Of a stretch of 64,000 bases of DNA, positions 1-64,000 are shown one piece after another. Below the pieces are notes generated by a model. The model was not told the DNA's origin. It worked only from the letters and a program-made list of their open reading frames with translations, and did not search any database. This stretch comes from Microbacterium oleivorans NBRC 103075 (GTDB lineage: Bacteria > Actinomycetota > Actinomycetes > Actinomycetales > Microbacteriaceae): assembly GCF_001552475.1 (NCBI RefSeq), contig NZ_BCRG01000014.1, forward strand, positions 1 to 64,000. The letters run 5' to 3'. The translations under genes and the position numbers were made by a program. Numbering within the stretch: position 1 is the stretch's first letter; each line of letters starts with the position of its first letter.

Positions 1-476
1 GGCTCGGCATCGCCGCCAAGGCCCGGGAGGTCCGCGGCGTGCCCCGCGTCGTCGTGCGCGACGGTGAGGCGATCCGCGCGACGCTGCTCATGATGGGTGC
101 GCAGAAGACCGCAGCGGCGTGGGAGGAGATGCGTCAGCGCCGGGAAGTGCGCGCTGGCGTGAACCGCCTCGTCAACTTCGATGACGCCAACCTCCGCCGT
201 TCCGCGCAGGCCGCCGTCGCCGCGTGCGCGCGCGTCGAACGCGCACTCGAAATCCTGGGCGACACCGTTCCCGATCACCTCAAGCAGGCGGGCGATCTCC
301 GTCTCGCGCATCGTGACGCGAGCCTCGACGAGCTCGGCCACCACGCAGATCCGCCCTTGACGAAGGATGCCGTCGCGGGCCGCATCCGTCGTCTTCTCGC
401 CATGGCCGACAAGAAGGCTGCGCAGGACGGCATTCCGGACACGGAGTCCGCTGTCCCCGCCGGCCTCGAAGACTGA
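1..476 (+). CDS. whiA: WhiA, sporulation/cell-division transcription regulator (3' part)
   Basis: Only the C-terminal part is present; the frame is open from base 3 and ends in TGA at 474-476. The segment [18 protein letters not shown] and the charged helices after it match the C-terminal helix-turn-helix domain of WhiA, which binds DNA and works with WhiB-type proteins in actinobacterial division and sporulation. The N-terminal LAGLIDADG-like domain would lie outside the window. whiA upstream of gap-pgk-tpiA is the usual actinobacterial order; here sodA lies between them. Identity rests on this tail and on synteny. Confidence 0.9.
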
Positions 477-533
477 CGGGATACATCGCCTCTTCCCGGG
501 AAGCAACCGGGTGCCCGGTGGGTTGGCCCTCAA

Positions 534-539
534 TAGGAT
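534..539 (+). promoter_or_regulatory. Probable sodA -10 element
   Basis: TAGGAT matches the actinobacterial TANNNT -10 pattern. It predicts a start near 546 and a leader of about 44 bases with a good ribosome site (AAGGAAGAGG) before the ATG at 590. No clear -35 is visible. Confidence 0.45.
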
Positions 540-589
540 GAATCCGACCGGCTGCGCCGTGTGCGCGGCACCGACAGAAGGAAGAGGAC

Positions 590-1216
590 ATGGCGAAGTA
601 CACCCTGCCTGAGCTCCCGTACGACTACTCCGCGCTCGAGCCGAGCATCAGCGGCAAGATCATGGAGCTTCACCACTCGAAGCACCACCAGGCGTACGTC
701 ACGGGAGCGAACACCGCCCTCGAGCAGCTCGCTGAAGCCCGTGAGACCGGCAACCTGGCGAACGTGAACAAGCTGGAGAAGGACCTCGCGTTCAACCTCG
801 GCGGACACGTCAACCACTCGATCTTCTGGACCAACCTGGCCCCGGCGTCGCAGGGTGGCGGTGGCGAACCCGAGGGTGAGCTCCGCGCCGCCATCGACGA
901 GTTCTTCGGTGGGTTCGACAAGTTCCAGGCGCACTTCGCCGCCGCCGCTACCGGCATCCAGGGCTCCGGCTGGGCCGTCCTCAGCTGGGACCCGATCGGT
1001 GAGCAGCTCATCATCCAGCAGCTGTTCGATCAGCAGTCGAACACGGCTCAGGGCACCGTCCCGATCTTCCAGCTCGACATGTGGGAGCACGCCTTCTACC
1101 TCGACTACCTCAACGTCAAGGCGGACTACGTGAAGGCCGCGTGGAACATCGCCAACTGGCAGAACGTCGCCACGCGTCTCGACGCTGCCCGCGAGAAGAC
1201 GGTGGGCCTGCTCTAG
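590..1216 (+). CDS. sodA: Superoxide dismutase (Mn/Fe family)
   Basis: A 208-residue protein, full length for the Fe/Mn superoxide dismutase family, converting superoxide to hydrogen peroxide and oxygen in the cytosol. Metal-ligand regions are visible: MELHHSKHH (first His, about residue 28), the GGHVNHS His, and DMWEHAFYLDY near the C-terminus with Asp and His ligands. GSGWAVL is the usual core motif. Mn versus Fe use cannot be decided from sequence alone. The ATG at 590 follows a strong purine-rich ribosome site. It is transcribed alone, with a probable promoter at 534 and a terminator at 1237-1294. Confidence 0.95.
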   Translation: MAKYTLPELPYDYSALEPSISGKIMELHHSKHHQAYVTGANTALEQLAEARETGNLANVNKLEKDLAFNLGGHVNHSIFWTNLAPASQGGGGEPEGELRAAIDEFFGGFDKFQAHFAAAATGIQGSGWAVLSWDPIGEQLIIQQLFDQQSNTAQGTVPIFQLDMWEHAFYLDYLNVKADYVKAAWNIANWQNVATRLDAAREKTVGLL

Positions 1217-1222
1217 TAGTAG

Positions 1223-2362
<1,140 letters not shown>

Positions 2363-2364
2363 CG

Positions 2365-3582
2365 ATGGCTCTGCGCACCCTCGATTCGCTGGGTTCGCTC
2401 GCAGGCAAGCGCGTCATCGTCCGTGTTGACTTCAACGTCCCCCTGAAGGACGGCGTCATCACGGACGATGGGCGCGTGCGTGCGGCCATCCCCACGCTCC
2501 GCGCGTTGGTCGAGCAGGGGGCGCGCGTCGTCGCTGTCTCCCACCTCGGCCGCCCCGACGGAGCGCCGGACGCGAAGTACAGTCTCGCCCCCGTAGCGAC
2601 ACGTCTCGCGGAGCTTCTGGACCAGCCGGTGGCCTTCGCGACCGACACCGTCGCTGACTCGGCGCGGGACACCGTCGCCGGTCTGACCGACGGACAGGTC
2701 GCCGTTCTCGAGAACCTCCGCTTCAACGCGGGCGAAACCGCGAAGGACGACGCGACGCGTCGTGCCTTCGCAGAAGAACTCGCCGCTCTCGGCGATGTCC
2801 TCGTCTCCGATGGTTTCGGCGTCGTCCACCGCAAGCAGGCGTCGGTCTACGACCTCGCCGACTTGCTGCCTTCGGCGGCGGGGCTCCTCATCGAGAAGGA
2901 GGTCGACGTCCTCGACCGCCTGACCGAGCGTCCCGAGCGCCCCTACGCCGTCGTCCTCGGCGGGTCGAAGGTCAGCGACAAGCTCGGCGTCATCGAGCAC
3001 CTCCTGCCGCGCGTGGACAAGATCCTCGTCGGTGGCGGCATGCTCTTCACCTTCCTCGCGGCCCAGGGCCACAAGGTGGGAAAGAGTCTTCTCGAGGTCG
3101 ACCAACTCGACACCGTCCGCCGGTACATGGAGACGGCGCGCGAGCGTGGCGTCGAGCTCATCCTGCCCGTCGACGCGGTCATGGCCTCCGGGTTCGCCGC
3201 TGATGCAGATCACGTCGTCGCACCCGCCGATGCCCTCGAAGACACCGACTTCGGTGCCGACGGAATGGGACTCGACATCGGTCCGAAGACGGCGGAATTG
3301 TTCGCGGACGCGATCCGCGGCGCGAAGACGGTCTTCTGGAACGGTCCGATGGGCGTCTTCGAGATGCCTGCCTTCGCGGCGGGCACGAAGACGGTCGCGC
3401 AGTCGCTGACGGAGGTCGACGGCCTGTCGGTCGTGGGCGGCGGTGACTCGGCCGCCGCTGTTCGTCAGCTCGGCTTCGCCGATGACCAGTTCGGCCACAT
3501 CTCCACCGGTGGTGGAGCCAGCCTCGAGTTCCTCGAGGGTAAGAAGCTGCCCGGATTGGAGATCCTCGGATGGGAAGCGTGA
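2365..3582 (+). CDS. pgk: Phosphoglycerate kinase
   Basis: Transfers phosphate from 1,3-bisphosphoglycerate to ADP, an ATP-forming step of glycolysis. The 405-residue length fits the family. RVDFNVP (about 20-26) is the substrate-binding signature, GGSKVSDKLGV lies mid-protein, and GGGDS (about 358-362) is the nucleotide-side glycine motif. ATG at 2365 starts two bases after the gap stop, so translation is probably coupled; an in-frame upstream extension to 2305 lies inside gap and is rejected. It overlaps tpiA slightly at its 3' end. Confidence 0.96.
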   Translation: MALRTLDSLGSLAGKRVIVRVDFNVPLKDGVITDDGRVRAAIPTLRALVEQGARVVAVSHLGRPDGAPDAKYSLAPVATRLAELLDQPVAFATDTVADSARDTVAGLTDGQVAVLENLRFNAGETAKDDATRRAFAEELAALGDVLVSDGFGVVHRKQASVYDLADLLPSAAGLLIEKEVDVLDRLTERPERPYAVVLGGSKVSDKLGVIEHLLPRVDKILVGGGMLFTFLAAQGHKVGKSLLEVDQLDTVRRYMETARERGVELILPVDAVMASGFAADADHVVAPADALEDTDFGADGMGLDIGPKTAELFADAIRGAKTVFWNGPMGVFEMPAFAAGTKTVAQSLTEVDGLSVVGGGDSAAAVRQLGFADDQFGHISTGGGASLEFLEGKKLPGLEILGWEA

Positions 3583-4361
3583 CTCGCAAGCCCCTCATCG
3601 CCGGCAACTGGAAGATGAACCTCGACCACCTGCAGGCGGTCGCGTTCGTCCAGAAGCTGCACTGGACGCTGAAGGATGCCGCGCACGAGACCGATTCGGT
3701 CGAGGTCGCCGTATTCCCCCCGTTCACCGACATCCGGACGGTGCAGACGCTGATCGACGCCGACAAGATCCCGTTCGCCCTCGGCGCGCAGGATCTGTCG
3801 ACCAAGGATTCCGGCGCGTACACCGGCGAGGTTTCGGGAGCGTTCCTGAAGAAGCTGGCCGCGGACTACGTGATCATCGGTCACTCCGAGCGTCGTGAGT
3901 ACCACGCCGAGTCGGACGAGGTCGTCGCGGCGAAGGTCCAGGCCGCGCTCCGGCACGACCTGGTCCCTGTCATCTGCGTCGGTGAGACGCTCGAGCAGCG
4001 TGAGGAGTCCGGTCCCACTGCCGTCGCCGTCGCACAACTGCGTGCCGCTCTCGAGGGCGTTTCGGCAGATGCCGATGTGGTCGTGGCGTACGAGCCCGTC
4101 TGGGCCATCGGCACCGGTCAGGTCGCGTCGCCCGAGCAGGCACAGGAAGTGTGCGCTGCGCTGCGTACCGTGATCTCCGAGTCGCTCGGGGATGCCGCGG
4201 CGGAGCGCACACGCATCCTCTACGGCGGATCGGTGAAGTCGGGCAACATCGCCAGCTTCATGCGCGAACCTGATGTCGACGGAGCCCTCGTCGGCGGTGC
4301 CAGTCTCCTGGCCGACGAGTTCGCCGCCATCATCCGATACCAAAAGCACGTCGGCGTGTGA
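3570..4361 (+). CDS. tpiA: Triosephosphate isomerase
   Basis: Interconverts dihydroxyacetone phosphate and glyceraldehyde-3-phosphate. NWKMN carries the catalytic lysine, GHSERR the catalytic histidine, AYEPVWAIGTG the catalytic glutamate region, and YGGSVKSGN is the phosphate-binding loop. The start is either ATG at 3570 (263 residues, 13-base overlap with pgk) or GTG at 3579 (260 residues, overlapping the pgk stop as GTGA); both give the conserved RKPLIAGNWKMN. Last gene of the glycolytic operon, followed at once by a perfect hairpin. Confidence 0.95.
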   Translation: MGSVTRKPLIAGNWKMNLDHLQAVAFVQKLHWTLKDAAHETDSVEVAVFPPFTDIRTVQTLIDADKIPFALGAQDLSTKDSGAYTGEVSGAFLKKLAADYVIIGHSERREYHAESDEVVAAKVQAALRHDLVPVICVGETLEQREESGPTAVAVAQLRAALEGVSADADVVVAYEPVWAIGTGQVASPEQAQEVCAALRTVISESLGDAAAERTRILYGGSVKSGNIASFMREPDVDGALVGGASLLADEFAAIIRYQKHVGV

Positions 4362-4365
4362 TCTC

Positions 4366-4399
4366 GAGCGGTGCGGCGCCTCACGGCGCCGCACCGCTC
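4366..4399 (+). terminator. Hairpin terminator after tpiA
   Basis: Perfect 15-base-pair stem (4366-4380 with 4385-4399) and a TCAC loop, five bases after the tpiA stop. There is no T-run, as is common in actinobacterial terminators. The stem ends six bases before the likely secG -10. Confidence 0.7.
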
Positions 4400-4405
4400 A
4401 GCCGG

Positions 4406-4411
4406 TATACT
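4406..4411 (+). promoter_or_regulatory. Probable secG-rbpA -10 element
   Basis: TATACT is a near-consensus -10. It predicts transcription from about 4418, 41 bases before the secG GTG. The matching -35 position falls inside the tpiA terminator stem and is not consensus. Confidence 0.55.
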
Positions 4412-4458
4412 CGTGCGAGCGCTGAGCACCTCGGCGACCCGAAAGGCTTTCAACAACT

Positions 4459-4707
4459 GTGGACATCCTTCAGCTCGTGCTGCAGGTCTTGCTGGGACTC
4501 ACCAGCCTCCTGCTCACGCTCCTCATCCTCTTGCACAAGGGGCGCGGCGGCGGCCTCTCCGACATGTTCGGCGGCGGCATGAGCTCGGCGATGGGGTCCT
4601 CGGGCCTCGCTGAGCGCAACCTCAACCGCTTCACCGTGGTGCTTGCCCTCGTCTGGTTCGTCTCTATCGTGGCGCTCGGTCTCATCACGAAGTTCCAGAG
4701 CATCTGA
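4459..4707 (+). CDS. secG: Preprotein translocase subunit SecG
   Basis: An 82-residue membrane protein with two hydrophobic helices (about 3-23 and 55-77) flanking a glycine-rich cytoplasmic loop (KGRGGGLSDMFGGG), the classic SecG layout. SecG is an auxiliary subunit of the SecYEG channel. The GTG at 4459 follows GAAAGG. Its stop overlaps the rbpA ATG by one base, so the two are co-transcribed. Position after tpiA is conserved in Actinobacteria. Confidence 0.93.
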   Translation: MDILQLVLQVLLGLTSLLLTLLILLHKGRGGGLSDMFGGGMSSAMGSSGLAERNLNRFTVVLALVWFVSIVALGLITKFQSI

Positions 4708-5063
4708 TGGCTACCGGGGGAAACGCTATTCGCGGCACTCGCGTGGGCGCGGGGCCCATGGGGGAGCAGGATCACGGACACCACGCTGATCGCGTCGCCG
4801 TTTCGTACTGGGATGCGCACGGCAATGAGACAGTGCGCTACTTCGCGGCAGGCATCTCGGAGGAAGAGATCCCCGAGACGATCGATTCGCCTCACTCCGG
4901 ACTGCCTGCGGGCCGCGACAAGGCGAACCCGCCCGCGCTCTCGAAGAACGAGCCCTACAAGACCCACTTGGCATACGTGAAGGAACGGCGTACGGACGAG
5001 GAAGCCGAGTCGATCCTCGGTGACGCTCTCCAGCAGCTCCGCGATCGACGCGGCCAGAGCTGA
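4707..5063 (+). CDS. rbpA: RNA polymerase-binding protein RbpA
   Basis: A 118-residue actinobacterial transcription activator that binds the sigma factor and core polymerase and stabilises open complexes. Recognisable parts are the basic N-terminal tail (AIRGTRVGAGPMGEQDHG), a central fold containing VSYWDAHGNETVRYFAAG, and an acidic C-terminal sigma-interacting helix (RRTDEEAESILGDALQQLR). The ATG overlaps the secG stop. A bidirectional terminator lies 18 bases after its stop. Its presence fits the unusual -10-dominated promoters seen in this window. Confidence 0.93.
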   Translation: MATGGNAIRGTRVGAGPMGEQDHGHHADRVAVSYWDAHGNETVRYFAAGISEEEIPETIDSPHSGLPAGRDKANPPALSKNEPYKTHLAYVKERRTDEEAESILGDALQQLRDRRGQS

Positions 5064-5081
5064 GCGGCATCCGCTCACTTC

Positions 5082-5118
5082 GATAGACCCCGGGTTCTCT
5101 TAGAACTCGGGGTCTATC
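5082..5118. terminator. Bidirectional terminator shared by rbpA and pgl
   Basis: A 17-base-pair inverted repeat (5082-5098 with 5102-5118, one G-T wobble) sits between convergent genes. The right arm holds the last codons and the TAA stop of pgl, so the same hairpin would end both transcripts. Confidence 0.75.
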
Positions 5119-5879
5119 AGTTCTTCCGGAACTCCCTGCGCGGCGGCCTCATCGACGAAGAAGACCGTCTGCTTGCGACCCTTCGCTCCGGCAGCGGGCA
5201 CCGAGTGGTAGCTGGCGCCGGCGAGAGCGAGCCCCAGGGCTGACGCCTTGTCGGTGCCCGGCAGGACGAGCCAGACCCGGCGCGAAGAGTTGATCACTGG
5301 TCGGGTCAGAGTGATGCGCTCGGATGGCGGGACCGGCGACTCGCGCACGGCGAGGACGGCGTGTTCGGTGTCCGCGATCTCGCTCCGGTCGGGGAAGAGC
5401 GACGCGATGTGACCGTCCGGTCCGACGCCGAGGAACGTGACCGTGAAACGCGGCCACGCCTGCTCGTCGGTTCCGAACCTCGCGAGCTCATCGGCGTAGT
5501 CGGCTGCTGCTTCGTCGTGGGTGCGGCCACTGTCAGCAGCGGCGATCGGGTGGATGTTCGCCTCGGGGACGTCGATGCGCGACAGGAACGCCTCCCTCGC
5601 GGCGGTCTCGTTGCGGGCGGGATCGTTCGAGGGGACGAATCGCTCGTCGCCCCACCAGAAATGAACCCTCGACCAGTCGACCTCATGACGCGCGTCGCTC
5701 TCGCCGGCGGCCTGCAGGACAGCTGTTCCCGCCGTGCCGCCGGTGAGAAGGACGTGCGTCGTCTTCCCGTCGGTCGCGCGTGACGAGATCCGTTGGAAGA
5801 AGCGCTTCGCAACACCTTCGGCCAGTGCCCGGGCATCCGAACTGACGACGACGCGCTTCTCCGCGCGGAACTCCGACAT
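5100..5879 (-). CDS. pgl: 6-phosphogluconolactonase
   Basis: Hydrolyses 6-phosphoglucono-lactone to 6-phosphogluconate in the oxidative pentose phosphate pathway. The 259-residue product has LLTGGTAGTAVLQ near the N-terminus, WWGDERFVPSNDPARNE (the signature of the family) and FLGVGPDGHIASLFP. ATG at 5879 is chosen; a long open frame upstream is antisense-like sequence inside opcA. It is the last gene of the tkt-tal-zwf-opcA-pgl operon, 7 bases after opcA. Its final codons and TAA stop lie inside a terminator hairpin shared with rbpA. Confidence 0.94.
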   Translation of the reverse strand: MSEFRAEKRVVVSSDARALAEGVAKRFFQRISSRATDGKTTHVLLTGGTAGTAVLQAAGESDARHEVDWSRVHFWWGDERFVPSNDPARNETAAREAFLSRIDVPEANIHPIAAADSGRTHDEAAADYADELARFGTDEQAWPRFTVTFLGVGPDGHIASLFPDRSEIADTEHAVLAVRESPVPPSERITLTRPVINSSRRVWLVLPGTDKASALGLALAGASYHSVPAAGAKGRKQTVFFVDEAAAQGVPEELIDPEF

Positions 5880-5886
5880 ACGACTC

Positions 5887-6819
5887 CTACCTCGTGGGAG
5901 GGTCGAGGAGCTCCCACCCTTCGGTGATGACTCGACCATACAAGAGGTCGGGATCGAGGCGGCGCAGCTCCTCCGCGAGGCACTCGCGCAGCGAGCGACG
6001 CGGCAGCACGATGTCGTGCGTGGGCTGACCGGGCTGGGTGAGCGTCGCGTCAGTCGCACTGGTGCGCTCGAGGACGATGTCGCCGGACGCACGCGACAGG
6101 GTGACCGAACGGATGCCGTGGGCCCACTCGTCGGAGTCGGTGTAACGCCACTCGACAGCGACGTCCAACTTGAGGCGCAACCATGCGGCCAGCAGCCCCG
6201 TCGAGGGGGAGCTGCCTGCCCCGACGACGGTGACGGCTGTGACGGGCTCGAACGGGGGCTGGTCCAGGACAGCGGCGAGCTGCTCGCGCCAGTTCGTGAG
6301 ACGCGTCCACGCGAGGTCGGTGTCGCCGGGAGCGTACACCGAGCCGAGCTGGGCGAGACGGTCGTGTGCGATCGGCTTGGTCGAGGCATCCGTGATCCGT
6401 CGCTGCGCCATGCGCCCGATTGGGGACTCTGCCACGTCGACAGGCGGATCTTCCGGCCACCAGGCGACCACGGGTGCGTCGGGCAGTAGGAGGCCGTTGA
6501 CGAGGCTCTCCTGGTTGCCGGCTGCGGCGCCGCGGGCGCGGAGCACAACGACCTCGCTCGCGCCGGCGTCGCCGCCCACGCGGATCTGGGCATCGAGGCC
6601 CGTCGGAGCGTCGGGTTCGATGACGAGCACGATAACCCGCATGGGGTGCTCACGAGAGGCCGCGTTGGCGGCGTCGATCGCTTCCTCGTCGAATCCTCCG
6701 GTCGAGACGATCACCAGCGTGAGCACGCGACCGAGGGCGACAGCGCCGCCCTCTTCGCGCACACTCACGAGCTTCTTCGCGATCGTGGACACCGTGGTGT
6801 CGGGCAGATCGACGATCAT
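5887..6819 (-). CDS. opcA: Glucose-6-phosphate dehydrogenase assembly protein OpcA
   Basis: A 310-residue OpcA protein, needed for assembly and redox activation of glucose-6-phosphate dehydrogenase in cyanobacteria and actinobacteria. The start MIVDLPDTTVSTIAKKLV and the central LLLPDAPVVAWWPEDPP are characteristic. The start overlaps the zwf stop by four bases (ATGA), so expression is coupled to its partner enzyme. The C-terminal half has the expected mixed alpha/beta pattern but no known catalytic residues. Confidence 0.92.
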   Translation of the reverse strand: MIVDLPDTTVSTIAKKLVSVREEGGAVALGRVLTLVIVSTGGFDEEAIDAANAASREHPMRVIVLVIEPDAPTGLDAQIRVGGDAGASEVVVLRARGAAAGNQESLVNGLLLPDAPVVAWWPEDPPVDVAESPIGRMAQRRITDASTKPIAHDRLAQLGSVYAPGDTDLAWTRLTNWREQLAAVLDQPPFEPVTAVTVVGAGSSPSTGLLAAWLRLKLDVAVEWRYTDSDEWAHGIRSVTLSRASGDIVLERTSATDATLTQPGQPTHDIVLPRRSLRECLAEELRRLDPDLLYGRVITEGWELLDPPTR

Positions 6820-8363
6820 GGGCGCCTCCAGACGCGGCCGTCGCGGGCCAAGAGCTCATCGGCGGAAGGGGGACCCCACGAACCGGGGGAGTATTGCTCG
6901 AGCGCCTCGTCCTGTGTGGCCCAGAACTCCTCGATCGGATCGAGGATGCGCCACGAGAGCTCCACCTCTTCGTGACGGGGGAACAGCGGCGGGTCACCCA
7001 GCAGGACGTCGAGGATGAGGCGCTCGTAGGCCTCGGGGCTCGACTCGGTGAAGGCGTGACCGTAGCCGAAGTCCATCGTGACGTCGCGCACTTCGTTGCC
7101 GGCACCGGGAACCTTCGAGCCGAAGCGCAGGGTCACGCCTTCGTCGGGCTGGATGCGGATGACGAGGGCGTTCTGTCCGAGCTGCAGGGCCTGCGAACGC
7201 AGGAACAGCAGCGGGGGCGTGTGCTTGAACACGACGGCGATCTCGGTGACACGGCGACCGAGACGCTTGCCGGTGCGCAGGTAGAACGGCACGCCGTTCC
7301 ATCGACGCGTTGCGATCTCGAGCTTGACGGCGGCGTAGGTCTCAGTGCGGGACTGCGGGTCCATACCGTCTTCGTCGAGGAACCCGGTCACCTCTTCACC
7401 GCCCTGCCATCCACCGGCGTACTGCCCGCGGGCGGTGGCGGAGGCGAGGTCCTCCGGCAATGTGACGGCGGCGAGCACCTTCTCCTTCTCGGCGCGGAGG
7501 TGCTCCGCGTCGAGGGAGATCGGCTCTTCCATCGCGGTGAGGGCGAGGAGTTGCAGCAGGTGGTTCTGGATGACGTCGCGAGCCGCGCCGATGCCGTCGT
7601 AGTACCCGGCCCGACCGCCGACGCCGATGTCCTCGGCCATCGTGATCTGGACATGGTCCACGTAGTTCGCATTCCACAGCGGCTCGTACAGCTCGTTCGC
7701 GAAGCGCAGCGCCAGGATGTTCTGGACCGTCTCCTTGCCGAGGTAGTGGTCGATGCGGAAGATGGCGTCGGCGGGGAACGCGACTTCGAGAGCCTCGTTG
7801 AGCTCGCGGGCGGTCTGCAGGTCGCTGCCGAACGGCTTCTCGATGACGACTCGGCGCCAGGTGTCACCCTTGGCCGTCTCGTCGACGAGACCGGAGTCGC
7901 GCAGCTGCCGCGCCACGACGGGGAAGTCCTTCGGCGGGATCGACAGGTAGTACGCGTGATTGCCCATCGTGCCGCGCTCGGTGTCGAGCTTCTCGACCGT
8001 CTCGCGGAGGCGGGCGAAGGATGCGGCGTCGTCGAACTCGCCCTGCACGAACCGGATTCCCTGAAGAAGCTGATTCCAGGTTTCCTCGCGGAAGGGCGTC
8101 CGCGCGTGCTGGCGCACGGCGTCGTAGACGACCTTCGCGAAGTCCTGGTCCTCCCAGTCGCGCCGTGCGAACCCGACCAGAGCGAACCCCGGGGGCAGCA
8201 GGCCGCGGTTGGCGAGGTCGTACACCGCCGGCATGAGCTTTTTGCGCGACAAGTCTCCCGTCACGCCGAAGATCACGAGCGCGCTCGGACCCGCGATGCG
8301 GTTCAGGCGACGATCGTCGGGGTCGCGGAGGGGGTTCTTCCCCCGCGAGATCTCAGCAACCAT
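6816..8363 (-). CDS. zwf: Glucose-6-phosphate 1-dehydrogenase
   Basis: Oxidises glucose-6-phosphate to 6-phosphogluconolactone with NAD(P). The 515-residue length fits. GVTGDLS (33-39) is the dinucleotide-binding loop, EKPFG (175-179) is conserved, and RIDHYLGK (203-210) holds the catalytic His and the substrate lysine. It lies between tal and opcA, overlapping opcA by four bases. Many actinobacteria place pgi between tal and zwf; none is present here. Confidence 0.95.
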   Translation of the reverse strand: MVAEISRGKNPLRDPDDRRLNRIAGPSALVIFGVTGDLSRKKLMPAVYDLANRGLLPPGFALVGFARRDWEDQDFAKVVYDAVRQHARTPFREETWNQLLQGIRFVQGEFDDAASFARLRETVEKLDTERGTMGNHAYYLSIPPKDFPVVARQLRDSGLVDETAKGDTWRRVVIEKPFGSDLQTARELNEALEVAFPADAIFRIDHYLGKETVQNILALRFANELYEPLWNANYVDHVQITMAEDIGVGGRAGYYDGIGAARDVIQNHLLQLLALTAMEEPISLDAEHLRAEKEKVLAAVTLPEDLASATARGQYAGGWQGGEEVTGFLDEDGMDPQSRTETYAAVKLEIATRRWNGVPFYLRTGKRLGRRVTEIAVVFKHTPPLLFLRSQALQLGQNALVIRIQPDEGVTLRFGSKVPGAGNEVRDVTMDFGYGHAFTESSPEAYERLILDVLLGDPPLFPRHEEVELSWRILDPIEEFWATQDEALEQYSPGSWGPPSADELLARDGRVWRRP

Positions 8364-8366
8364 CGG

Positions 8367-9479
8367 TCAGCGTGCGCTGTCGAGAGCAGTCTGCACCGTG
8401 CTCTGCAGATCGTGCCAGGAGACGATGAACTTCTCGACACCTTCGTCCTCGAGCACCTGCGTGACATCGACCAGGTCGACGCCGGCAGCGGCCAGCTGGT
8501 CGAAGACGCCGTGGGCGTCCTCGTAGGCACCGGTGACGGTGTCGCCGGTGACCTTGGCGTGGTCGAAGGTCGCTTCAAGCGTCTTCTCAGGCATCGTGTT
8601 CACGGTGCCCGGGGCGACCAGCTCGGTGACGTACAAGGTGTCGGGAAGCGCAGGGTCCTTGACTCCCGTGGAGGCCCACAGGGGACGCTGCACGGTCGCA
8701 CCCGCGGCGATGAGCTCGACTGCCGCCGACTCTGCGAAGCGCTTCTCGAAGAGCTCGTAGGCGAGACGAGCATTCGCGATGCCCGCCTTGCCCTTCAGAG
8801 CAGCCGCCTCGCTGGTGCCGATCGCCTCGAGGCGCTTGTCGACCTCGGTGTCGACGCGCGACACGAAGAACGATGCGACCGAGTGGATCGTCGAGATGTC
8901 GTGACCGTTCTCCTTGGCCCGGCGGACACCTTCGAGGTACGCATCGATGACCGCGGCGTAGCGCTCGAGGCTGAAGATCAGGGTCACGTTGACCGAGATG
9001 CCTTCGGCGAGAACGGCGCTGATCGCGGGCAGACCGGCCAGCGTGGCGGGGATCTTGATGAGCGCGTTGGGTCGGTCGACCTTCGCCCACAGTTCCTTCG
9101 CCTGAGCGACGGTGGCGTCGGTGTCGTGAGCGAGGTCGGGGGAGACCTCGATCGACACGCGTCCGTCCACGCCGTTCGTGCGGTCGAAGACCGGGCGGAA
9201 GATGTCGGCGGCGTCGCGCACGTCGGTCGTCGTGATCTCGAAGATCGCGGTGTCGACGTCGGCGCCCTGGCCCGCGAGGGTCTGCAGGGGCGCGTCGTAG
9301 GAGTCGTCTTCCTTGTTGCCGATGGCGGCCTGGAAGATCGACGGGTTGGTGGTGACGCCGACCACGTCGCGCGTCTCGATCAGCTGGGCGAGGTTGCCCG
9401 TGTCGATCCGCGATCGTGAGAGGTCATCGAGCCAGATGCTGACGCCGGCGGCGGACAGGTCCTCGGTGGGGGTGCTCAT
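8367..9479 (-). CDS. tal: Transaldolase
   Basis: Non-oxidative pentose phosphate enzyme moving a dihydroxyacetone unit from sedoheptulose-7-phosphate to glyceraldehyde-3-phosphate. The 370-residue length matches the long actinobacterial class. TTNPSIF (43-49) and NALIKIPAT with the Schiff-base Lys142 are visible. The start overlaps the tkt stop by four bases (ATGA); a longer open frame to 9719 runs inside tkt and is rejected. Only three bases separate its stop from zwf, consistent with one operon. Confidence 0.95.
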
Positions 9480-11557
9480 GCGTTCTCCTTGACGGTTGCG
9501 CGGGCCGCTTCGACGACCGCTTCGGCAGTGACGCCGAACTTCTCGAACAGGGTCTTGTAATCGGCGGAGGCGCCGAAGTGGTCGATTCCGACGGTGCGTC
9601 CGGTGTCGCCGACGACCGCCTTCCAGAGGCCGGTGGCCCCGGCTTCTACCGAGACGCGCGCCTTCAGGGCGGCGGGAATCACGGACTCGCGGTAAGCAGC
9701 ATCCTGCTCGGCGAACCACTCGAGGCTGGGAGCGGAGACGACGCGAGCGCCGATCCCCTCCGCCGCGAGAGTCTCACGTGCTGCCACAGCGAGCTGCACC
9801 TCGGAGCCGGTTGCGATCAGGACGACATCGGGCTCGCCTTCTGGCGCGTCGAGGAGGACGTAGGCACCCTTCGCGACGCCCTCGGTGGTGGCGTAGCCGT
9901 TTTCCCCACGCGGGAACACCGCGATGTTCTGGCGGGTCAGGGCGATACCGGTCGGCCCGTCCTGTCGACGAAGGATCTCGAGCCACGCGGCGGCCGTCTC
10001 GTTCGCATCCGCGGGACGCACGACGGTGAAGTTCGGGATGAGGCGTAGCGTCGCGAGCTGTTCGATCGGCTGGTGCGTCGGACCGTCTTCGCCGAGGGCG
10101 ACGGAGTCGTGCGTCCAGACGAACACCGAGGGGATGTTCATGAGGGCCGCGAGGCGCACTGCCGGTCGCATGTAATCGCTGAAGATCAGGAACGTCCCGC
10201 CGAAGGGCCGAGTCGGTCCGTGCAGCTTGATGCCGTTGATGATCGCGCCCATGGCGTGCTCACGGATGCCGAAGTGCAGGACGCGCCCGTAGGGGTCGCC
10301 CGACCATTCGTGCGTCGACCACTCGGACGGGATGAAGCTCTTCGCGTCCTTGATCGTCGTCAGGTTCGATTCGGCGAGGTCAGCCGATCCGCCCCACAGC
10401 TCGGGCAGCTCGGCGGCCAGAGCGTTGATGACGAGGCCGGATGCCGCGCGGGTCGACACATCCTTGCCCGCCTCGAACGCGGGAAGGGCGGTCTCGATGC
10501 CGTTCGGCAGGGTTGCGGCCTCGAGACGGTCGAGGAGGGCTTTGCGCTCCGGGTTCGCAGTGGCCCAGGCGTCGAAGGACTCCTGCCACGCGGCCCGGTC
10601 GGTCGCAGCGCGCTCGGCGAGCGAACGGGTGTGCGCCAGCACGTCGTCGGCGACGGCGAAGTGCTCCTCGGGGTCGAACCCGAGCACCTTCTTCGTTGCG
10701 GCGAGTTCGTCGGCTCCGAGGGCTGATCCGTGGATCTTGCCGGTGTTCTGCTTGCCGGGAGCCGGCCAGCCGATGATCGTCCTGAGGATGATGAGAGAGG
10801 GCTTCGACGTCTCCGCCTTGGCAGCCTCGATCGCGGTGTGGAGAGCGGCGACGTCTTCGACGTACTCGCCGGTCTTCTTCCAGTCGACGGTCTGCACCTG
10901 CCATCCGTAGGCCTCGTAACGGGCCTGGACGTCCTCGGTGAAGGCGACGTTGGTGTCGTCCTCGATCGAGATCTGGTTGGAGTCGTAGATGGCGATCAGG
11001 TTGCCGAGCTGCTGGTGACCGGCGAGGGAGCCGGCCTCGGAGGTCACACCCTCCTGCAGGTCGCCGTCCCCGGCGATGACGAAGACGTGGTGATCGAACG
11101 GGGAGGTGCCGGCATCCGCCTCGGGGTCGAACAGGCCGCGCTCGTAACGGGCGGCGTAGGCGAAGCCGACGGCGGAGGCGAGGCCCTGGCCGAGGGGGCC
11201 GGTCGTGATCTCGACGCCCTTGGTGTGGCCGTACTCGGGGTGGCCCGGAGTGAGCGAGCCCCACGTGCGAAGCGCCTTGAGATCGTCGAGCTCGAGACCG
11301 AAGCCGCCGAGGTACAGCTGCACGTACTGCGTCAGCGAGGAATGTCCCGCCGACAGGATGAAGCGGTCGCGACCCAGCCAGTGGGTGTCGGCCGGGTCGT
11401 GGCGCAGGACGCGCTGGTAGAGGAGGTACGCAGCCGGTGCGAGGCTCATCGCGGTTCCCGGGTGGCCGTTACCGACCTTCTCGACAGCATCTGCCGCCAG
11501 CACGCGTGCGGTGTTGACCGCGCGTCGATCGATCTCGTCCCAAACCAGCTCTGACAC
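9476..11557 (-). CDS. tkt: Transketolase
   Basis: Thiamine-diphosphate enzyme transferring two-carbon ketol units among sugar phosphates. At 693 residues it is full length. GHPG (31-34), TGPLGQGLA, the ThDP motif starting at GDGDLQEG (163-170), and the later GIREHAMG and [10 protein letters not shown] blocks are all present. GTG at 11557 starts the gene, preceded by AAAGG. It is first in the pentose phosphate operon; a possible -10 (TATGCT on the minus strand at 11638-11643) lies about 75 bases upstream. It diverges from ctaB. Confidence 0.95.
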
Positions 11558-11800
11558 CAGGAAACCTTTCGTCGGTGAGTCCGCGCGGACGACCGCTGGT
11601 CTCGAAAGAGGAGGGAAGTCCCACGCCGGGGATTTTCAGCATATCGATCCGGGCACCTCGCCGAGGCCGGGCGGCGCTCTGTGACGTGCGCTGTGAGCGA
11701 AGCGCGGGTGATGGCACGGCGAAGCGTGGCTGATGGCGCGGGAGAGACTGCCTCTGATGGATGCCGTAGACTCGACGGAACGATCTACACGGCAGGGGCG
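11558..11800. promoter_or_regulatory. Divergent promoter region tkt / ctaB
   Basis: On the minus strand TATGCT at 11643-11638 is a likely tkt -10. On the plus strand TAGACT at 11767-11772 is a likely ctaB -10, giving a leader of about 22 bases that contains AGGGG. The open frame upstream of ctaB (from 11681) lacks a ribosome site and is probably non-coding. No gene is seen here. Confidence 0.5.
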
Positions 11801-12727
11801 ATGGCACTCACGGACACCGGCGCGCGCGTATCCGCGCCCGCTCGACAGTCGTTCGGCCGAACCTTCCGCGCCTACGTCCAGTTGACGAAGCCTCGGGTTC
11901 TCGAGCTTCTGCTCGTCACGACGATCCCCGTCATGTTCCTCGCCGAGGGCGGCCTTCCCGATCTGTGGCTCATCCTCGCGACGGTCGTCGGCGGTGCCAT
12001 GAGCGCCGGCTCGGCGGCATCCTTCAACATGTACCTCGATCGCGATATCGACGCGCACATGAAGCGGACCGAGAATCGACCCCTCGTCACGGGTGAGGTC
12101 TCACCCCGTGGCGCTCTCGTCTTCTCGTGGACCCTCGCCGTCGTCTCGACGCTCTGGCTTCTGGCCTTCACGAATTGGGTCGCCGCTGCGCTGAGCGCGA
12201 CTGCCATCTTCTTCTACGTCGTGATCTACACGATCCTGCTGAAGCGCCGCACGGAGCAGAACATCGTCTGGGGCGGAATCGCCGGATGCTTCCCCGTCAT
12301 CATCGGGTGGTCGGCGGTCACCAGTTCGCTCACGTGGACCCCGTTCATCCTGTTCCTGCTCGTCTTCCTCTGGACCCCGCCGCACTATTGGCCGCTGTCC
12401 ATGAAGTACAAGGGCGACTACGCCGAGGTGGATGTGCCGATGCTGGGCGCGACCCGCAACGGTGCGCAGGTCGGTCTTCAGGTCATTCTCTACGCATGGG
12501 CGACCATCGCGAGCTCACTGCTCTTGATCCCGGTCGCCGGTATGGGGCTCGTCTACACCGTGTCGGCTGTGGTGTTCGGCGGCTGGTTCGTCTACGAGTC
12601 GCACATCCTCTACGCCCGCGCGGTGCGGGGCGAGAAGGTCCAGCCGATGCGAGTGTTCCACGCATCCATCACCTACTTGACGCTGCTGTTCGTCGCAATC
12701 GCGATCGACCCGCTGCTGCCGTTCTGA
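11801..12727 (+). CDS. ctaB: Protoheme IX farnesyltransferase (heme O synthase)
   Basis: UbiA-family integral membrane prenyltransferase adding a farnesyl group to heme B, the first step to heme A for cytochrome oxidase. The 308-residue product has about nine hydrophobic helices and the polyprenyl-diphosphate motif [32 protein letters not shown] and [14 protein letters not shown] are typical of CtaB. ATG at 11801 follows CAGGGGCG and gives the usual N-terminus before [16 protein letters not shown]. It diverges from tkt; the next enzyme, CtaA, is encoded nearby on the other strand. Confidence 0.94.
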
Positions 12728-12749
12728 CCGCAGCGGGCCGATCGACCGG

Positions 12750-13118
12750 TCAGCGCGTAGCGCCGTCGAGGACGGGCTGGTCGGTCGTGTCGAGCGACTC
12801 GTCGTCTGCTGACGGGATCTCTGCGGCGGTGACGTCCACATCCTGCGCACGCGGTGCGACGGCGAAAGCGCGCAGGGCGCCCAGCGAGAAGGCCAGCAGC
12901 AGCCCGGTCACGCCGACACCGATGAGGATCGCGCCAAGGATGGCCCAGACCTGTCCGACGTAGACCTCCACACCGGTCGCTGTGCCGGCGTTGAGCGCGG
13001 TCTCCATCGTCCCGAGCTTGTCGATCAGGACGATGGCGCCGGCGGCGCTGGACGCGAGTGAGCCTGCGACGAGCACCCAGAACGGGATGCTGCGGGTCAG
13101 GCGGGGGCGGGTGTTCAT
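12750..13118 (-). CDS. Small two-helix membrane protein of unknown function
   Basis: A 122-residue protein with a short basic N-terminus, two hydrophobic segments (about 12-33 and 52-80) around a short linker, and a polar acidic tail (AEIPSADDESLDTTDQPV). ATG at 13118 has a perfect GGAGGAG ribosome site, which argues that it is real; the longer open frame upstream is not needed. It sits between ctaB and ctaA and could relate to heme A synthesis or oxidase assembly, but this is only a guess from position. I do not recognise a family. Confidence 0.75.
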   Translation of the reverse strand: MNTRPRLTRSIPFWVLVAGSLASSAAGAIVLIDKLGTMETALNAGTATGVEVYVGQVWAILGAILIGVGVTGLLLAFSLGALRAFAVAPRAQDVDVTAAEIPSADDESLDTTDQPVLDGATR

Positions 13119-13213
13119 CGAATCTCCTCCGGGTCGGAGCCGCCCGGTCTCGGACGGCCCGGGCCACTGTTCCCGACGCACCCGGGCAGGAGTGATGCGG
13201 ACCCTATGAGATC

Positions 13214-14140
13214 TCAGTGAGACGCGACGGCCGCGTCGGGTACCGGAGCCTTCATGCGGAGGATGACGACGGTCATGGTGGCTGCCGTCAATGCGGCGAG
13301 CACCATGTGGATGCCGACGGCGATCTCGGGGAGGCCGTTGCGCGCCTGATAAAGGCCCACGGCGATCTGGACCGCTTCGGCCCCGAGGAGCACCGTCACC
13401 CAGGTGCGCGGGCGCAGTCCGCGCGTCCAGGCGACCGCGACGAGGACCAACGTCAGCGCGAGGAGGGTGTAGCCCGGCCACGCATGGATGTGCTCGAGGA
13501 GCTCCGCGTTGAATCCGTTGCGACCCGCGGCTGCGTCACCCGAGTGGGGCCCTGCGCCGGTGGTCAGGACGCCGAAGGCGATGGTCACGGCGAGGACCGC
13601 AGTTGTCAGATGGGCCAGTCCTGCATACCAGGACGGGACGACTCGGACTCGGGGTGCGGCCGTTTCTTTCATGCGCACCAGGAAGGCGGCGCAGACGCAC
13701 ACGAGGACCAGTGATACGACGTAGTGGAAACCGACGATGAAGGGGTTGAGGCCCGTCAACACGGTGATCCCGCCCACGATGGCCTGGGCGATGACACCGC
13801 CGAGGACGATGAGCGCGAGCGTGAACAAGTCGCGTCGGGCGCGGCGCATCCGCCACACGAGGACGACCACGACGAGCGCCAGGATGCCGACAACGCCGGT
13901 GAGCGTGCGGTTGCCGAACTCGATGACACCGTGAAGGCCCATTTCGGGCGTCGCGACGAGCGACTCCGGCGTGCACGTCGGCCACGTCGGGCACCCGAGC
14001 CCCGAACCGGTGAGGCGCACGGCTCCACCAGTGCCGATGATGAGCGTCTCTGCGATGAAGGAGAGCCACGCGACGACGCGCAGCAGTCGCGGCATCCGGA
14101 TCACAGGCGGAGCGGTCGGTGTCGACGCGGTGATGAGCAT
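13214..14140 (-). CDS. ctaA: Heme A synthase (COX15/CtaA family)
   Basis: Membrane enzyme oxidising the C8 methyl of heme O to the formyl group of heme A. About eight hydrophobic helices are visible, with FIAETLIIGTGGAVRLTGSG, GCPTWPTC (paired cysteines seen in this family), EFGNRTL and FHYVVSLV, which supply likely heme-ligand histidines and catalytic residues. The open frame reaches a GTG at 14170, but ATG at 14140 has GGAGG eight bases upstream and is preferred (308 residues). A probable -10 lies at 14243-14248 on the minus strand. It diverges from sufB. Confidence 0.92.
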   Translation of the reverse strand: MLITASTPTAPPVIRMPRLLRVVAWLSFIAETLIIGTGGAVRLTGSGLGCPTWPTCTPESLVATPEMGLHGVIEFGNRTLTGVVGILALVVVVLVWRMRRARRDLFTLALIVLGGVIAQAIVGGITVLTGLNPFIVGFHYVVSLVLVCVCAAFLVRMKETAAPRVRVVPSWYAGLAHLTTAVLAVTIAFGVLTTGAGPHSGDAAAGRNGFNAELLEHIHAWPGYTLLALTLVLVAVAWTRGLRPRTWVTVLLGAEAVQIAVGLYQARNGLPEIAVGIHMVLAALTAATMTVVILRMKAPVPDAAVASH

Positions 14141-14193
14141 TGGGGTCGCCTCCGGGCGAGGGGCCGGCACGCCGCGGGGGACGGCCGTGCCTG

Positions 14194-14248
14194 TAGAATG
14201 AAGCAGTCGGCGAGCGCGATCCCCATCGCAGCCCGCACAACGATTCTA
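14194..14248. promoter_or_regulatory. Facing promoters for sufB and ctaA
   Basis: TAGAAT occurs on the plus strand at 14194-14199 (toward sufB) and on the minus strand at 14248-14243 (toward ctaA). If both are used, starts at about 14206 (+) and 14236 (-) make the two 5' leaders overlap antisense by about 30 bases. Neither has a clear -35. Confidence 0.4.
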
Positions 14249-14281
14249 GGCGCGGTATCGCGTCGTCAGAGCGGCCAGTAG

Positions 14282-14356
14282 CGGCATCCCCCTCGTGCAC
14301 TCCTCTCACGGGAGGGAATGCCGGAACGGATGACACCGTTGCCGCCCGTGAGGAGG
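14282..14356 (+). promoter_or_regulatory. Structured sufB leader with alternative hairpins
   Basis: 14282-14297 can pair with 14307-14323 (about 15 pairs with one bulge). CACGGG in the right arm (14307-14312) can instead pair with CCCGTG at 14345-14350, directly next to the AGGAGG ribosome site at 14351-14356. The two folds exclude each other. Confidence 0.4.
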
Positions 14357-14362
14357 AAATTC

Positions 14363-15781
14363 ATGTCGGATGTGCTCATCGACCGTCCCGAACTCGAAGG
14401 CCTAGGGGTATACGAGTTCGGCTGGCACGACGCGGATGCCGCCGGTGCCATCGCCCAGCGAGGTATCAACGAGGACGTCGTCCGTGGGATCTCCGCTCTC
14501 AAGAGCGAGCCCGAATGGATGCTGAAGACCCGTCTGAAGGGTTATCAGCTGTTCGGTCGCAAGCCGATGCCGACGTGGGGCGCAGACCTCTCCGGCATCG
14601 ATTTCGACAACATCAAATACTTCGTGCGCTCGACCGAGAAGCAGGCTCAGACGTGGGAGGACCTCCCCGAGGAGATCCGCAACACGTACGAGAAGCTCGG
14701 GATCCCCGAGGCGGAGCGTCAGCGCCTCGTCGCCGGCGTCGCCGCGCAGTACGAGTCTGAGGTCGTGTACCACCAGATCCGCGAGGACCTGGAGCAGCAG
14801 GGTGTCATCTTCATGGACACCGACACGGCTCTGCGCGAGCACCCCGAATTCTTCGAAGAGTACTTCGGCACCGTCATCCCGGCCGGCGACAACAAGTTCG
14901 CTGCGCTGAACACCGCGGTGTGGTCGGGCGGATCGTTCGTCTACGTCCCGAAGGGCGTCCACGTCGAGATCCCGCTGCAGGCCTACTTCCGCATCAACAC
15001 GGAGAACATGGGCCAGTTCGAGCGGACCCTGATCATCGCCGACGAGGACAGCTACGTCCACTACATCGAAGGCTGCACGGCACCGATCTACAAGAGCGAC
15101 TCGCTGCACTCCGCCGTGGTCGAGATCATCGTGAAGAAGAACGCCCGCGTTCGTTACACGACGATCCAGAACTGGTCGAACAACGTCTACAACCTCGTCA
15201 CGAAGCGCGCCGTCGCCCATGAGGGCGCGACGATGGAGTGGGTCGACGGCAACATCGGCTCCAAGGTGACGATGAAGTACCCGTCGATCTACCTGATGGG
15301 CGAGCACGCGAAGGGTGAGACGCTGTCGGTCGCTTTCGCGGGCCCCGGTCAGCACCAGGATGCCGGCGCGAAGATGATCCACATGGCTCCGTATACGCAG
15401 TCGTCGATCGTCTCCAAGTCGATCGCCCGCGGCGGCGGTCGTGCGGGTTACCGCGGCGAGGTCCGCGTGGACGCGAATGCGCACCACTCCGCCAACACGG
15501 TGCGTTGCGATGCGCTCCTGGTCGACACGATCTCGCGGTCCGACACGTACCCCGCCATCGACATCCGTGTGGACGACGTGCAGCTCGGCCACGAGGCGAC
15601 CGTCTCGAAGGTCAGCGAAGAGCAGCTGTTCTACCTCATGAGCCGCGGCATGCCCGAGGACGAGGCGATGGCGATGATCGTGCGCGGCTTCATCGAGCCG
15701 ATCGCCCGCGAACTGCCCATGGAGTACGCCCTCGAGCTGAACAAGCTCATCGAGATGGGCATGGAAGGATCCGTCGGCTGA
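14363..15781 (+). CDS. sufB: Fe-S cluster assembly protein SufB
   Basis: Core scaffold of the SufBCD complex that builds Fe-S clusters. The 472-residue product has the SufB signature block [34 protein letters not shown], and a beta-helix core ending [23 protein letters not shown] at 14363 follows a perfect AGGAGG; an in-frame ATG at 14318 would add 15 unconserved residues. It heads sufB-sufD-Rieske-sufC. The stop overlaps the sufD ATG by one base. No SufR-type repressor is adjacent, unlike in mycobacteria. Confidence 0.95.
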
Positions 15782-16980
15782 TGACGACAGCGACTCAGGC
15801 CCCCGCATCCGATGCGAAGGGCCACATCGACCCTGCGGCGACACTGACCGGCACGGCCGCGGTCCCGGTGCAGACCCGATCGGCGCGCCCGTGGTCGTTC
15901 GACCCGGACGACTTCGGAATGCCCACCGGCCGCGAGGTCAACTGGAAGCACACGCCCCTCGACCGCGTCGCTTCGCTGCTGGCCAACGAGCCGGCGCCGC
16001 ACGACGTGATCGGCGTCGAGGTGATCGGCCCGGATGCCGTGGAGCACCGACGTCTGCAGAAAGACGAGGGACCCCGCGGCGAGGTGTTCCGACCTGAGGA
16101 CGTCGTGAGCGCGATCGCATGGACGCAGGAGCCCGAGGCTCCGCTCATCCGCATCCCCGCCGACACGGAGATCGACGAGCCCGTGATGGTCACCCTCACC
16201 GGTCGAGGCGGCGTCGCACACGCGCACGTCGTCATCGAGGCCCAGGCCAACTCGCGCGGCACGGTCGTCCTGCGTCACGAGGGATCTGCCGCACAGGCCC
16301 AGAACGTCGAGATCATCGTGCGGGACGGTGCGTCGCTGACCGTCGTGTCCGTGCAGCGGTGGGACGACGACGCCGTGCACCTTGCGGCGCACCAGGCGCG
16401 CGTCGACCGCGACGCGACCCTCACCCACATCGTCGTCAGCCTCGGCGGCGGCCTCGTGCGGGTCAACCCGTCGGTAGAACTCGCCGGGTCCGGAGCGCGG
16501 GGCCGCCTTTACGGCCTCTCGTTCGCCGACGCAGGCCAGCACCTCGAGAGCCAGGTGTACCTGCACCACAAGGGCGATCACACCAACGGCGATGTCCTGT
16601 ACAAGAGCGCGCTGCAGGGCGCGTCGGCACGGACGGTCTGGATCGGCGACGTGCTGATCGGACCGGATGCCGTCGGCACCGACTCCTACGAAGCGAACCG
16701 CAACCTCGTCCTCACCGACGGGGCGCGTGCCGATTCGATCCCGAACCTCGAGATCGAGACCGGTGACATCGTCGGCGCGGGCCACGCCAGCGCCACCGGA
16801 CGCTTCGACGACGAGCAGCTCTTCTACCTGCAGGCGCGCGGAATCGACGAGGAGCAGGCGCGACGCCTGGTCGTCCTCGGCTTCCTCGCCGAGATCGTCC
16901 AGAAGATCGGCATCCCCTCGCTCGAAGAGGAGTTCATCGACGCGATCGAGGCCGAACTCACGGGCGGTGTCCCGGCATGA
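15781..16980 (+). CDS. sufD: Fe-S cluster assembly protein SufD
   Basis: Paralogue of SufB that completes the SufBC2D scaffold. The 399-residue product has the beta-helix pattern and the family end region SYEANRNLVLTDGARADSIP, then GHASATGRFDDEQLFYLQARG. The N-terminal 60 residues are less ordered, with WSFDPDDFGMPTGREVNWKHTP as the usual entry motif. The start shares one base with the sufB stop and the end overlaps the following Rieske gene by four bases, so translation is coupled through the cluster. Confidence 0.94.
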   Translation: MTTATQAPASDAKGHIDPAATLTGTAAVPVQTRSARPWSFDPDDFGMPTGREVNWKHTPLDRVASLLANEPAPHDVIGVEVIGPDAVEHRRLQKDEGPRGEVFRPEDVVSAIAWTQEPEAPLIRIPADTEIDEPVMVTLTGRGGVAHAHVVIEAQANSRGTVVLRHEGSAAQAQNVEIIVRDGASLTVVSVQRWDDDAVHLAAHQARVDRDATLTHIVVSLGGGLVRVNPSVELAGSGARGRLYGLSFADAGQHLESQVYLHHKGDHTNGDVLYKSALQGASARTVWIGDVLIGPDAVGTDSYEANRNLVLTDGARADSIPNLEIETGDIVGAGHASATGRFDDEQLFYLQARGIDEEQARRLVVLGFLAEIVQKIGIPSLEEEFIDAIEAELTGGVPA

Positions 16981-17306
16981 GTGCGCAGAAGGTCCTCACC
17001 CTCAGCGAGCTGACCCAGGACGAGGCAGTTCGCGTCGAGGTGAATGGTGTGCCGATGGCTGTCGTTCTCGATGCCCAGGGCGAGGTGCACGCGATCGGCG
17101 ACACCTGCACGCACGGTGACATCTCTCTCGCCGACGGGTTCGTCGAAGGCGAGTCGCTGGAGTGCTGGGCCCACGGGTCCGCCTTCTCGCTGCGCACCGG
17201 CCGCCCCCTGAATCTGCCGGCCTACGAGCCGGTGCCCGTCTATGAGGTCACGATCGAGGGGGACGACGTCCTCATCGACCCCGCCGTGACCAAAGCCGTG
17301 AACTGA
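16977..17306 (+). CDS. Rieske-type [2Fe-2S] ferredoxin in the suf operon
   Basis: A 109-residue soluble Rieske protein. The two cluster motifs are CTHGD (Cys44, His46) and CWAHGSAFS (Cys63, His66), giving the two-Cys, two-His set for a [2Fe-2S] centre. This class is usually annotated as a non-heme iron oxygenase ferredoxin subunit, but no oxygenase is nearby. Its place between sufD and sufC, with a four-base overlap of sufD, suggests electron supply for cluster assembly or a quality-control role. That function is inference from context; the fold is clear. Confidence 0.88.
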   Translation: MSAQKVLTLSELTQDEAVRVEVNGVPMAVVLDAQGEVHAIGDTCTHGDISLADGFVEGESLECWAHGSAFSLRTGRPLNLPAYEPVPVYEVTIEGDDVLIDPAVTKAVN

Positions 17307-17320
17307 AGAAAGAAGCTGAC

Positions 17321-18091
17321 ATGCCTGTCCTCGAGATCCGCGACCTCCACGTGACGGTCGAGACGGAAAACGGCGAGACCCCCATCCTCAACGGTGTCAC
17401 GCTCACCGTCCGCACCGGTGAGACGCATGCCATCATGGGCCCCAACGGCTCGGGTAAGTCGACGCTCGCCTACACGATCGCCGGTCACCCCAAGTACACC
17501 GTCACGGGCGGCACGATCACCCTCGACGGCGTGGACGTGCTCGCCATGTCCGTCGACGAGCGTGCGCGCGCTGGTCTGTTCCTGGCGATGCAGTACCCGG
17601 TCGAGATCCCCGGGGTGACGGTCACCAATTTCCTCCGCACCGCGAAGACGGCGATCGACGGCGTTGCGCCTTCGATCCGCTCGTGGACCAAAGACGTGAA
17701 GGGCGCCATGCAGAACCTGCGCATGGATCCGAAGTTCGCGGCCCGCAACGTCAACGAGGGCTTCTCCGGCGGCGAGAAGAAGCGCCACGAGATCCTGCAG
17801 CTGGAGCTGCTCCAGCCCAAGATCGCCATCCTCGACGAGACCGACTCCGGTCTCGACGTCGACGCTTTGAAGATCGTCTCCGAGGGTGTCAACCGGGCGA
17901 AGGAGCAGAGCGACATGGGCGTTCTGCTCATCACGCACTACACCCGCATCCTCCGTTACATCCAGCCCGACTTCGTTCACGTGCTCGTGAACGGCCGGGT
18001 CGCAGAAGAGGGCGGCCCCGAGCTCGCAGCACGACTGGAGGATGAGGGTTACGACCGTTTCCTCGCCCCGGTCGGCGGCGAGCAGGCCTAG
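17321..18091 (+). CDS. sufC: Fe-S cluster assembly ATPase SufC
   Basis: ABC-type ATPase that drives conformational change in SufBCD. Walker A GPNGSGKS (40-47), the signature NEGFSGGEKKRHEIL and Walker B KIAILDETDSGLD are intact, and the Asp-Glu pair typical of SufC is present. At 256 residues it is full length. ATG at 17321 lies 14 bases after the Rieske gene behind GAAAGAAG. The TAG stop at 18089-18091 is also the first half of a likely promoter for sufT. Confidence 0.95.
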   Translation: MPVLEIRDLHVTVETENGETPILNGVTLTVRTGETHAIMGPNGSGKSTLAYTIAGHPKYTVTGGTITLDGVDVLAMSVDERARAGLFLAMQYPVEIPGVTVTNFLRTAKTAIDGVAPSIRSWTKDVKGAMQNLRMDPKFAARNVNEGFSGGEKKRHEILQLELLQPKIAILDETDSGLDVDALKIVSEGVNRAKEQSDMGVLLITHYTRILRYIQPDFVHVLVNGRVAEEGGPELAARLEDEGYDRFLAPVGGEQA

Positions 18092-18094
18092 GAT
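18089..18094 (+). promoter_or_regulatory. Probable leaderless sufT promoter (-10)
   Basis: TAGGAT ends six bases before the ATG at 18101, the spacing expected for a transcript starting on the start codon. Its first three bases are the sufC stop codon. Confidence 0.5.
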
Positions 18095-18100
18095 CTTCGC

Positions 18101-18430
18101 ATGACCGACACGCTCGCACCCGAGAAGTACGACGAGGTCACCGAGGCCCTGAAGGATGTCATGGACCCCGAGCTGGGGGTCAACATCGTCGACCTCGGGC
18201 TGATCTACGACCTGGGATGGGATGACGAGAACGACGCACTCGTCATCCACATGACGCTGACCTCCGCCGGCTGTCCGCTGACGGACGTCCTCGAAGAACA
18301 GACCGGTCAGGCGCTCGACGGCGTCGTGGATCGTTTCCGGATCAACTGGGTCTGGATGCCGCCGTGGGGTCCCGAGAAGATCACCGACGACGGCCGCGAC
18401 ATGATGCGCGCGCTCGGGTTCTCGATCTGA
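18101..18430 (+). CDS. sufT: Metal-sulfur cluster assembly factor (SufT/MIP18, DUF59)
   Basis: A 109-residue MIP18/DUF59 protein used in Fe-S cluster maturation or transfer. The family core is MDPELGVNIVDLGLIYDLGW, then MTLTSAGCPLTDVLEEQ with the conserved cysteine, and the end VWMPPWGPEKITDDGRD. It follows sufC by nine bases with no ribosome site, but a -10-like TAGGAT sits at the leaderless distance, so it may be transcribed both from the operon and on its own. A perfect 13-base-pair terminator follows. Confidence 0.92.
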   Translation: MTDTLAPEKYDEVTEALKDVMDPELGVNIVDLGLIYDLGWDDENDALVIHMTLTSAGCPLTDVLEEQTGQALDGVVDRFRINWVWMPPWGPEKITDDGRDMMRALGFSI

Positions 18431-18441
18431 TCTGACTGCGG

Positions 18442-18472
18442 AAAGCGGTGCGACGATGTCGCACCGCTTTTT
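18442..18472. terminator. Bidirectional terminator after sufT
   Basis: Perfect 13-base-pair stem (18442-18454 with 18458-18470) with a GAT loop, ending in TTTTT on the plus strand. The stem also starts with AAA, giving T-residues on the minus strand, so it can end the convergent siderophore operon too. Confidence 0.85.
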
Positions 18473-19377
18473 CAGTTCTCCGAGCGGCCCAGCCGCCAGT
18501 ACCCCATGAACGCGACGGCGCGGCGATCGACGCCGACCTCGCTCACCAGGTGGCGTCGCAGTGCCTTGATAGCGGATGCCTCACCGGCGAGCCACGCGTA
18601 TAGGGGAGCGCTCTTGAGAGCCGCACCACCCTTCGCCGTGCGCGGGACCTCCCACAGGATGTCGTGGTCTACGTCGATCTCCTCGACTTCGGCTCCGATC
18701 CCGCGGGGAGCGAGCCGAGAGGCGACCTCGGTGACCGCGGCGATGAGGTGATCGTGGCGGCAGTGCTCGCCTTCCCGCGCTGCCGTGATGAGCTCGAAGC
18801 CGGGATGCGCGGGGAGGTAGGCGATGTCGTCGGGATGCGGGACCTCGAGGACCACGACACCGCGGGCGTCGGCGGGCAGCTGCTCCAGGATGCGCGCGAT
18901 CGCGGGCGCGGCCGTCTCGTCTCCGGCGAGGAGGATGTTCTCGGTTTTCGCCGGGGGCACGAAGTCGATGCCGTAGTTGACGCCGGTGTGGGCTGTCGTC
19001 GGTGCGAGGATCAGGACTTCGTCGCCTGCCTTCGCATCGGCGATCCACGCCGAGGCGGGGCCCATCACATCGTGGGCGACCATGTCGATGTCGACCTCGT
19101 GGTCGGCATTACGCACCGCTCGGGTCGTGTAGGTCCGCATGACGGGACGGGCGTCGTCGGGGAGGGCACGCCATTGGTCGTACCAGTCTTCGCCGGTCGG
19201 CATCGACTCGATGGGGGCGGTGGGTGTGGGGAAGAGGACCTTCACCCGCTGATCGAAGCCGGGGTCACCGTAGACCGACAGTGCCGTGTCTTTGAAGGTG
19301 AATCGACGGAAGCTCGGGGTCACGTCGGCGACGGACGCCACCGGTGCGCGGAAGAAGGCCATGGTGCTCTGGGTCAT
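18472..19377 (-). CDS. Siderophore-interacting protein (ViuB/SIP flavin reductase family)
   Basis: A 301-residue NAD(P)H:flavin oxidoreductase-type protein that releases iron from imported siderophores by reduction. RTYTTR (81-86) is the FAD-binding motif, LAGDETAAPAIARIL is the conserved central block of the SIP family, and AGEASAIKALRRHLV plus FMGYWRLG close the protein. It is the last gene of the ferric-siderophore uptake operon, 15 bases after the ATPase. The start at 19377 has CGGAG upstream. The substrate siderophore cannot be told from sequence. Confidence 0.92.
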   Translation of the reverse strand: MTQSTMAFFRAPVASVADVTPSFRRFTFKDTALSVYGDPGFDQRVKVLFPTPTAPIESMPTGEDWYDQWRALPDDARPVMRTYTTRAVRNADHEVDIDMVAHDVMGPASAWIADAKAGDEVLILAPTTAHTGVNYGIDFVPPAKTENILLAGDETAAPAIARILEQLPADARGVVVLEVPHPDDIAYLPAHPGFELITAAREGEHCRHDHLIAAVTEVASRLAPRGIGAEVEEIDVDHDILWEVPRTAKGGAALKSAPLYAWLAGEASAIKALRRHLVSEVGVDRRAVAFMGYWRLGRSEN

Positions 19378-19392
19378 CGGTCACTCCGTGGA

Positions 19393-20217
19393 TCAGCGGG
19401 CAGCGCCGTCGAGCGGCGCGGGGACGTGGTGGCGACCGATGGGAAGAACCAGCGGTCGACCCGTGAGCGGATCGGGGATGACACGGCTGTCGAGGCCGAA
19501 CACCTCCCGGACCGTCTCGGCGGTGAGTACGTGCTCGGGCTCTCCCGAGGCGAAGATGCGACCCGCTGACATCGCGACCAGGTGATCGGCATAGCGGGCG
19601 GCCAGGTTGAGGTCATGCAGCACCATGACGATGGTGGTGCCGCGGGTGTGGTTCAGGTCGGTCAGCAGATCGAGGACGTCGATCTGATGGCTGACGTCGA
19701 GGAACGTGGTCGGCTCGTCGAGGAGCAGGACGTCCGTCTGCTGGGCGAGCGCCATCGCGATCCAGACACGCTGGCGCTGGCCGCCGGAGAGCTCGTCGAC
19801 GGGCCGATCGGCGATCGCCACGATGTCGGTCGCTTCGAGGGCCTCGGCGACAGCGGCATCATCGGCGGGGGTCCACCGCGCGAGCGGGCCGTGGTGCGGG
19901 GTCCGGCCACGGCTCACCAGGTCGGACACCGCGATGCCCTCGGGTGCGATGGGCGATTGCGGCAGCAGGCCGAGATCGCGCGCGACCTGCTTCGTCGGCA
20001 TCCGATGGATGTTCTTGCCGTCGAGGAGGACCTGTCCCGCTTTCGGGGAGAGCAGGCGCGCCATCGCCTTGAGGAGCGTCGACTTGCCGCAGGCGTTCGC
20101 GCCGACGATCGCCGTGACCTTGCCGGCGGGAACGGTGAGATCCAGTGTGTCGACGATGATCCGATCGCCGTACGCGAGCGAGATCCCCTCCGCGGTGAGG
20201 GTGCGGTGGGCGGTCAT
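19393..20217 (-). CDS. Iron-siderophore ABC transporter ATP-binding protein
   Basis: A 274-residue FecE/FepC-type ATPase. Walker A is GANACGKST (39-47), the signature is LSGGQRQRVWIAMALAQ and Walker B is VLLLDEPTTFLD; the alanine-cysteine Walker A variant is common in this family. It powers the two permeases encoded just upstream. ATG at 20217 overlaps the permease stop by four bases (ATGA). The upstream open frame reaching 20700 is inside the permease and is rejected. Confidence 0.94.
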   Translation of the reverse strand: MTAHRTLTAEGISLAYGDRIIVDTLDLTVPAGKVTAIVGANACGKSTLLKAMARLLSPKAGQVLLDGKNIHRMPTKQVARDLGLLPQSPIAPEGIAVSDLVSRGRTPHHGPLARWTPADDAAVAEALEATDIVAIADRPVDELSGGQRQRVWIAMALAQQTDVLLLDEPTTFLDVSHQIDVLDLLTDLNHTRGTTIVMVLHDLNLAARYADHLVAMSAGRIFASGEPEHVLTAETVREVFGLDSRVIPDPLTGRPLVLPIGRHHVPAPLDGAAR

Positions 20218-21263
20218 AGGGTGCCTCCCGAGCGGCTGCTGCGGATGAGAAGGAAGATGAGGTACGGCGCGCCGAGCACACCCGTGACGACGCCCACAGG
20301 CAGGCGGAGTCCGAGGAGGTACTGCCCGACGAAGTCGGCGACGAGCACCAGGAGGGCACCGAACAAGCCGGCGACGAGGACAGGGGAACCGACGGGTCCC
20401 AGCATCCGTGCCGCGATGGGGCCCGCCAGGAACGCCACGAACGAGATGGGTCCGGCCGCGGCGGTCGCGAACGCCAGCAGGGTCACGGCGGCGACGATGA
20501 GCATGACGCGCCGGCGCTCGACGGGCACGCCGAGCGCCGCGGCGGTGTCGTCGCCAAGTCGCATCAGCTCGAGGTCGCGCGCGAGCCAGAGGATGACGGG
20601 GACTCCGATCACCACGACGACGGCGAGGGGGACGGCCTCGTTCCAGGACGCGCCGTTGAGGTTGCCCGTGATCCAGCGCATCGCTGCCTGGAGATCCCAC
20701 TCCGCGGCTCGCGACAGGACGTATGCCACGACGCTGTTGAAGATCGCGGCGACGCCGATTCCGATGAGGATGAACCGTGCGCCCGCCCCGCCGTCCTTGA
20801 ACGCCAGGAGGTAGATGGACAAGGCGGTGACCAGCGCGCCGACGGTGGCGATGATCGCCACCGGGGTCTGATCGAGCGAGAGGAAGACGATGCCGACGAC
20901 GGCGGCGGCGCTGGCGCCCGCGTTGATCCCGATGATGTCGGGGCTGGCGAGCGGATTGCGGAGCATGGTCTGGAACACCGCACCCCCGATGCCGAAGCAG
21001 GCGCCTGCGAGCAGGCCGACCGTCGAGCGGGGGAGTCGGAGCTCACCGACAGTGAACGAGGCGCCGGGGACGAGCTGACCGGTGATGACGCCCCAGACCT
21101 CGGCGAGGGAGTAGAAGGTCTGTCCCACCATCAGCGACACGAGGTAGGTGGCCGCGACCGCGATCACGAGGATGCTCGTGACGACCACGCGTCGCCGCGC
21201 CCTGCGGGCTCGGCCGCGCGTGACGAGGTCGAGTGTCGACGGCTGAACGGATGCCGCGGTCAC
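20214..21263 (-). CDS. Iron-siderophore ABC transporter permease (FecCD family), second subunit
   Basis: A 349-residue permease of the BtuCD/FecCD fold with about nine to ten hydrophobic helices. LRLPRSTVGLLAGACFGIGG and RNPLASPDIIGINAGASAAAV are family hallmarks, and GPISFVAFLAGPIAARML is the coupling region that contacts the ATPase. GTG at 21263 overlaps the preceding permease stop as GTGA; the longer open frame to 21431 lies inside that gene. It should pair with the other permease as a heterodimer. Confidence 0.92.
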   Translation of the reverse strand: MTAASVQPSTLDLVTRGRARRARRRVVVTSILVIAVAATYLVSLMVGQTFYSLAEVWGVITGQLVPGASFTVGELRLPRSTVGLLAGACFGIGGAVFQTMLRNPLASPDIIGINAGASAAAVVGIVFLSLDQTPVAIIATVGALVTALSIYLLAFKDGGAGARFILIGIGVAAIFNSVVAYVLSRAAEWDLQAAMRWITGNLNGASWNEAVPLAVVVVIGVPVILWLARDLELMRLGDDTAAALGVPVERRRVMLIVAAVTLLAFATAAAGPISFVAFLAGPIAARMLGPVGSPVLVAGLFGALLVLVADFVGQYLLGLRLPVGVVTGVLGAPYLIFLLIRSSRSGGTL

Positions 21264-22306
21264 AGTGCACGCATCTTCTGTCGACGCACGATGGCGATGA
21301 AGAACGGGGCCCCGATGAGCGCGGTGACGACACCGACCTCGACTTCCTGCGGCGGCGCGATCACGCGGCCAACGACGTCCGCGATGGTGAGGAGGCCGCC
21401 ACCGACGAGGGCGGAGACGGGCAGGAGCCACCGATGATCGGGTCCGACGAGAAGCCGGCAGACGTGCGGGACGATGAGGCCGACGAACCCGATGGGCCCC
21501 GCGACGGCGGTCGCCGCTCCGCAGAGGATGACGGCTCCGACCGCGGCCAGCAGCCGTGCCGTCTGCACACGCTCGCCGAGGCCCGCGGCGAGGTCGTCGC
21601 CGAGGGCCAGAGAGTTCAGACCCCCGGCGGACGCGAAGCAGATCACGGCGCCGACGAGGAGGAACGGGATGACGAGAAGGATCTTGTCGGGGGATGCCCC
21701 GCCGACTCCGCCGATCTGCCAGAACCGGAAGACGCTCATGACGTCGATGCGAGGGAGCAGGATGGCGCTGATCAGCGAAGTGAAGGCGACCGCGGTCGCG
21801 GCGCCTGCCAGTGCGAGCTTCAACGGGCTGGCGCCGCCCCGTCCGAGAGATCCCACGGTGTAGACGAACACCGCGGCGACGGCGGCGCCGAGCATGGCGA
21901 GCCAGATGTAACCGAAGGCATCCGTGATGCCGAAGAAGGCAAGCCCGACGACGACGGCGAGGGAGGCGCCCCCGTTGATCCCGAGGATCTGCGGGTCCGC
22001 GAGGGGATTCCGCGTCACGCCCTGCATGACCGTTCCCGCGATGGCCAGGGCCGCTCCGATGAGCAGGGCCAGGAAGGTCCGAGGCACGCGCTTCGCGACG
22101 GCGGCCGCGGATGCTGTGTCGACGTTTCCGGACAGCCCCGCCCAGATGTCGTTGATGCTCACCGACCTCGCCCCCAGCGTCACGGACAGAACTGCAGCCA
22201 CCGCCACGAAGGCAACGAGCACAAGCAGCCAGATCACACGCCGACGCCGCGGTCGCCGTCGAAGAGACGGGACCGCGGCGGCGGTGGGAGTGAGGGTGGT
22301 GGGCAC
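21260..22306 (-). CDS. Iron-siderophore ABC transporter permease (FecCD family), first subunit
   Basis: A 348-residue FecCD permease. After a strongly basic N-terminus ([10 protein letters not shown]) come about nine to ten membrane helices, with VPRTFLALLIGAALAIAG, RNPLADPQILGINGGASLAVV and the coupling segment GPIGFVGLIVPHVCRLLVG. The start is GTG at 22306, 20 bases after the binding-protein gene. It overlaps the second permease by four bases. Confidence 0.92.
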   Translation of the reverse strand: MPTTLTPTAAAVPSLRRRPRRRRVIWLLVLVAFVAVAAVLSVTLGARSVSINDIWAGLSGNVDTASAAAVAKRVPRTFLALLIGAALAIAGTVMQGVTRNPLADPQILGINGGASLAVVVGLAFFGITDAFGYIWLAMLGAAVAAVFVYTVGSLGRGGASPLKLALAGAATAVAFTSLISAILLPRIDVMSVFRFWQIGGVGGASPDKILLVIPFLLVGAVICFASAGGLNSLALGDDLAAGLGERVQTARLLAAVGAVILCGAATAVAGPIGFVGLIVPHVCRLLVGPDHRWLLPVSALVGGGLLTIADVVGRVIAPPQEVEVGVVTALIGAPFFIAIVRRQKMRAL

Positions 22307-22326
22307 GTCGATGGGACCGGAAGGGC

Positions 22327-23364
22327 TCAGGAGGCCTTCTTCGCCGCCTCCGCGAGCATCTTGATGAACTCGGAGGTGTGGGGATCGGTGATCGAGAGCG
22401 GGCTCGGGTTGGCTGCCGCCGCGAGCGAATCGTTCACCGACGGCAGGACCACGACGGCACCGTTCTTCACCGCGGGGATGCGGGACAGGAGCGGGTCCGC
22501 CTGCATGGCGGCGAGCGTGGAGTCATCGCCGTACGTCACCAGCACCTGGAGGTCGCTGAACCGCTCGATGTCCTCGGTGCTGTTGACGATCCAGAACTCC
22601 TTCGAGCTCTTCGACTGCTCCTCGACGGTGGTGGGGGGAACAGTGCCGAGATCCTTCAAGAACTTCGCGCGGGGGTCTTCCAGCGTGTAGAAGCCGATCT
22701 GGCTGAGGTTGCTCGGGTCGAAGGAGCTGAACATCGCCTTCTTTCCCGCGATCTCGGGGTACTTCGCGACCTCGTCATCGAGGGTCTTCGTCAGCGTCGA
22801 CACGAGGTCTTCCGCCTGGGTCTTCAGGCCGAGCGCGGTGCCGTTGGTGATCGTCATGTCCTGCCACGTCGTGCCCCACGCGACCTTCGGGTAGGCGACC
22901 ACGGGCGCGATCTTGCTCAGCTTGTCGTAGTCCTCGCGGGTCAGTCCCGAGTAGGCGGCGAGGATGACGTCGGGCCGGGAGTCGGCGACTCCCTCGAAGT
23001 CGATGCCCTGAGCCTCGTCGAACAGGGTGGGCGTCTTGGCGCCGAGCTCCTTGAGCTTGTCCTCGACCCAGGGAAGGACACCGTCTCCGTCGTCATCGCC
23101 CCACGTCACCTTGGGCATGCCCACCGGCACGACGCCCAGGACCAGGGCGGCCTCCTGGTTGCCCCACGCCACCGTGGCGACGCGCTCGGGCTTCTTCGCG
23201 ATGGTGGTCTCGCCGAACGCGTTCTCGATGGTGACGGGGAATGCACCGGCGGCACCTGCAGTCGATGAGCCACCACCCGCGGCCGGAGCGGCGTTGGTCG
23301 CGCAGCCGGTCAGGACGAGGACGGATGCTGCGGCGAGGGCGAGTGCAGTGCGGATGCGAGGCAC
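22327..23364 (-). CDS. Iron-siderophore ABC transporter substrate-binding lipoprotein
   Basis: A 345-residue type III (FecB/FhuD-like) binding protein. The signal peptide ends in the lipobox LTGC with Cys21 as the lipid-attached residue, followed by a flexible Gly/Ser/Ala linker and a periplasmic-binding fold (IENAFGETTIAKKPERVATV, then DVILAAYSGL). It captures ferric siderophore outside the membrane. GTG at 23364 has AGGAG upstream. First gene of the uptake operon, with a DtxR/IdeR-like box 23-41 bases before the start, which predicts iron repression. Confidence 0.92.
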   Translation of the reverse strand: MPRIRTALALAAASVLVLTGCATNAAPAAGGGSSTAGAAGAFPVTIENAFGETTIAKKPERVATVAWGNQEAALVLGVVPVGMPKVTWGDDDGDGVLPWVEDKLKELGAKTPTLFDEAQGIDFEGVADSRPDVILAAYSGLTREDYDKLSKIAPVVAYPKVAWGTTWQDMTITNGTALGLKTQAEDLVSTLTKTLDDEVAKYPEIAGKKAMFSSFDPSNLSQIGFYTLEDPRAKFLKDLGTVPPTTVEEQSKSSKEFWIVNSTEDIERFSDLQVLVTYGDDSTLAAMQADPLLSRIPAVKNGAVVVLPSVNDSLAAAANPSPLSITDPHTSEFIKMLAEAAKKAS

Positions 23365-23386
23365 GGAGGTCTCCTGAGGAAAGTGA

Positions 23387-23405
23387 TTAGGGTCGCCTAA
23401 CCTTA
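23387..23405 (-). promoter_or_regulatory. DtxR/IdeR-type iron box of the siderophore operon
   Basis: On the minus strand the 19-mer TAAGGTTAGGCGACCCTAA matches the known DtxR/IdeR consensus TTAGGTTAGGCTAACCTAA at 16 of 19 positions. It lies just upstream of the binding-lipoprotein gene, where a bound repressor would block transcription when iron is plentiful. Confidence 0.8.
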
Positions 23406-23436
23406 CCCCGAGTGCAGCGGCTCCGGAAACCAGAGG

Positions 23437-25995
23437 TCACCTGTGAGAGGCAACCTTGGGCGTCGTCCGCCGGCCGAACGCTCGCATCGTTTGCCGAGCC
23501 GTGAGAGTGGGCAGGTAGGCGCGAGCCAGTGCCAGCCCGATCGCGGGAAGGGCGAGCGGGTCGGCGTATACCAGGTGCAGTCGGCGGAATTCCGGCCGGA
23601 ACTTCGTCTTGAACCGCAGGAGCGAACGGAACCCGTAGACCGGTTCCAGCGATCGGCTGAGAACCGCCAAGATGGCGCGCAGCGAGGCCGACTGGCCGTC
23701 CGGATCCACGTCGACCGCGAGGGGAGCCCCTGACAGGCTGACGAAGTCGAGACTTTCCTCACCGGCCTGCAGGATCGTCCGCGCGATCAGGAACTCCATG
23801 ACCCCGTTCATGCTGTCGGGTGCCCGCCGCATGAAGTCGAGGGTCCAGCCTCTGACTCGACCGTCGTGGAAGGTGGGAAGCCAACTCGTCACGGCGTGGA
23901 CCCGGTCGTCACTGTCGACCGCGATCATGAGCATGACGTCGCTGTCGAGCAGTTCATCGAACCCACCGAGGGTGAACCCCATCTCGGGGAGGTCGCGTTC
24001 GGCGACCCAGAGCTCGGAGATCTCGCGCACCTGCGCGGCGTGACGAGCGGGGAGGTCGCGGAATCGCATCCAGGATGCCGACAGCCCTTCTTTCTCGGCA
24101 CGATTGATCGCCGTCCGGATGTCCTTCATCTTCCCGCCCTGCAGCGACCACCCGGTGGGACAGATGACAGTCTCCTCCGCGACGGCGATGGATCCGTATC
24201 CGCGAGCGACCAGCTCGCCGCGCAGGTCCTCGGTGACGGAGTAGAAGGCGACCGTCCACCCGTGGTGAGCGCAGTAATGGGCGAACGCTTCGGCGACGGC
24301 GGCCTCGCCCCCGGCTGCCACGATCGGGTCGCCGGTGGTGATCGCGACATTGTTGATCACCCGGTAGGCCACGGCGCCCCCGTCCGGCGCGAACCAGTAG
24401 TCGTTCCCATCCCACGTCGCCATCCACGAGAGCGTGCTCACCGAGCCTGCCTTCAGCAGTCTCAGGACGCGGGTGCGCGCCGAACCGTGTGCGGTGTCGA
24501 TAGGCGAGCTGTTCTGCATGCCCCGATAGGCGATGACGATCAGGATGACCCAGAACAGCGGTCCGACCCCTTGTGAGGCCGCGATCGCGACCGGGCCCGT
24601 AGCCACCATGTCCACCGGCTCGAAAGCCAGGAAACCCACGGGGATGAAGTGCTCAGGCAGGTCAAGGATGAGCGCCGCGAATGATGCCGTGGGTGCGAAC
24701 TGATCTCGAGCCGCCCACGCCACGGCGAGGAACGCGCCGGCCGTACCCACGAACGTCAGGAGTCCCAGCCCGACGAAGCGCAGAGCCACGCGGCCGGCAC
24801 TCGAGGCCGGGAAGAGCGGGCGCGCAAGGACCAAAACGATCGCGAGTCCCGCAGGTACCAGGGTCGCAACGAGGTCGAATGCTCCGAACTCCTCCGCGGC
24901 GGCCGACTGGAACCGCGTGTACTGGGCCGAGGCCAGGAGGGGGAGGAAGCCGTAATAGACGGCGGCAAGCACCGCGAACAGGACGTTGAGGGCGATGGCC
25001 AGATAGAGACCGACGCGGCGGCCGCGGTAGATGCCGCGTGCGGCGAGGAGCATCGCGACGAGAGGCAGCACGGTGACGAGGACAGCACCCGGCCCGTCGA
25101 GTCGGGTCAGGGCCACGGCATCCAGGCACTGCCTTGTGAACTCACCGGTCTCGCACCTGGCCGCGACGAAGGCAGGATCGTGCAACGGGTCGCGGAAGAG
25201 CGAGCCCAGGGGGTTGAGGACCCCGGTGCTGTGAGGCGCGAGGATCGAGACGACAGGGCCGAGTGCGGTCACCGCGATGACCGCCGACAGCAGTGTGCGC
25301 GCCTCGCGTCGACTCGCGCGCGGGCGGGTGATGCCGGGGCGGCGATGCGCGAGCAGGACGCCGGCGAACACGCCGGCGATACCCGCCCCCAGGCGGTACT
25401 GGTCCGCCGGCGCACCCGCGTACAGGACCAGCACCGCCAGGACGGCGAATCCGATGATCCGTACCCGTCGACGCAGAAGCGGACGCGCGAACGCGCTCGC
25501 CGCCATGATGGTGCCGGCGACGGCGATCGTCGGGTCGAAGACGTGGTGACCGCGTGTCGCCTGTGCACCGTAGAGGTTCGAGACGAGACCGAGCGCCTGC
25601 GCCGACAGCCCCAGCGTGACCCCGATCACGGTGACGGCGGCGAACACCGCGAGAGTGCGGAGGTGGCCCATGCGCCGTTCGCTCCAGCCGAGGCCCAGAA
25701 TCACGGCAAGCAGGGTGGGGAGGAGGCCGCCCGGCTTCGGGACGAAGAAGACCGCGGTGAACACCGACAGCCAGTCGTGGCCCAGGAGAACGGTGTCGAA
25801 CCCGGTCGATGCGATCGCATCGAGAGTGCGGCGGAACTCCCCGTCCGGGCGCGTGAAGCGGTAGACGCTCGCGAGGGCGACGACGGCGGCGATGGCCCAC
25901 GTGACCGGGACCGTGCGAGCGATCCGTGTCGCGGCATCCCAGGTCGCGCGGTACCGCCCGGCAGTCGGCGCGGCGGTGGTCGCGGGCGATGTCAT
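23437..25995 (-). CDS. Aminoacyl-phosphatidylglycerol synthase-like membrane protein (MprF/DUF2156)
   Basis: An 852-residue protein. The first 490 or so residues are a multi-helix membrane region. From about 505 to 830 lies a cytosolic DUF2156 (LPG synthase C-terminal) domain with WSLQGGKMKDIRTAINRAEK, EMGFTLGGFDELLD and FDRVHAV-like acyl-acceptor features (here SDDRVHAVTSWLP). The family transfers an amino acid from aminoacyl-tRNA to phosphatidylglycerol, lowering surface negative charge. Which amino acid is used cannot be read from sequence. ATG at 25995 overlaps the upstream esterase stop by four bases, so the two are one unit. Confidence 0.82.
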   Translation of the reverse strand: MTSPATTAAPTAGRYRATWDAATRIARTVPVTWAIAAVVALASVYRFTRPDGEFRRTLDAIASTGFDTVLLGHDWLSVFTAVFFVPKPGGLLPTLLAVILGLGWSERRMGHLRTLAVFAAVTVIGVTLGLSAQALGLVSNLYGAQATRGHHVFDPTIAVAGTIMAASAFARPLLRRRVRIIGFAVLAVLVLYAGAPADQYRLGAGIAGVFAGVLLAHRRPGITRPRASRREARTLLSAVIAVTALGPVVSILAPHSTGVLNPLGSLFRDPLHDPAFVAARCETGEFTRQCLDAVALTRLDGPGAVLVTVLPLVAMLLAARGIYRGRRVGLYLAIALNVLFAVLAAVYYGFLPLLASAQYTRFQSAAAEEFGAFDLVATLVPAGLAIVLVLARPLFPASSAGRVALRFVGLGLLTFVGTAGAFLAVAWAARDQFAPTASFAALILDLPEHFIPVGFLAFEPVDMVATGPVAIAASQGVGPLFWVILIVIAYRGMQNSSPIDTAHGSARTRVLRLLKAGSVSTLSWMATWDGNDYWFAPDGGAVAYRVINNVAITTGDPIVAAGGEAAVAEAFAHYCAHHGWTVAFYSVTEDLRGELVARGYGSIAVAEETVICPTGWSLQGGKMKDIRTAINRAEKEGLSASWMRFRDLPARHAAQVREISELWVAERDLPEMGFTLGGFDELLDSDVMLMIAVDSDDRVHAVTSWLPTFHDGRVRGWTLDFMRRAPDSMNGVMEFLIARTILQAGEESLDFVSLSGAPLAVDVDPDGQSASLRAILAVLSRSLEPVYGFRSLLRFKTKFRPEFRRLHLVYADPLALPAIGLALARAYLPTLTARQTMRAFGRRTTPKVASHR

Positions 25996-27299
25996 CGGTC
26001 CAGTCCCCAGTGATCGGCGATGAGAGTGAGGCCCCGAGCGAAGATCTGCCTCCACGCATGGGAGTCGTGGGCGGTGTTCGGCACCTCGATGTAATGGGTG
26101 GTCATGCCGGCCGCGCGGGCGTCCGACGCGAGTGTCTCGATGCCTGGCTTGAAGCGGACATCCAGCGCTCCGACGCCCAAGACCGCGATCGTGTCCTTGT
26201 AGGGTGCGTGGGCGGTCATGATCGCAGCGGGCGCGGCAGCGGCGAAGGCTGCCGCGTCGCCACCGAAACCCTCCGCGATGGTCTTCTCATCGGAGCCCAG
26301 CGAGGGGTGCAACTGACCGGACGCGTCGAGGATGGCATCGAACAGTTCGGGATGTTCCGCCCCCAGCTGACTCGCGCACGTTCCGCCCTGGGAGAGCCCG
26401 CCGACACCCCACGAGCCGGGTGACAGCGTGGCGTTGAGGTGCGTCCGTATCCAGTGCGGGACGTCGACCGTCAGGTACGTGGCGGAGTTGCCCGCGCGAG
26501 CGGAGTCGATGCACATCGGATTGATATCGGGCGATCCCAGCTGGTCGGGTGAGACGACGATCGGGGCGAGACCGCGGTGCTCCGCCGCGTAGGCATCGAG
26601 GTGTGCGCCGAGACGATCGACCACGAGGGGGTTCTCCGGGCGGCCCGGCTGACCCGACATCATGATGAGGACGGGAAGGCGAGGAGGGTTCCGGGTGAGC
26701 GCTGCGGGCGGCAGGTAGACCACGGCGGGTCGAGCCCGAAATCCCGACACCGTCCCCGGGATGTCGACCGAGCCCAGCGCGCCGCGCGACGGCATGTCCG
26801 CGGGGGGTCGCCACGAGTCGATCGTCGGGGCGTCCGCTCCTGCCCGGGCCGTCGATGGGAGCCCCTCTTTCACGGAGCTGATGCCCAGGGCGCTTCCAAT
26901 CGTCGGGTACTGGCCGAAGTCGACGTTCACTCCCATCGCGGCGGTTCCGACGAAGAGAGCCGCCGCCAGGACGCTGCCGATGGCCCGTCGCCAGGTGGAA
27001 CGGATGATCGACGCCACGGCGAGGCCGACGCCGACGAAGCCCGCGATGATCCAGCCGCGGACGACGGGCGTCAGGTCGGCGTCGAACAGGTCGAGCCGAT
27101 CGGACAGGAGCCAGGTCAGTCCGAGGCCGATCACCCCTCCGCCCACCGCCGACACCGCGGACACCGCCGCCCAGGACATCCGTCGCCAGCGTCGCGAGGG
27201 ACGCCGGACGAGGAGCAGGACGAACGCGGCACCTGCGAGGAGATAGGTGACGATGACGACGGGTCCGTCGGTGATTCCGACTCCCAGCAGAACGTTCAT
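25992..27299 (-). CDS. Membrane-anchored alpha/beta-hydrolase esterase coupled to the MprF-like gene
   Basis: A 435-residue protein with about four N-terminal membrane helices (to about residue 125), then a putative-esterase (esterase D/tributyrin esterase-like) domain. The nucleophile elbow GLSQGG is near residue 300, DASGQLHP follows the strand, and TAHDSHAW offers the catalytic histidine. ATG at 27299 has AAGGAG. Overlap with the aminoacyl-PG synthase-like gene suggests it may hydrolyse aminoacylated lipids, as reported for hydrolases encoded beside such synthases in other Gram-positive bacteria. That role is inference. Confidence 0.82.
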   Translation of the reverse strand: MNVLLGVGITDGPVVIVTYLLAGAAFVLLLVRRPSRRWRRMSWAAVSAVSAVGGGVIGLGLTWLLSDRLDLFDADLTPVVRGWIIAGFVGVGLAVASIIRSTWRRAIGSVLAAALFVGTAAMGVNVDFGQYPTIGSALGISSVKEGLPSTARAGADAPTIDSWRPPADMPSRGALGSVDIPGTVSGFRARPAVVYLPPAALTRNPPRLPVLIMMSGQPGRPENPLVVDRLGAHLDAYAAEHRGLAPIVVSPDQLGSPDINPMCIDSARAGNSATYLTVDVPHWIRTHLNATLSPGSWGVGGLSQGGTCASQLGAEHPELFDAILDASGQLHPSLGSDEKTIAEGFGGDAAAFAAAAPAAIMTAHAPYKDTIAVLGVGALDVRFKPGIETLASDARAAGMTTHYIEVPNTAHDSHAWRQIFARGLTLIADHWGLDR

Positions 27300-27433
27300 G
27301 GTGCTCCTTCGCACCCAGTCTGGTTCCCGCGGGCCTCTGAACCCGACCATCGACGCCACATCGCGGCGATCTCATAGTCGAGGCATAGGAACGGGCGCGA
27401 ACAGGTGCGGCCGGGCCGTGCATGCGGCCGCCG

Positions 27434-27439
27434 TATACT
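27434..27439 (+). promoter_or_regulatory. Probable -10 of the ABC-F gene
   Basis: TATACT lies about 49 bases before the GTG at 27488. No -35 is visible in the GC-rich sequence upstream. The predicted leader of about 42 bases holds no strong ribosome site. Confidence 0.45.
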
Positions 27440-27487
27440 GGGGGTTTGGCCACTCGGCCGCCCTCCCTCGAAGAACGGACGTCTGCT

Positions 27488-29086
27488 GTGCTCGCCGTGC
27501 ACGATCTTGAGATCCGCGTCGGTGCACGCACGCTCATGGCGGACGTGTCGTTCCGCGTCTCCCCGGGCGACAAGATCGGTCTGGTCGGACGCAATGGGGC
27601 AGGCAAGACCACCCTGACGAAGGTCCTCGCCGGTGATCTGATGGCCGCCGACGGCCGCGTCGACCGCACCGGAGAGCTCGGCTACCTGCCGCAGGACCCG
27701 CGGACGGGTGACCCTGAAATGCTCGCGCGAACCCGCATCCTCGATGCCCGCGGCCTCGGCTCCCTGGTCATCGGGATGCGCGAGACCGCGGAGCAGATGG
27801 CCTCGACGGATGCCGCTGAAGCCGATCGTGCCATGCGGAAGTACGGCTCCCTCACCGAGCGCTTCGAAGCTCTCGGTGGCTACGCCGCCGAGGCGGAGGC
27901 CGCGTCGATCGCGCACAACCTGTCGCTGCCGGACCGCATCCTCGATCAGCCGCTGAAGACGCTGTCGGGCGGTCAGCGCCGTCGTATTGAGCTCGCCCGC
28001 ATCCTCTTCTCCGATGCCCAGACGATGATCCTCGATGAACCGACCAACCACCTCGATGCCGACAGCGTCGTGTGGCTGCGCGAGTTCTTGAAGGGGTACA
28101 AGGGCGGGCTGATCGTGATCAGCCACGACATCGAGCTCGTCGGCGAGACCGTGAACCGCGTCTTCTACCTCGACGCGATGCGTCAGGTCATCGACATCTA
28201 CAACATGAACTGGAAGAACTACCTGCGTCAGCGTGCCGCGGACGAGGAACGGCGTCGCAAGGAACGAGCGAACGCCGAGAAGAAGGCGACTGCTCTCCAG
28301 CAGCAGGCGGCACGGTTCGGCGCGAAGGCCAGCAAGGCTGCCGCGGCGCACCAGATGGTCGCCCGGGCCGAGAAGCTCCTCGCGGGACTCGACGACGTCC
28401 GTCAGGACGATCGCGTCGCCAAGCTGCGGTTCCCGAAGCCTGCGCCATGCGGCAAGACGCCTCTCATGGCCAAGAACCTGTCCAAGTCGTACGGATCGCT
28501 GGAGATCTTCGCGGGCGTCGATCTGGCCATCGACCGTGGTTCGCGGGTCGTGGTGCTCGGCCTCAACGGTGCCGGCAAGACGACGCTCCTGCGCATCCTC
28601 GCCGGAGTCGACAAAGCCGACACGGGCGTCATCGACCCGGGTCACGGCTTGAAGATCGGTTACTACGCCCAGGAGCACGAGAACCTCGACGTCGGCCGCT
28701 CCGTCCTCGACAACATGATGTCGGCGGCACCGGACATCACCGCCACAGAAGCACGCAAGGTCCTGGGATCGTTCCTCTTCACGGGTGACGACGTCCTGAA
28801 GCCGGCCGGGGTCCTCTCCGGTGGCGAGAAGACGCGACTGTCACTCGCAACGCTCGTCGTGTCATCGGCGAACATGCTGCTGCTCGACGAGCCCACGAAC
28901 AACTTGGACCCGGCATCCCGCGAGGAGATCCTCGGTGCGCTCGCGCACTACGAGGGCGCTGTCGTCCTCGTCTCCCACGACGAGGGCGCCGTCGAGGCGC
29001 TGAACCCGGAGCGCGTGCTCATCCTCCCGGACGGGGTCGAGGACATCTGGGGCCGCGACTACATCGACCTCATCACGCTGGCCTGA
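27488..29086 (+). CDS. ABC-F family ribosome-associated ATPase
   Basis: A 532-residue soluble protein with two ABC domains and no membrane helices. Domain 1 has Walker A GRNGAGKT (34-41), LSGGQRRRIELARIL and MILDEPTNHLD; domain 2 has GLNGAGKT (358-365), LSGGEKTRLS and LLLDEPTNNLD. A charged linker rich in Arg/Lys/Glu joins them, as in ABC-F proteins that act on the ribosome E site in translation control or antibiotic protection. GTG at 27488 is chosen at the start of homology; the frame extends to 27422. Specific role unknown. Confidence 0.9.
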   Translation: MLAVHDLEIRVGARTLMADVSFRVSPGDKIGLVGRNGAGKTTLTKVLAGDLMAADGRVDRTGELGYLPQDPRTGDPEMLARTRILDARGLGSLVIGMRETAEQMASTDAAEADRAMRKYGSLTERFEALGGYAAEAEAASIAHNLSLPDRILDQPLKTLSGGQRRRIELARILFSDAQTMILDEPTNHLDADSVVWLREFLKGYKGGLIVISHDIELVGETVNRVFYLDAMRQVIDIYNMNWKNYLRQRAADEERRRKERANAEKKATALQQQAARFGAKASKAAAAHQMVARAEKLLAGLDDVRQDDRVAKLRFPKPAPCGKTPLMAKNLSKSYGSLEIFAGVDLAIDRGSRVVVLGLNGAGKTTLLRILAGVDKADTGVIDPGHGLKIGYYAQEHENLDVGRSVLDNMMSAAPDITATEARKVLGSFLFTGDDVLKPAGVLSGGEKTRLSLATLVVSSANMLLLDEPTNNLDPASREEILGALAHYEGAVVLVSHDEGAVEALNPERVLILPDGVEDIWGRDYIDLITLA

Positions 29087-29122
29087 TCACGGGAGCCGGC
29101 CCGGTGGTCGGGCTGCGCGAGA

Positions 29123-29956
29123 TCAGCGGGCGTCGAGGAGCTCGTCCTCGGCATCCATGTCACTGTCGCGACGTCGACTCGGGGTCCGGCGCGACCGCTG
29201 ACGCGTGCCGCTCTCCTCGTCCTCTCGGCGGTGTCGGATCTCTGTGCGGATCATGTACCAGATGAAAGCGAACCCCATGACGGCGAACAGGATCCACTGG
29301 ATCGCGTAGGACAGGTACGGCCCCGGGTCTGCAGACGGGTCCTCGAGGGCGTTGGGTCGCTCCGCCGGTCGTGGTGTCTCGTCGGTCATGAGCACGTAGG
29401 CCGAATCGACCATCAGACCGGACTGGCCCGTTTCCTGGCCGATGAGCCCCAGGTCGATGGTGGGCACCTGCCCGTCGGCGGCGACACGTCCGTCTCGGGC
29501 GGCAGGTTCGCCTGCTTGAAGTCGTCCCGTCACGGTCACCCCACCCGAGGGAGGTGCCGGAATCGAGTCGGGTTCGGGCTGGTCGTCGCCCGGGCGGAGC
29601 CAGCCCCGGTCGACGAGCACGACGCGGCCGTCGTCGGTCCGGAGCGGGACCAGGACCTCGAAGGCGCTCGTGCCGCCGTGAGGACGGTTGCGGACGAGAA
29701 GCGTCTTGTCGGTGAGGTACTCGCCCGTCAGCTCGACCGGCCGCCACTCGTCCGCGGGTGAGAACGCGCCGCCTTCGGGAATCAGCTCGGCCAACGGCAC
29801 CGCTTCGCGGGAGTAGTTGTTCTTCACCAGGGTGAGCTCGGCGTCGCGCTCCGCGTTGCGGGAGAACTGCCAGTTCGACAGCATTGCGCAGGCGATGGCG
29901 AACACGATGGCCATCGCGACGTACCCGCTCCAACGGAGCGCCGTCTCCTTGTTCAT
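29123..29956 (-). CDS. SURF1 family protein (cytochrome oxidase biogenesis)
   Basis: A 277-residue membrane protein. Two helices, about 8-28 and 207-228, flank an external domain, with NWQFSRNAERDAEL after the first helix and VLVDRGWLRPG in the middle, both SURF1 hallmarks. The C-terminal tail is highly basic and Ser/Arg rich. SURF1 proteins aid heme A insertion into cytochrome c oxidase, which fits the ctaA and ctaB genes elsewhere in the window. The start overlaps the stop of the small cysteine protein by four bases. Confidence 0.9.
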   Translation of the reverse strand: MNKETALRWSGYVAMAIVFAIACAMLSNWQFSRNAERDAELTLVKNNYSREAVPLAELIPEGGAFSPADEWRPVELTGEYLTDKTLLVRNRPHGGTSAFEVLVPLRTDDGRVVLVDRGWLRPGDDQPEPDSIPAPPSGGVTVTGRLQAGEPAARDGRVAADGQVPTIDLGLIGQETGQSGLMVDSAYVLMTDETPRPAERPNALEDPSADPGPYLSYAIQWILFAVMGFAFIWYMIRTEIRHRREDEESGTRQRSRRTPSRRRDSDMDAEDELLDAR

Positions 29957-30156
29957 GAGGCGGACGCGGAGTCCAGCACCGCAACCTCAACCGGGAAGTT
30001 CCGGGAGGCGAGGTAGTCGCGGAGGAAGTCGACGTGCTCGGGGCAGGCCACCCACACCTTGCGCCGATCGGCGGAGTGGATGCGGGGGTTCCGCCACACG
30101 ACCTGCCATTCGGCATCCCTGCGGCATCCCGCTCGGGAGCACTGCGCGACGGTCAT
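29953..30156 (-). CDS. Small cysteine-containing protein, function unknown
   Basis: A 67-residue protein with Cys6, Cys11 and CPEH (Cys38, His41), a possible single zinc-binding site. It overlaps SURF1 downstream and the DUF3099 gene upstream, each by four bases, so it is embedded in a translation-coupled set. No signal peptide or membrane segment is seen. The local pattern HVDFLRDYLASRNFPVEV resembles the end of small actinobacterial conserved proteins near SURF1. A chaperone-like or metal-handling role would be a guess. Confidence 0.75.
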   Translation of the reverse strand: MTVAQCSRAGCRRDAEWQVVWRNPRIHSADRRKVWVACPEHVDFLRDYLASRNFPVEVAVLDSASAS

Positions 30157-30416
30157 CGATCCTCCCGCGGGGGGTTCTCCTGGATCCGGATGATTCCATC
30201 GTCGGTGGCCGGCGGGGCAGCGGGCTGGGAGGGCGGCGCCTCGATTTCGCGCGACGGGCGTTCCGCGACGATCACCTCTTCTTGGTTGCCGGTGTTGGCG
30301 ACGACGACCGCGAGGTAGGGCAGAACGGCAGCGCCGGCCGCGAAGATCCAGGTCTGCCAGCCGTAGGGCGTCACCGTGACCATCAGGATGAAGCAGGCGA
30401 CGCGGACCGTCATCAT
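30153..30416 (-). CDS. DUF3099 membrane protein (start uncertain)
   Basis: The ATG-initiated frame gives 87 residues with two hydrophobic helices (about 3-18 and 23-42), including PYGWQTWIFAAGAAVLPYLAVV, and a Pro-rich tail. The frame stays open well upstream, and the added sequence (TSLATAPEVDARSRSRRYI before the first helix) looks like the conserved N-terminus of DUF3099 proteins. No ATG, GTG or TTG exists in that extension; the best ribosome site (GAGGAG at 30528-30523) points to ACG at 30515-30513. The real gene is therefore probably 30153-30515. Function unknown. Confidence 0.8.
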   Translation of the reverse strand: MMTVRVACFILMVTVTPYGWQTWIFAAGAAVLPYLAVVVANTGNQEEVIVAERPSREIEAPPSQPAAPPATDDGIIRIQENPPREDR

Positions 30417-30526
30417 GATGATGTAGCGGCGGCTTCGGGAACGCGCATCGACCTCGGGTGCGGTGGCGAGTGAGGTCGCGGACTGCGTCCGGTCGTGCTT
30501 GGTGTGGCGAGACGTGAGAAGGCTCC

Positions 30527-31057
30527 TCAGGAAACCTGGGTGAAGGCCGGCGCGGACGCGGCGAACGCCACGATGAAGATCAGCCAGAAGGCGATGATAA
30601 GCAGCAGGATGCCTCCGCCGACCCAGCCGACGATGGTTCCGCCGAGAGCGAGACCACGGCCGTTCTCCCCGGAGGTCTTCAGCTGCTTGAGGGCCATGTG
30701 GCCGGTGATGATGCCCACGATCGAGGCCACGAACGGGAGGATCGTCAGCCCCGCGATGGAGGCGATGAGGGACACGATCGCCAGCACGTTGGTCGGCCGG
30801 GCCGGCGCAACGGCGTACCCGTAGCCGGGCTGTCCATACGCGGGCTGCCCGTAGCCGGGCTGCGGGTAACCGGGCTGAGAGTACTGCTGCCCGTAGACCG
30901 GGGCGCCGGGGGACTGCTGCCCGTAGACCGGGGCGGCGGGGGGCTGGCCGTAAGCGGAAGGAGCGTACGGCGGAGCGACCGAGGCGGACGAGTCAGGCGC
31001 GGGCGGCGCCGGCGGCACGTTCGAGGGCTGCGGCGGGGTGTTCGTGGCGTCGGTCAC
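30527..31057 (-). CDS. DUF4190 domain membrane protein with Pro/Gly/Tyr/Gln-rich tail
   Basis: A 176-residue protein. The first 85 residues are low-complexity, with repeated YGQQ, YGQP and PGYGQP units. Residues about 90-170 form two hydrophobic helices around GHMALKQLKTSGENGRGLALGGTIVG, cut here as the DUF4190 core. GTG at 31057 has GAAGGAG. The low-complexity part is cytoplasmic or external and may mediate assembly. It heads a minus-strand series with DUF3099, the small cysteine protein and SURF1, and diverges from fabG. Confidence 0.85.
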   Translation of the reverse strand: MTDATNTPPQPSNVPPAPPAPDSSASVAPPYAPSAYGQPPAAPVYGQQSPGAPVYGQQYSQPGYPQPGYGQPAYGQPGYGYAVAPARPTNVLAIVSLIASIAGLTILPFVASIVGIITGHMALKQLKTSGENGRGLALGGTIVGWVGGGILLLIIAFWLIFIVAFAASAPAFTQVS

Positions 31058-31086
31058 GTCCGTCTCCTTCAGGCGAGTTGGACCCC

Positions 31087-31115
31087 AGCCTACCGGTCGC
31101 CTGCGCCGCTAGGCT
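31087..31115. promoter_or_regulatory. Back-to-back divergent promoter, DUF4190 gene / fabG
   Basis: TAGGCT lies on the minus strand at 31092-31087 and on the plus strand at 31110-31115. They are separated by 17 bases, so each -10 occupies the -35 position of the other. Leaders of about 23 and 28 bases follow, both with good ribosome sites. Confidence 0.5.
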
Positions 31116-31149
31116 GGTGCGGTTCACCCGGCTCGGAGCAAGGAGAAGA

Positions 31150-31860
31150 ATGTCCCGCGAGCGCGTCGTCCTGGTCACTGGAGGCAACCGCGGCATCGGC
31201 CGCGCGATCGCCGAGCGATTCGTCGCGGAAGGCTACGCGGTCGCCGTCACGGCCCGCTCCGGCGAAGGCCCCGAGGGGACGCTGACCGTTCGCGCAGATG
31301 TCACTGACGCCGCCTCGCTGGATGCCGCCTACACCGAGGTCGAGCAGCAGCTCGGCCCCGTGGAGGTCGTCGTCGCGAACGCTGGCATCACGAAGGACAC
31401 GCTCCTGCTGCGGATGACGGAAGACGATTTCGACTCGGTTGTCTCGACCAACCTCGGGGGCGCATTCCGCGTTGTCAAGCGTGCGGCGAAGGGGATGCTG
31501 CGCGCCAAGTGGGGACGTGTGATCCTCATCTCCTCAGTCGTCGGCCTGTACGGCTCGGCCGGACAGATCAACTACTCGTCGTCCAAGAGTGCTCTCGTCG
31601 GGTTCGCGCGCTCGCTGACGCGCGAGCTCGGTTCCCGAAACATCACGGCGAACGTCGTCGCCCCGGGGTTCATCGAGACGGACATGACGGCCGCTCTCCC
31701 CGATGAGACCCAGGCCGATTACAAGAAGAGCATTCCGGCCGCCCGGTTCGGCGCCGCTGAGGAGGTCGCTGCCGCGGTCGTGTGGCTCGCGTCCGATGAC
31801 GCCGCCTACATCTCCGGCGCCGTCATCCCGGTCGACGGTGGCCTCGGCATGGGGCACTGA
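31150..31860 (+). CDS. fabG: 3-oxoacyl-ACP reductase / SDR (FabG-like)
   Basis: A 236-residue short-chain dehydrogenase. TGGNRGIG (10-17) binds NADP, NAGI follows the fourth strand, the catalytic Ser-Tyr-Lys are in ISSVVGLYGSAGQINYSSSK, and APGFIETDMTAAL plus the end GAVIPVDGGLGMGH are typical of FabG/MabA reductases of fatty acid synthesis. ATG at 31150 follows AAGGAGAAG. It stands alone rather than in a fatty acid operon, so another carbonyl substrate is possible. It converges on an alpha/beta hydrolase 6 bases away. Confidence 0.88.
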   Translation: MSRERVVLVTGGNRGIGRAIAERFVAEGYAVAVTARSGEGPEGTLTVRADVTDAASLDAAYTEVEQQLGPVEVVVANAGITKDTLLLRMTEDDFDSVVSTNLGGAFRVVKRAAKGMLRAKWGRVILISSVVGLYGSAGQINYSSSKSALVGFARSLTRELGSRNITANVVAPGFIETDMTAALPDETQADYKKSIPAARFGAAEEVAAAVVWLASDDAAYISGAVIPVDGGLGMGH

Positions 31861-31866
31861 GCCCGG

Positions 31867-32550
31867 TCAGCGCACCGCCTCGATGATCCGCCTGGCGAGC
31901 TCGTCCGGCGCGGAGAACTGGGGCCAGTGACCGGTGCCGAGCCGAACCACCTCAGCGTCGTCGATCGCCTCGAACTCCGCCGCGAAATCACCCCACGCCG
32001 TCACGACCTCGCGGAACGTCGGCTCGTCCATCGATCCCATGAGCATCGTGACAGGGATGCGGTGCCGCGCCGTTCCCTCCATGGGAAGCGGGTCGGTCGG
32101 CACACGCTCGGGCACGGATGCCGCGAGAGGCGCCGTGCGTGCGCGCGTCGCGTCGTCGAGGTCTGCGGTGTCCTCCGCGTCGAAGAAGTCCCACCCCGGG
32201 AACGGCACGACGCCGTCGTCGACGGGGAACTCCGAGATCGACGCACCGGGGGGCGGCGGCGTCGTGTCGACGAAGATGACGCGGCGGACGACGTCTGCGC
32301 GCTGCTCCGCAGCGGCCCAGGCGACGTTTCCGCCGCCGCTGTGTCCGACGATTACGACGGGGCCGCCGATGCGGTCGATCTCGGCGACGACGGCATCGAT
32401 CCAATCGCTCAGGCCCGCGTCGGATGCCGCCTCGCCCACGCCGGGCAGGGTCAGCGGGTGAGGCGTGTGACCGGCGTCGCGAAGGGCGGGGACGACGTCG
32501 TCCCAGGAAGAGGCCGTCAACCACAGGCCGGGGATCAGGATGATGTTCAT
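31867..32550 (-). CDS. Alpha/beta hydrolase
   Basis: A 227-residue single-domain hydrolase. The nucleophile elbow is GHSGGG with Ser71, oxyanion region PGLWLTASSWDDV is near the N-terminus, and GTGHWPQFSAPDELAR supplies the catalytic histidine. The substrate is unknown; related proteins act as esterases or salicylate-type esterases. No ribosome site precedes the ATG at 32550; instead a -10-like TAGCCT ends six bases upstream inside a perfect inverted repeat, suggesting a leaderless and possibly regulated transcript. Confidence 0.85.
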   Translation of the reverse strand: MNIILIPGLWLTASSWDDVVPALRDAGHTPHPLTLPGVGEAASDAGLSDWIDAVVAEIDRIGGPVVIVGHSGGGNVAWAAAEQRADVVRRVIFVDTTPPPPGASISEFPVDDGVVPFPGWDFFDAEDTADLDDATRARTAPLAASVPERVPTDPLPMEGTARHRIPVTMLMGSMDEPTFREVVTAWGDFAAEFEAIDDAEVVRLGTGHWPQFSAPDELARRIIEAVR

Positions 32551-32577
32551 GTCGGGAGGCTACGCCGCCCTCCCGAC
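32551..32577. promoter_or_regulatory. Inverted repeat covering the leaderless hydrolase promoter
   Basis: GTCGGGAGG (32551-32559) and CCTCCCGAC (32569-32577) form a perfect 9-base inverted repeat with a 9-base centre. On the minus strand the -10-like TAGCCT (32562-32557) lies inside it, six bases before the start codon. It could be an operator or a serB terminator. Confidence 0.5.
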
Positions 32578-32587
32578 ATCGCTCAGG

Positions 32588-33223
32588 TCAGGGGAGGAGC
32601 GCGATCACTTCGGCCAGATCGACCGGGCCGACGACGAGGTCGGCGCGCCCGCGCACGGCGGGCTTGGCATTGAACGCGACGCCGAGGCCCGCGGCATCCA
32701 TCATCAGCAGATCGTTCGCGCCGTCGCCGACCGCGATCGTCGCGGACGCCGCGACACCGTAGGCAGCCGCCCATTCCCGCAGGGCCGAGGCTTTGGCAGC
32801 CGCGTCGACGATCGGCCCGTCGACGGCGCCGGTGAGGATGCCGTCGGCCACCGCGAGCCGGTTCGCGCGCCACACGTCGACCCCGAGACCCGGCGCCACG
32901 GTGTCGAGGATCTCGTGGAACCCACCCGACACGACGGCGGCGACACCGCCGCCGTCGTGGATCGCGGCGATCAGCGCGTCGACTCCGGGTGTCGGTTCGA
33001 TGCGAGACAGCACACGGTCGAACGACGCGACGGGTACGCCTGCCAGCTCGCCCACGCGCGAGCGCAGACTCGCCGCGAAGTCGACCTCGCCGCGCATCGC
33101 TGCCTCCGTCGCCGCGGCGACTTCCGCGCCTCGACCGGCCTCATCGGCGATGAGCTCGATGACTTCGTTACGGATGATCGTGGAGTCGGCGTCGAACACG
33201 ACGAGGAATCGGGCGTCAGGCAC
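32588..33223 (-). CDS. serB: Phosphoserine phosphatase SerB
   Basis: HAD-family enzyme releasing phosphate from phosphoserine in serine synthesis. DADST (11-15) is the catalytic DxDxT motif, VVSGGFHEI is motif II, and VGDGANDLLMMDAAG is the Mg-binding motif with the following lysine supplied by NAKPAVRGRAD. At 211 residues it lacks the N-terminal ACT domains seen in some SerB proteins. GTG at 33223 has no ribosome site but a TAGCGT -10 six bases upstream. It lies between glgC and a hydrolase on the same strand. Confidence 0.93.
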   Translation of the reverse strand: MPDARFLVVFDADSTIIRNEVIELIADEAGRGAEVAAATEAAMRGEVDFAASLRSRVGELAGVPVASFDRVLSRIEPTPGVDALIAAIHDGGGVAAVVSGGFHEILDTVAPGLGVDVWRANRLAVADGILTGAVDGPIVDAAAKASALREWAAAYGVAASATIAVGDGANDLLMMDAAGLGVAFNAKPAVRGRADLVVGPVDLAEVIALLP

Positions 33224-33229
33224 GCGTCA

Positions 33230-33235
33230 ACGCTA
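33230..33235 (-). promoter_or_regulatory. Probable leaderless serB promoter (-10)
   Basis: TAGCGT on the minus strand ends six bases before the GTG at 33223. No -35 was recognised. Confidence 0.5.
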
Positions 33236-33258
33236 TCGGCTGGACGACGACGCGCCCC

Positions 33259-34503
33259 TCAGGACGGAATGCGGATGTTCTTGCCGACGACGGTCAGTCC
33301 GCTGTCGGTGACGGTGAAGCCACGGGACAGGTCGAGCTCGCGATCCACTCCGACCGTCGCGCCCGGTTCGAGCACGACGTTCTTGTCGAGGATCGCGCGG
33401 TGAACGCGGGCACCCGCCCCCACACTGACGTGATCGAACAGGACAGAATCCGTGATCGTCGACCCGCCGCCCGAGAGCGTCCAAGGGCCGAGGACGCTGC
33501 GCTCGAGGTGCGTTCCCGACAAGACGCAGCCGAGCGACACGATCGAATCGATCGCATTGCCGATGCGGCCCACGCCATCGCGGACGAACTTCGCGGGCGG
33601 AGAGTTCACCGACTGCGAGCGGATCGGCCAGTCCATGTTGTAGAGGTTGAAGATCGGCAGCGCGGAGATCAGGTCCATGTGCGCGTCGAAGAACGAATCG
33701 ATCGTCCCCACGTCCCGCCAATAGTCCCGGTCGCGATCGGTGGACCCGGGCACGTCGTTGCGCTTGAAGTCGTAGACCGCCGCCTCACCGCGTGAGACGA
33801 AGTAGGGGATGATGTCGCCACCCATGTCGTGGTTCGACGTGGGCAGTTCGCCGTCGGCTTCGACGGCTTCGATGAGCGCGTCGGTGTCGAACACGTAGTT
33901 GCCCATCGACGCGAGGACCTCGCCCGGGTTGTCGGGAAGGCCGGTCGGGTTCTGAGGCTTCTCGAGGAAATCGCGGATCGTGACGCCGTCGGCGGGGTCG
34001 ACGTCGATGACGCCGAACTGGTTGGCGAGCCCGATGGGCTGACGGATGCCGGCCACCGAGGCCCGCGCACCGGAGGCGATGTGCGCATCGATCATCTGCT
34101 GGAAGTCCATGCGGTACACGTGATCCGCACCGATGACCGCGACGATGTCGGGCTTCTCATCGTGGATGAGGTTCAGTGACTGAAGGATCGCGTCGGCCGA
34201 GCCGGAGAACCACCGCTTGCCCAGGCGCTGCTGCGCCGGCACCGACGTGACATAGGCGCCCAAGAGGGCGGACATGCGCCACGTCTGGGAGACGTGACGG
34301 TCGAGGCTGTGAGACTTGTACTGCGTCAGGACGACGATCTGGCGAAGCTCCGAGTTGATGAGGTTCGAGATCGCGAAGTCGACGAGACGGTACTGCCCAC
34401 CAAAGGGGACAGCCGGTTTCGCGCGGTCCTGGGTGAGCGGCATGAGGCGCTTGCCCTCGCCACCGGCGAGAACGATACCGAGGACCTTCGGGGATGCTGG
34501 CAT
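33259..34503 (-). CDS. glgC: Glucose-1-phosphate adenylyltransferase
   Basis: Makes ADP-glucose from glucose-1-phosphate and ATP, the committed step of bacterial alpha-glucan synthesis. The 414-residue protein has [28 protein letters not shown] (given in parts: LAGGEGKRL at 12-20, [10 protein letters not shown] at 27-36), [10 protein letters not shown] in the catalytic domain, and a C-terminal left-handed beta helix. It diverges from glgA, with 76 bases between, and both genes look leaderless. Confidence 0.94.
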
Positions 34504-34509
34504 GTGCTC

Positions 34510-34572
34510 ACACTAAAGCGATTTGCGCTGACGGGGCGAGGACTTTGGTGCGTGTTCCGTGTGGCCTAGAGT
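34510..34572. promoter_or_regulatory. Divergent leaderless promoters glgC / glgA
   Basis: Minus-strand TAGTGT at 34515-34510 ends six bases before the glgC ATG. Plus-strand TAGAGT at 34567-34572 ends seven bases before the glgA ATG at 34580; TTGGTG at 34545-34550 could be its -35 with a 16-base spacer. Confidence 0.5.
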
Positions 34573-34579
34573 TCGGTCC

Positions 34580-35773
34580 ATGCGCGTCGACATCGTCACG
34601 AAGGAGTACCCGCCGGAGATCTACGGCGGAGCGGGAGTCCACGTCACCGAACTCGTGTCGGCGTTGCGTTCACGCATGGAAGTCCAGGTCCGAGCCTTCG
34701 GTGAGGCACGCGACGAAGCCGACACCACCTCGTACGCGGTGCCCGCCGGTCTCGCCGAGGCGAACGCCGCCGTGCAGACCCTCGGCACCGACCTCGAGAT
34801 CGTGGGAGACGTCGCCGGGGCCGACGTCGTGCACAGCCACACCTGGTACGCGAACTTCGCCGGTTTCCTCGCTTCGAAGCTCCACGGCATCCCTCACGTC
34901 GTCACGGCCCACTCCCTCGAGCCGCTCCGGCCGTGGAAGGCCGAGCAGCTCGGCGGCGGCTACGCGGTGTCGAGCTACGTCGAGCGGACGGCCTACGAGA
35001 ACGCCGCTGCCGTCGTCGCCGTCAGCGACGGGATGCGGCGCGACATCCTCCGCAGCTATCCCGCCCTCGACCCCGCCAAGGTGCGCGTCATCTACAACGG
35101 CATCGACGTCGACGCCTGGCAGCCGCGGGAAGACCCCGATTTGCTCTCGCGCTGGGGGATCGACCCGTCGCGACCGTCGGTCGTCTTCGTCGGCCGGATC
35201 ACTCGTCAAAAGGGCCTGCCGTACTTCCTGCGCGCCGCCGAGCTCCTGCCGCCCGAGGTCCAGCTCGTCCTCTGTGCCGGTGCCCCCGACACTCCCGAGA
35301 TCATGGCCGAGGTGCAGGGCCTCGTCCGGCAGCTCCAGCAGACACGTGAAGGCGTCGTCTGGATCGAAGAGTTCCTCCCGCGTCCCGACCTGTGCGCGAT
35401 CCTCACCTCCGCGACGACCTTCGTCTGCCCGTCCGTCTACGAGCCCCTCGGGATCGTCAACCTCGAAGCCATGGCGTGCGGCGCTGCGGTGGTCGGGACG
35501 GCGACCGGCGGCATCCCGGAGGTCGTCATCGACGGCGTCACAGGCCGTCTCGTCCCGATCGACCAGGTCGAGGACGGCACCGGAACGCCGGTCGACCCCG
35601 ATCGTTTCGTCGCCGACCTCGCCGCGACACTGACCGAGGTCGTCTCCGATCCCGAGAAGGCGAAAGCCTACGGCCGCGCAGGACGCGAGCGCGCCGCATC
35701 CGCGTTCAGCTGGGAAGCGATCGCGGATGCCACGGCAGAGCTGTACCGCGAGGTCGCCGCGACCGGCCGCTAG
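34580..35773 (+). CDS. glgA: Glycogen synthase / maltose-1-phosphate synthase, GT4 type (GlgA/GlgM)
   Basis: A 397-residue retaining glycosyltransferase of family GT4. The N-terminal KEYPPEIYGGAGVHV and C-terminal EPLGIVNLEAMACG (catalytic and nucleotide-binding glutamates) are clear. It lacks the longer N-terminal pattern of classical GT5 GlgA and resembles the mycobacterial enzyme encoded beside glgC that forms maltose-1-phosphate from ADP-glucose. Glycogen synthase is the usual label, but a GlgM role is at least as likely. ATG at 34580; the frame extends 21 bases further without a good start. Confidence 0.88.
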   Translation: MRVDIVTKEYPPEIYGGAGVHVTELVSALRSRMEVQVRAFGEARDEADTTSYAVPAGLAEANAAVQTLGTDLEIVGDVAGADVVHSHTWYANFAGFLASKLHGIPHVVTAHSLEPLRPWKAEQLGGGYAVSSYVERTAYENAAAVVAVSDGMRRDILRSYPALDPAKVRVIYNGIDVDAWQPREDPDLLSRWGIDPSRPSVVFVGRITRQKGLPYFLRAAELLPPEVQLVLCAGAPDTPEIMAEVQGLVRQLQQTREGVVWIEEFLPRPDLCAILTSATTFVCPSVYEPLGIVNLEAMACGAAVVGTATGGIPEVVIDGVTGRLVPIDQVEDGTGTPVDPDRFVADLAATLTEVVSDPEKAKAYGRAGRERAASAFSWEAIADATAELYREVAATGR

Positions 35774-35800
35774 CGTCCCGGCACGGTCCCGGCCGGTCGA

Positions 35801-35806
35801 TAGGCT
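35801..35806 (+). promoter_or_regulatory. Probable leaderless promoter of the orphan ABC ATPase (-10)
   Basis: TAGGCT ends six bases before the ATG at 35813. Confidence 0.5.
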
Positions 35807-35812
35807 GGGAGC

Positions 35813-36598
35813 ATGCCTCAGGTGCTCGAACTCGCCGACGTCGTCGTCCGTCGGAACTCCCGCAACATCGTCGATGGGATCGACTGGACCGTCGACGCAG
35901 ACCAGCGGTGGGTCGTCCTCGGACCCAACGGTGCAGGCAAGACCACGATCCTGCAGCTCGCGGCGACTCTCGTCCACCCGACGTCGGGTTCCGTGACCGT
36001 TCTCGATGAGGTCCTCGGCCGCACCGATGTGTTCGATCTGCGCCCCCGCCTCGGTTTCGCCTCGTCGGCCATGGCGAAGCGCGTTCCGCAGGACGAGACC
36101 GTCCTCGACGTCGTCCTGACGGCGGCGTACTCGGTCCTGGGCCGGTGGCGCGAGGATTACGAGGCCATCGACGAGCGACGCGCGCGTCGGGTTCTGGGGG
36201 AGTGGGGGCTCGCAGACCTCGCCGACCGGACGTTCGGAACCCTGTCGGACGGGGAGCAGAAGCGTGTCCAGATCGCTCGCGCCGTCATGACCGACCCCGA
36301 GATGCTGCTCCTCGACGAGCCGACCGCGAGCCTCGACCTCGGGGCCCGCGAGGAGCTCCTGAGTCTCCTGGGCGGGTACGCCCGGGAGGAGTCGACCCCC
36401 GCGATGATCATGGTCACGCACCACGTCGAAGAGATCCCGGTCGGGTTCACGCACGTCCTCCTGCTGCGCGATGGTGCCGTGGTGGCGCAGGGGCCGATCG
36501 GGGAGACGCTGACGGCCGAGAATCTGACCGAGACCTTCGGGATGCCGATCACGCTGACGTCGCAGGACGGTCGGTTCGCCGCGCGCGCGGCATCCTGA
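35813..36598 (+). CDS. Orphan ABC transporter-type ATPase
   Basis: A 261-residue ATPase with Walker A GPNGAGKT (37-44), a slightly altered signature [15 protein letters not shown] and Walker [25 protein letters not shown] resembles the YlmA/ModF group of ATPases that are not linked to a permease. No membrane partner is encoded beside it; glgA precedes it and L31 follows. It may serve a distant permease or have a cytosolic role. A -10-like hexamer sits at leaderless distance from the ATG. Confidence 0.85.
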
Positions 36599-36604
36599 TA
36601 GAAT
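36599..36604 (+). promoter_or_regulatory. Probable rpmE2 promoter (-10)
   Basis: TAGAAT begins on the base after the ABC ATPase stop codon. TTCGCC at 36575-36580 could be a -35 with an 18-base spacer. The predicted leader to the L31 ATG is about 68 bases. Confidence 0.55.
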
Positions 36605-36678
36605 CTTGCGTTGGCGCTCTCGCGCCGCAGACTTTCACCCGCATCTGGCAAAATCCAGGGCACTTCGTGAGGAACCCA

Positions 36679-36930
36679 ATGAAGACTGACATCCACCCCG
36701 AGTACCGCGCCATCGTCTTCCGCGACCTCGGCTCCGGCGAGACCTTCCTGACCCGTTCGACGGTCACGAGCGACAAGACGATCGAGCTGGACGGCGAGAC
36801 CTACCCGGTCATCGACGTTGAAATCTCGTCCGCTTCGCACCCGTTCTACACGGGCAAGCAGCGCATCATGGACTCCGCCGGCCGCGTCGAGAAGTTCAAC
36901 CAGCGCTTCAAGAACTTCGGCAGCAAGTAA
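36679..36930 (+). CDS. rpmE2: 50S ribosomal protein L31 type B
   Basis: An 83-residue L31. It starts [16 protein letters not shown], contains [15 protein letters not shown] and ends [14 protein letters not shown]. It has no cysteines, so it is the zinc-free (type B) form that in many bacteria replaces the zinc-binding L31 when zinc is scarce, often under Zur. I see no convincing Zur box upstream, so regulation is open. A perfect terminator with a UUCG loop follows 11 bases after the stop. Confidence 0.95.
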
Positions 36931-36941
36931 GCAGCCGTCAT

Positions 36942-36969
36942 CGAAGGCCCCGCTTCGGCGGGGCCTTCG
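36942..36969 (+). terminator. Terminator with UUCG tetraloop after rpmE2
   Basis: Perfect 12-base-pair stem (36942-36953 with 36958-36969) closed by TTCG, one of the most stable RNA loops. There is no strong T-run. Confidence 0.8.
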
Positions 36970-37009
36970 TCGTTGATGGCCGGGGCGGTCTGCCCGGTGG
37001 CCAGCCGGG

Positions 37010-37840
37010 TCAGCGGATCGGCCAGCTCCCGTCGACGTCCGCGTCGAGTCGTCCGATGCGGACGAAGTACTCGCTGAGGCTCTCCGCCTGGGCACGGGCC
37101 CAGGCGACCTGCTGTACGTGCAGCTCGTCGGCGGAGGTCTCGAGGTCGAACCGCGCGGCGATGGCCTGCGCGACCCGTCCGGCCGCAATCGCGTCGGCGG
37201 CCGCATCGTGGGCGCCCTCGAGCGTCACCGAGTAGTGCGCGGCGACGACTTCCAAGGTGCGCTTCCCCCGCCGGTACCGGTCGTAGGTCCTGTCGACGAC
37301 GAGCGGATCGATCACGGGCGACGGTTCTGCGATCGGGGTCACGCCGTGCCGCAATCCCTCGTACTTGAGGAGGGAGAAATCGAAGGGCGCGTTGTAGGCG
37401 ACCACCGGGATGCCAGCGGCGAACAGATCCCGAAGAGCGTCAGTCACCTCCGCGACGACAGCGGCGGCGGGCCGCCCGTCTGCTCGCGCGCGTTCCGTCG
37501 TGATGCCATGGACGGCGGTGGCACCCGCCGGAATCTCGACCTCGGGGTCGGCGAGCCACGTGCGCGCGTCGATGACGGCGCCGGATGCGTCGAGTACGCC
37601 GACGTGCGCCGTCACGATCCGATCGGACCGGACGTCGATGCCGGTCGTCTCGAGGTCGAACACCCCGATCGGTCCGGCACACGGGCCGGAGGTGAGGGGA
37701 GCGGGCGGCGAGACGAGCGGGGCCGGTGAGGCGTCGGCCGCCGTGGCGTGCTCGGCGGCGACGGTGGCGACGATCGGGGGTGAAGATGCCTCACTCCACG
37801 TGTCGTCGTCCCACAGCGGAAGTTCCCCCCAGGTGCCCAT
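37010..37840 (-). CDS. DEDDh 3'-5' exonuclease (DNA polymerase III epsilon-like)
   Basis: A 276-residue exonuclease. FDLETTG (61-67) holds the first metal-binding Asp/Glu, AYNAPFDF the second Asp, and HDAAADAIA the catalytic His and final Asp. Residues 1-55 are a low-complexity Ala/Pro-rich extension after WGELPLWDDDTW, and a helical C-terminal tail follows the fold. It could act in DNA repair or as a polymerase proofreading relative. ATG at 37840 has a TAGCGT -10 at leaderless distance, plus a GGAGG too close to serve as a ribosome site. Confidence 0.9.
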   Translation of the reverse strand: MGTWGELPLWDDDTWSEASSPPIVATVAAEHATAADASPAPLVSPPAPLTSGPCAGPIGVFDLETTGIDVRSDRIVTAHVGVLDASGAVIDARTWLADPEVEIPAGATAVHGITTERARADGRPAAAVVAEVTDALRDLFAAGIPVVAYNAPFDFSLLKYEGLRHGVTPIAEPSPVIDPLVVDRTYDRYRRGKRTLEVVAAHYSVTLEGAHDAAADAIAAGRVAQAIAARFDLETSADELHVQQVAWARAQAESLSEYFVRIGRLDADVDGSWPIR

Positions 37841-37846
37841 CCTCCG

Positions 37847-37920
37847 ACGCTACGGTCGACCGCCGACATCTCCGGGGACGACGCGCCGCCCGGGTGACGC
37901 GGACGCACCGCTCGTAGACT
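37847..37920. promoter_or_regulatory. Divergent leaderless promoters, exonuclease / hydrolase
   Basis: Minus-strand TAGCGT (37852-37847) ends six bases before the exonuclease ATG at 37840. Plus-strand TAGACT (37915-37920) ends six bases before the hydrolase GTG at 37927. Confidence 0.5.
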
Positions 37921-37926
37921 CGGAGG

Positions 37927-38823
37927 GTGAGTGCCGAAAATCCCTACGCCGCGCGGCTCGCCGCGATCCCTGCCGAGCGGCACGAGGTGGTCGTCGCGGG
38001 TGTGCGGACCGCCTATTGGGTCTACGGCCCCGCGGAGGCGGCGATGACGATCCTCGCGGTGCACGGATTCCGCGGAGATCATCACGGGCTGGAGCCCGTC
38101 GTGGCGTTCCTCGACGGTGTGCGCGTCGTCTCGCCCGACCTCCCCGGCTTCGGCGATACGGCTCCCCTGCCAAGAAAGCACGACCTCGACGGCTACGCGA
38201 CCTGGCTCACCGCATTCGCGACCGAGGTCGCACCCGGAGCCGTCGTCCTCGGGCATTCCTTCGGCTCGATCGTCTCGTCCGCTGCCGTCGCGCGCGGCCT
38301 CGCAACGCCGCGACTGATCCTGGTGAACCCGATCGGTGCGCCGGCACTGGAGGGTCCGCGCGGCATCCTCACCCGGCTCGCGATCTTCTACTACTGGGCG
38401 GGCGCACGGTTGCCGAAGCGGCTCGGTGATGCGCTCCTGCGGAACGGCCTCATCGTCCGCGTGACGAGTATCGCGATGGCCAAGACGAAGGATCGAGGCC
38501 TCCGCTCCTTCATCCACGACCAGCACGACACCTACTTCTCGCGCTTCGCCGACCGTGACACGCTGCACGAGGCGTTCGTGACCTCGGTTTCTCACGATGT
38601 CCGGGCCGCGGCCGCCGACATCGTGGTGCCGACCCTGCTGATCGCGGCCGAGAACGACGACATCACCCCGCTCTCCGCTCAGCACGAGCTGCAGCGGATG
38701 TTCCGTGACGCAGACCTCGTCGTCATCCCGAAGGTGGGACATCTGATCCACTACGAGACGCCGCGGGCAGCGGCGATCGCGATCACGCGCTTTCTTCAGC
38801 CTTCCGACGGCGATACGCCATGA
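37927..38823 (+). CDS. Alpha/beta hydrolase
   Basis: A 298-residue hydrolase with VHGFRGDHHGLEPV as the oxyanion region, nucleophile elbow LGHSFGS (Ser111), acid residue in AENDDITPL and catalytic His in KVGHLIHYE. The mid-region LPKRLGDALLRNGL is a lid. The substrate is unknown; the lipase/haloperoxidase-like class fits. GTG at 37927 is the predicted transcript start. Its 3' end overlaps the convergent CGNR gene by 41 bases. Confidence 0.87.
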   Translation: MSAENPYAARLAAIPAERHEVVVAGVRTAYWVYGPAEAAMTILAVHGFRGDHHGLEPVVAFLDGVRVVSPDLPGFGDTAPLPRKHDLDGYATWLTAFATEVAPGAVVLGHSFGSIVSSAAVARGLATPRLILVNPIGAPALEGPRGILTRLAIFYYWAGARLPKRLGDALLRNGLIVRVTSIAMAKTKDRGLRSFIHDQHDTYFSRFADRDTLHEAFVTSVSHDVRAAAADIVVPTLLIAAENDDITPLSAQHELQRMFRDADLVVIPKVGHLIHYETPRAAAIAITRFLQPSDGDTP

Positions 38824-39340
38824 CGTTCATGCGGTTGCCGCAGTTGCCGGTGTCGCAGTAACGCTTCGACCCGTTCTTCGAGTAGTCGATGTAGACGGCT
38901 TGGCAGTCGTCGGCCGAGCACACGCGCACGCGGTCGAACTCGTCCGAGCGGATGACGTCGACGAACGCCATGGCGACCTCCACGGTGATCCGCGTCGCGA
39001 GGGGTGCCGCATCGTCGGTGGCGTGGATGTGCCAGTCGTACCCGTCGTGGATCACCAGCTGGGGGAGCGCCTGACCCTCGCGGAGCATGGCGTTGACGAT
39101 CGGCACCGCAGCGACGCGGTCGCCGGTCCACAACTGGCGCAGCTGAGACCGCGCGGAGCGGAGTTCGGAGAGCTCGACATCGTCCCGGCGGATCGTTCCC
39201 GAGTAGGGATACTCCTGCAGGAACGTGCTCAGGTCCTCGAGGGTCGCCAGGCGATCGATCCCTTCGCCGTCGATCTCGGGAAGGGAGTTCACGAGCGCCG
39301 TCGCCGCGCGCAGTGCGCTTTCGGTGTCATGAATGAACAT
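38783..39340 (-). CDS. CGNR zinc-finger transcription regulator (ABATE domain)
   Basis: A 185-residue protein. The N-terminal part is the ABATE domain. The C-terminal zinc finger has CSADDCQAVYIDYSKNGSKR, then CDTGNCGNRMNVMAYRRRK with the name-giving CGNR. These proteins are predicted DNA-binding regulators. ATG at 39340 has AGGAG. It diverges from an EamA exporter across a promoter region with two copies of an operator-like repeat, making the exporter its likely target. Its last 41 bases overlap the convergent hydrolase. Confidence 0.9.
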   Translation of the reverse strand: MFIHDTESALRAATALVNSLPEIDGEGIDRLATLEDLSTFLQEYPYSGTIRRDDVELSELRSARSQLRQLWTGDRVAAVPIVNAMLREGQALPQLVIHDGYDWHIHATDDAAPLATRITVEVAMAFVDVIRSDEFDRVRVCSADDCQAVYIDYSKNGSKRYCDTGNCGNRMNVMAYRRRKAEESA

Positions 39341-39344
39341 GGTG

Positions 39345-39398
39345 TTGACTCCTGACGCTTTCGGTCGCTACTGTCACCAGTGTAATGACGCTTAGGTC
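39345..39398. promoter_or_regulatory. Divergent CGNR/EamA promoter with two operator-like repeats
   Basis: Plus-strand -35 TTGACT (39345-39350) and -10 TACTGT (39369-39374) are 18 bases apart. TGACGCTTTCGGTC (39353-39366) lies between them and TGACGCTTAGGTC (39386-39398) lies just after the predicted start. The second copy is part of the inverted repeat ATGACGCTTAGGTCAT. TACACT on the minus strand (39384-39379) may be the CGNR -10. Confidence 0.6.
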
Positions 39399-39431
39399 AT
39401 GACGAATCGATCTCGCCCTCGAGGACCGCTG

Positions 39432-40433
39432 ATGACTTCTACGATGTCCGTCCAGCTTCCCGCACGTCCCACGCGCGGTGCTGTCCCGCCGAGCGGGTTG
39501 GTCCTTGCGGTCGCGAGCGCCCTGACGTTCTCGGTCAGTGGCCCCATCGCCAAGCCGCTGCTCGAAGGGGGTTGGTCTCTCGCGGCCGTTCTCGCGATCC
39601 GGATGGGGGTCGCCGGCCTCGTGCTCTCGCCGGCGCTCGTGCGCACCCTCATTCGACGCCCCGACTTCCTCCGCGCCCATGGGGTCTCGCTTCTCGCGTT
39701 CGGGCTCATCCCCGTGGTCGGATGCCAGGTGTTCTACTTCTCTGCGCTGCAGCGGATGCCGGTGGGCATCGCCCTCCTGATTCAATACCTCGCGCCGGTC
39801 ATGCTCGTCCTCTTCGTCTGGGCGAGGACCCGCCGTGCTCCGTCCCGCGTCGTGCTCATCGGATCCGTCGTCGCGATGGTCGGCCTCGTCCTGGTGGTGG
39901 ACGTCGCCGGCGCGCGGTTCGATCTGCTGGGAACTGCGTTCGCCCTCCTCGCTGCGGTGTGTGCGTGCGTGTACTTCGTGATGAGCGAGCGGACCGGCGA
40001 TGATCTGCCGCCGCTGTCGCTCGCGGCGGGCGGTCTGCTCATCGGGACGGTGACGATCCTGTTGCTGGCCGCCGGGGGCATCCTGCCCCTGTCGGTCTCC
40101 GACGCGCCCGTGGAACTGTTGGGGATGACCGTTTCGCCGCTCGTCCCGCTGGTGCTGGTGGGGCTCTGCACGGCGACGGGCTACGCGCTCGGGATCGTGG
40201 CCGTTCCCCGGATCGGTTCGCGCCTCGCGTCGTTCGTCGGACTCTCCGAGGTGCTGTTCGCGCTGAGTTTCGCGTGGCTCCTGCTGGGGGAGGCGCCCGC
40301 GGTCGTGCAGTTCGTGGGCGGTGCACTCATCCTGGCGGGCGTCGTCCTCGTGCGCGCCGAGGAGCGGGCGCCCGTGGATGTCAGTTCCCCCGCCGAGCCG
40401 CTGCCAGGAGAGGTCGCACCCGGTACCCGATGA
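39432..40433 (+). CDS. EamA/DMT-family transporter (RhtA-like exporter)
   Basis: A 333-residue membrane protein with about ten helices in two EamA repeats, for example LVLAVASALTFSVSGPIAK and FVGLSEVLFALSFAWLLLGE. This family exports amino acids or other small metabolites. ATG at 39432 has GAGG seven bases upstream; the frame also has an ATG at 39399 inside the operator-like region. The divergent CGNR gene is a likely regulator. Its 3' end overlaps the convergent AsnC-type gene by 53 bases. Confidence 0.88.
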   Translation: MTSTMSVQLPARPTRGAVPPSGLVLAVASALTFSVSGPIAKPLLEGGWSLAAVLAIRMGVAGLVLSPALVRTLIRRPDFLRAHGVSLLAFGLIPVVGCQVFYFSALQRMPVGIALLIQYLAPVMLVLFVWARTRRAPSRVVLIGSVVAMVGLVLVVDVAGARFDLLGTAFALLAAVCACVYFVMSERTGDDLPPLSLAAGGLLIGTVTILLLAAGGILPLSVSDAPVELLGMTVSPLVPLVLVGLCTATGYALGIVAVPRIGSRLASFVGLSEVLFALSFAWLLLGEAPAVVQFVGGALILAGVVLVRAEERAPVDVSSPAEPLPGEVAPGTR

Positions 40434-40854
40434 CCTCGCCCATCGCGAGAGACGTCTCGGTGCGCTCGACGCCGTCGATTGCCAGGATGCGCGCGTCGAT
40501 GTCGAACAGGTGCTGCGTGTCCCGGGCAGCGACGCGGACGAGCAGATCGACGGGTCCGCTCATGCCGTGGCATTGGACGACCTCGGGGATCTCCTGCAGT
40601 TCCGCGGTGATCCGCGGCAGGTCGGCCTGACGCACCTGCACGTGCAGGATCGCGTCGATCGCGTAGCCGAGAGCGGCGGGTGACATCGCCCGTTCGAAGG
40701 AGAGGAACACCCCCGAGCGCTCCAGCTTCGCCATCCGGGCCTGGACGGTGTTGCGAGACAGCCCGAGCCGCTCGGCGAGAGCGACCACGGTGGCGCGGTG
40801 ATCCTCGGCGAGGGCGTTCAACAGCTCGAGATCCACGTGGTCGAGAGCGCTCAT
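40381..40854 (-). CDS. Lrp/AsnC-family transcription regulator (probable BkdR)
   Basis: A 157-residue regulator. The N-terminal helix-turn-helix is VVALAERLGLSRNTVQARM, followed by a RAM/AsnC ligand-binding domain containing HGMSGPVDLLVRVAA. ATG at 40854 matches the domain start. It diverges from the branched-chain 2-oxoacid dehydrogenase operon, the usual place of BkdR, so it probably senses a branched-chain amino acid and controls that operon. A TATGGT hexamer (40868-40863, minus strand) lies eight bases before the ATG. Confidence 0.92.
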   Translation of the reverse strand: MSALDHVDLELLNALAEDHRATVVALAERLGLSRNTVQARMAKLERSGVFLSFERAMSPAALGYAIDAILHVQVRQADLPRITAELQEIPEVVQCHGMSGPVDLLVRVAARDTQHLFDIDARILAIDGVERTETSLAMGEVIGYRVRPLLAAARRGN

Positions 40855-40862
40855 AGTGCCAC

Positions 40863-40949
40863 ACCATAGCAGGAGGCCTCTCGTGCGCTTACGCATCCTG
40901 CTCAATGTTCTTCGGGATGCTTGAGCGAGGTGCGATGTCGGCCTAGTCT
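40863..40949. promoter_or_regulatory. bkd operon promoter with nested inverted repeats, and regulator -10
   Basis: -35 TTGAGC (40921-40926) and -10 TAGTCT (40944-40949) have a 17-base spacer. GCTCAA (40900-40905) pairs with TTGAGC (40921-40926), and GCATCC (40893-40898) with GGATGC (40915-40920), so the repeats interlock and include the -35. TATGGT on the minus strand (40868-40863) serves the divergent regulator. Confidence 0.6.
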
Positions 40950-41031
40950 CGCACCATCCGGCGACGAAGCCGGTGTTCTGCCCCGGTCGTCCGTCCACAA
41001 GACGCGCGTCCGCGATCAGAGAGGGACGACG

Positions 41032-42150
41032 ATGACCGACACTCTGACACCCGCCACCGTGGTGGCGAGCGATACCGAAGACGTGGCCCGACTGCTTGAT
41101 CACGAGGGTCGCCGTGTGCGGGACGAGCGGCTCGAACCGTGGGCAGCCGACGTGGACGCGCCGATGCTCCGTCAGGTCTACCGAGACATGTTCCTCGCCC
41201 GCCGGCTCGACGCCGAGGGAGTCGCCCTGCAGCGCCAGGGACACCTCGGACTCTGGGCACCGGCGCAGGGGCAGGAGGCCGTCCAGGTCGGCACTGCGTG
41301 GGCGTGTCACGATGACGATTTCCTCTTTCCGAGCTACCGCGAGATCGGCATCGAAGTCGTCCGCGGCGTGCAACCCCAGGATTTCGTCCTCGTCTGGCAT
41401 GGCGCTCAGCACGCGAGCTGGAACCCGTTCGATGTCCATGTCGCCAACCCGCAGATCATCATCGGCGCCCAGAGCCTCCACGCCGTGGGCTACGCGATGG
41501 GCATACAGCGCGACGGTGGCGACCAGGTGGCCGTGGCGTACTTCGGCGACGGCGCGACGAGCCAGGGCGACGTCAACGAGGCCATGATCTTCGCCTCCTC
41601 CTACGGCGTTCCGGTCGTCTTCGTCTGCTCCAACAACCAATGGGCTATTTCCGAGCCCGTGGAGCTGCAGTCACGCACGCCCATCTCCCACCGTGCGCCG
41701 GGCTTCGGCATCCCGAGCCTGCGCGTCGACGGCAACGACGTCCTCGCCTGCATCGCCGCGATGCGCTGGGCCGCCGATCACGCCCGGAGCGGACGCGGGC
41801 CCGCCTACCTCGAAGCCGTGACGTACCGCGTGGGGCCTCACACCACCTCCGACGACCCGACCCGCTACCGCGACGCGGGCGAGGTCGCCTACTGGCGTGC
41901 CCGCGACCCCCTCACTCGGGTCGAGGCGTACCTGCGTTCCCTCGGCGCCTTCGACGATTCGTTCGCGCAGTCCCTGACCGCGGATGCCGGCCGGTTCACA
42001 GCGGCGATGCGGAGCGCCGTCGTGGGGGCCGTGGCCCCCGAACCCCTCCGGGTGTTCGACAACGTGTACGCCGAGCCGCACAGCGGACTCGATGAGCAGC
42101 GCGCTCGATTCGCTTCCTACCTCGACGGCTTCGTGGGCGGTGCGTCATGA
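41032..42150 (+). CDS. 2-oxoacid dehydrogenase E1 component, alpha subunit (branched-chain type)
   Basis: A 372-residue thiamine-diphosphate subunit. GDGATSQGD (172-180) through NNQWAI (201-206) is the ThDP-Mg motif. The alpha/beta split and neighbours match branched-chain 2-oxoacid dehydrogenase or a pyruvate dehydrogenase-like complex. An acyl-CoA dehydrogenase gene at the end and an Lrp-type regulator upstream favour branched-chain substrates. ATG at 41032 has GAGAGGGA. It overlaps the beta subunit by four bases. Confidence 0.9.
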   Translation: MTDTLTPATVVASDTEDVARLLDHEGRRVRDERLEPWAADVDAPMLRQVYRDMFLARRLDAEGVALQRQGHLGLWAPAQGQEAVQVGTAWACHDDDFLFPSYREIGIEVVRGVQPQDFVLVWHGAQHASWNPFDVHVANPQIIIGAQSLHAVGYAMGIQRDGGDQVAVAYFGDGATSQGDVNEAMIFASSYGVPVVFVCSNNQWAISEPVELQSRTPISHRAPGFGIPSLRVDGNDVLACIAAMRWAADHARSGRGPAYLEAVTYRVGPHTTSDDPTRYRDAGEVAYWRARDPLTRVEAYLRSLGAFDDSFAQSLTADAGRFTAAMRSAVVGAVAPEPLRVFDNVYAEPHSGLDEQRARFASYLDGFVGGAS

Positions 42151-43157
42151 CCGAACTCACGATGGGCAAGGCCCTCACCGCCGCCATGCGCCGTGCTCTC
42201 GCGGACGACGATCGGGTTCTCGTCATGGGGGAGGACATCGGCCGACTGGGCGGCGTCTTCCGCATCACCGACGGCCTTCAGGAGGAGTTCGGTGCCCGCC
42301 GCGTGGTCGACACCCCTCTCGCCGAATCGGGCATCGTCGGAACAGCGGTCGGGCTCGCCTTCCGCGGGTTCCGGCCGATCGTCGAGATCCAGTTCGACGG
42401 CTTCGTGTACCCCGCGTTCGACCAGATCGTCAGCCAGGTCGCCAAGCTCCACTACCGCACGCAGGGTCGCGTGAAGATGCCCATCACGATCCGCATCCCG
42501 TGGGCCGGCGGAGTCGGCGCGGCCGAGCATCACTCCGAGTCGCCGGAGGCGTACTTCGTCCATACAGCAGGGCTCCGGGTCGTTGCCGTGTCGAACCCGC
42601 AGGACGCCTACACGATGCTCCGTCAGGCGATCGCGAGCGACGACCCGGTCGTCTTCTTCGAACCCAAGCGGATGTACCACGCCAAGGGTGACGTCGACCT
42701 CGAGGCCGACATCGCGGACGCGGCTCCGCTCGGGCTCGCGCGCGTCGTCCGCGAGGGCACCGACGTGACAGTCGTGACCTACGGCGCGCAGGTGACGACG
42801 GCGATGGATGCCGCGCTCGCCGCCGAGGACGAGGGCATCAGCCTCGAGATCATCGACCTGCGATCGCTCTCGCCCATCGACTACGGCACGGTCGCCGCAT
42901 CCGTCCGCCGCACCGGCCGCGTCGTCGTGACGCACGAGGCCTCCCGGGAAGCAGGCGTCGCTGCGGAGGTGATCGCGAGCATCACCGAGAAGTGCTTCCA
43001 CTACCTCGAAGCGCCGCCCCTCAGAGTCACGGGTCACGACATCCCGTACCCGCCGGCGAAGCTCGAGCATCATCACGTGCCCGACCTCGATCGCATCCTC
43101 GACGCCGTCGACCAGGTCCTCGGACGCTCCTCGAACGTGCCGGAGGTGACCGCGTGA
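42147..43157 (+). CDS. 2-oxoacid dehydrogenase E1 component, beta subunit (branched-chain type)
   Basis: A 336-residue subunit that pairs with E1 alpha to decarboxylate branched-chain 2-oxoacids and acylate the lipoyl arm. It has VLVMGEDIGRLGGVFRIT, DTPLAESGIVGTAVGLA and the active-site histidine region GVGAAEHHSESPEAYF. The transketolase C-terminal domain ends VTGHDIPYPPAKLEHHHVP. The ATG overlaps the alpha stop by four bases and the end overlaps E2 as GTGA. Confidence 0.92.
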   Translation: MTELTMGKALTAAMRRALADDDRVLVMGEDIGRLGGVFRITDGLQEEFGARRVVDTPLAESGIVGTAVGLAFRGFRPIVEIQFDGFVYPAFDQIVSQVAKLHYRTQGRVKMPITIRIPWAGGVGAAEHHSESPEAYFVHTAGLRVVAVSNPQDAYTMLRQAIASDDPVVFFEPKRMYHAKGDVDLEADIADAAPLGLARVVREGTDVTVVTYGAQVTTAMDAALAAEDEGISLEIIDLRSLSPIDYGTVAASVRRTGRVVVTHEASREAGVAAEVIASITEKCFHYLEAPPLRVTGHDIPYPPAKLEHHHVPDLDRILDAVDQVLGRSSNVPEVTA

Positions 43158-44482
43158 TCACCGAATTCCGTCTCCCCGACCTCGGTGAGGGCCTCCGCGA
43201 GGCCGAGATCGTCCAGTGGCACGTCGCGGCCGGGGACGTCGTCACCCTGAACCAGACGATCGCCGAGGTCGAGACCGCGAAGGCCGTCGTCGAGCTGCCC
43301 TCGCCGTTCGCCGGCACCGTGTCCGCCCTGCACCACGCCGAGGGCGACATCGTCCCCGTGGGCGAGGTCCTGATCGCCTTCGAAGTGGAGGGGGCGGATG
43401 CCGCCGGCACAGACGCGCCGGTCGACGCCAAGCGAGAGCCGAACCTGGTCGGCTACGGTGCCGCACCGCGCAGTTCCGCGCGTCCCCAGCGTCGTGTCCG
43501 CGCGGGTATCGGTGGCGACGCTGTCGACCTGGCCGTCCGCGAGGCGGCACCTCACGATGCCATCGCGCCGACGGTTCCGGAGCACGAGCCGCGCGAGCGC
43601 CCGCGTTCCACTCCGCCGGTGCGCAAGCTCGCCCGCGACCTCGGGGTCGACCTCGACCTCGTAGCGGCACACGGCGTCGACGGGATCATCACGCGCGAGG
43701 ACGTCGAGGCTTATGCGGCGGAGACGACCGCCGTGGCCGTCGCCCCCGCGCCGGCATCCGCACGTCCGGTGGCCGCGACGACGGACGACCAGCGGGTCCC
43801 GATCCGGGGGGTCCGCAAACACACGGCGGAGGCGATGGTGCGCTCCGCGTTCACGGCCCCGCACGCGGCGACATTCCTCACGGTCGACGTCACAGCATCC
43901 GTCGGGTTCGTCGCCGGTTTACGCGAAGACCGGCGATACGCGGAGCACCGCATCGGAATCATGGCGGTCGCGGCCAAAGCGGTCTGCCTCGCGCTACGCC
44001 GGACTCCCGAACTCAACGCGACCTGGGACGAGGCTGCCGGCGAGATCGTCCGGTTCGGGCGGGTGAATCTCGGGATCGCCGCGGCGACAGAGCGGGGACT
44101 CGTGGTCCCCTCGGTCAAGGATGCCGGCGCTCTGTCGCTCGTCGATCTCGCCGGGGAGATCCGCACACTCGCCGACACCGCGAGAGCGGGTAAGGCCACT
44201 CCGGCGGACCTGTCCGGCGGGACCTTCTCGATCACGAACTACGGGGTGTTCGGCGTGGACGCCGGAACCCCGATCCTCGTGCCCGGTGAAGCCGGGATCC
44301 TCGGACTCGGCGCGGTGCAGCGTCGACCGTGGGAGCACGACGGTGCCGTCGCTCTCCGCGACGTCATGACCTTGAGTTTGTCGTTCGACCATCGTCTGGT
44401 GGACGGGGCCGAAGCGGCCCGGTTCCTCACCGACGTGGCCGATGTCTTGCGTGAGCCGGGAAGGGCGATGGTGTTCGGATGA
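43154..44482 (+). CDS. 2-oxoacid dehydrogenase E2 component (dihydrolipoamide acyltransferase)
   Basis: A 442-residue acyltransferase. One lipoyl domain carries the lipoylated lysine in VETAKAVVEL (Lys43). A flexible linker leads to the subunit-binding domain (STPPVRKLARDLGVDLDLV), then the catalytic domain ending in the HxxxD motif FDHRLVDGA (His near 413). GTG at 43154 overlaps the beta stop; the longer frame from 42992 lies inside the beta gene. No E3 dihydrolipoamide dehydrogenase is encoded in the operon, so E3 must come from elsewhere. Confidence 0.93.
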   Translation: MITEFRLPDLGEGLREAEIVQWHVAAGDVVTLNQTIAEVETAKAVVELPSPFAGTVSALHHAEGDIVPVGEVLIAFEVEGADAAGTDAPVDAKREPNLVGYGAAPRSSARPQRRVRAGIGGDAVDLAVREAAPHDAIAPTVPEHEPRERPRSTPPVRKLARDLGVDLDLVAAHGVDGIITREDVEAYAAETTAVAVAPAPASARPVAATTDDQRVPIRGVRKHTAEAMVRSAFTAPHAATFLTVDVTASVGFVAGLREDRRYAEHRIGIMAVAAKAVCLALRRTPELNATWDEAAGEIVRFGRVNLGIAAATERGLVVPSVKDAGALSLVDLAGEIRTLADTARAGKATPADLSGGTFSITNYGVFGVDAGTPILVPGEAGILGLGAVQRRPWEHDGAVALRDVMTLSLSFDHRLVDGAEAARFLTDVADVLREPGRAMVFG

Positions 44483-45645
44483 GTCTGCCGATGTCGGGAT
44501 ACAACCTCACAGAGGAGCAGATCGAGCTGGCCGGTCTCGTCCGCTCGTTCGCGGACGAGGTGGTCGCGCCCGCCTCGTACGAGGCTGACCGCACGAAGAC
44601 TCTGCCGATGGACGTCGTGGCGCAGATGGGGGACATGGGGCTGTTCGGCCTGCCGTTCCCCGAAGAGGTCGGCGGCCAGGGCGGCGACTACGTCACCCTG
44701 GGCCTCGCCATCGAGGCGCTCGCCCGCGTCGATCAGTCGATCGCCATCACGCTGGAAGCCGGTGTGAGCCTGGGAGCGATGCCGATCTTCCGGTTCGGCA
44801 CCGACGCTCAGCGGAAGGAGTACCTGCCCGACCTTCTGGCAGGCCGAGCGCTCGCCGGCTTCGGGTTGACCGAGCCGGAGGCGGGGTCGGATGCCGGGGC
44901 CACCCGCACGACCGCGAAGCTGGACGGCGGAGAGTGGGTCATCGACGGCGGCAAGCAGTTCATCACCAACTCGGGTACCTCCATCACCCGCTTCGTCACG
45001 GTCACCGCCGTCACCGGGAGCTCCGACGATGCGAAGCGCGAGATCTCGACGATCATCGTGCCCCGCGGCACCCCCGGCTTCACGGTGGGGCCGGCCTACG
45101 ACAAGGTCGGCTGGCATGCCAGCGACACGCATCCGCTCGTCTTCTCGGGCGCGCGGGTTCCCGAAGCCAACCTGCTCGGCGAGCGGGGCCGCGGGTTCGC
45201 GAACTTCCTGCACATCCTCGACGAGGGCCGCATCGCGATCGCGGCGCTGGCCACAGGTGCGGCGGAGGGATGCCTCGAGGCGGCGGTCGACTACGCGAAG
45301 ACCCGGGTGGTCTTCGGCGAGTCGCTCGGCAGCCGGCAGAGCATCCAGTTCATGCTCGCACGCATGCAGCAGCGTGTGCACGTGTCGCGGCTCGCGTGGC
45401 TGCACGCTGCGCGCCTGCGCGATGCGGGGCGGCCCTTCAAGACCGAGGCGGCGATTGCGAAGCTGACCTCGAGCGACGCCGCGATGGACAACGCGCGCGA
45501 CGCGACGCAGATCTTCGGCGGCAACGGCTTCATGAACGAGTACCCCGTCGCGCGCCACTTCCGCGACTCGAAGATCCTCGAAGTGGGGGAGGGGACGACC
45601 GAAGTGCAGCTGCTGCTGATCGCCCGGTCGCTCGGCCTCGCCTGA
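44479..45645 (+). CDS. Acyl-CoA dehydrogenase (branched-chain degradation)
   Basis: A 388-residue flavin enzyme oxidising acyl-CoA to 2-enoyl-CoA. GFGLTEPEAGSDAGATRTTA and ITNSGTSITRFVTVTA are FAD-binding signatures, GRIAIAALATGAAEGCLEAAVDYAKTR is cut here as the central helix block, and EVGEGTTEVQ holds the expected catalytic glutamate, with Gly in place of the more common Tyr before it. It overlaps the E2 stop by four bases. In this operon the likely substrates are isobutyryl-, isovaleryl- or 2-methylbutyryl-CoA. Confidence 0.9.
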   Translation: MSLPMSGYNLTEEQIELAGLVRSFADEVVAPASYEADRTKTLPMDVVAQMGDMGLFGLPFPEEVGGQGGDYVTLGLAIEALARVDQSIAITLEAGVSLGAMPIFRFGTDAQRKEYLPDLLAGRALAGFGLTEPEAGSDAGATRTTAKLDGGEWVIDGGKQFITNSGTSITRFVTVTAVTGSSDDAKREISTIIVPRGTPGFTVGPAYDKVGWHASDTHPLVFSGARVPEANLLGERGRGFANFLHILDEGRIAIAALATGAAEGCLEAAVDYAKTRVVFGESLGSRQSIQFMLARMQQRVHVSRLAWLHAARLRDAGRPFKTEAAIAKLTSSDAAMDNARDATQIFGGNGFMNEYPVARHFRDSKILEVGEGTTEVQLLLIARSLGLA

Positions 45646-45648
45646 GCG

Positions 45649-46254
45649 TCAGACGGGCAGCGCGGACGACGTCAGCAGTGACAGCCAGGCGTCCTCGACC
45701 CGGAAGGTGTGCGCAGAGCCGTTGGCCAGCTTGTGGCCGGGCTCCGGATACTCGCCGGACGTCGCGTGCGAGATCACGGTGCGGATGAGTGCGCCGTGGG
45801 CGACGGCGATGACGTGCGGGGATGCCGGTGCGACCAGTGAGCGCGCATCGGCGACGGCCTCCTGGATGCCCCGCAGTGCGCGGGTTGTCACCTCCGCCCA
45901 GGGTTCGGCATTCGGGACATCGGCCGTGTGCCATGGCCCCCACCGTTCGAAGACCTCGACGTCGGTGAGGCCTTCCGCATCCCCGTACCCGCGCTCGCGC
46001 AGCGCCGGATAGGTGCGGGGTGCCGGGAGGTCGAGGATCTCGGCGATGATTCGTGCAGTCTCGTTCGCACGCGACAGATCGCTGGAGACCACGACGCTCG
46101 GGGTGAGGGGATCGAGTGCCTCGGCGAGGGCGGTTCCCGCCGCGCGCGCCTGAGCGCGGCCGGTGTCGTTGAGGGGGATGTTGCTGGACCCCTGGATGCG
46201 GCGGGTGCGGTTCCAGTCGGTTTCGCCGTGGCGTACGAGGGTGATGATCGTCAC
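45649..46254 (-). CDS. Histidine phosphatase family protein (phosphoglycerate mutase-like)
   Basis: A 201-residue protein of the branch-1 histidine phosphatases. LVRHGETDWN (6-15) contains the phosphorylated His; RRIQGSSNIPLNDTGRAQA, SSDLSRANETA and AHGALIRTVI supply the other active-site residues. It probably dephosphorylates a small metabolite rather than acting as a glycolytic mutase. GTG at 46254 has a TACGCT -10 at leaderless spacing; the upstream open frame to 46278 is less likely. It converges on the acyl-CoA dehydrogenase three bases away. Confidence 0.9.
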   Translation of the reverse strand: MTIITLVRHGETDWNRTRRIQGSSNIPLNDTGRAQARAAGTALAEALDPLTPSVVVSSDLSRANETARIIAEILDLPAPRTYPALRERGYGDAEGLTDVEVFERWGPWHTADVPNAEPWAEVTTRALRGIQEAVADARSLVAPASPHVIAVAHGALIRTVISHATSGEYPEPGHKLANGSAHTFRVEDAWLSLLTSSALPV

Positions 46255-46260
46255 CTCTCG

Positions 46261-46266
46261 AGCGTA
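46261..46266 (-). promoter_or_regulatory. Probable leaderless promoter of the histidine phosphatase gene (-10)
   Basis: TACGCT on the minus strand ends six bases before the GTG at 46254. Confidence 0.45.
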
Positions 46267-46285
46267 CGGCGACCGCATCGGTGGC

Positions 46286-47131
46286 TCAGACCGCGGCGAG
46301 CGCGTCGCCGAGGACAGTGAGCACCTCGGACGCGCCTGCGTCGATCTTCACGGTCGCACGCTTGTCGCCTCGGGTCTCACCACGGTTGACGATCACGACC
46401 GGGAGGCGGCGTCGGCGCGCACGGTCGAGGAGACGGATGCCGGAGTTCACCACCAGCGATGATCCGACGATGAGGAGGGCGTTGCTCGAGCGGAGGAGCT
46501 GTTCGGCTTCGCGGAACTTCTCGAGGGGGATGTACTCGCCGAAGAAGACCACTTCGGGCTTCAGCATCCCGCCGCAGACGGAACAGTCGGGAATGATGAA
46601 GCCGTCGCTCGCGCCGGGTGTCACGTCACCGTCGGGCCCGAGTTCGACGTTCTCGGGCACGGTGATCCACGGGTTGTCCCGTTCGATCCGCACCGCGAGG
46701 TCGCGACGGTCGAAGACCTGACCGCAGTGCAGGCAGGAGACACGGCGCATCGTGCCGTGCAGCTCGACGACGCGGCGGCTGCCGGCGCGGACGTGCAGAC
46801 CGTCGACGTTCTGCGTGATGACTCCGGTGGCGATCCCCGCCTTCTCGAGGTCGGCGAGCGCGCGATGGCCCTGATTGGGGGAGGCGGCGGCGAAGGTTCG
46901 CCAGCCGAGGTGGCTGCCGACCCAGTACCGACGGCGGGAGGCATCGTCGGCGAGGAACTCCTGCGCCGTCATGGGGGTGCGGACGGGGGCGCCCTTGCCG
47001 CGATAGTCCGGGATACCCGAATCGGTCGAGAGTCCGGCACCGGTGAGGACGGCGACGCGATGTCCCGCGAGCGCGTCGATTGCGCGTTCCACTGCGGCGG
47101 TCGTCGCGGCATCCAGGTCCAGCACGCTCAT
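46286..47131 (-). CDS. NAD-dependent protein deacylase (Sir2 family)
   Basis: A 281-residue sirtuin. [15 protein letters not shown] (31-45) and TQNVDGLH bind NAD, the catalytic His is in VELHGT, and two pairs of cysteines (CLHCGQ and CSVCGG) hold the structural zinc. [10 protein letters not shown] and VNRGETRGD complete the Rossmann fold. It removes acyl groups from lysines. ATG at 47131 has GAGGAGG; a TAGGCT -10 lies 18 bases before the ATG. Confidence 0.93.
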
Positions 47132-47149
47132 GGCCCTCCTCGGTGATCG

Positions 47150-47201
47150 AGCCTACGCCGTCGTCGTTTCGCGGAGGTCACGTCGGCCCGCGTGACAGCA
47201 T
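47150..47201. promoter_or_regulatory. Divergent promoters, sirtuin / SpoU methyltransferase
   Basis: Minus-strand TAGGCT at 47155-47150 precedes the sirtuin with a short leader and ribosome site. Plus-strand CAGCAT at 47196-47201, a weaker -10, ends six bases before the methyltransferase ATG at 47208. Confidence 0.4.
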
Positions 47202-47207
47202 GGGGCC

Positions 47208-47999
47208 ATGACGACGATCCGCATCGACGACCCCGCGGATCCGCGCCTCACGGACTACCGCGGCCTCACCGACACCGCCCTCCGGCGGGTGACGGAACCG
47301 GCCGGAGGTCTCTACATCGCCGAGTCGGCCAAGGTCATCACGCGTGCCGTCGAGGCGGGGCACCGCCCTCGCTCGGTCCTTGTGCAGGAGAAGTGGGTCG
47401 ACGACGTGACGGCGCTCGCGGGCGACGCGCCCGTCTACGTCGTCCCCGACACGGTCGCCGAGCAGGTCACCGGTTTCGCCGTCCATCGGGGAGCGATCGC
47501 TGCCATGCACCGGCCCGTGCAACCCGCCCCGGAGGATCTCCTCGCCGAGGCGCGGACCATCGTCGTCCTCGAGGACATCGTCGACCACACGAACGTCGGT
47601 GCGGCTTTTCGCGCTGCGGCCGCGCTGGGCGCCGATGCGGTGCTCGTGTCACCCCGCTGTGGCGACCCGCTGTACCGGCGCAGCGTGCGGGTGAGCATGG
47701 GGACCGTCTTCCAGGTGCCGTGGGCGCGTCTACCCGAGTGGGATGCCGAGGGGTCGCTCTTCACCGACGCGGGGGTGCATCTTGCGGCGCTCGCGCTCTC
47801 CGACGACGCCGTCTCGCTCGACGTGTTCGCCGCCTCCCGCCCACCCCGCCTCGCCGTGCTCATGGGCTCGGAGGGCGATGGCCTGTCGGCAGCAGCGCTC
47901 GCCGCCGCGGACACGATCGTCACGATCCCGATGTCGGGCGGGGTCGACTCGCTGAACGTCGCCTCCGCTGCGGCCGTCGCGCTCTGGGCGCTTCGCTGA
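47208..47999 (+). CDS. RNA 2'-O-methyltransferase, SpoU/TrmH family
   Basis: A 263-residue SPOUT methyltransferase that uses SAM to methylate a ribose in rRNA or tRNA. The N-terminal substrate-binding part is followed by the knotted domain: motif 1 NVGAAFRAAAALG, motif 2 MGSEGDGLS and motif 3 IPMSGGVDSLNVASAAAVAL. The RNA target is unknown. The ATG has no ribosome site and a CAGCAT -10-like hexamer at leaderless distance. It converges on an SGNH hydrolase one base away. Confidence 0.9.
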   Translation: MTTIRIDDPADPRLTDYRGLTDTALRRVTEPAGGLYIAESAKVITRAVEAGHRPRSVLVQEKWVDDVTALAGDAPVYVVPDTVAEQVTGFAVHRGAIAAMHRPVQPAPEDLLAEARTIVVLEDIVDHTNVGAAFRAAAALGADAVLVSPRCGDPLYRRSVRVSMGTVFQVPWARLPEWDAEGSLFTDAGVHLAALALSDDAVSLDVFAASRPPRLAVLMGSEGDGLSAAALAAADTIVTIPMSGGVDSLNVASAAAVALWALR

Positions 48000-48000
48000 C

Positions 48001-48843
48001 TCAGTCGCCGCGCGGGTGACCGGAGAACGGCAGCGCGTCAGGCCGCTTCGCGGTGATGTCGTCGCCGGAGGACTGGTGCCGAAGGCGCCGGAGGACCCAC
48101 GGCACGAAGTGCGTGCGCGCCCAGACGAGGTCGTTCGCCCGCGCAGCGCGCCACGTCGTCGGCGGAAGCGCCTCGGGGGCCATCGGCTGCAGCTCGTTCG
48201 GCACGTTCAGGGAACGCAGCACCATCCGGGCGACCTCATGATGGCCGAGCACGTTGTAGTGCAGGCGGTCGTCGTCGAAGAAGCGCATGTCCTGCACCTC
48301 TTTGAGCGCCCACTGGTCGGCGACGATGCAGTCGTAGCGGTCGGCGATCGCGCGGATGTTCTCGTTGTAGATCGCGACGCGGCCCCGGATGCCGCGGAAC
48401 ACCGGCGTGAACTCCGTGTCGATGGCGGTGAACACGAGGAGCGTCGCGCCCTGGGACGACAGGCGGGCCACGGCATCCTCGAACAGCTCGGCGACGGCAT
48501 CCGGATCTCCCTGGGGACGGATGACGTCGTTGCCGCCGGCGGAGAGCGTGATCAGATCGGGCTTCAGGGCCAGCGCCGGCTCGATCTGGGCGTCGACGAT
48601 CTGGCGGATGAGCTTGCCGCGGATGGCGAGGTTCGCGTACGCGAAGTCGTCGACCTGCGACGACAGGACGGCGGCGACACGATCGGCCCAGCCGCGATGC
48701 TCGCCCGGGCGGTCGGGGTAGGGATCGCCGATCCCCTCGGTGAAGGAGTCGCCGATCGACACCATTCGCCGCCAGGGGTGGACGGTCGGATTGGGGATAT
48801 AGGGCGACCGGTTCTCGGCCGCGCCCGGGGCGTTCTCGATCAT
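48001..48843 (-). CDS. SGNH/GDSL-family hydrolase
   Basis: A 280-residue esterase or lipase of the SGNH fold. Block I is GDSFTEG (31-37) with Ser33, the glycine block is in the AIRGK region, block III is GGNDV, and the catalytic Asp-His is DDRLHYN. It may remove acyl groups from cell-envelope polymers or lipids, but no signal peptide is visible, so it is probably cytosolic. ATG at 48843 has GGAGGTG and a TAGCCT -10 17 bases before the ATG. Confidence 0.88.
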   Translation of the reverse strand: MIENAPGAAENRSPYIPNPTVHPWRRMVSIGDSFTEGIGDPYPDRPGEHRGWADRVAAVLSSQVDDFAYANLAIRGKLIRQIVDAQIEPALALKPDLITLSAGGNDVIRPQGDPDAVAELFEDAVARLSSQGATLLVFTAIDTEFTPVFRGIRGRVAIYNENIRAIADRYDCIVADQWALKEVQDMRFFDDDRLHYNVLGHHEVARMVLRSLNVPNELQPMAPEALPPTTWRAARANDLVWARTHFVPWVLRRLRHQSSGDDITAKRPDALPFSGHPRGD

Positions 48844-48858
48844 GGCACCTCCACATCG

Positions 48859-48926
48859 AGGCTACCCGCCGGAGGTCAGTCGTCCAGATGCCGGCGGGGG
48901 TGACTGTCGGAATGCACGATTAGGGT
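48859..48926. promoter_or_regulatory. Divergent promoters, SGNH hydrolase / SF2 helicase
   Basis: Minus-strand TAGCCT at 48864-48859 serves the hydrolase. Plus-strand TAGGGT at 48921-48926 ends eight bases before the helicase GTG at 48935. Confidence 0.45.
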
Positions 48927-48934
48927 GGATCGAC

Positions 48935-50791
48935 GTGACGAGCGAGATGACGAGCGAAGAAGGGGCGGCTGCGGAGGAGCCCCACTTCGGGAGTTTCGCC
49001 GCCGAGCATCTTTCCCCGGCGTTCCCGCAGCGCGCCCCGTGGGGAACTGCGCAGAACCTCCGAGCCTGGCAGGCCGAAGCGCTCGAGCGGTACTTCGAGA
49101 TGGACGGACCTGACGGGGTCGGGGGCGGGCCTCGCGACTTCCTCGCCGCCGCGACCCCCGGCGCCGGTAAGACCACCTTCGCCCTTCGTCTCGCGAGCGA
49201 GCTGCTCCGCCGTCGCATCATCGACCGCATCATCGTGGTCGCGCCCACCGAACACTTGAAGACCCAGTGGGCGGATGCCGCGGCCCGTGTCTCGATCCGC
49301 CTCGACCCGCGCTTCAGCAACAAGCACTTCACCCCGGCGCGGCACTACCACGGGGTCGCGGTCACCTACGCGCAGGTCGCCGTGAAGGCATCCGTCCATG
49401 AGCGGCTCGTCCTCGACTCGAGGGCGCTCGTCATCCTCGACGAGGTCCACCACGGCGGTGACGCACTCAGCTGGGGCGATGCGCTCCGCGAAGCGTACGG
49501 ACGCGCAACCAGACGTCTGCTCCTGTCGGGGACCCCATTCCGCAGCGACAGCGCTCCCATCCCGTTCGTCGAGTACCACCCCAACGACAAGGGCATCCGG
49601 CTGTCGCGGACCGACTACAACTACGGCTACGGACGTGCGCTCGCCGACGGCGTCGTCCGCCCCGTCCTCTTCCACGTCTACGCGGGGCAGATGAAGTGGC
49701 GGACCAAGGCGGGCGACGAGTACGAAGCCCACCTCGGCCAGGACAACACGAAGGACATCAACTCCCAGGCGTGGCGGACGGCGCTGAATCCCGAGGGGGA
49801 GTGGATCTCGGCCGTTCTGCGCTCCGCCGACCGGCGTCTCACCGAGGTCCGCCAGGACGTCCCGGATGCCGGGGGCCTCGTCATCGCGACGGACCAGACG
49901 GCGGCGCGCGCGTACGCCGCGATCCTGCGCGACATCACGGGGGAGCCGACGACGGTCGTCCTCTCCGACGACAAGGCGGCCTCGGGCCGCATCGAGACTT
50001 TCGGTCAGTCGACGACGCGATGGATGGTCGCGGTCCGCATGGTGTCGGAAGGTGTCGACGTCCCCCGCCTCGCCGTCGGTGTGTACGCCACCAGTGCGTC
50101 GACGCCGCTGTTCTTCGCTCAGGCGATCGGCCGCTTCGTGCGAGCCCGCCGCCGGGGCGAAGCGGCATCCGTGTTCCTCCCGAACGTTCCGCAGCTGCTC
50201 GCCCTCGCGAACGAGATGGAACGTGAGCGTGACCACGCCCTGGACCGCGAGGAGACCGACGACGACGGCCTCGAAGACTCGCTGCTCGAAGAAGCGGAGC
50301 GGGAGGACAAGGCATCCGATTCGCTCATCGAGGAGGGTAGCTACCAAGCCCTCGGTTCGACCGCGCACTTCGACCGCGTGCTCTACGACGGCAAGGAGTT
50401 CGGGCAGCTGGCCGTGCCGGGAACCCTGGAGGAGGAAGAGTTCCTCGGCATCCCGGGACTGCTCGAACCCGAGCACGTGCACGATCTGCTCATGCAGCGG
50501 CAGTCGCGACAGACGAGGCACCGCCACGCGCGTGAAGCGCAGGAGAAGACGACGGCCGAAGCGACGGGTGAACCGGAGAACACGCTGCCGCCGGCCCTCC
50601 ACCGCACGCTCCGTGAACAGCGCCAACTCCTCAACAGCCTCGTCGGGCTGTACGCACGGCAGAGCGGTGAGCCGCACGGAGCGGTGCATGCGGAACTCCG
50701 CCGGGTGTGCGGCGGGCCCGAGGTCGCCCGCGCCACGGTCGCTCAGTTGCAGGCCCGCATCGAGGTCCTGCGGCGCCGCGTCCACTCCTGA
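48935..50791 (+). CDS. Superfamily 2 DEAD/DEAH-box helicase
   Basis: A 618-residue helicase. Motifs are complete: Q-like region with LRAWQAEAL, Walker A ATPGAGKT (73-80), DEVHH (near 168), SGTPFR, and motif VI QAIGRFVRARRR. About 170 C-terminal residues after motif VI are acidic, then helical with paired-helix character, and have no known domain. It resembles actinobacterial COG1061-type enzymes. GTG at 48935 (or ATG at 48947) is chosen; the frame extends to 48842 without a plausible start. Substrate and process unknown. Confidence 0.88.
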   Translation: MTSEMTSEEGAAAEEPHFGSFAAEHLSPAFPQRAPWGTAQNLRAWQAEALERYFEMDGPDGVGGGPRDFLAAATPGAGKTTFALRLASELLRRRIIDRIIVVAPTEHLKTQWADAAARVSIRLDPRFSNKHFTPARHYHGVAVTYAQVAVKASVHERLVLDSRALVILDEVHHGGDALSWGDALREAYGRATRRLLLSGTPFRSDSAPIPFVEYHPNDKGIRLSRTDYNYGYGRALADGVVRPVLFHVYAGQMKWRTKAGDEYEAHLGQDNTKDINSQAWRTALNPEGEWISAVLRSADRRLTEVRQDVPDAGGLVIATDQTAARAYAAILRDITGEPTTVVLSDDKAASGRIETFGQSTTRWMVAVRMVSEGVDVPRLAVGVYATSASTPLFFAQAIGRFVRARRRGEAASVFLPNVPQLLALANEMERERDHALDREETDDDGLEDSLLEEAEREDKASDSLIEEGSYQALGSTAHFDRVLYDGKEFGQLAVPGTLEEEEFLGIPGLLEPEHVHDLLMQRQSRQTRHRHAREAQEKTTAEATGEPENTLPPALHRTLREQRQLLNSLVGLYARQSGEPHGAVHAELRRVCGGPEVARATVAQLQARIEVLRRRVHS

Positions 50792-50877
50792 CGCGTGCTC
50801 CTTCGGATCCCCGAAATGCTGGCAGTTCCAGCTTTCGGCCGATGGCGGCCATCGGCCCTGACTACCGTGAAAGGGAC

Positions 50878-51981
50878 ATGAACACCCTGAACGCGACTTC
50901 CGTGCCCGACGCCACGCCCCGAGATCGGCGGCGGTGGGCCGCCTACCTGGCGGACGAACGCGCCGAAGCCCGGGTGTATCGCGAACTCGCGGCACGACGG
51001 TCGGGGGAGGAACGCGAGATCCTCGCGGCTCTGGCCGACGCCGAGGGGCGGCATGAGGCTCACTGGCTCGGCCTCCTGGGCGGAGAGCCCTCGCGTCTCC
51101 CCCGCGCGTCGGTGCGCACTCGGATGCTGGCGGCCATGGCGCGCCGGTTCGGCTCCATCTTCGTCCTGGCGCTCGCGCAGAACGCGGAAAACCGTTCGCC
51201 GTACGACGACGATCCCCACGCGACTCCCGCCATGCGCGCCGACGAGAAGATCCATGGCGAGGTCGTCCGCGGCCTCGCGGCCCGCGGCCGGATGCGACTG
51301 TCGGGAACCTTTCGGGCGGCGGTGTTCGGCGCGAACGACGGTCTCGTGTCGAATCTCGCCCTGGTGATGGGTATCGGTGCGACGGGTGTCGCTCCCCAGT
51401 TCGTCCTCTTCAGCGGCGTCGCGGGCCTGCTTGCGGGAGCCCTCTCGATGGCGGCGGGCGAATTCGTCTCCGTGCGCTCGCAGCGGGAGCTGATCGAGGC
51501 GACGCACCCCAACAACGACACCGACCACGTCCTCCCCGACCTCGATGTCGACGCGAACGAACTCGCACTCGTCTACCGCACGCGCGGTCTCGATGAGGAC
51601 GCCGCTCTCGCGCGGGCGCGGAAAGTCATCGCGACGGCGCAGGCGAGCGACCGGGCCACTCCGTACCGCCGCGCCGCGGAACCGCCGGCGGACCTCGAGT
51701 CCGTGGGGTCGGCGTTCGGCGCTGCGGCATCCAGCTTCGCGTTCTTCGCGTCGGGCGCGGTCATCCCCGTGCTGCCGTGGATCTTCGGGCTGTCCGGCTT
51801 TGCAGCCGTCGCATTGGCGTTGGCCCTCGTGGGGCTCGCGCTCCTGCTCACCGGCGCGACAGTGGGGCTGCTGTCGGGGGCTCCGCCGCTGCGTCGTGGG
51901 CTCCGCCAATTGGCGATCGGATTCGGTGCCGCAGCGATCACCTATCTGCTGGGTCTGCTGTTCGGCGTGTCCGCCGCGTAG
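50878..51981 (+). CDS. VIT1/CCC1-family iron transporter with N-terminal ferritin-like domain (MbfA-like)
   Basis: A 367-residue two-part protein. Residues about 20-85 have carboxylate and His pairs (DERAEARVYRELAA and DAEGRHEAHW) in the pattern of a ferritin-like di-iron domain. The rest is a VIT1/CCC1 membrane domain with FGANDGLVSNLALVMG and GLLAGALSMAAGEFVSVRSQ. The architecture matches MbfA, an iron exporter or sequestering protein used against iron stress. ATG at 50878 follows AAAGGGA. No DtxR-type box is visible. Confidence 0.88.
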   Translation: MNTLNATSVPDATPRDRRRWAAYLADERAEARVYRELAARRSGEEREILAALADAEGRHEAHWLGLLGGEPSRLPRASVRTRMLAAMARRFGSIFVLALAQNAENRSPYDDDPHATPAMRADEKIHGEVVRGLAARGRMRLSGTFRAAVFGANDGLVSNLALVMGIGATGVAPQFVLFSGVAGLLAGALSMAAGEFVSVRSQRELIEATHPNNDTDHVLPDLDVDANELALVYRTRGLDEDAALARARKVIATAQASDRATPYRRAAEPPADLESVGSAFGAAASSFAFFASGAVIPVLPWIFGLSGFAAVALALALVGLALLLTGATVGLLSGAPPLRRGLRQLAIGFGAAAITYLLGLLFGVSAA

Positions 51982-52085
51982 CGGCGCTGACAGTGCTCTC
52001 GATTTATCGGTCCGCACAGAACGTGCTACTGTCGATCCTCGGTTGCGAAACCAAAATCCCGGCGGAAACAAAGGGAAAAAACTCT

Positions 52086-52169
52086 GCGCGGGTGGCGGAA
52101 TAGGTAGACGCGCTAGCTTGAGGTGCTAGTGCCCGATAGGGCGTGGGGGTTCAAGTCCCCCCTCGCGCA
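52086..52169 (+). tRNA. tRNA-Leu (anticodon GAG)
   Basis: An 84-base cloverleaf. The acceptor GCGCGGG (52086-52092) pairs with CTCGCGC (52162-52168) with one G-U, and the discriminator is A. The anticodon stem CTAGC/GCTAG encloses TTGAGGT, giving anticodon GAG at 52120-52122, which reads CUC and CUU. A long variable arm, as required for leucine, lies before the T arm GGGGGTTCAAGTCCCCC. CCA is not encoded. Confidence 0.95.
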
Positions 52170-52176
52170 CAGAGTG

Positions 52177-52204
52177 GAAATGGGTCCCGATAGGGGCCCA
52201 TTTC
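52177..52204 (+). terminator. Terminator after tRNA-Leu
   Basis: A 12-base-pair stem (52177-52188 with 52193-52204, one wobble) with a GATA loop, eight bases after the tRNA. Confidence 0.75.
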
Positions 52205-52303
52205 TCGTTTCCGGGCTGATGCGGCCTCACCGGAACGGCACCCTCCTCTCCGAGGGGGAGAGGCGTCATCCGCGTGGGGGAGGCGTGAAGGAGCGTCCTC
52301 GCG

Positions 52304-52309
52304 TGGAAT
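52304..52309 (+). promoter_or_regulatory. Probable leaderless promoter of the ABC exporter (-10)
   Basis: TGGAAT ends six bases before the ATG at 52316. GAGGG in between might instead serve as a weak ribosome site. Confidence 0.4.
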
Positions 52310-52315
52310 GAGGGC

Positions 52316-53302
52316 ATGGACACCGAGCCCGCCCTGACGCCCACGACATCCGGTGGTGATGAACCCGTGTCGGTGGTGTCGGTGAGGCAGCTGGCGAAGC
52401 GGTACGGGCGGCGCGCCGCCCTCGACGACATCGATCTTGACATCGCGCGGGGAACGGTCCTGGGGATTCTCGGGCCCAACGGCGCCGGGAAGTCGACGCT
52501 CCTGGAGACCATTGCCGGGTTGCGGGCACCGACATCGGGCGTGGTGTCCGTCCTCGGCGTCGATCCCCGGCGCGAGCGACGTCAGACGACCCGGCGGGTG
52601 TCGGTACAACCGCAGTCCGCCAGCGTGTTCGGGTACCTGTCGGTCCGAGAGACCGTCAGGTTGTACGCCTCGTTTCATTCCGAATACCGCGACGTCGCCG
52701 AGGTGATCGTCGATGTGGGCCTGGCCGAGCAGTCCGAGGTGCGCGCACGCGACCTCTCCGGCGGTCAGCTGCGGCGCCTTCTCCTTGCGGTCGCCATCGT
52801 CGGCATGCCCGAGATCGTCATCCTCGATGAGCCGTCCGCCGGACTCGACCCTGAGGCGAAGAGGCACCTGCTCGATCTCATCCGATCACTCGCCCGAGAT
52901 GGCACCACTGTCATCTTCTCGACGCACGACATGGCGGAGGCCGCCCAGATCTGCGATCGAGTCGTCATCGTCGTCGCCGGGAAGGTCCGCGCAGACGGGG
53001 CGCCCGCGGATCTCATCACGGGCGGGCGCTCAACCCTGACCTTCGACGTCGTGACCGAGGAAGCTCTGACTCGGGCGAGGTCAGTGCTCTCTGCCGACGC
53101 CGTGACGTGGTCGCAGGATGCCCGCGGAATCCACGTCAGCTACGCGACCGCCGACCCGGATGCAGCGCTGGAGGTCTTGACGCGGGACAGTCAGATTCGT
53201 GGCCGGTCTTATCGCGTCGTGAGTCCGACGCTGGAGGACCTCTACCTGTCGATCGTCCGCGGGGCGCGTGAAACCGACGGAAGACGCGACGCTGATGCCT
53301 GA
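52316..53302 (+). CDS. ABC exporter ATP-binding protein (ABC-2 type)
   Basis: A 328-residue ATPase with Walker A GPNGAGKS (53-60), signature DLSGGQLRRLLLAVAI and Walker B IVILDEPSAGLDPEA. The extra C-terminal region (about 240-328) is common in drug or lipid exporters. The permease is encoded next, with a short overlap. Substrate unknown. Confidence 0.9.
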   Translation: MDTEPALTPTTSGGDEPVSVVSVRQLAKRYGRRAALDDIDLDIARGTVLGILGPNGAGKSTLLETIAGLRAPTSGVVSVLGVDPRRERRQTTRRVSVQPQSASVFGYLSVRETVRLYASFHSEYRDVAEVIVDVGLAEQSEVRARDLSGGQLRRLLLAVAIVGMPEIVILDEPSAGLDPEAKRHLLDLIRSLARDGTTVIFSTHDMAEAAQICDRVVIVVAGKVRADGAPADLITGGRSTLTFDVVTEEALTRARSVLSADAVTWSQDARGIHVSYATADPDAALEVLTRDSQIRGRSYRVVSPTLEDLYLSIVRGARETDGRRDADA

Positions 53303-54326
53303 CACCCTCAGATACGGTCCACACTCTGCATTCGTGGAACTGGCGACGGCGAGCGCCAAGGACCTCTGCCGGGACCGGAGAGGCGCGTTCTCGATCCTGT
53401 TCACCTTCGTCTTCTTCTTCCTCTTGATCATCGGGTTGAACTTCGTGATCAACGTGGGCGGACGAGTAGCTCCGGTGGTCGTCATCGACAGCAGTGTTGC
53501 GCAGGGCGCCGAGATGGCCGACGAACTCGATTCTGCCGGCATCATCGTGGTGGAAGACGGGAAGGATGCCGCCGCAAACGTCGCGATCGCACCGGCGAAG
53601 GGCGGCGTCGCCATCCTCCTCGACGCCGACGCGAATCCGGAGTGGTTGGCGGTCGCGGCTGCCGTGGAGCGCACCGGAACCACTTACACCGTCACCGACA
53701 CGGACGGTGAGGTGTGGATCGACTTGCTCCGGGCGAACCTTGCGGCGCTGTCGTGCATCGGACTGCTGGCCATCACCTTCATCGGCACGTCCGTTCCGCT
53801 TACACGGATGCGCGAGAATGGCACGCTCCGCCTGCTCGGGACCACACCCGCGAGCAAGTTCACCGTCATCGCCGCCCTCACCCCTTCACGTGTCGTCTTC
53901 GCGCTGTTCGTGATCGCGACCATCCACGCGACCTCGGTGATCCTCGGGTACTCCCAGTTCTGGCAGCTCCTCCGACTCCTGGTCACGATGTTCCTCGGCG
54001 TCGCGATGTTCTTCGCGCTCGCATATCTGCTCGCGTCACGGACGCGACGCGCGGAGACCGTGAACAACGTGGCCGCCGTGCTGCCGGTGATGGCGATCTT
54101 CGCCTCGGGCTCCGTCCTTCCTCCGCAGCTCATCCCAGAGCCGGTGGCATGGGTGCTCAACTGTCTGCCGACGACCTGGTACATGCGTGCGGCCGCCGCG
54201 GATCTCGCGGGAGACGCGGCGAGCGAGGGGCTGCTGTTCCTGTACTGGGGGCTCATGCTGGCGACGACGGTCCTCGCCGCCGTCCTCGCCGCCCGACTGT
54301 TCATCTGGGACGACCGAGAACGTTGA
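53295..54326 (+). CDS. ABC-2 type exporter permease
   Basis: A 343-residue permease. One N-terminal helix (about 35-57) is followed by an external domain, then five helices from about residue 148, including LLAITFIGTSVPLTRMRENG and SVLPPQLIPEPVAWVLNCLP near the end. ATG at 53295 overlaps the ATPase stop by eight bases; a GTG at 53268 would add nine residues. Exports an unknown substrate with the preceding ATPase. Confidence 0.87.
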   Translation: MPDTLRYGPHSAFVELATASAKDLCRDRRGAFSILFTFVFFFLLIIGLNFVINVGGRVAPVVVIDSSVAQGAEMADELDSAGIIVVEDGKDAAANVAIAPAKGGVAILLDADANPEWLAVAAAVERTGTTYTVTDTDGEVWIDLLRANLAALSCIGLLAITFIGTSVPLTRMRENGTLRLLGTTPASKFTVIAALTPSRVVFALFVIATIHATSVILGYSQFWQLLRLLVTMFLGVAMFFALAYLLASRTRRAETVNNVAAVLPVMAIFASGSVLPPQLIPEPVAWVLNCLPTTWYMRAAAADLAGDAASEGLLFLYWGLMLATTVLAAVLAARLFIWDDRER

Positions 54327-54356
54327 GTCGGAGAACGCCGGGCGTGACCGCGCGGG

Positions 54357-54362
54357 TAGCGT
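54357..54362 (+). promoter_or_regulatory. Probable leaderless promoter of the M20 peptidase gene (-10)
   Basis: TAGCGT ends six bases before the ATG at 54369. Confidence 0.5.
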
Positions 54363-54368
54363 GGGCGC

Positions 54369-55667
54369 ATGTCTGTTCACGACGATCTGCCCGAGGTCGC
54401 CCGCGTCGCCCGCGACCTGATTCGGTTCGACACGACCAACTACGGCGAAGGACGCGCGAACGGCGAGCGTGAGGCCGCCGAGTACGTCGGCGCCTATCTC
54501 GAATCGATCGGGCTCACCCCCGAGTACTACGAGCCCGTGCCGCGGCGCACCAACGTGATGGCGCGGGTCCCGGGTCGCGATCCCGACAAACCCGCGCTCA
54601 TCCTTCACGGACACCTCGACGTCGTCCCCGCCGTGGCGGCGGACTGGAGCGTCGACCCCTTCGAAGGCGTCGTGCAGGACGGGATGCTGTGGGGTCGCGG
54701 CGCCGTCGACATGAAGGACATGAACGCCATGATCCTCACCTCGGTGGCCGAGCTCCTCCGGTCGGGGGAGCGACCCGAGCGGGATCTCATCCTCACGTTC
54801 TTCGCCGACGAGGAGAACGGTGGGGTCGAGGGCTCTCAGCTCGTCGTCCGTGACCGCGCTGACTGGTTCGCGGGTGCGACCGAGGCGATCAGCGAGGTCG
54901 GCGGCTACTCCATCGGCGTCGGCGATCAGCGCGCCTACCTGCTGCAGGTCGGCGAGAAGGCGCTCATCTGGATCCGTCTGCACGCCAATGGCCAAGCCGG
55001 CCATGGCAGCCGCCACCATCCCGACAACGCCGTCACGCGGCTCGCAGAGGCCGTCGCGGCTCTCGGGCGCGTGGGGTGGCCGATCGAACTCACGTCGACC
55101 ACCCGGCAGCTCGTGGGATCGCTGGCAGAGCTCTCGGGGACGTTGGCGGATGACCCCGACGCGATCGCCGACACGGCGGGCGCGGCATCCGCGTTCCTGC
55201 GTTCCACGTTCCGCACCACGACCAACCCGACCGGGCTGACCGCCGGCTACAAACACAACGTGATCCCGGATGCCGCGACTGCCGCGATCGACATCCGCAC
55301 CCTTCCGGGGCACGAGGACGAGGTGCTCGCGCAGGTGCAGCGGATCGTCGGCGACGACATCCGGATCGAGGTCGTCCACCGCGACATCGGACTCGAAGTG
55401 CCGTTCGCGGGTGACCTCGTCGACGCGATGGTCGGCGCGCTGGGGCGCCATGATCCCGGAATCCCGGTCATCCCGTACCTTATGGGGGGAGGGACCGACA
55501 ACAAGGCCCTCGCCGAGCTCGGCATCGCCGGGTTCGGGTTCGCACCGCTGCGATTGCCCGCCGATCTCGACTTCACCGGGATGTTCCACGGTGTGGACGA
55601 GCGCGTCCCCATCGACGCCCTCGTCTTCGGGCAGCGTGTGCTCACCGATCTGATCCGCACGTACTGA
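54369..55667 (+). CDS. M20/M25/M40 family metallopeptidase
   Basis: A 432-residue zinc hydrolase. LHGHLDVVPA holds the first metal His and Asp, WGRGAVDMKDMNAM the bridging Asp, FFADEENGG the catalytic Glu pair, and GGGTDNKAL a later ligand region. The dimerisation domain lies between. It is related to succinyl-diaminopimelate desuccinylase and aminoacylases, but its exact substrate is unknown. uppP follows nine bases later and is probably co-transcribed. Confidence 0.9.
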   Translation: MSVHDDLPEVARVARDLIRFDTTNYGEGRANGEREAAEYVGAYLESIGLTPEYYEPVPRRTNVMARVPGRDPDKPALILHGHLDVVPAVAADWSVDPFEGVVQDGMLWGRGAVDMKDMNAMILTSVAELLRSGERPERDLILTFFADEENGGVEGSQLVVRDRADWFAGATEAISEVGGYSIGVGDQRAYLLQVGEKALIWIRLHANGQAGHGSRHHPDNAVTRLAEAVAALGRVGWPIELTSTTRQLVGSLAELSGTLADDPDAIADTAGAASAFLRSTFRTTTNPTGLTAGYKHNVIPDAATAAIDIRTLPGHEDEVLAQVQRIVGDDIRIEVVHRDIGLEVPFAGDLVDAMVGALGRHDPGIPVIPYLMGGGTDNKALAELGIAGFGFAPLRLPADLDFTGMFHGVDERVPIDALVFGQRVLTDLIRTY

Positions 55668-55676
55668 AAGGCCCCC

Positions 55677-56510
55677 ATGTCGATCTTCGACGCCATCATC
55701 CTGGGTATCGTCCAGGGCCTGACAGAGTTCCTCCCGATCTCCTCGAGCGCGCACCTGCGCATCGTGGGGGAGTTCCTGCCCAACGCGCAGGACCCGGGGG
55801 CGACGTTCACCGCGATCACGCAGATCGGTACGGAACTCGCCGTCCTCGTCTACTTCTGGCACCGGATCGTGAAGATCATCGCCGCGTGGGCGAAGTCGTT
55901 GACCGGTCGTGTGCCGCGGAACGACCCGGATGCGCGCATGGGATGGATCGTCATCATCGGTACGATCCCGATCGGCGTGCTCGGGTTCTTATTCCAGGAC
56001 GTGATCCGCGACACCTTCCGGAATCTCTGGCTCGTCGCGATCGTGCTGATCATCTTCGGACTCATCCTCGGTGTCGCCGATGCGCTCGGAAAGCGCGTGC
56101 GCACCGAGAAGGACCTGACGATCGGCCACGGGCTCACCCTCGGGTTCGCGCAGTCCCTCGCCCTGATCCCCGGCGTCTCGCGGTCGGGTGCCACGACGAC
56201 GGCTGCCCTCGCGATGGGGTACACCCGTCCCGCCGCCGCCGAGGTGGCGTTCCTCCTCGCCGTGCCGGCGGTCTTCGGCAGCGGACTGTACGAGTTGGTC
56301 CAGGCGATCCGCGAGCCCGGTCAGTCGCCCTTCACCCTCGGTGAGACGGCCATCGCCACGGTCGTGTCGTTCGGTGTGGGCCTCGTGGTGATCGCGTACC
56401 TGATGCGCTACCTGAAGCGGGGCAGCTTCCTGCCGTTCGTCCTCTACCGCCTGGTGCTCGGCATCGTGCTGCTCATCCTGCTGGCGTTCGGGGTGCTGCA
56501 GGCGTACTGA
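55677..56510 (+). CDS. uppP: Undecaprenyl-diphosphate phosphatase UppP/BacA
   Basis: A 277-residue membrane phosphatase that recycles undecaprenyl pyrophosphate, the lipid carrier of peptidoglycan and other envelope polymers. [16 protein letters not shown] and [18 protein letters not shown] are the two active-site motifs. About eight helices are visible. ATG at 55677 has GAAAGG. It converges on the PAC2 gene. Confidence 0.95.
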
Positions 56511-56522
56511 GTCCGGCCAGGC

Positions 56523-57386
56523 TCAGCGGCGCGGGTCGTCCTTCGAGCCGCGCGGGCCGTCGCCGCGGCGGCGGAGATAACGCTCGAACTCCTGCGCGAT
56601 GGCGTCGCCCGATGCCTCGGGGGAGTCCCAGGCGTCGCGCGCGGTCTCGAGCTGATGGATGTACTCCGTCATCTCCTCGTCGTCCGCAGCTGCGGCATCC
56701 ACGGATGCCTCCCAGGCCAGCGCCTCCGCCGGCAGCACGCCGCGGGGGATCGTGGCACCGGTGATCTCCCCGAGCTTGTCGAGAAGGGCCAGGGTCGCCT
56801 TGGGTGACGGCGTGTGACCGGCGACGTAGTGGGGGATGCTCGCCCACAGGCCTGCGGTCGGGATACCGGCCGCCTCCCCGGCCGCGGCGATCGTGGAGAG
56901 GATCCCGACGGGTCCCTCGTACGTCGATCTCTCGAGTCCGAGAGCGCCGCGGAGCTCCTCGTTCTCCGACCCGGCGAACACCGAGATCGGACGGGTGTGG
57001 GGAACGTCGCTCATCATCGACCCGAGCGCGACGATGCCGGTGATGTCCTCGCGGAGCGCGGCGTCGATGAACTCGGCCGAAAAGGCTTGCCACGCGCGCG
57101 CGGGCTCGGTGCCGGTGAGGAGCCAGAGGTCGGGACCGTCCTGGCGGGGAGCCGCCGGCCGCCACAGGGTCGCGTCCGGCCAGACGAGGCGACGGGAACC
57201 GTCGGCATCCATCTGCATCTGCGGCCGCGTGTACTGGTAGTCGAAATACAGCTCAGGATCGACCTCGAAAGCTTTCTCGAAGGTTCCTGCCGCGCGCAGC
57301 TGTGCGGCCGCAGCCGTCGCCGCCTCGCCGGCGTCGTTCCAGCCGTCGACGGCGATCACGAGCACCCGCTGTCCCAGTCCCTGCAC
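56523..57386 (-). CDS. PAC2 family protein
   Basis: A 287-residue protein of the PAC2 (proteasome assembly chaperone) superfamily, widespread in actinobacteria. VLVIAVDGWNDAGEAATAAA opens the fold; ALGSMMSDVPHTRPISVF and ASIPHYVAGHTPSPKATLALL are conserved blocks. Its bacterial function is unclear. GTG at 57386 has AGAGGA upstream; the longer frame to 58061 is antisense to the HAD gene. No proteasome genes are in the window. Confidence 0.88.
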   Translation of the reverse strand: MQGLGQRVLVIAVDGWNDAGEAATAAAAQLRAAGTFEKAFEVDPELYFDYQYTRPQMQMDADGSRRLVWPDATLWRPAAPRQDGPDLWLLTGTEPARAWQAFSAEFIDAALREDITGIVALGSMMSDVPHTRPISVFAGSENEELRGALGLERSTYEGPVGILSTIAAAGEAAGIPTAGLWASIPHYVAGHTPSPKATLALLDKLGEITGATIPRGVLPAEALAWEASVDAAAADDEEMTEYIHQLETARDAWDSPEASGDAIAQEFERYLRRRGDGPRGSKDDPRR

Positions 57387-57452
57387 GGAGGTCCTCTCTG
57401 TCGGTACCCCCACGATACGCCGCCGCCCCCGGGGCGGGCGGAAGCCCTCGCG

Positions 57453-57458
57453 TAGCAT
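57453..57458 (+). promoter_or_regulatory. Probable leaderless promoter of the HAD gene (-10)
   Basis: TAGCAT ends six bases before the GTG at 57465. Confidence 0.5.
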
Positions 57459-57464
57459 TGACCG

Positions 57465-58145
57465 GTGATCTCCCCTCTCCCCGCCGCAGTCCTCTGGGAC
57501 ATGGACGGCACCCTCGTCGACACCGAGCCCTACTGGATGGCAGCCGAGACCCCGCTGGTCGAGCGGTTCGGCGGTACCTGGACGCACGAGGACGGCCTCG
57601 GGATGGTGGGACTCGGACTCGAGGACGCTGCTCGCATCCTGCAGGGCGCGGGGGTCCGCATGGAGGTCGATGAGATCGTCGCCCACCTGACCGCCGAGGT
57701 CATGCGCCAGCTCCGGGAGGATGGTGTCCCGTTCCGCCCGGGTGCGCGCGAGATGCTCCGTGAGCTCCGGGATGCCGGGGTTCCGACAGCGCTCGTCACG
57801 ATGTCCATGAGCCGCATGGCCAAGATCGTCACGGAGCTCATCGACTTCGACGCGTTCGACATCGTCATCGGCGGCGATGACGTCGCCCGGCCGAAGCCGC
57901 ATCCGGACCCGTACCTCCAGGCGTGCGAGTCGCTCGGCGTGGATCCTGCCGACACCGTCGCGTTCGAGGACTCGATCACCGGCGCCCGCTCGGCGATCGC
58001 CGCGGGCACGGTGACCGTGGGAATCCCGAACATGGTCTCGCTCGACGAGGTCGGCGCCCACGTCCTGTGGCCGACTCTCGAGGGCCGGACCGTCGCCGAT
58101 GTCGCGGACGTCCTCGCTCAGGCGCGCCAGGGGGTCCGCGCATGA
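57465..58145 (+). CDS. HAD family hydrolase (phosphoglycolate phosphatase/beta-phosphoglucomutase-like)
   Basis: A 226-residue HAD phosphatase with DMDGT (12-16), TMSMSRM as motif II region, the Lys in RPKPHPDPYLQA and FEDSITGARSA as the Mg site. The helical cap domain lies between residues 20 and 90. The substrate is unknown. It overlaps trmI by four bases (ATGA), so the two are translated together. Confidence 0.9.
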   Translation: MISPLPAAVLWDMDGTLVDTEPYWMAAETPLVERFGGTWTHEDGLGMVGLGLEDAARILQGAGVRMEVDEIVAHLTAEVMRQLREDGVPFRPGAREMLRELRDAGVPTALVTMSMSRMAKIVTELIDFDAFDIVIGGDDVARPKPHPDPYLQACESLGVDPADTVAFEDSITGARSAIAAGTVTVGIPNMVSLDEVGAHVLWPTLEGRTVADVADVLAQARQGVRA

Positions 58146-59155
58146 GCGTCGACCTTCGCCCCAGTGGCCCGTTCCGCCTCGGCGATCGGGTTCAGCTCAC
58201 CGGTCCGAAAGGCCGGTTGCACACTGTCACGCTCCGCGAGGGTGGTGAGCTTCACACGCACCACGGCGTCCTTCGCCATGAGTCGATCATCGGTCAGCCC
58301 GACGGCTCGGTCGTCGCCAACAGCGGCGGGCACGAGTACCTCGCGCTCCGCCCGCTGCTGCGCGACTTCGTGATGTCGATGCCCCGTGGCGCGGCGATCG
58401 TCTACCCGAAGGATGCCGCTCAGATCCTTGCCTCCGCGGACATCTTCCCCGGAGCCACCGTCGTCGAGGCCGGCGTCGGGTCCGGTGCGCTGTCGATGTG
58501 GCTGCTGCGCGCGATCGGGCCCGCGGGGCGCCTCGTGTCCTTCGAACGCCGCGAGGAGTTCTCCGAGGTCGCCGAGGCGAACGTCGAGACGTTCTTCGGG
58601 CACTATCCGAAGTCTTGGCAGGTCGTCGTGGGTGATCTCGTCGAGCAGCTTCCTCAGGTGACGCAGGCGGGCACGGTCGACCGCGTCGTCCTCGACATGC
58701 TCGCGCCGTGGGAGTGCATCGATGCCGTCGCGGAAGCCCTCACTCCGGGTGGTGTCGTGCTCTGCTACATCGCGACGGCGACCCAGCTCAGCCGCGTCGC
58801 CGAGTACATCCGGCATTCCGGGCTGTTCACCGAGCCGGAAGCGACCGAGACGATGATCCGCGGCTGGCACGTCGAAGGACTCGCCGTGCGCCCCGACCAC
58901 CGCATGGTCGCCCACACCGGGTTCCTGCTCACCGCCCGTCGGCTCGCACCCGGTGCGATGCCGCCCGATGTCCGCAAGCGCGCCCTCAAGAAGCCCTCGT
59001 ACGCAGACGCCGATGTCGAGACGTGGACCCCCGGTGCGGTCGGCGATCGTGAGATCACCGACAAGAACCTCCGCAAGCGGGTCCGTGATGCGCAGCGCGC
59101 CGCCGAGGGTGCGCGGCAGGCTGCCGGGGATCGCTCCGACGAGACCGTAGACTGA
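58142..59155 (+). CDS. trmI: tRNA (adenine-N1)-methyltransferase, position 58 (TrmI)
   Basis: A 337-residue SAM enzyme making m1A58 in the T loop of tRNA. The N-terminal small domain starts SGPFRLGDRVQLTGPKG; the Rossmann domain has VVEAGVGSGALSMWLLRA and DMLAPWECIDAV. A charged C-terminal tail of about 40 residues follows. In Mycobacterium the homologue lies beside the proteasome genes; here an FKBP and pafBC follow. The start overlaps the HAD stop by four bases. Confidence 0.92.
   Translation: MSVDLRPSGPFRLGDRVQLTGPKGRLHTVTLREGGELHTHHGVLRHESIIGQPDGSVVANSGGHEYLALRPLLRDFVMSMPRGAAIVYPKDAAQILASADIFPGATVVEAGVGSGALSMWLLRAIGPAGRLVSFERREEFSEVAEANVETFFGHYPKSWQVVVGDLVEQLPQVTQAGTVDRVVLDMLAPWECIDAVAEALTPGGVVLCYIATATQLSRVAEYIRHSGLFTEPEATETMIRGWHVEGLAVRPDHRMVAHTGFLLTARRLAPGAMPPDVRKRALKKPSYADADVETWTPGAVGDREITDKNLRKRVRDAQRAAEGARQAAGDRSDETVD
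59148..59153 (+). promoter_or_regulatory. Probable leaderless promoter of the FKBP gene (-10)
   Basis: TAGACT ends six bases before the ATG at 59160. It overlaps the last codons of trmI. Confidence 0.5.
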
Positions 59156-59159
59156 ACCA

Positions 59160-60125
59160 ATGCGCCAGATTCCCGCTGCCGTGGCCGTTCTCGGCCTGAC
59201 CGCCCTGGCCCTCGTCGGGTGCGCCCCGACCGGACCGACCGTCAGCGGCTGTGAGCGTGTCACCGCCCACGCGTCTTCGCTCGACCTGGTCGACGTGACC
59301 GGTGCCGAGGGTTCCCCTACGGCGAAGACGAGCGACCCCGTCTACGTGTCGCGCACTTCGTACAAGGACCTCGCGAAGGGGGAGGGCACCCCGATCACGA
59401 CGAGCAAGCAGGACGTGCAGTTGAGCATCACTCTTCTCAACGGCGCAACGGGGCAGACGATCCTGTCCGCGCCGACGCGGCTCATCCAGCTCAGCGTCCT
59501 CGAGCAGTCCTTCCCGACCATCGAGAAGGCCCTCGACTGCGCCCGGCCCGGCGCCCGCGTCGTCGCAGGCATCCCGGCGAAAGACCTCGAGCCGGCGCTG
59601 GTCGACCAGATCGGTCTGAAGAAGGACCAGTCCGCCGTCCTCGTGATGGACGTGAACACGGTCTTCCTGCCGGCGGCGAACGGCGTCCCGCAGTACGTAG
59701 ACGGCAGCAACATCCCGACGGTCGTCCTCGCACCCGACGGTACCCCCGGCATCATCGTCCCCGACGCGGCACCGCCGAAGGATCTGGTCGTCAAGACGCT
59801 GAAGAAGGGCGACGGCGAGAAGATCACGGCGACCTCGACGCCCCGCCTCGCGTACACCGGCGTGCTCTGGAAGACCGGAGAGGTGTTCGATTCGACCTGG
59901 CAGAACGGCAGCCCCGTGACGCTCGCGATGGACAAGGTCGTGAAGGGTTTCTCGAAGGCGCTCGAGGGTCAGACCGTCGGTTCGCAGGTTCTCGTCGTCA
60001 TTCCGCCGGACCTCGGATATGGCGACAAGCAGTCTGGGAGCATCCCTCCCAAGTCGACTCTCGTCTTCGTGATCGACGTCCTCGGCATCGACACCAGCGA
60101 AGACGCCGGCACCACGACACAGTGA
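59160..60125 (+). CDS. FKBP-type peptidyl-prolyl isomerase lipoprotein with a degenerate second domain
   Basis: A 321-residue lipoprotein. The signal peptide ends in LVGC with Cys21 for lipid attachment. Residues about 215-315 are a normal FKBP: YTGVLWKTGEVFDSTW, then KALEGQTVGSQVLVVIPPDLGYGD and IPPKSTLVFVIDVL. Residues about 75-165 repeat the FKBP pattern but lack active-site aromatics, suggesting an inactive copy. It should fold or chaperone proteins at the outer face of the membrane. It sits upstream of pafBC. Confidence 0.9.
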   Translation: MRQIPAAVAVLGLTALALVGCAPTGPTVSGCERVTAHASSLDLVDVTGAEGSPTAKTSDPVYVSRTSYKDLAKGEGTPITTSKQDVQLSITLLNGATGQTILSAPTRLIQLSVLEQSFPTIEKALDCARPGARVVAGIPAKDLEPALVDQIGLKKDQSAVLVMDVNTVFLPAANGVPQYVDGSNIPTVVLAPDGTPGIIVPDAAPPKDLVVKTLKKGDGEKITATSTPRLAYTGVLWKTGEVFDSTWQNGSPVTLAMDKVVKGFSKALEGQTVGSQVLVVIPPDLGYGDKQSGSIPPKSTLVFVIDVLGIDTSEDAGTTTQ

Positions 60126-60157
60126 GTCCCCGCGGGGCCGCGAGCCGGTCCCGCGCC

Positions 60158-60163
60158 TAGGAT
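60158..60163 (+). promoter_or_regulatory. Probable leaderless pafB promoter (-10)
   Basis: TAGGAT ends six bases before the GTG at 60170. Confidence 0.5.
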
Positions 60164-60169
60164 TGCGAT

Positions 60170-61165
60170 GTGTCCAACGAACCGATCCGCAGCGCGCCCG
60201 AGGAACGGCTCGTCAACCTCGTGGTGGCCCTGCTGGCCACGGAGCAGGGGCTGACGAAGGACACGATCCTGTCGTCCGTGTCCGGCTATCGCGAGCAGGC
60301 CGCGGCCGGAGCGTCGAAGGACGCGCTCGAGAAGATGTTCGAACGCGACAAGGACAGCTTGCGATCGCTGGGCGTTCCCATCGAGACGATCGGCGACTAC
60401 GCCGACCCAGACGATCTGCGGGAGGCCCGCTACCGGGTTCCCACCTCCGAGTACTCGCTTCCCGTCGACATCGACTTCACGCCGGCCGAGATCGCCGTCC
60501 TGAACCTGGCGAGCGGGGTGTGGGGCGAGAGCTCGATGTCGGCGTCGGCGCGCAGCGGGCTGCGCAAGATCAGCGCCCTCGGCATCGAAGTCGACGCCCC
60601 GATCATCGGCTACGCGCCGCGGATCAGCCTCCGTGAGACGTCGTTCGCCCCGCTGCAGCGTGCGATCGAGCAGGGCCGGGTGGTCGAGTTCGACTACATC
60701 AAGGGCGGGTCGGATGCCGCGCACCGCCGCCGCGTGCAGCCGTGGGCGCTCGTGGAGTACGAGGGGCGCTGGCACGTCTACGGTTTCGATCTGCTGCAGG
60801 ACGCCGAGCGCACCTTCTTGCTCTCACGCATCTCGTCCGACGTGGTTGTCACCCGCATCTCCTTCGATCTGGCGCTTCGTGACGGCGCGGGGGAGAAGGT
60901 CATCACCGGGTTGAACGCCCTCGCTGAACGCCAGCGGGCTCGGCTGCAGGTCGAACCCGGCACCGAGGCGGCACTCCGGCTGTCGCGCCGCGCGATCACC
61001 GCCGACGACGCGGGATGCCTCGTCCCCTACGTCGACGCGCAGATTTTCGCGGATGAACTGGCCTCTTACGGCCCTGAGGTGCGTGTGATCGATCCTCCGC
61101 TCCTGGTCGACCTCGTCGTGGCGCGTCTTCGCAGAGCACGCGACCTCCATGGGGTGGTGGCGTGA
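60170..61165 (+). CDS. pafB: WYL-domain transcription regulator PafB
   Basis: A 331-residue regulator. An N-terminal winged helix (RLVNLVVALLATEQGLTKDTI) is followed by a WYL domain (about 155-235) and a WCX region. With PafC it forms the activator of the mycobacterial LexA-independent DNA-damage response. GTG at 60170 is the predicted transcript start. The stop overlaps the pafC start, so the heterodimer partners are co-translated. Confidence 0.9.
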   Translation: MSNEPIRSAPEERLVNLVVALLATEQGLTKDTILSSVSGYREQAAAGASKDALEKMFERDKDSLRSLGVPIETIGDYADPDDLREARYRVPTSEYSLPVDIDFTPAEIAVLNLASGVWGESSMSASARSGLRKISALGIEVDAPIIGYAPRISLRETSFAPLQRAIEQGRVVEFDYIKGGSDAAHRRRVQPWALVEYEGRWHVYGFDLLQDAERTFLLSRISSDVVVTRISFDLALRDGAGEKVITGLNALAERQRARLQVEPGTEAALRLSRRAITADDAGCLVPYVDAQIFADELASYGPEVRVIDPPLLVDLVVARLRRARDLHGVVA

Positions 61166-62124
61166 TGAGCGCGCAGCCGCTGGTCGCGACCGACCGAGCA
61201 TCCCTTATCCTCCAGCTCGTTCCCTATCTGATCTCGAAGGGTGAAGTCACCGTGGCCGACGCTGCGCGCGACTTCGACGTCGAGCCCGACGAGATGCGTG
61301 CCATGGTCGAGAAGCTGACCGTCATCGGTCTGCCGGGCGACGGGGGCTTCTGGCAGATGGCGAACGACCTCTTCGACATCGACTGGGACCTGCTCGACGA
61401 GCAGGACACGATCTCGATCACCAATGCCGTCGCGCTCGAGCGCACCCCTCGGCTGACCGCCCGGGAGGCCGCCGCCCTGCTGGCGGGACTGCAGCTCGCG
61501 GCGAGCCTGCCGGGTGTCGGCGACAGCGGTGTGGTCCAGAAGCTGCTCGCAAAGCTCGCCTCCGGGGCCTCCAGCGCCCCTGCCGAAGTGATCGTCGCGA
61601 CCTCCGGTGTCGATGATGTGCGGACGACGGTCGCGGAGGCTGTACAGCGGGGGGTCGCGGTGTCGTTCGAGTATCGGGCTCCCGATGCGCCGGTGACGAC
61701 GCGCACCGTGGACCCGGTCAAGGTCCACATCGCCGACGGCCAGTGGTACCTCCAGGGGTGGTGTCACCTCCGTCAGGCCGTCAGGACGTTCCATCTCGAC
61801 CGGGTGTCGCACGTCGTCCTCAGCGACATCGCCAGCACCCACGGAGCCGACGCGCTGCCGGGCCTGTTCGAGCCGACCGAGACGGACGTCGTCGTCGAGC
61901 TCCGCTGCCGCAAGGACGTGGTTCCGCTGCTCGGAGAATTCGCCGCGCGTGCGGTCGTCCACGGCAAGGGGGAGTACCGCACGGTGAAACTCCGCGTCGG
62001 CGACGAGCGCAGTCTCAAACGACTTGCCGCGCGTCTCGGCGGAGACGTCGAGATCGTCACACCGCAGCCCGCTCGCGAGGCGGCGCGCGCGTGGGCCGAG
62101 GCGGGGCTCGCCCTGTACAGCTGA
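61162..62124 (+). CDS. pafC: WYL-domain transcription regulator PafC
   Basis: A 320-residue partner of PafB with the same layout: winged helix (LVPYLISKGEVTVADAARDF), a short linker, a WYL domain containing VDPVKVHIADGQWYLQGWC, and a WCX tail. The start is GTG at 61162 or ATG at 61165, both overlapping the pafB stop. The PafBC complex responds to single-stranded DNA in mycobacteria and does not require the proteasome, despite the gene name. Confidence 0.9.
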   Translation: MMSAQPLVATDRASLILQLVPYLISKGEVTVADAARDFDVEPDEMRAMVEKLTVIGLPGDGGFWQMANDLFDIDWDLLDEQDTISITNAVALERTPRLTAREAAALLAGLQLAASLPGVGDSGVVQKLLAKLASGASSAPAEVIVATSGVDDVRTTVAEAVQRGVAVSFEYRAPDAPVTTRTVDPVKVHIADGQWYLQGWCHLRQAVRTFHLDRVSHVVLSDIASTHGADALPGLFEPTETDVVVELRCRKDVVPLLGEFAARAVVHGKGEYRTVKLRVGDERSLKRLAARLGGDVEIVTPQPAREAARAWAEAGLALYS

Positions 62125-62148
62125 GGGTCCCCGTTCACCTGAGGCGGT

Positions 62149-62154
62149 TAGACT
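62149..62154 (+). promoter_or_regulatory. Probable tatA promoter (-10)
   Basis: TAGACT predicts a start near 62161 and a 24-base leader with AAGGAG before the tatA ATG, so this one is not leaderless. Confidence 0.5.
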
Positions 62155-62184
62155 GACGTGAAACCCCGACCCAAGGAGCTTTTC

Positions 62185-62442
62185 ATGGGCTTGCAAGGAT
62201 GGCACCTTCTCATCGTTCTGGCGGTGATCCTGCTTCTGTTCGGTGCAGCGAAGTTGCCCGCACTGGCGAAGAGCGTCGGTCAGTCCGCCCGCGTCTTCAA
62301 GGGTGAGATGAAAGCGATGAAGGAAGAGGACGGACCGGCCGAGACGCCGGCCCATCAGCAGCCGCAGGCTCCCACTTCCGTCACCGGTCTGACGCCCCCG
62401 CCGGCGCAGGGCTCATCGCAGGGCCCCACCAGCTCCAGCTGA
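62185..62442 (+). CDS. tatA: Sec-independent translocase subunit TatA
   Basis: An 85-residue protein with one N-terminal helix (about 4-21), the Phe-Gly hinge (LLFGAAKLP), an amphipathic helix (LAKSVGQSARVFKGEMKAMKE, cut here at 20) and a Pro/Gln/Ser tail. It forms the Tat pore for folded proteins. ATG at 62185 has AAGGAG; the open frame from 62158 includes the leader and is rejected. TatC follows. Confidence 0.93.
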   Translation: MGLQGWHLLIVLAVILLLFGAAKLPALAKSVGQSARVFKGEMKAMKEEDGPAETPAHQQPQAPTSVTGLTPPPAQGSSQGPTSSS

Positions 62443-62446
62443 GTCG

Positions 62447-63259
62447 GTGACCACCACCGATCGGGACGCCGCGACAGGCGACGCCCCTCTCCGGGACAAG
62501 CGGATGTCGCTCGGTGACCATCTCCGTGAGTTCCGCAAGCGGCTCATCATCGCCGCGATCGCTCTGGTCGTGGGGATGGTCGTCTCCTTTGCGCTGGGAG
62601 ATGCGATCATCTGGGCGATCACGGAGCCCATCCGTATCGTGGCCGAACGTCGAGGCGACGAGAACGCCGTCACCCTCATGTTCGCGACGGTCACGTCCGC
62701 CTTCGACCTGCGTGTGCGCATCGCCTTCGCGGTCGGCGTGCTGATCTCCGCCCCCGTGTGGCTCTGGCAGATCTGGGCGTTCCTCATGCCGGGGCTCACT
62801 CGCAAGGAGGTCCGTTACACGATCGGATTCGTCGCCGCAGCCGTCCCGTTGTTCTTCGCCGGGGCGTTCACCGGATGGCTCATCCTGCCGCACCTGGTCG
62901 AGCTGATGGCCGGCTTCACGCCCAACGGTGCGTCGAACTTCTACGACGCGAAGTACTACTACGACTTCGTGTTCAAGCTCCTGATCGTCGTCGGCGTCTC
63001 CTACGTCACTCCCGTCTTCCTCGTGGCGTTGAACCTCGCGGGCGTCATGACCGGCCGGGAGATCATGAAGGGGTGGCGCGTGGCGATCGTGATCGCGACC
63101 GTGTTCGCGGGGGCCGCCACGCCGTCCGCGGACGTCGTCAGCATGCTCATCCTCGCCGGCATCCTCACCGTCCTCTTCTTCGCCGCGGCGGGCCTGTCGA
63201 TGCTCTTCGACCGCCGCAAGAGCAAGCGCGAAGCCGCGCTTCTCGGCCCGATCGCATGA
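62447..63259 (+). CDS. tatC: Sec-independent translocase subunit TatC
   Basis: A 270-residue six-helix membrane protein that binds twin-arginine signal peptides. HLREFRKRLIIA at the first helix, FLMPGLTRKEVRYTIGF, and the conserved TPSADVVSMLIL region mark TatC. GTG at 62447 lies four bases after tatA. It overlaps the helicase gene by four bases (ATGA). No tatB is in the cluster. Confidence 0.94.
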   Translation: MTTTDRDAATGDAPLRDKRMSLGDHLREFRKRLIIAAIALVVGMVVSFALGDAIIWAITEPIRIVAERRGDENAVTLMFATVTSAFDLRVRIAFAVGVLISAPVWLWQIWAFLMPGLTRKEVRYTIGFVAAAVPLFFAGAFTGWLILPHLVELMAGFTPNGASNFYDAKYYYDFVFKLLIVVGVSYVTPVFLVALNLAGVMTGREIMKGWRVAIVIATVFAGAATPSADVVSMLILAGILTVLFFAAAGLSMLFDRRKSKREAALLGPIA

Positions 63260-64000
63260 CGGACTTCGCCGCCCGTTACGCACGCGCACAGTCCGACCGC
63301 CGGCATCCGATCTCCGCATCTTTCGCCGACCTGCAGCGGTTCGATCTCGATCCGTTCCAGGTCGAGGGGTGCAACGCCCTCGAGGACGGTCGGAGCGTTC
63401 TCGTCGCGGCGCCCACCGGCGCGGGCAAGACGATCGTCGGCGAGTTCGCGATCCACCTCGCGATGCGTGAGCCGGGTGACAAGGCGTTCTATACGACCCC
63501 CATGAAGGCCCTGTCGAACCAGAAGTTCCGGGAGCTCCAGGAGGTCTACGGCGAGGACGAGGTCGGACTCCTCACCGGTGACACGAACATCAATGGCAAC
63601 GCTCGCGTCGTGGTCATGACGACCGAGGTGCTCCGCAACATGCTCTACGCGGATTCGCCGGCCCTCCGCGGGCTGCGATACGTCGTGATGGACGAGGTGC
63701 ACTACCTCGCCGACCGGTTCCGCGGGCCCGTGTGGGAAGAGGTCATCCTTCACCTCCCGCCCGCCGTGCGGCTCGTGTCGCTGTCGGCGACGGTGTCGAA
63801 CGCGGAGGAGTTCGGCGACTGGCTCGACACCGTCCGCGGCGACACCGCCGTCATCGTCTCCGAGACGCGACCCGTTCCGCTGGAACAGCACGTGCTCGTC
63901 CGGGGCGACCTGTTGCCCCTCTTCGATGATCGCGCCGGCGTCGCGACCGCGCAGGTGAATCAGGAACTGACCCGCATCCGCTCACCGAAGGGTGCGACGT
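63256..64000 (+). CDS. DEAD/DEAH-box helicase, HelY/Ski2-like (5' part)
   Basis: The window holds the first 248 codons. Q-motif region FDLDPFQVEGCNALEDG, Walker A APTGAGKT (52-59), TTPMKALSNQKF, DEVH (146-149) and LSATVSNAEEF are present, matching the Ski2/Mtr4-like helicase HelY of actinobacteria. The position after tatC is the same as in Mycobacterium. The C-terminal part is beyond the window. Confidence 0.9.
   Translation, partial: MTDFAARYARAQSDRRHPISASFADLQRFDLDPFQVEGCNALEDGRSVLVAAPTGAGKTIVGEFAIHLAMREPGDKAFYTTPMKALSNQKFRELQEVYGEDEVGLLTGDTNINGNARVVVMTTEVLRNMLYADSPALRGLRYVVMDEVHYLADRFRGPVWEEVILHLPPAVRLVSLSATVSNAEEFGDWLDTVRGDTAVIVSETRPVPLEQHVLVRGDLLPLFDDRAGVATAQVNQELTRIRSPKGAT

Follow-up and report, generated by a model that had tools for sequence, protein, structure and literature searches.

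The 91-base spacer between cgnR and eamA, two divergent genes in the 64,000-nucleotide stretch of Microbacterium oleivorans DNA analyzed here (the window), carries an asymmetric box, TnAC-N3-T(G/T)AC, that recurs in up to three places, in the order + − +, in spacers of the genus and of the class. Judging from sequence comparisons, we consider it probable that the spacer is a shared operator-promoter at which the CGNR protein would bind the boxes and repress both its own gene and the divergent EamA exporter gene until a ligand of its ABATE domain releases it. What was found is a conserved divergent CGNR/EamA pair with repeated boxes over both promoters, and from this we infer the operator. The idea of an operator with a nearby target gene had been put forward in a first-pass annotation of the region; a repeated conserved motif tied to the CGNR gene, with eamA as the sole evident target, upholds that idea, but the units that it named, their spacing and its palindrome did not survive.

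The two flanking genes had been taken to encode a CGNR regulator and an EamA exporter, and Pfam scores identify them as genes for a CGNR/ABATE zinc-finger protein and an EamA transporter. The product of cgnR (38783–39340, − strand; 185 aa), the proposed box-binding protein, scored 62.6 bits with zf-CGNR (cut-off 24) and 56.7 bits with ABATE (cut-off 24.4; PF07336 and PF11706 for ABATE/CGNR), and carries the four zinc-ligand cysteines together with the CGNR motif (CSADDC ... CDTGNCGNR). It matched the solved structure 3h0n with an E value of 4.7e-13; this was the sole solved relative found, and the entry is titled as an uncharacterized protein. The product of eamA (39432–40433, + strand), the proposed target, scored 113.8 bits with EamA (PF00892; cut-off 28.2) in two matched stretches that correspond to the two EamA repeats, and it fell under the curated cut-offs of all four NCBIfam models that it matched. 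With GAGGA at 39421–39425, the ATG at 39432 appears to be a likelier eamA start than the ATG at 39399. A gene for an Lrp/AsnC regulator lies at 40384, adjacent to eamA.

The CGNR protein of the window was matched in 268 of 295 genus genomes and in 165 of 246 class genomes (E 0.001 or better). We read 30 loci from the genus and 30 from the class (L008 belonging to both), three from a family sample and 24 from a species collection that covered Microbacterium, Herbiconiux, Agromyces, Arthrobacter and others, and an additional 40 stretches were picked from the class match list. Removal of duplicates of the first 100 bases, with L107 and L108 set aside by hand, left 94 non-redundant CGNR/EamA spacers; EamA matches below 33% identity (L118, L124 and L127) were excluded from the pair counts. 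Wherever the EamA of the window was matched, in two sets of fetched loci, it was divergent to the CGNR gene, and TTGA(C/A) was present near the cgnR start in all 94 pairs. The box-bearing CGNR/EamA pairs come from many genera of the class. One contig labelled Stenotrophomonas maltophilia (L045) holds a Microbacterium-like CGNR/EamA locus whose identities (CGNR 71.351%, EamA 64.458%) are the same as those of L017, and it is probably a case of contamination or mislabelling.

In the window, box 1 (TGACTCCTGACG, 39346–39357, + strand) shares bases with the eamA −35 and with the Shine-Dalgarno region of cgnR and has a position weight matrix (PWM) score of 18.4, the central box (ACACTGGTGACA on the − strand, 39372–39383) lies over both −10 elements and scores 8.4, and box 2 (TAGGTCATGACG, 39393–39404, + strand) overlaps the likely cgnR −35 and scores 7.3. 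An overlapping + strand site at 39365 equals the central box in score (8.4), and box 2 of the window is degenerate, its first half being lost and its second half (TGAC) alone intact. Column statistics were taken from 23 deduplicated genus spacers (47-base frame) and from 26 spacers of other genera, likewise deduplicated. Among the genus spacers, 12 of 12 columns were invariant at 39345–39356 (TTGACTCCTGAC; mean 1.91 bits), and the means per column were 1.71 bits at 39369–39384 and 1.42 bits at 39393–39404; outside the boxes they were 0.51 bits at 39357–39366 and 0.50 bits at 39386–39392. The other genera gave 1.40, 0.92 and 1.07 bits for the same three conserved segments and 0.21 and 0.14 bits for the two segments outside. 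Box 1 was complete in 81 of the 94 spacers. Box 2, which was located by a fixed-offset parse, was complete in 52 of the 94 and represented by its second half alone in 35, the window included, with neither form at 45–47 bases in seven. The distance from box 1 to box 2 was 47 bases in 64 of the 94 spacers, 46 in 23 and 45 in two. The two boxes were identical over 11 bases in two of the 94, and at least nine genomes carry TTGACTCCTGAC at both box places, with a distance of 47 bases in eight of them and of 46 in one.

Box 1 and box 2 appear to be copies of a single element. When each spacer was scored with a box 1 matrix from which that spacer had been left out, 36 of 56 spacers had box 2 as the top site over all positions and both strands, and 35 of 56 had the central box (− strand, to within one base) as the next once box 2 was masked; the 56 share descent, so that there are fewer independent cases than these counts suggest. 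The set was obtained by omitting the five of the 94 spacers without box 2 at 45–47 bases and thinning the remaining 89 at 80% identity. None of 200 column-permuted matrices reached 36 or 35, the best values being 15 and 23. With other genera alone, the box 1 matrix placed box 2 first in 24 of 41 spacers and the central box next in 24 of 41, and a matrix pooled from box 1 and box 2 returned the central box as the third site in 51 of 56. Three loci (L074, L072 and L076) have insertions that separate the eamA −10 from the central box and shift the latter together with box 2, which suggests that these two form one unit.

The promoter hexamers reported for the exporter gene, TTGACT (39345–39350) and TACTGT (39369–39374), are present on the + strand as described. 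The −35 is invariant in the 23 genus spacers, and the −10, which has the TAnnnT form and an 18-base spacer, is also conserved. On the − strand, TACACT (39379–39384), all six columns of which are invariant in the 23 genus spacers, is the likely cgnR −10; TCGTCA (39400–39405; nTGTCA in many relatives), separated from it by 15 to 16 bases, is tentatively assigned as the cgnR −35 from the spacers of relatives; and AGGAG (39349–39353), within box 1 and 8 bases before the ATG, is the putative cgnR Shine-Dalgarno sequence. A strict sigma-70 scan, which demands TATAAT-like −10s, gave nothing here, the eamA −10 included. In TTAC-type pairs (L083, L095, L103 and others), the eamA alignment starts just past an ATG within the central region, and box 2 of these pairs probably falls inside the eamA coding sequence, the transcript probably being leaderless.

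In the mechanism that we propose, the CGNR zinc finger would bind the three boxes. By position, the eamA −35 is the first half of box 1 itself, the central box overlies the eamA −10 (TACTGT) in part and the likely cgnR −10 (TACACT) for the most part, and the likely cgnR −35 coincides with the − strand reading of the second half of box 2. Because the boxes cover the eamA −35, both −10s and the probable cgnR −35, binding is proposed to silence both genes. The CGNR protein would be freed by a ligand of its ABATE domain, which is probably the exported compound or a precursor of it, and the exporter would then be made; the exporter substrate likely is, or resembles, that ligand. Repression of the exporter gene and of cgnR itself is the most likely mode of action, the case for repression over activation being argued from the position of the boxes alone. 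With more reserve, one could envisage that TnAC-N3-TGAC, in three boxes oriented + − + on a 46- to 47-base frame, is what a CGNR subfamily recognizes across the Actinomycetes, in which a treble-clef zinc-finger regulator reads asymmetric boxes and shuts two overlapping promoters and each exporter pair has a dedicated operator.

The boxes go with CGNR/DMT pairs. The pattern TTGACTCCTGACN{9,14}TANNGTCANNAG, which runs from box 1 to the central region, occurred in 135 of the 295 genus genomes, once per genome, and 132 of the 135 sites lay 4 (116 sites) or 7 (16 sites) bases from the beginning of a CGNR match among the matches listed; the remaining three belong to genomes that do have a CGNR match, at a place outside the matches listed. 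A stricter form of the pattern was present in three of 199 family-sample genomes, and each of the three sites adjoins a divergent CGNR/EamA pair. Of the genus genomes, 27 had no CGNR match, and none of these contained the long pattern. These 27 had no EamA above 46% identity, compared with at least 57% in the Microbacterium pairs of the species collection; the EamA proteins of two paralogous pairs (L103 and L113) are 41–43% identical. One of the CGNR-less genomes has the bare 12-mer TTGACTCCTGAC. The four nearest EamA genes of the CGNR-less genomes (40–46% identity) had no CGNR match in the stretch examined and no upstream box (p 0.28, 0.455, 0.575 and 0.46).

Distant CGNR genes (35–39% identical) that lie beside a different DMT transporter had a box in five of five cases (p 0.005–0.085 against 200 shuffles), while 15 of 16 distant CGNR genes near which neither DMT query matched well showed no box (p 0.065–0.94). 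The set beside the different transporter (L118, L123, L124, L127 and L128) is divergent from it, a member of another DMT subfamily, and its sites are box-like. The one exception among the 16, a distant CGNR gene with no DMT match (L126), starts about five bases from a good box (p 0.005). Two CGNR/EamA pairs of a single genome (L107 and L108; 38–41% identical) had no clear boxes (p 0.45 and, with the cgnR start extrapolated from residue 31, 0.135 for L108), and they may use another operator. The genus paralogues L103 and L113 belong to another CGNR clade and carry, by their own EamA genes, the box 1 form of that clade, TTGACATCTTAC or TTGACAGCTTAC, with TTAC. The box type at these two loci thus goes by CGNR clade rather than by species, a pattern that inheritance with the locus would also give. 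When box 1 types were compared with the zinc fingers, one supported independent pair emerged, five in all, which is too few changes to show covariation.

In the genome of the window, the exact 12-mer occurs in this spacer alone, with four other places at one mismatch; when up to two mismatches are allowed the count is 84, compared with 52 for the reversed control. In the genus as a whole, the 12-mer occupies at least eight places away from a listed CGNR match or in a CGNR-less genome and at least three further places in genomes whose CGNR gene falls outside the matches listed, the control giving at least four places. A wider regulon was considered and rejected, in that no second target stands out among the 12-mer places.

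What tells against the operator reading is that promoter and ribosome-site constraints (TTGACT, TAnnnT and AGGAG) overlap the boxes. Two overlapping face-to-face promoters and the cgnR Shine-Dalgarno sequence could shape the spacer with no operator at all, and these elements, together with the − strand TACACT, do coincide with conserved columns; however, promoter elements need no single matrix common to box 1, the central box and box 2, nor the same 12-mer twice, 46–47 bases apart, in at least nine genomes, and we regard this explanation as unlikely. Promoter and ribosome-site duties leave part of the conservation unexplained: a TTAC-type box 1 such as TTGACATATTAC lacks AGGAG but has its T-AC halves preserved at the same spacing, and for eamA no duty of this kind falls to box 2. 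Another protein might instead read the boxes, either the product of the Lrp/AsnC gene at 40384 or a wider regulator, a suggestion that we find quite improbable. An Lrp gene was found in 20 of the 24 loci L038–L061, those being of the Microbacterium type, but none was found in four other-genus loci that have boxes (L057, L058, L059 and L061, the L057 contig stopping about 460 bases past eamA), and Lrp was thought unlikely as the box reader for this reason. Also counted against another reader are the single exact 12-mer in the genome of the window and the genus places of the 12-mer given above.

The first-pass annotation had envisaged an operator made of two repeat copies, TGACGCTTTCGGTC (39353–39366) and TGACGCTTAGGTC (39386–39398), 33 bases apart and both on the + strand, or of a palindrome, ATGACGCTTAGGTCAT (39385–39400; arms ATGAC/GTCAT with 6 bases between). 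The letters, coordinates and separation of the copies are correct, and the pair is the top self-alignment within the 91-base spacer (score 9); 12.7% of 300 dinucleotide shuffles, however, reach a score of 9 or above, so that the repeat cannot be taken as more than chance. Only the TGAC part of copy 1 lies within a conserved box (PWM score −7.4 at 39353), and copy 2 enters box 2 but is no conserved unit itself (−12.9 at 39386). Conservation in orthologous spacers, the check that the annotation itself had proposed, refuted the repeats, because among the 94 both copies were kept in the window alone. With 12 or more of 14 letters required, copy 1 was kept in one of the 94, which is the window; the closest relatives do keep copy 2 (11 or more of 13 letters), in six of the 94, namely the window and five relatives whose CGNR proteins are at least 90% identical, and the palindrome in five, the window counted. 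As for the palindrome, an inverted repeat with 5-base arms and a loop of 0–10 bases appeared in 284 of 500 shuffled spacers. The argument that 33 bases, or about three helical turns, would suit cooperative binding falls as well, given that the conserved boxes are offset from these units and are usually 46 or 47 bases (about 4.5 helical turns) apart. The repeats look like a chance resemblance that is not common to relatives. As operators, they were ruled out by the chance level, their variable columns and the single spacer that keeps copy 1, and the palindrome by the shuffles and its poor conservation; this arrangement is very improbable as the basis of control. The sequence TGACGCTTNGGTC has one exact place in the whole genome and six with one mismatch, a total of 7 compared with 6 for the reversed control pattern. 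An exact 10-base repeat, CGCTTTCGGT, at 39316–39325 and 39356–39365 (40 bases apart), exceeds the exact match of the reported pair, and its second copy sits in variable columns. We give just as little credence to an RNA-level control element of eamA in the conserved stretch past the start site. Box 2 does lie within the probable 5′ leader, and there is one Rfam match, to the fluoride riboswitch (14.3 bits, 39386–39448), but this is far below the cut-off of 34 (E 0.52), and a riboswitch was ruled out on that single sub-threshold match; moreover, box 2 is a further copy of the DNA motif seen in box 1, itself upstream of transcription, and by eye the leader past box 2 is freely variable.

The shared operator-promoter remains the reading that we prefer, and it bears on a family of which a little is known from structure. 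The accessible text of the report on Jann_2411 (3h0n) proposes that its CGNR treble-clef finger binds DNA and that its N-terminal domain is a ligand binder, describes 3h0n as a dimer, and proposes from the structure that the ABATE/CGNR family functions in DNA binding and transcriptional regulation (PMC2954205). How a box of direct half-sites would suit a two-fold symmetric dimer is not obvious, a symmetric site being more natural for the 3h0n dimer. In the literature searched, to which subscription journals mostly did not belong and which included the accessible portions of PMC3485107, PMC9976334 and PMC4260502, we found no operator for a CGNR protein. The Bordetella CGNR gene bp3097 is listed, near modA and modB, with the genes that are raised under putative cysteine starvation (PMC9976334), a possible expression clue for the CGNR family. 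CGNR/ABATE proteins are widespread and little studied, and the class-wide footprint supplies exact letters and a target gene; the natural box variants (TGAC and TTAC types, and insertions) allow specificity to be read.

Jann_2411 and the protein of the window have the same two domains, ABATE and CGNR. For Jann_2411, the accessible text gives co-occurring genes only, with no operator, target or ligand (PMC2954205), whereas a conserved operator and a target are proposed here. The eamA product has the EamA fold in common with RhtA, YddG and other EamA/DMT amino acid exporters. Its scores with the curated NCBIfam models, 44.6 bits for RhtA (cut-off 354) and 40.5 bits for YddG (cut-off 300), are far under the cut-offs, and therefore no substrate can be assigned to it. 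Systems of the TetR/TetA type consist of a regulator and an exporter encoded back to back, with a shared operator over both promoters and a repressor that is released by its ligand. The cgnR/eamA locus is like these in its back-to-back genes, its proposed shared operator over both promoters and the derepression by substrate that would be expected of it; unlike them, it combines a different DNA-binding fold with asymmetric boxes in the order + − + rather than palindromes.
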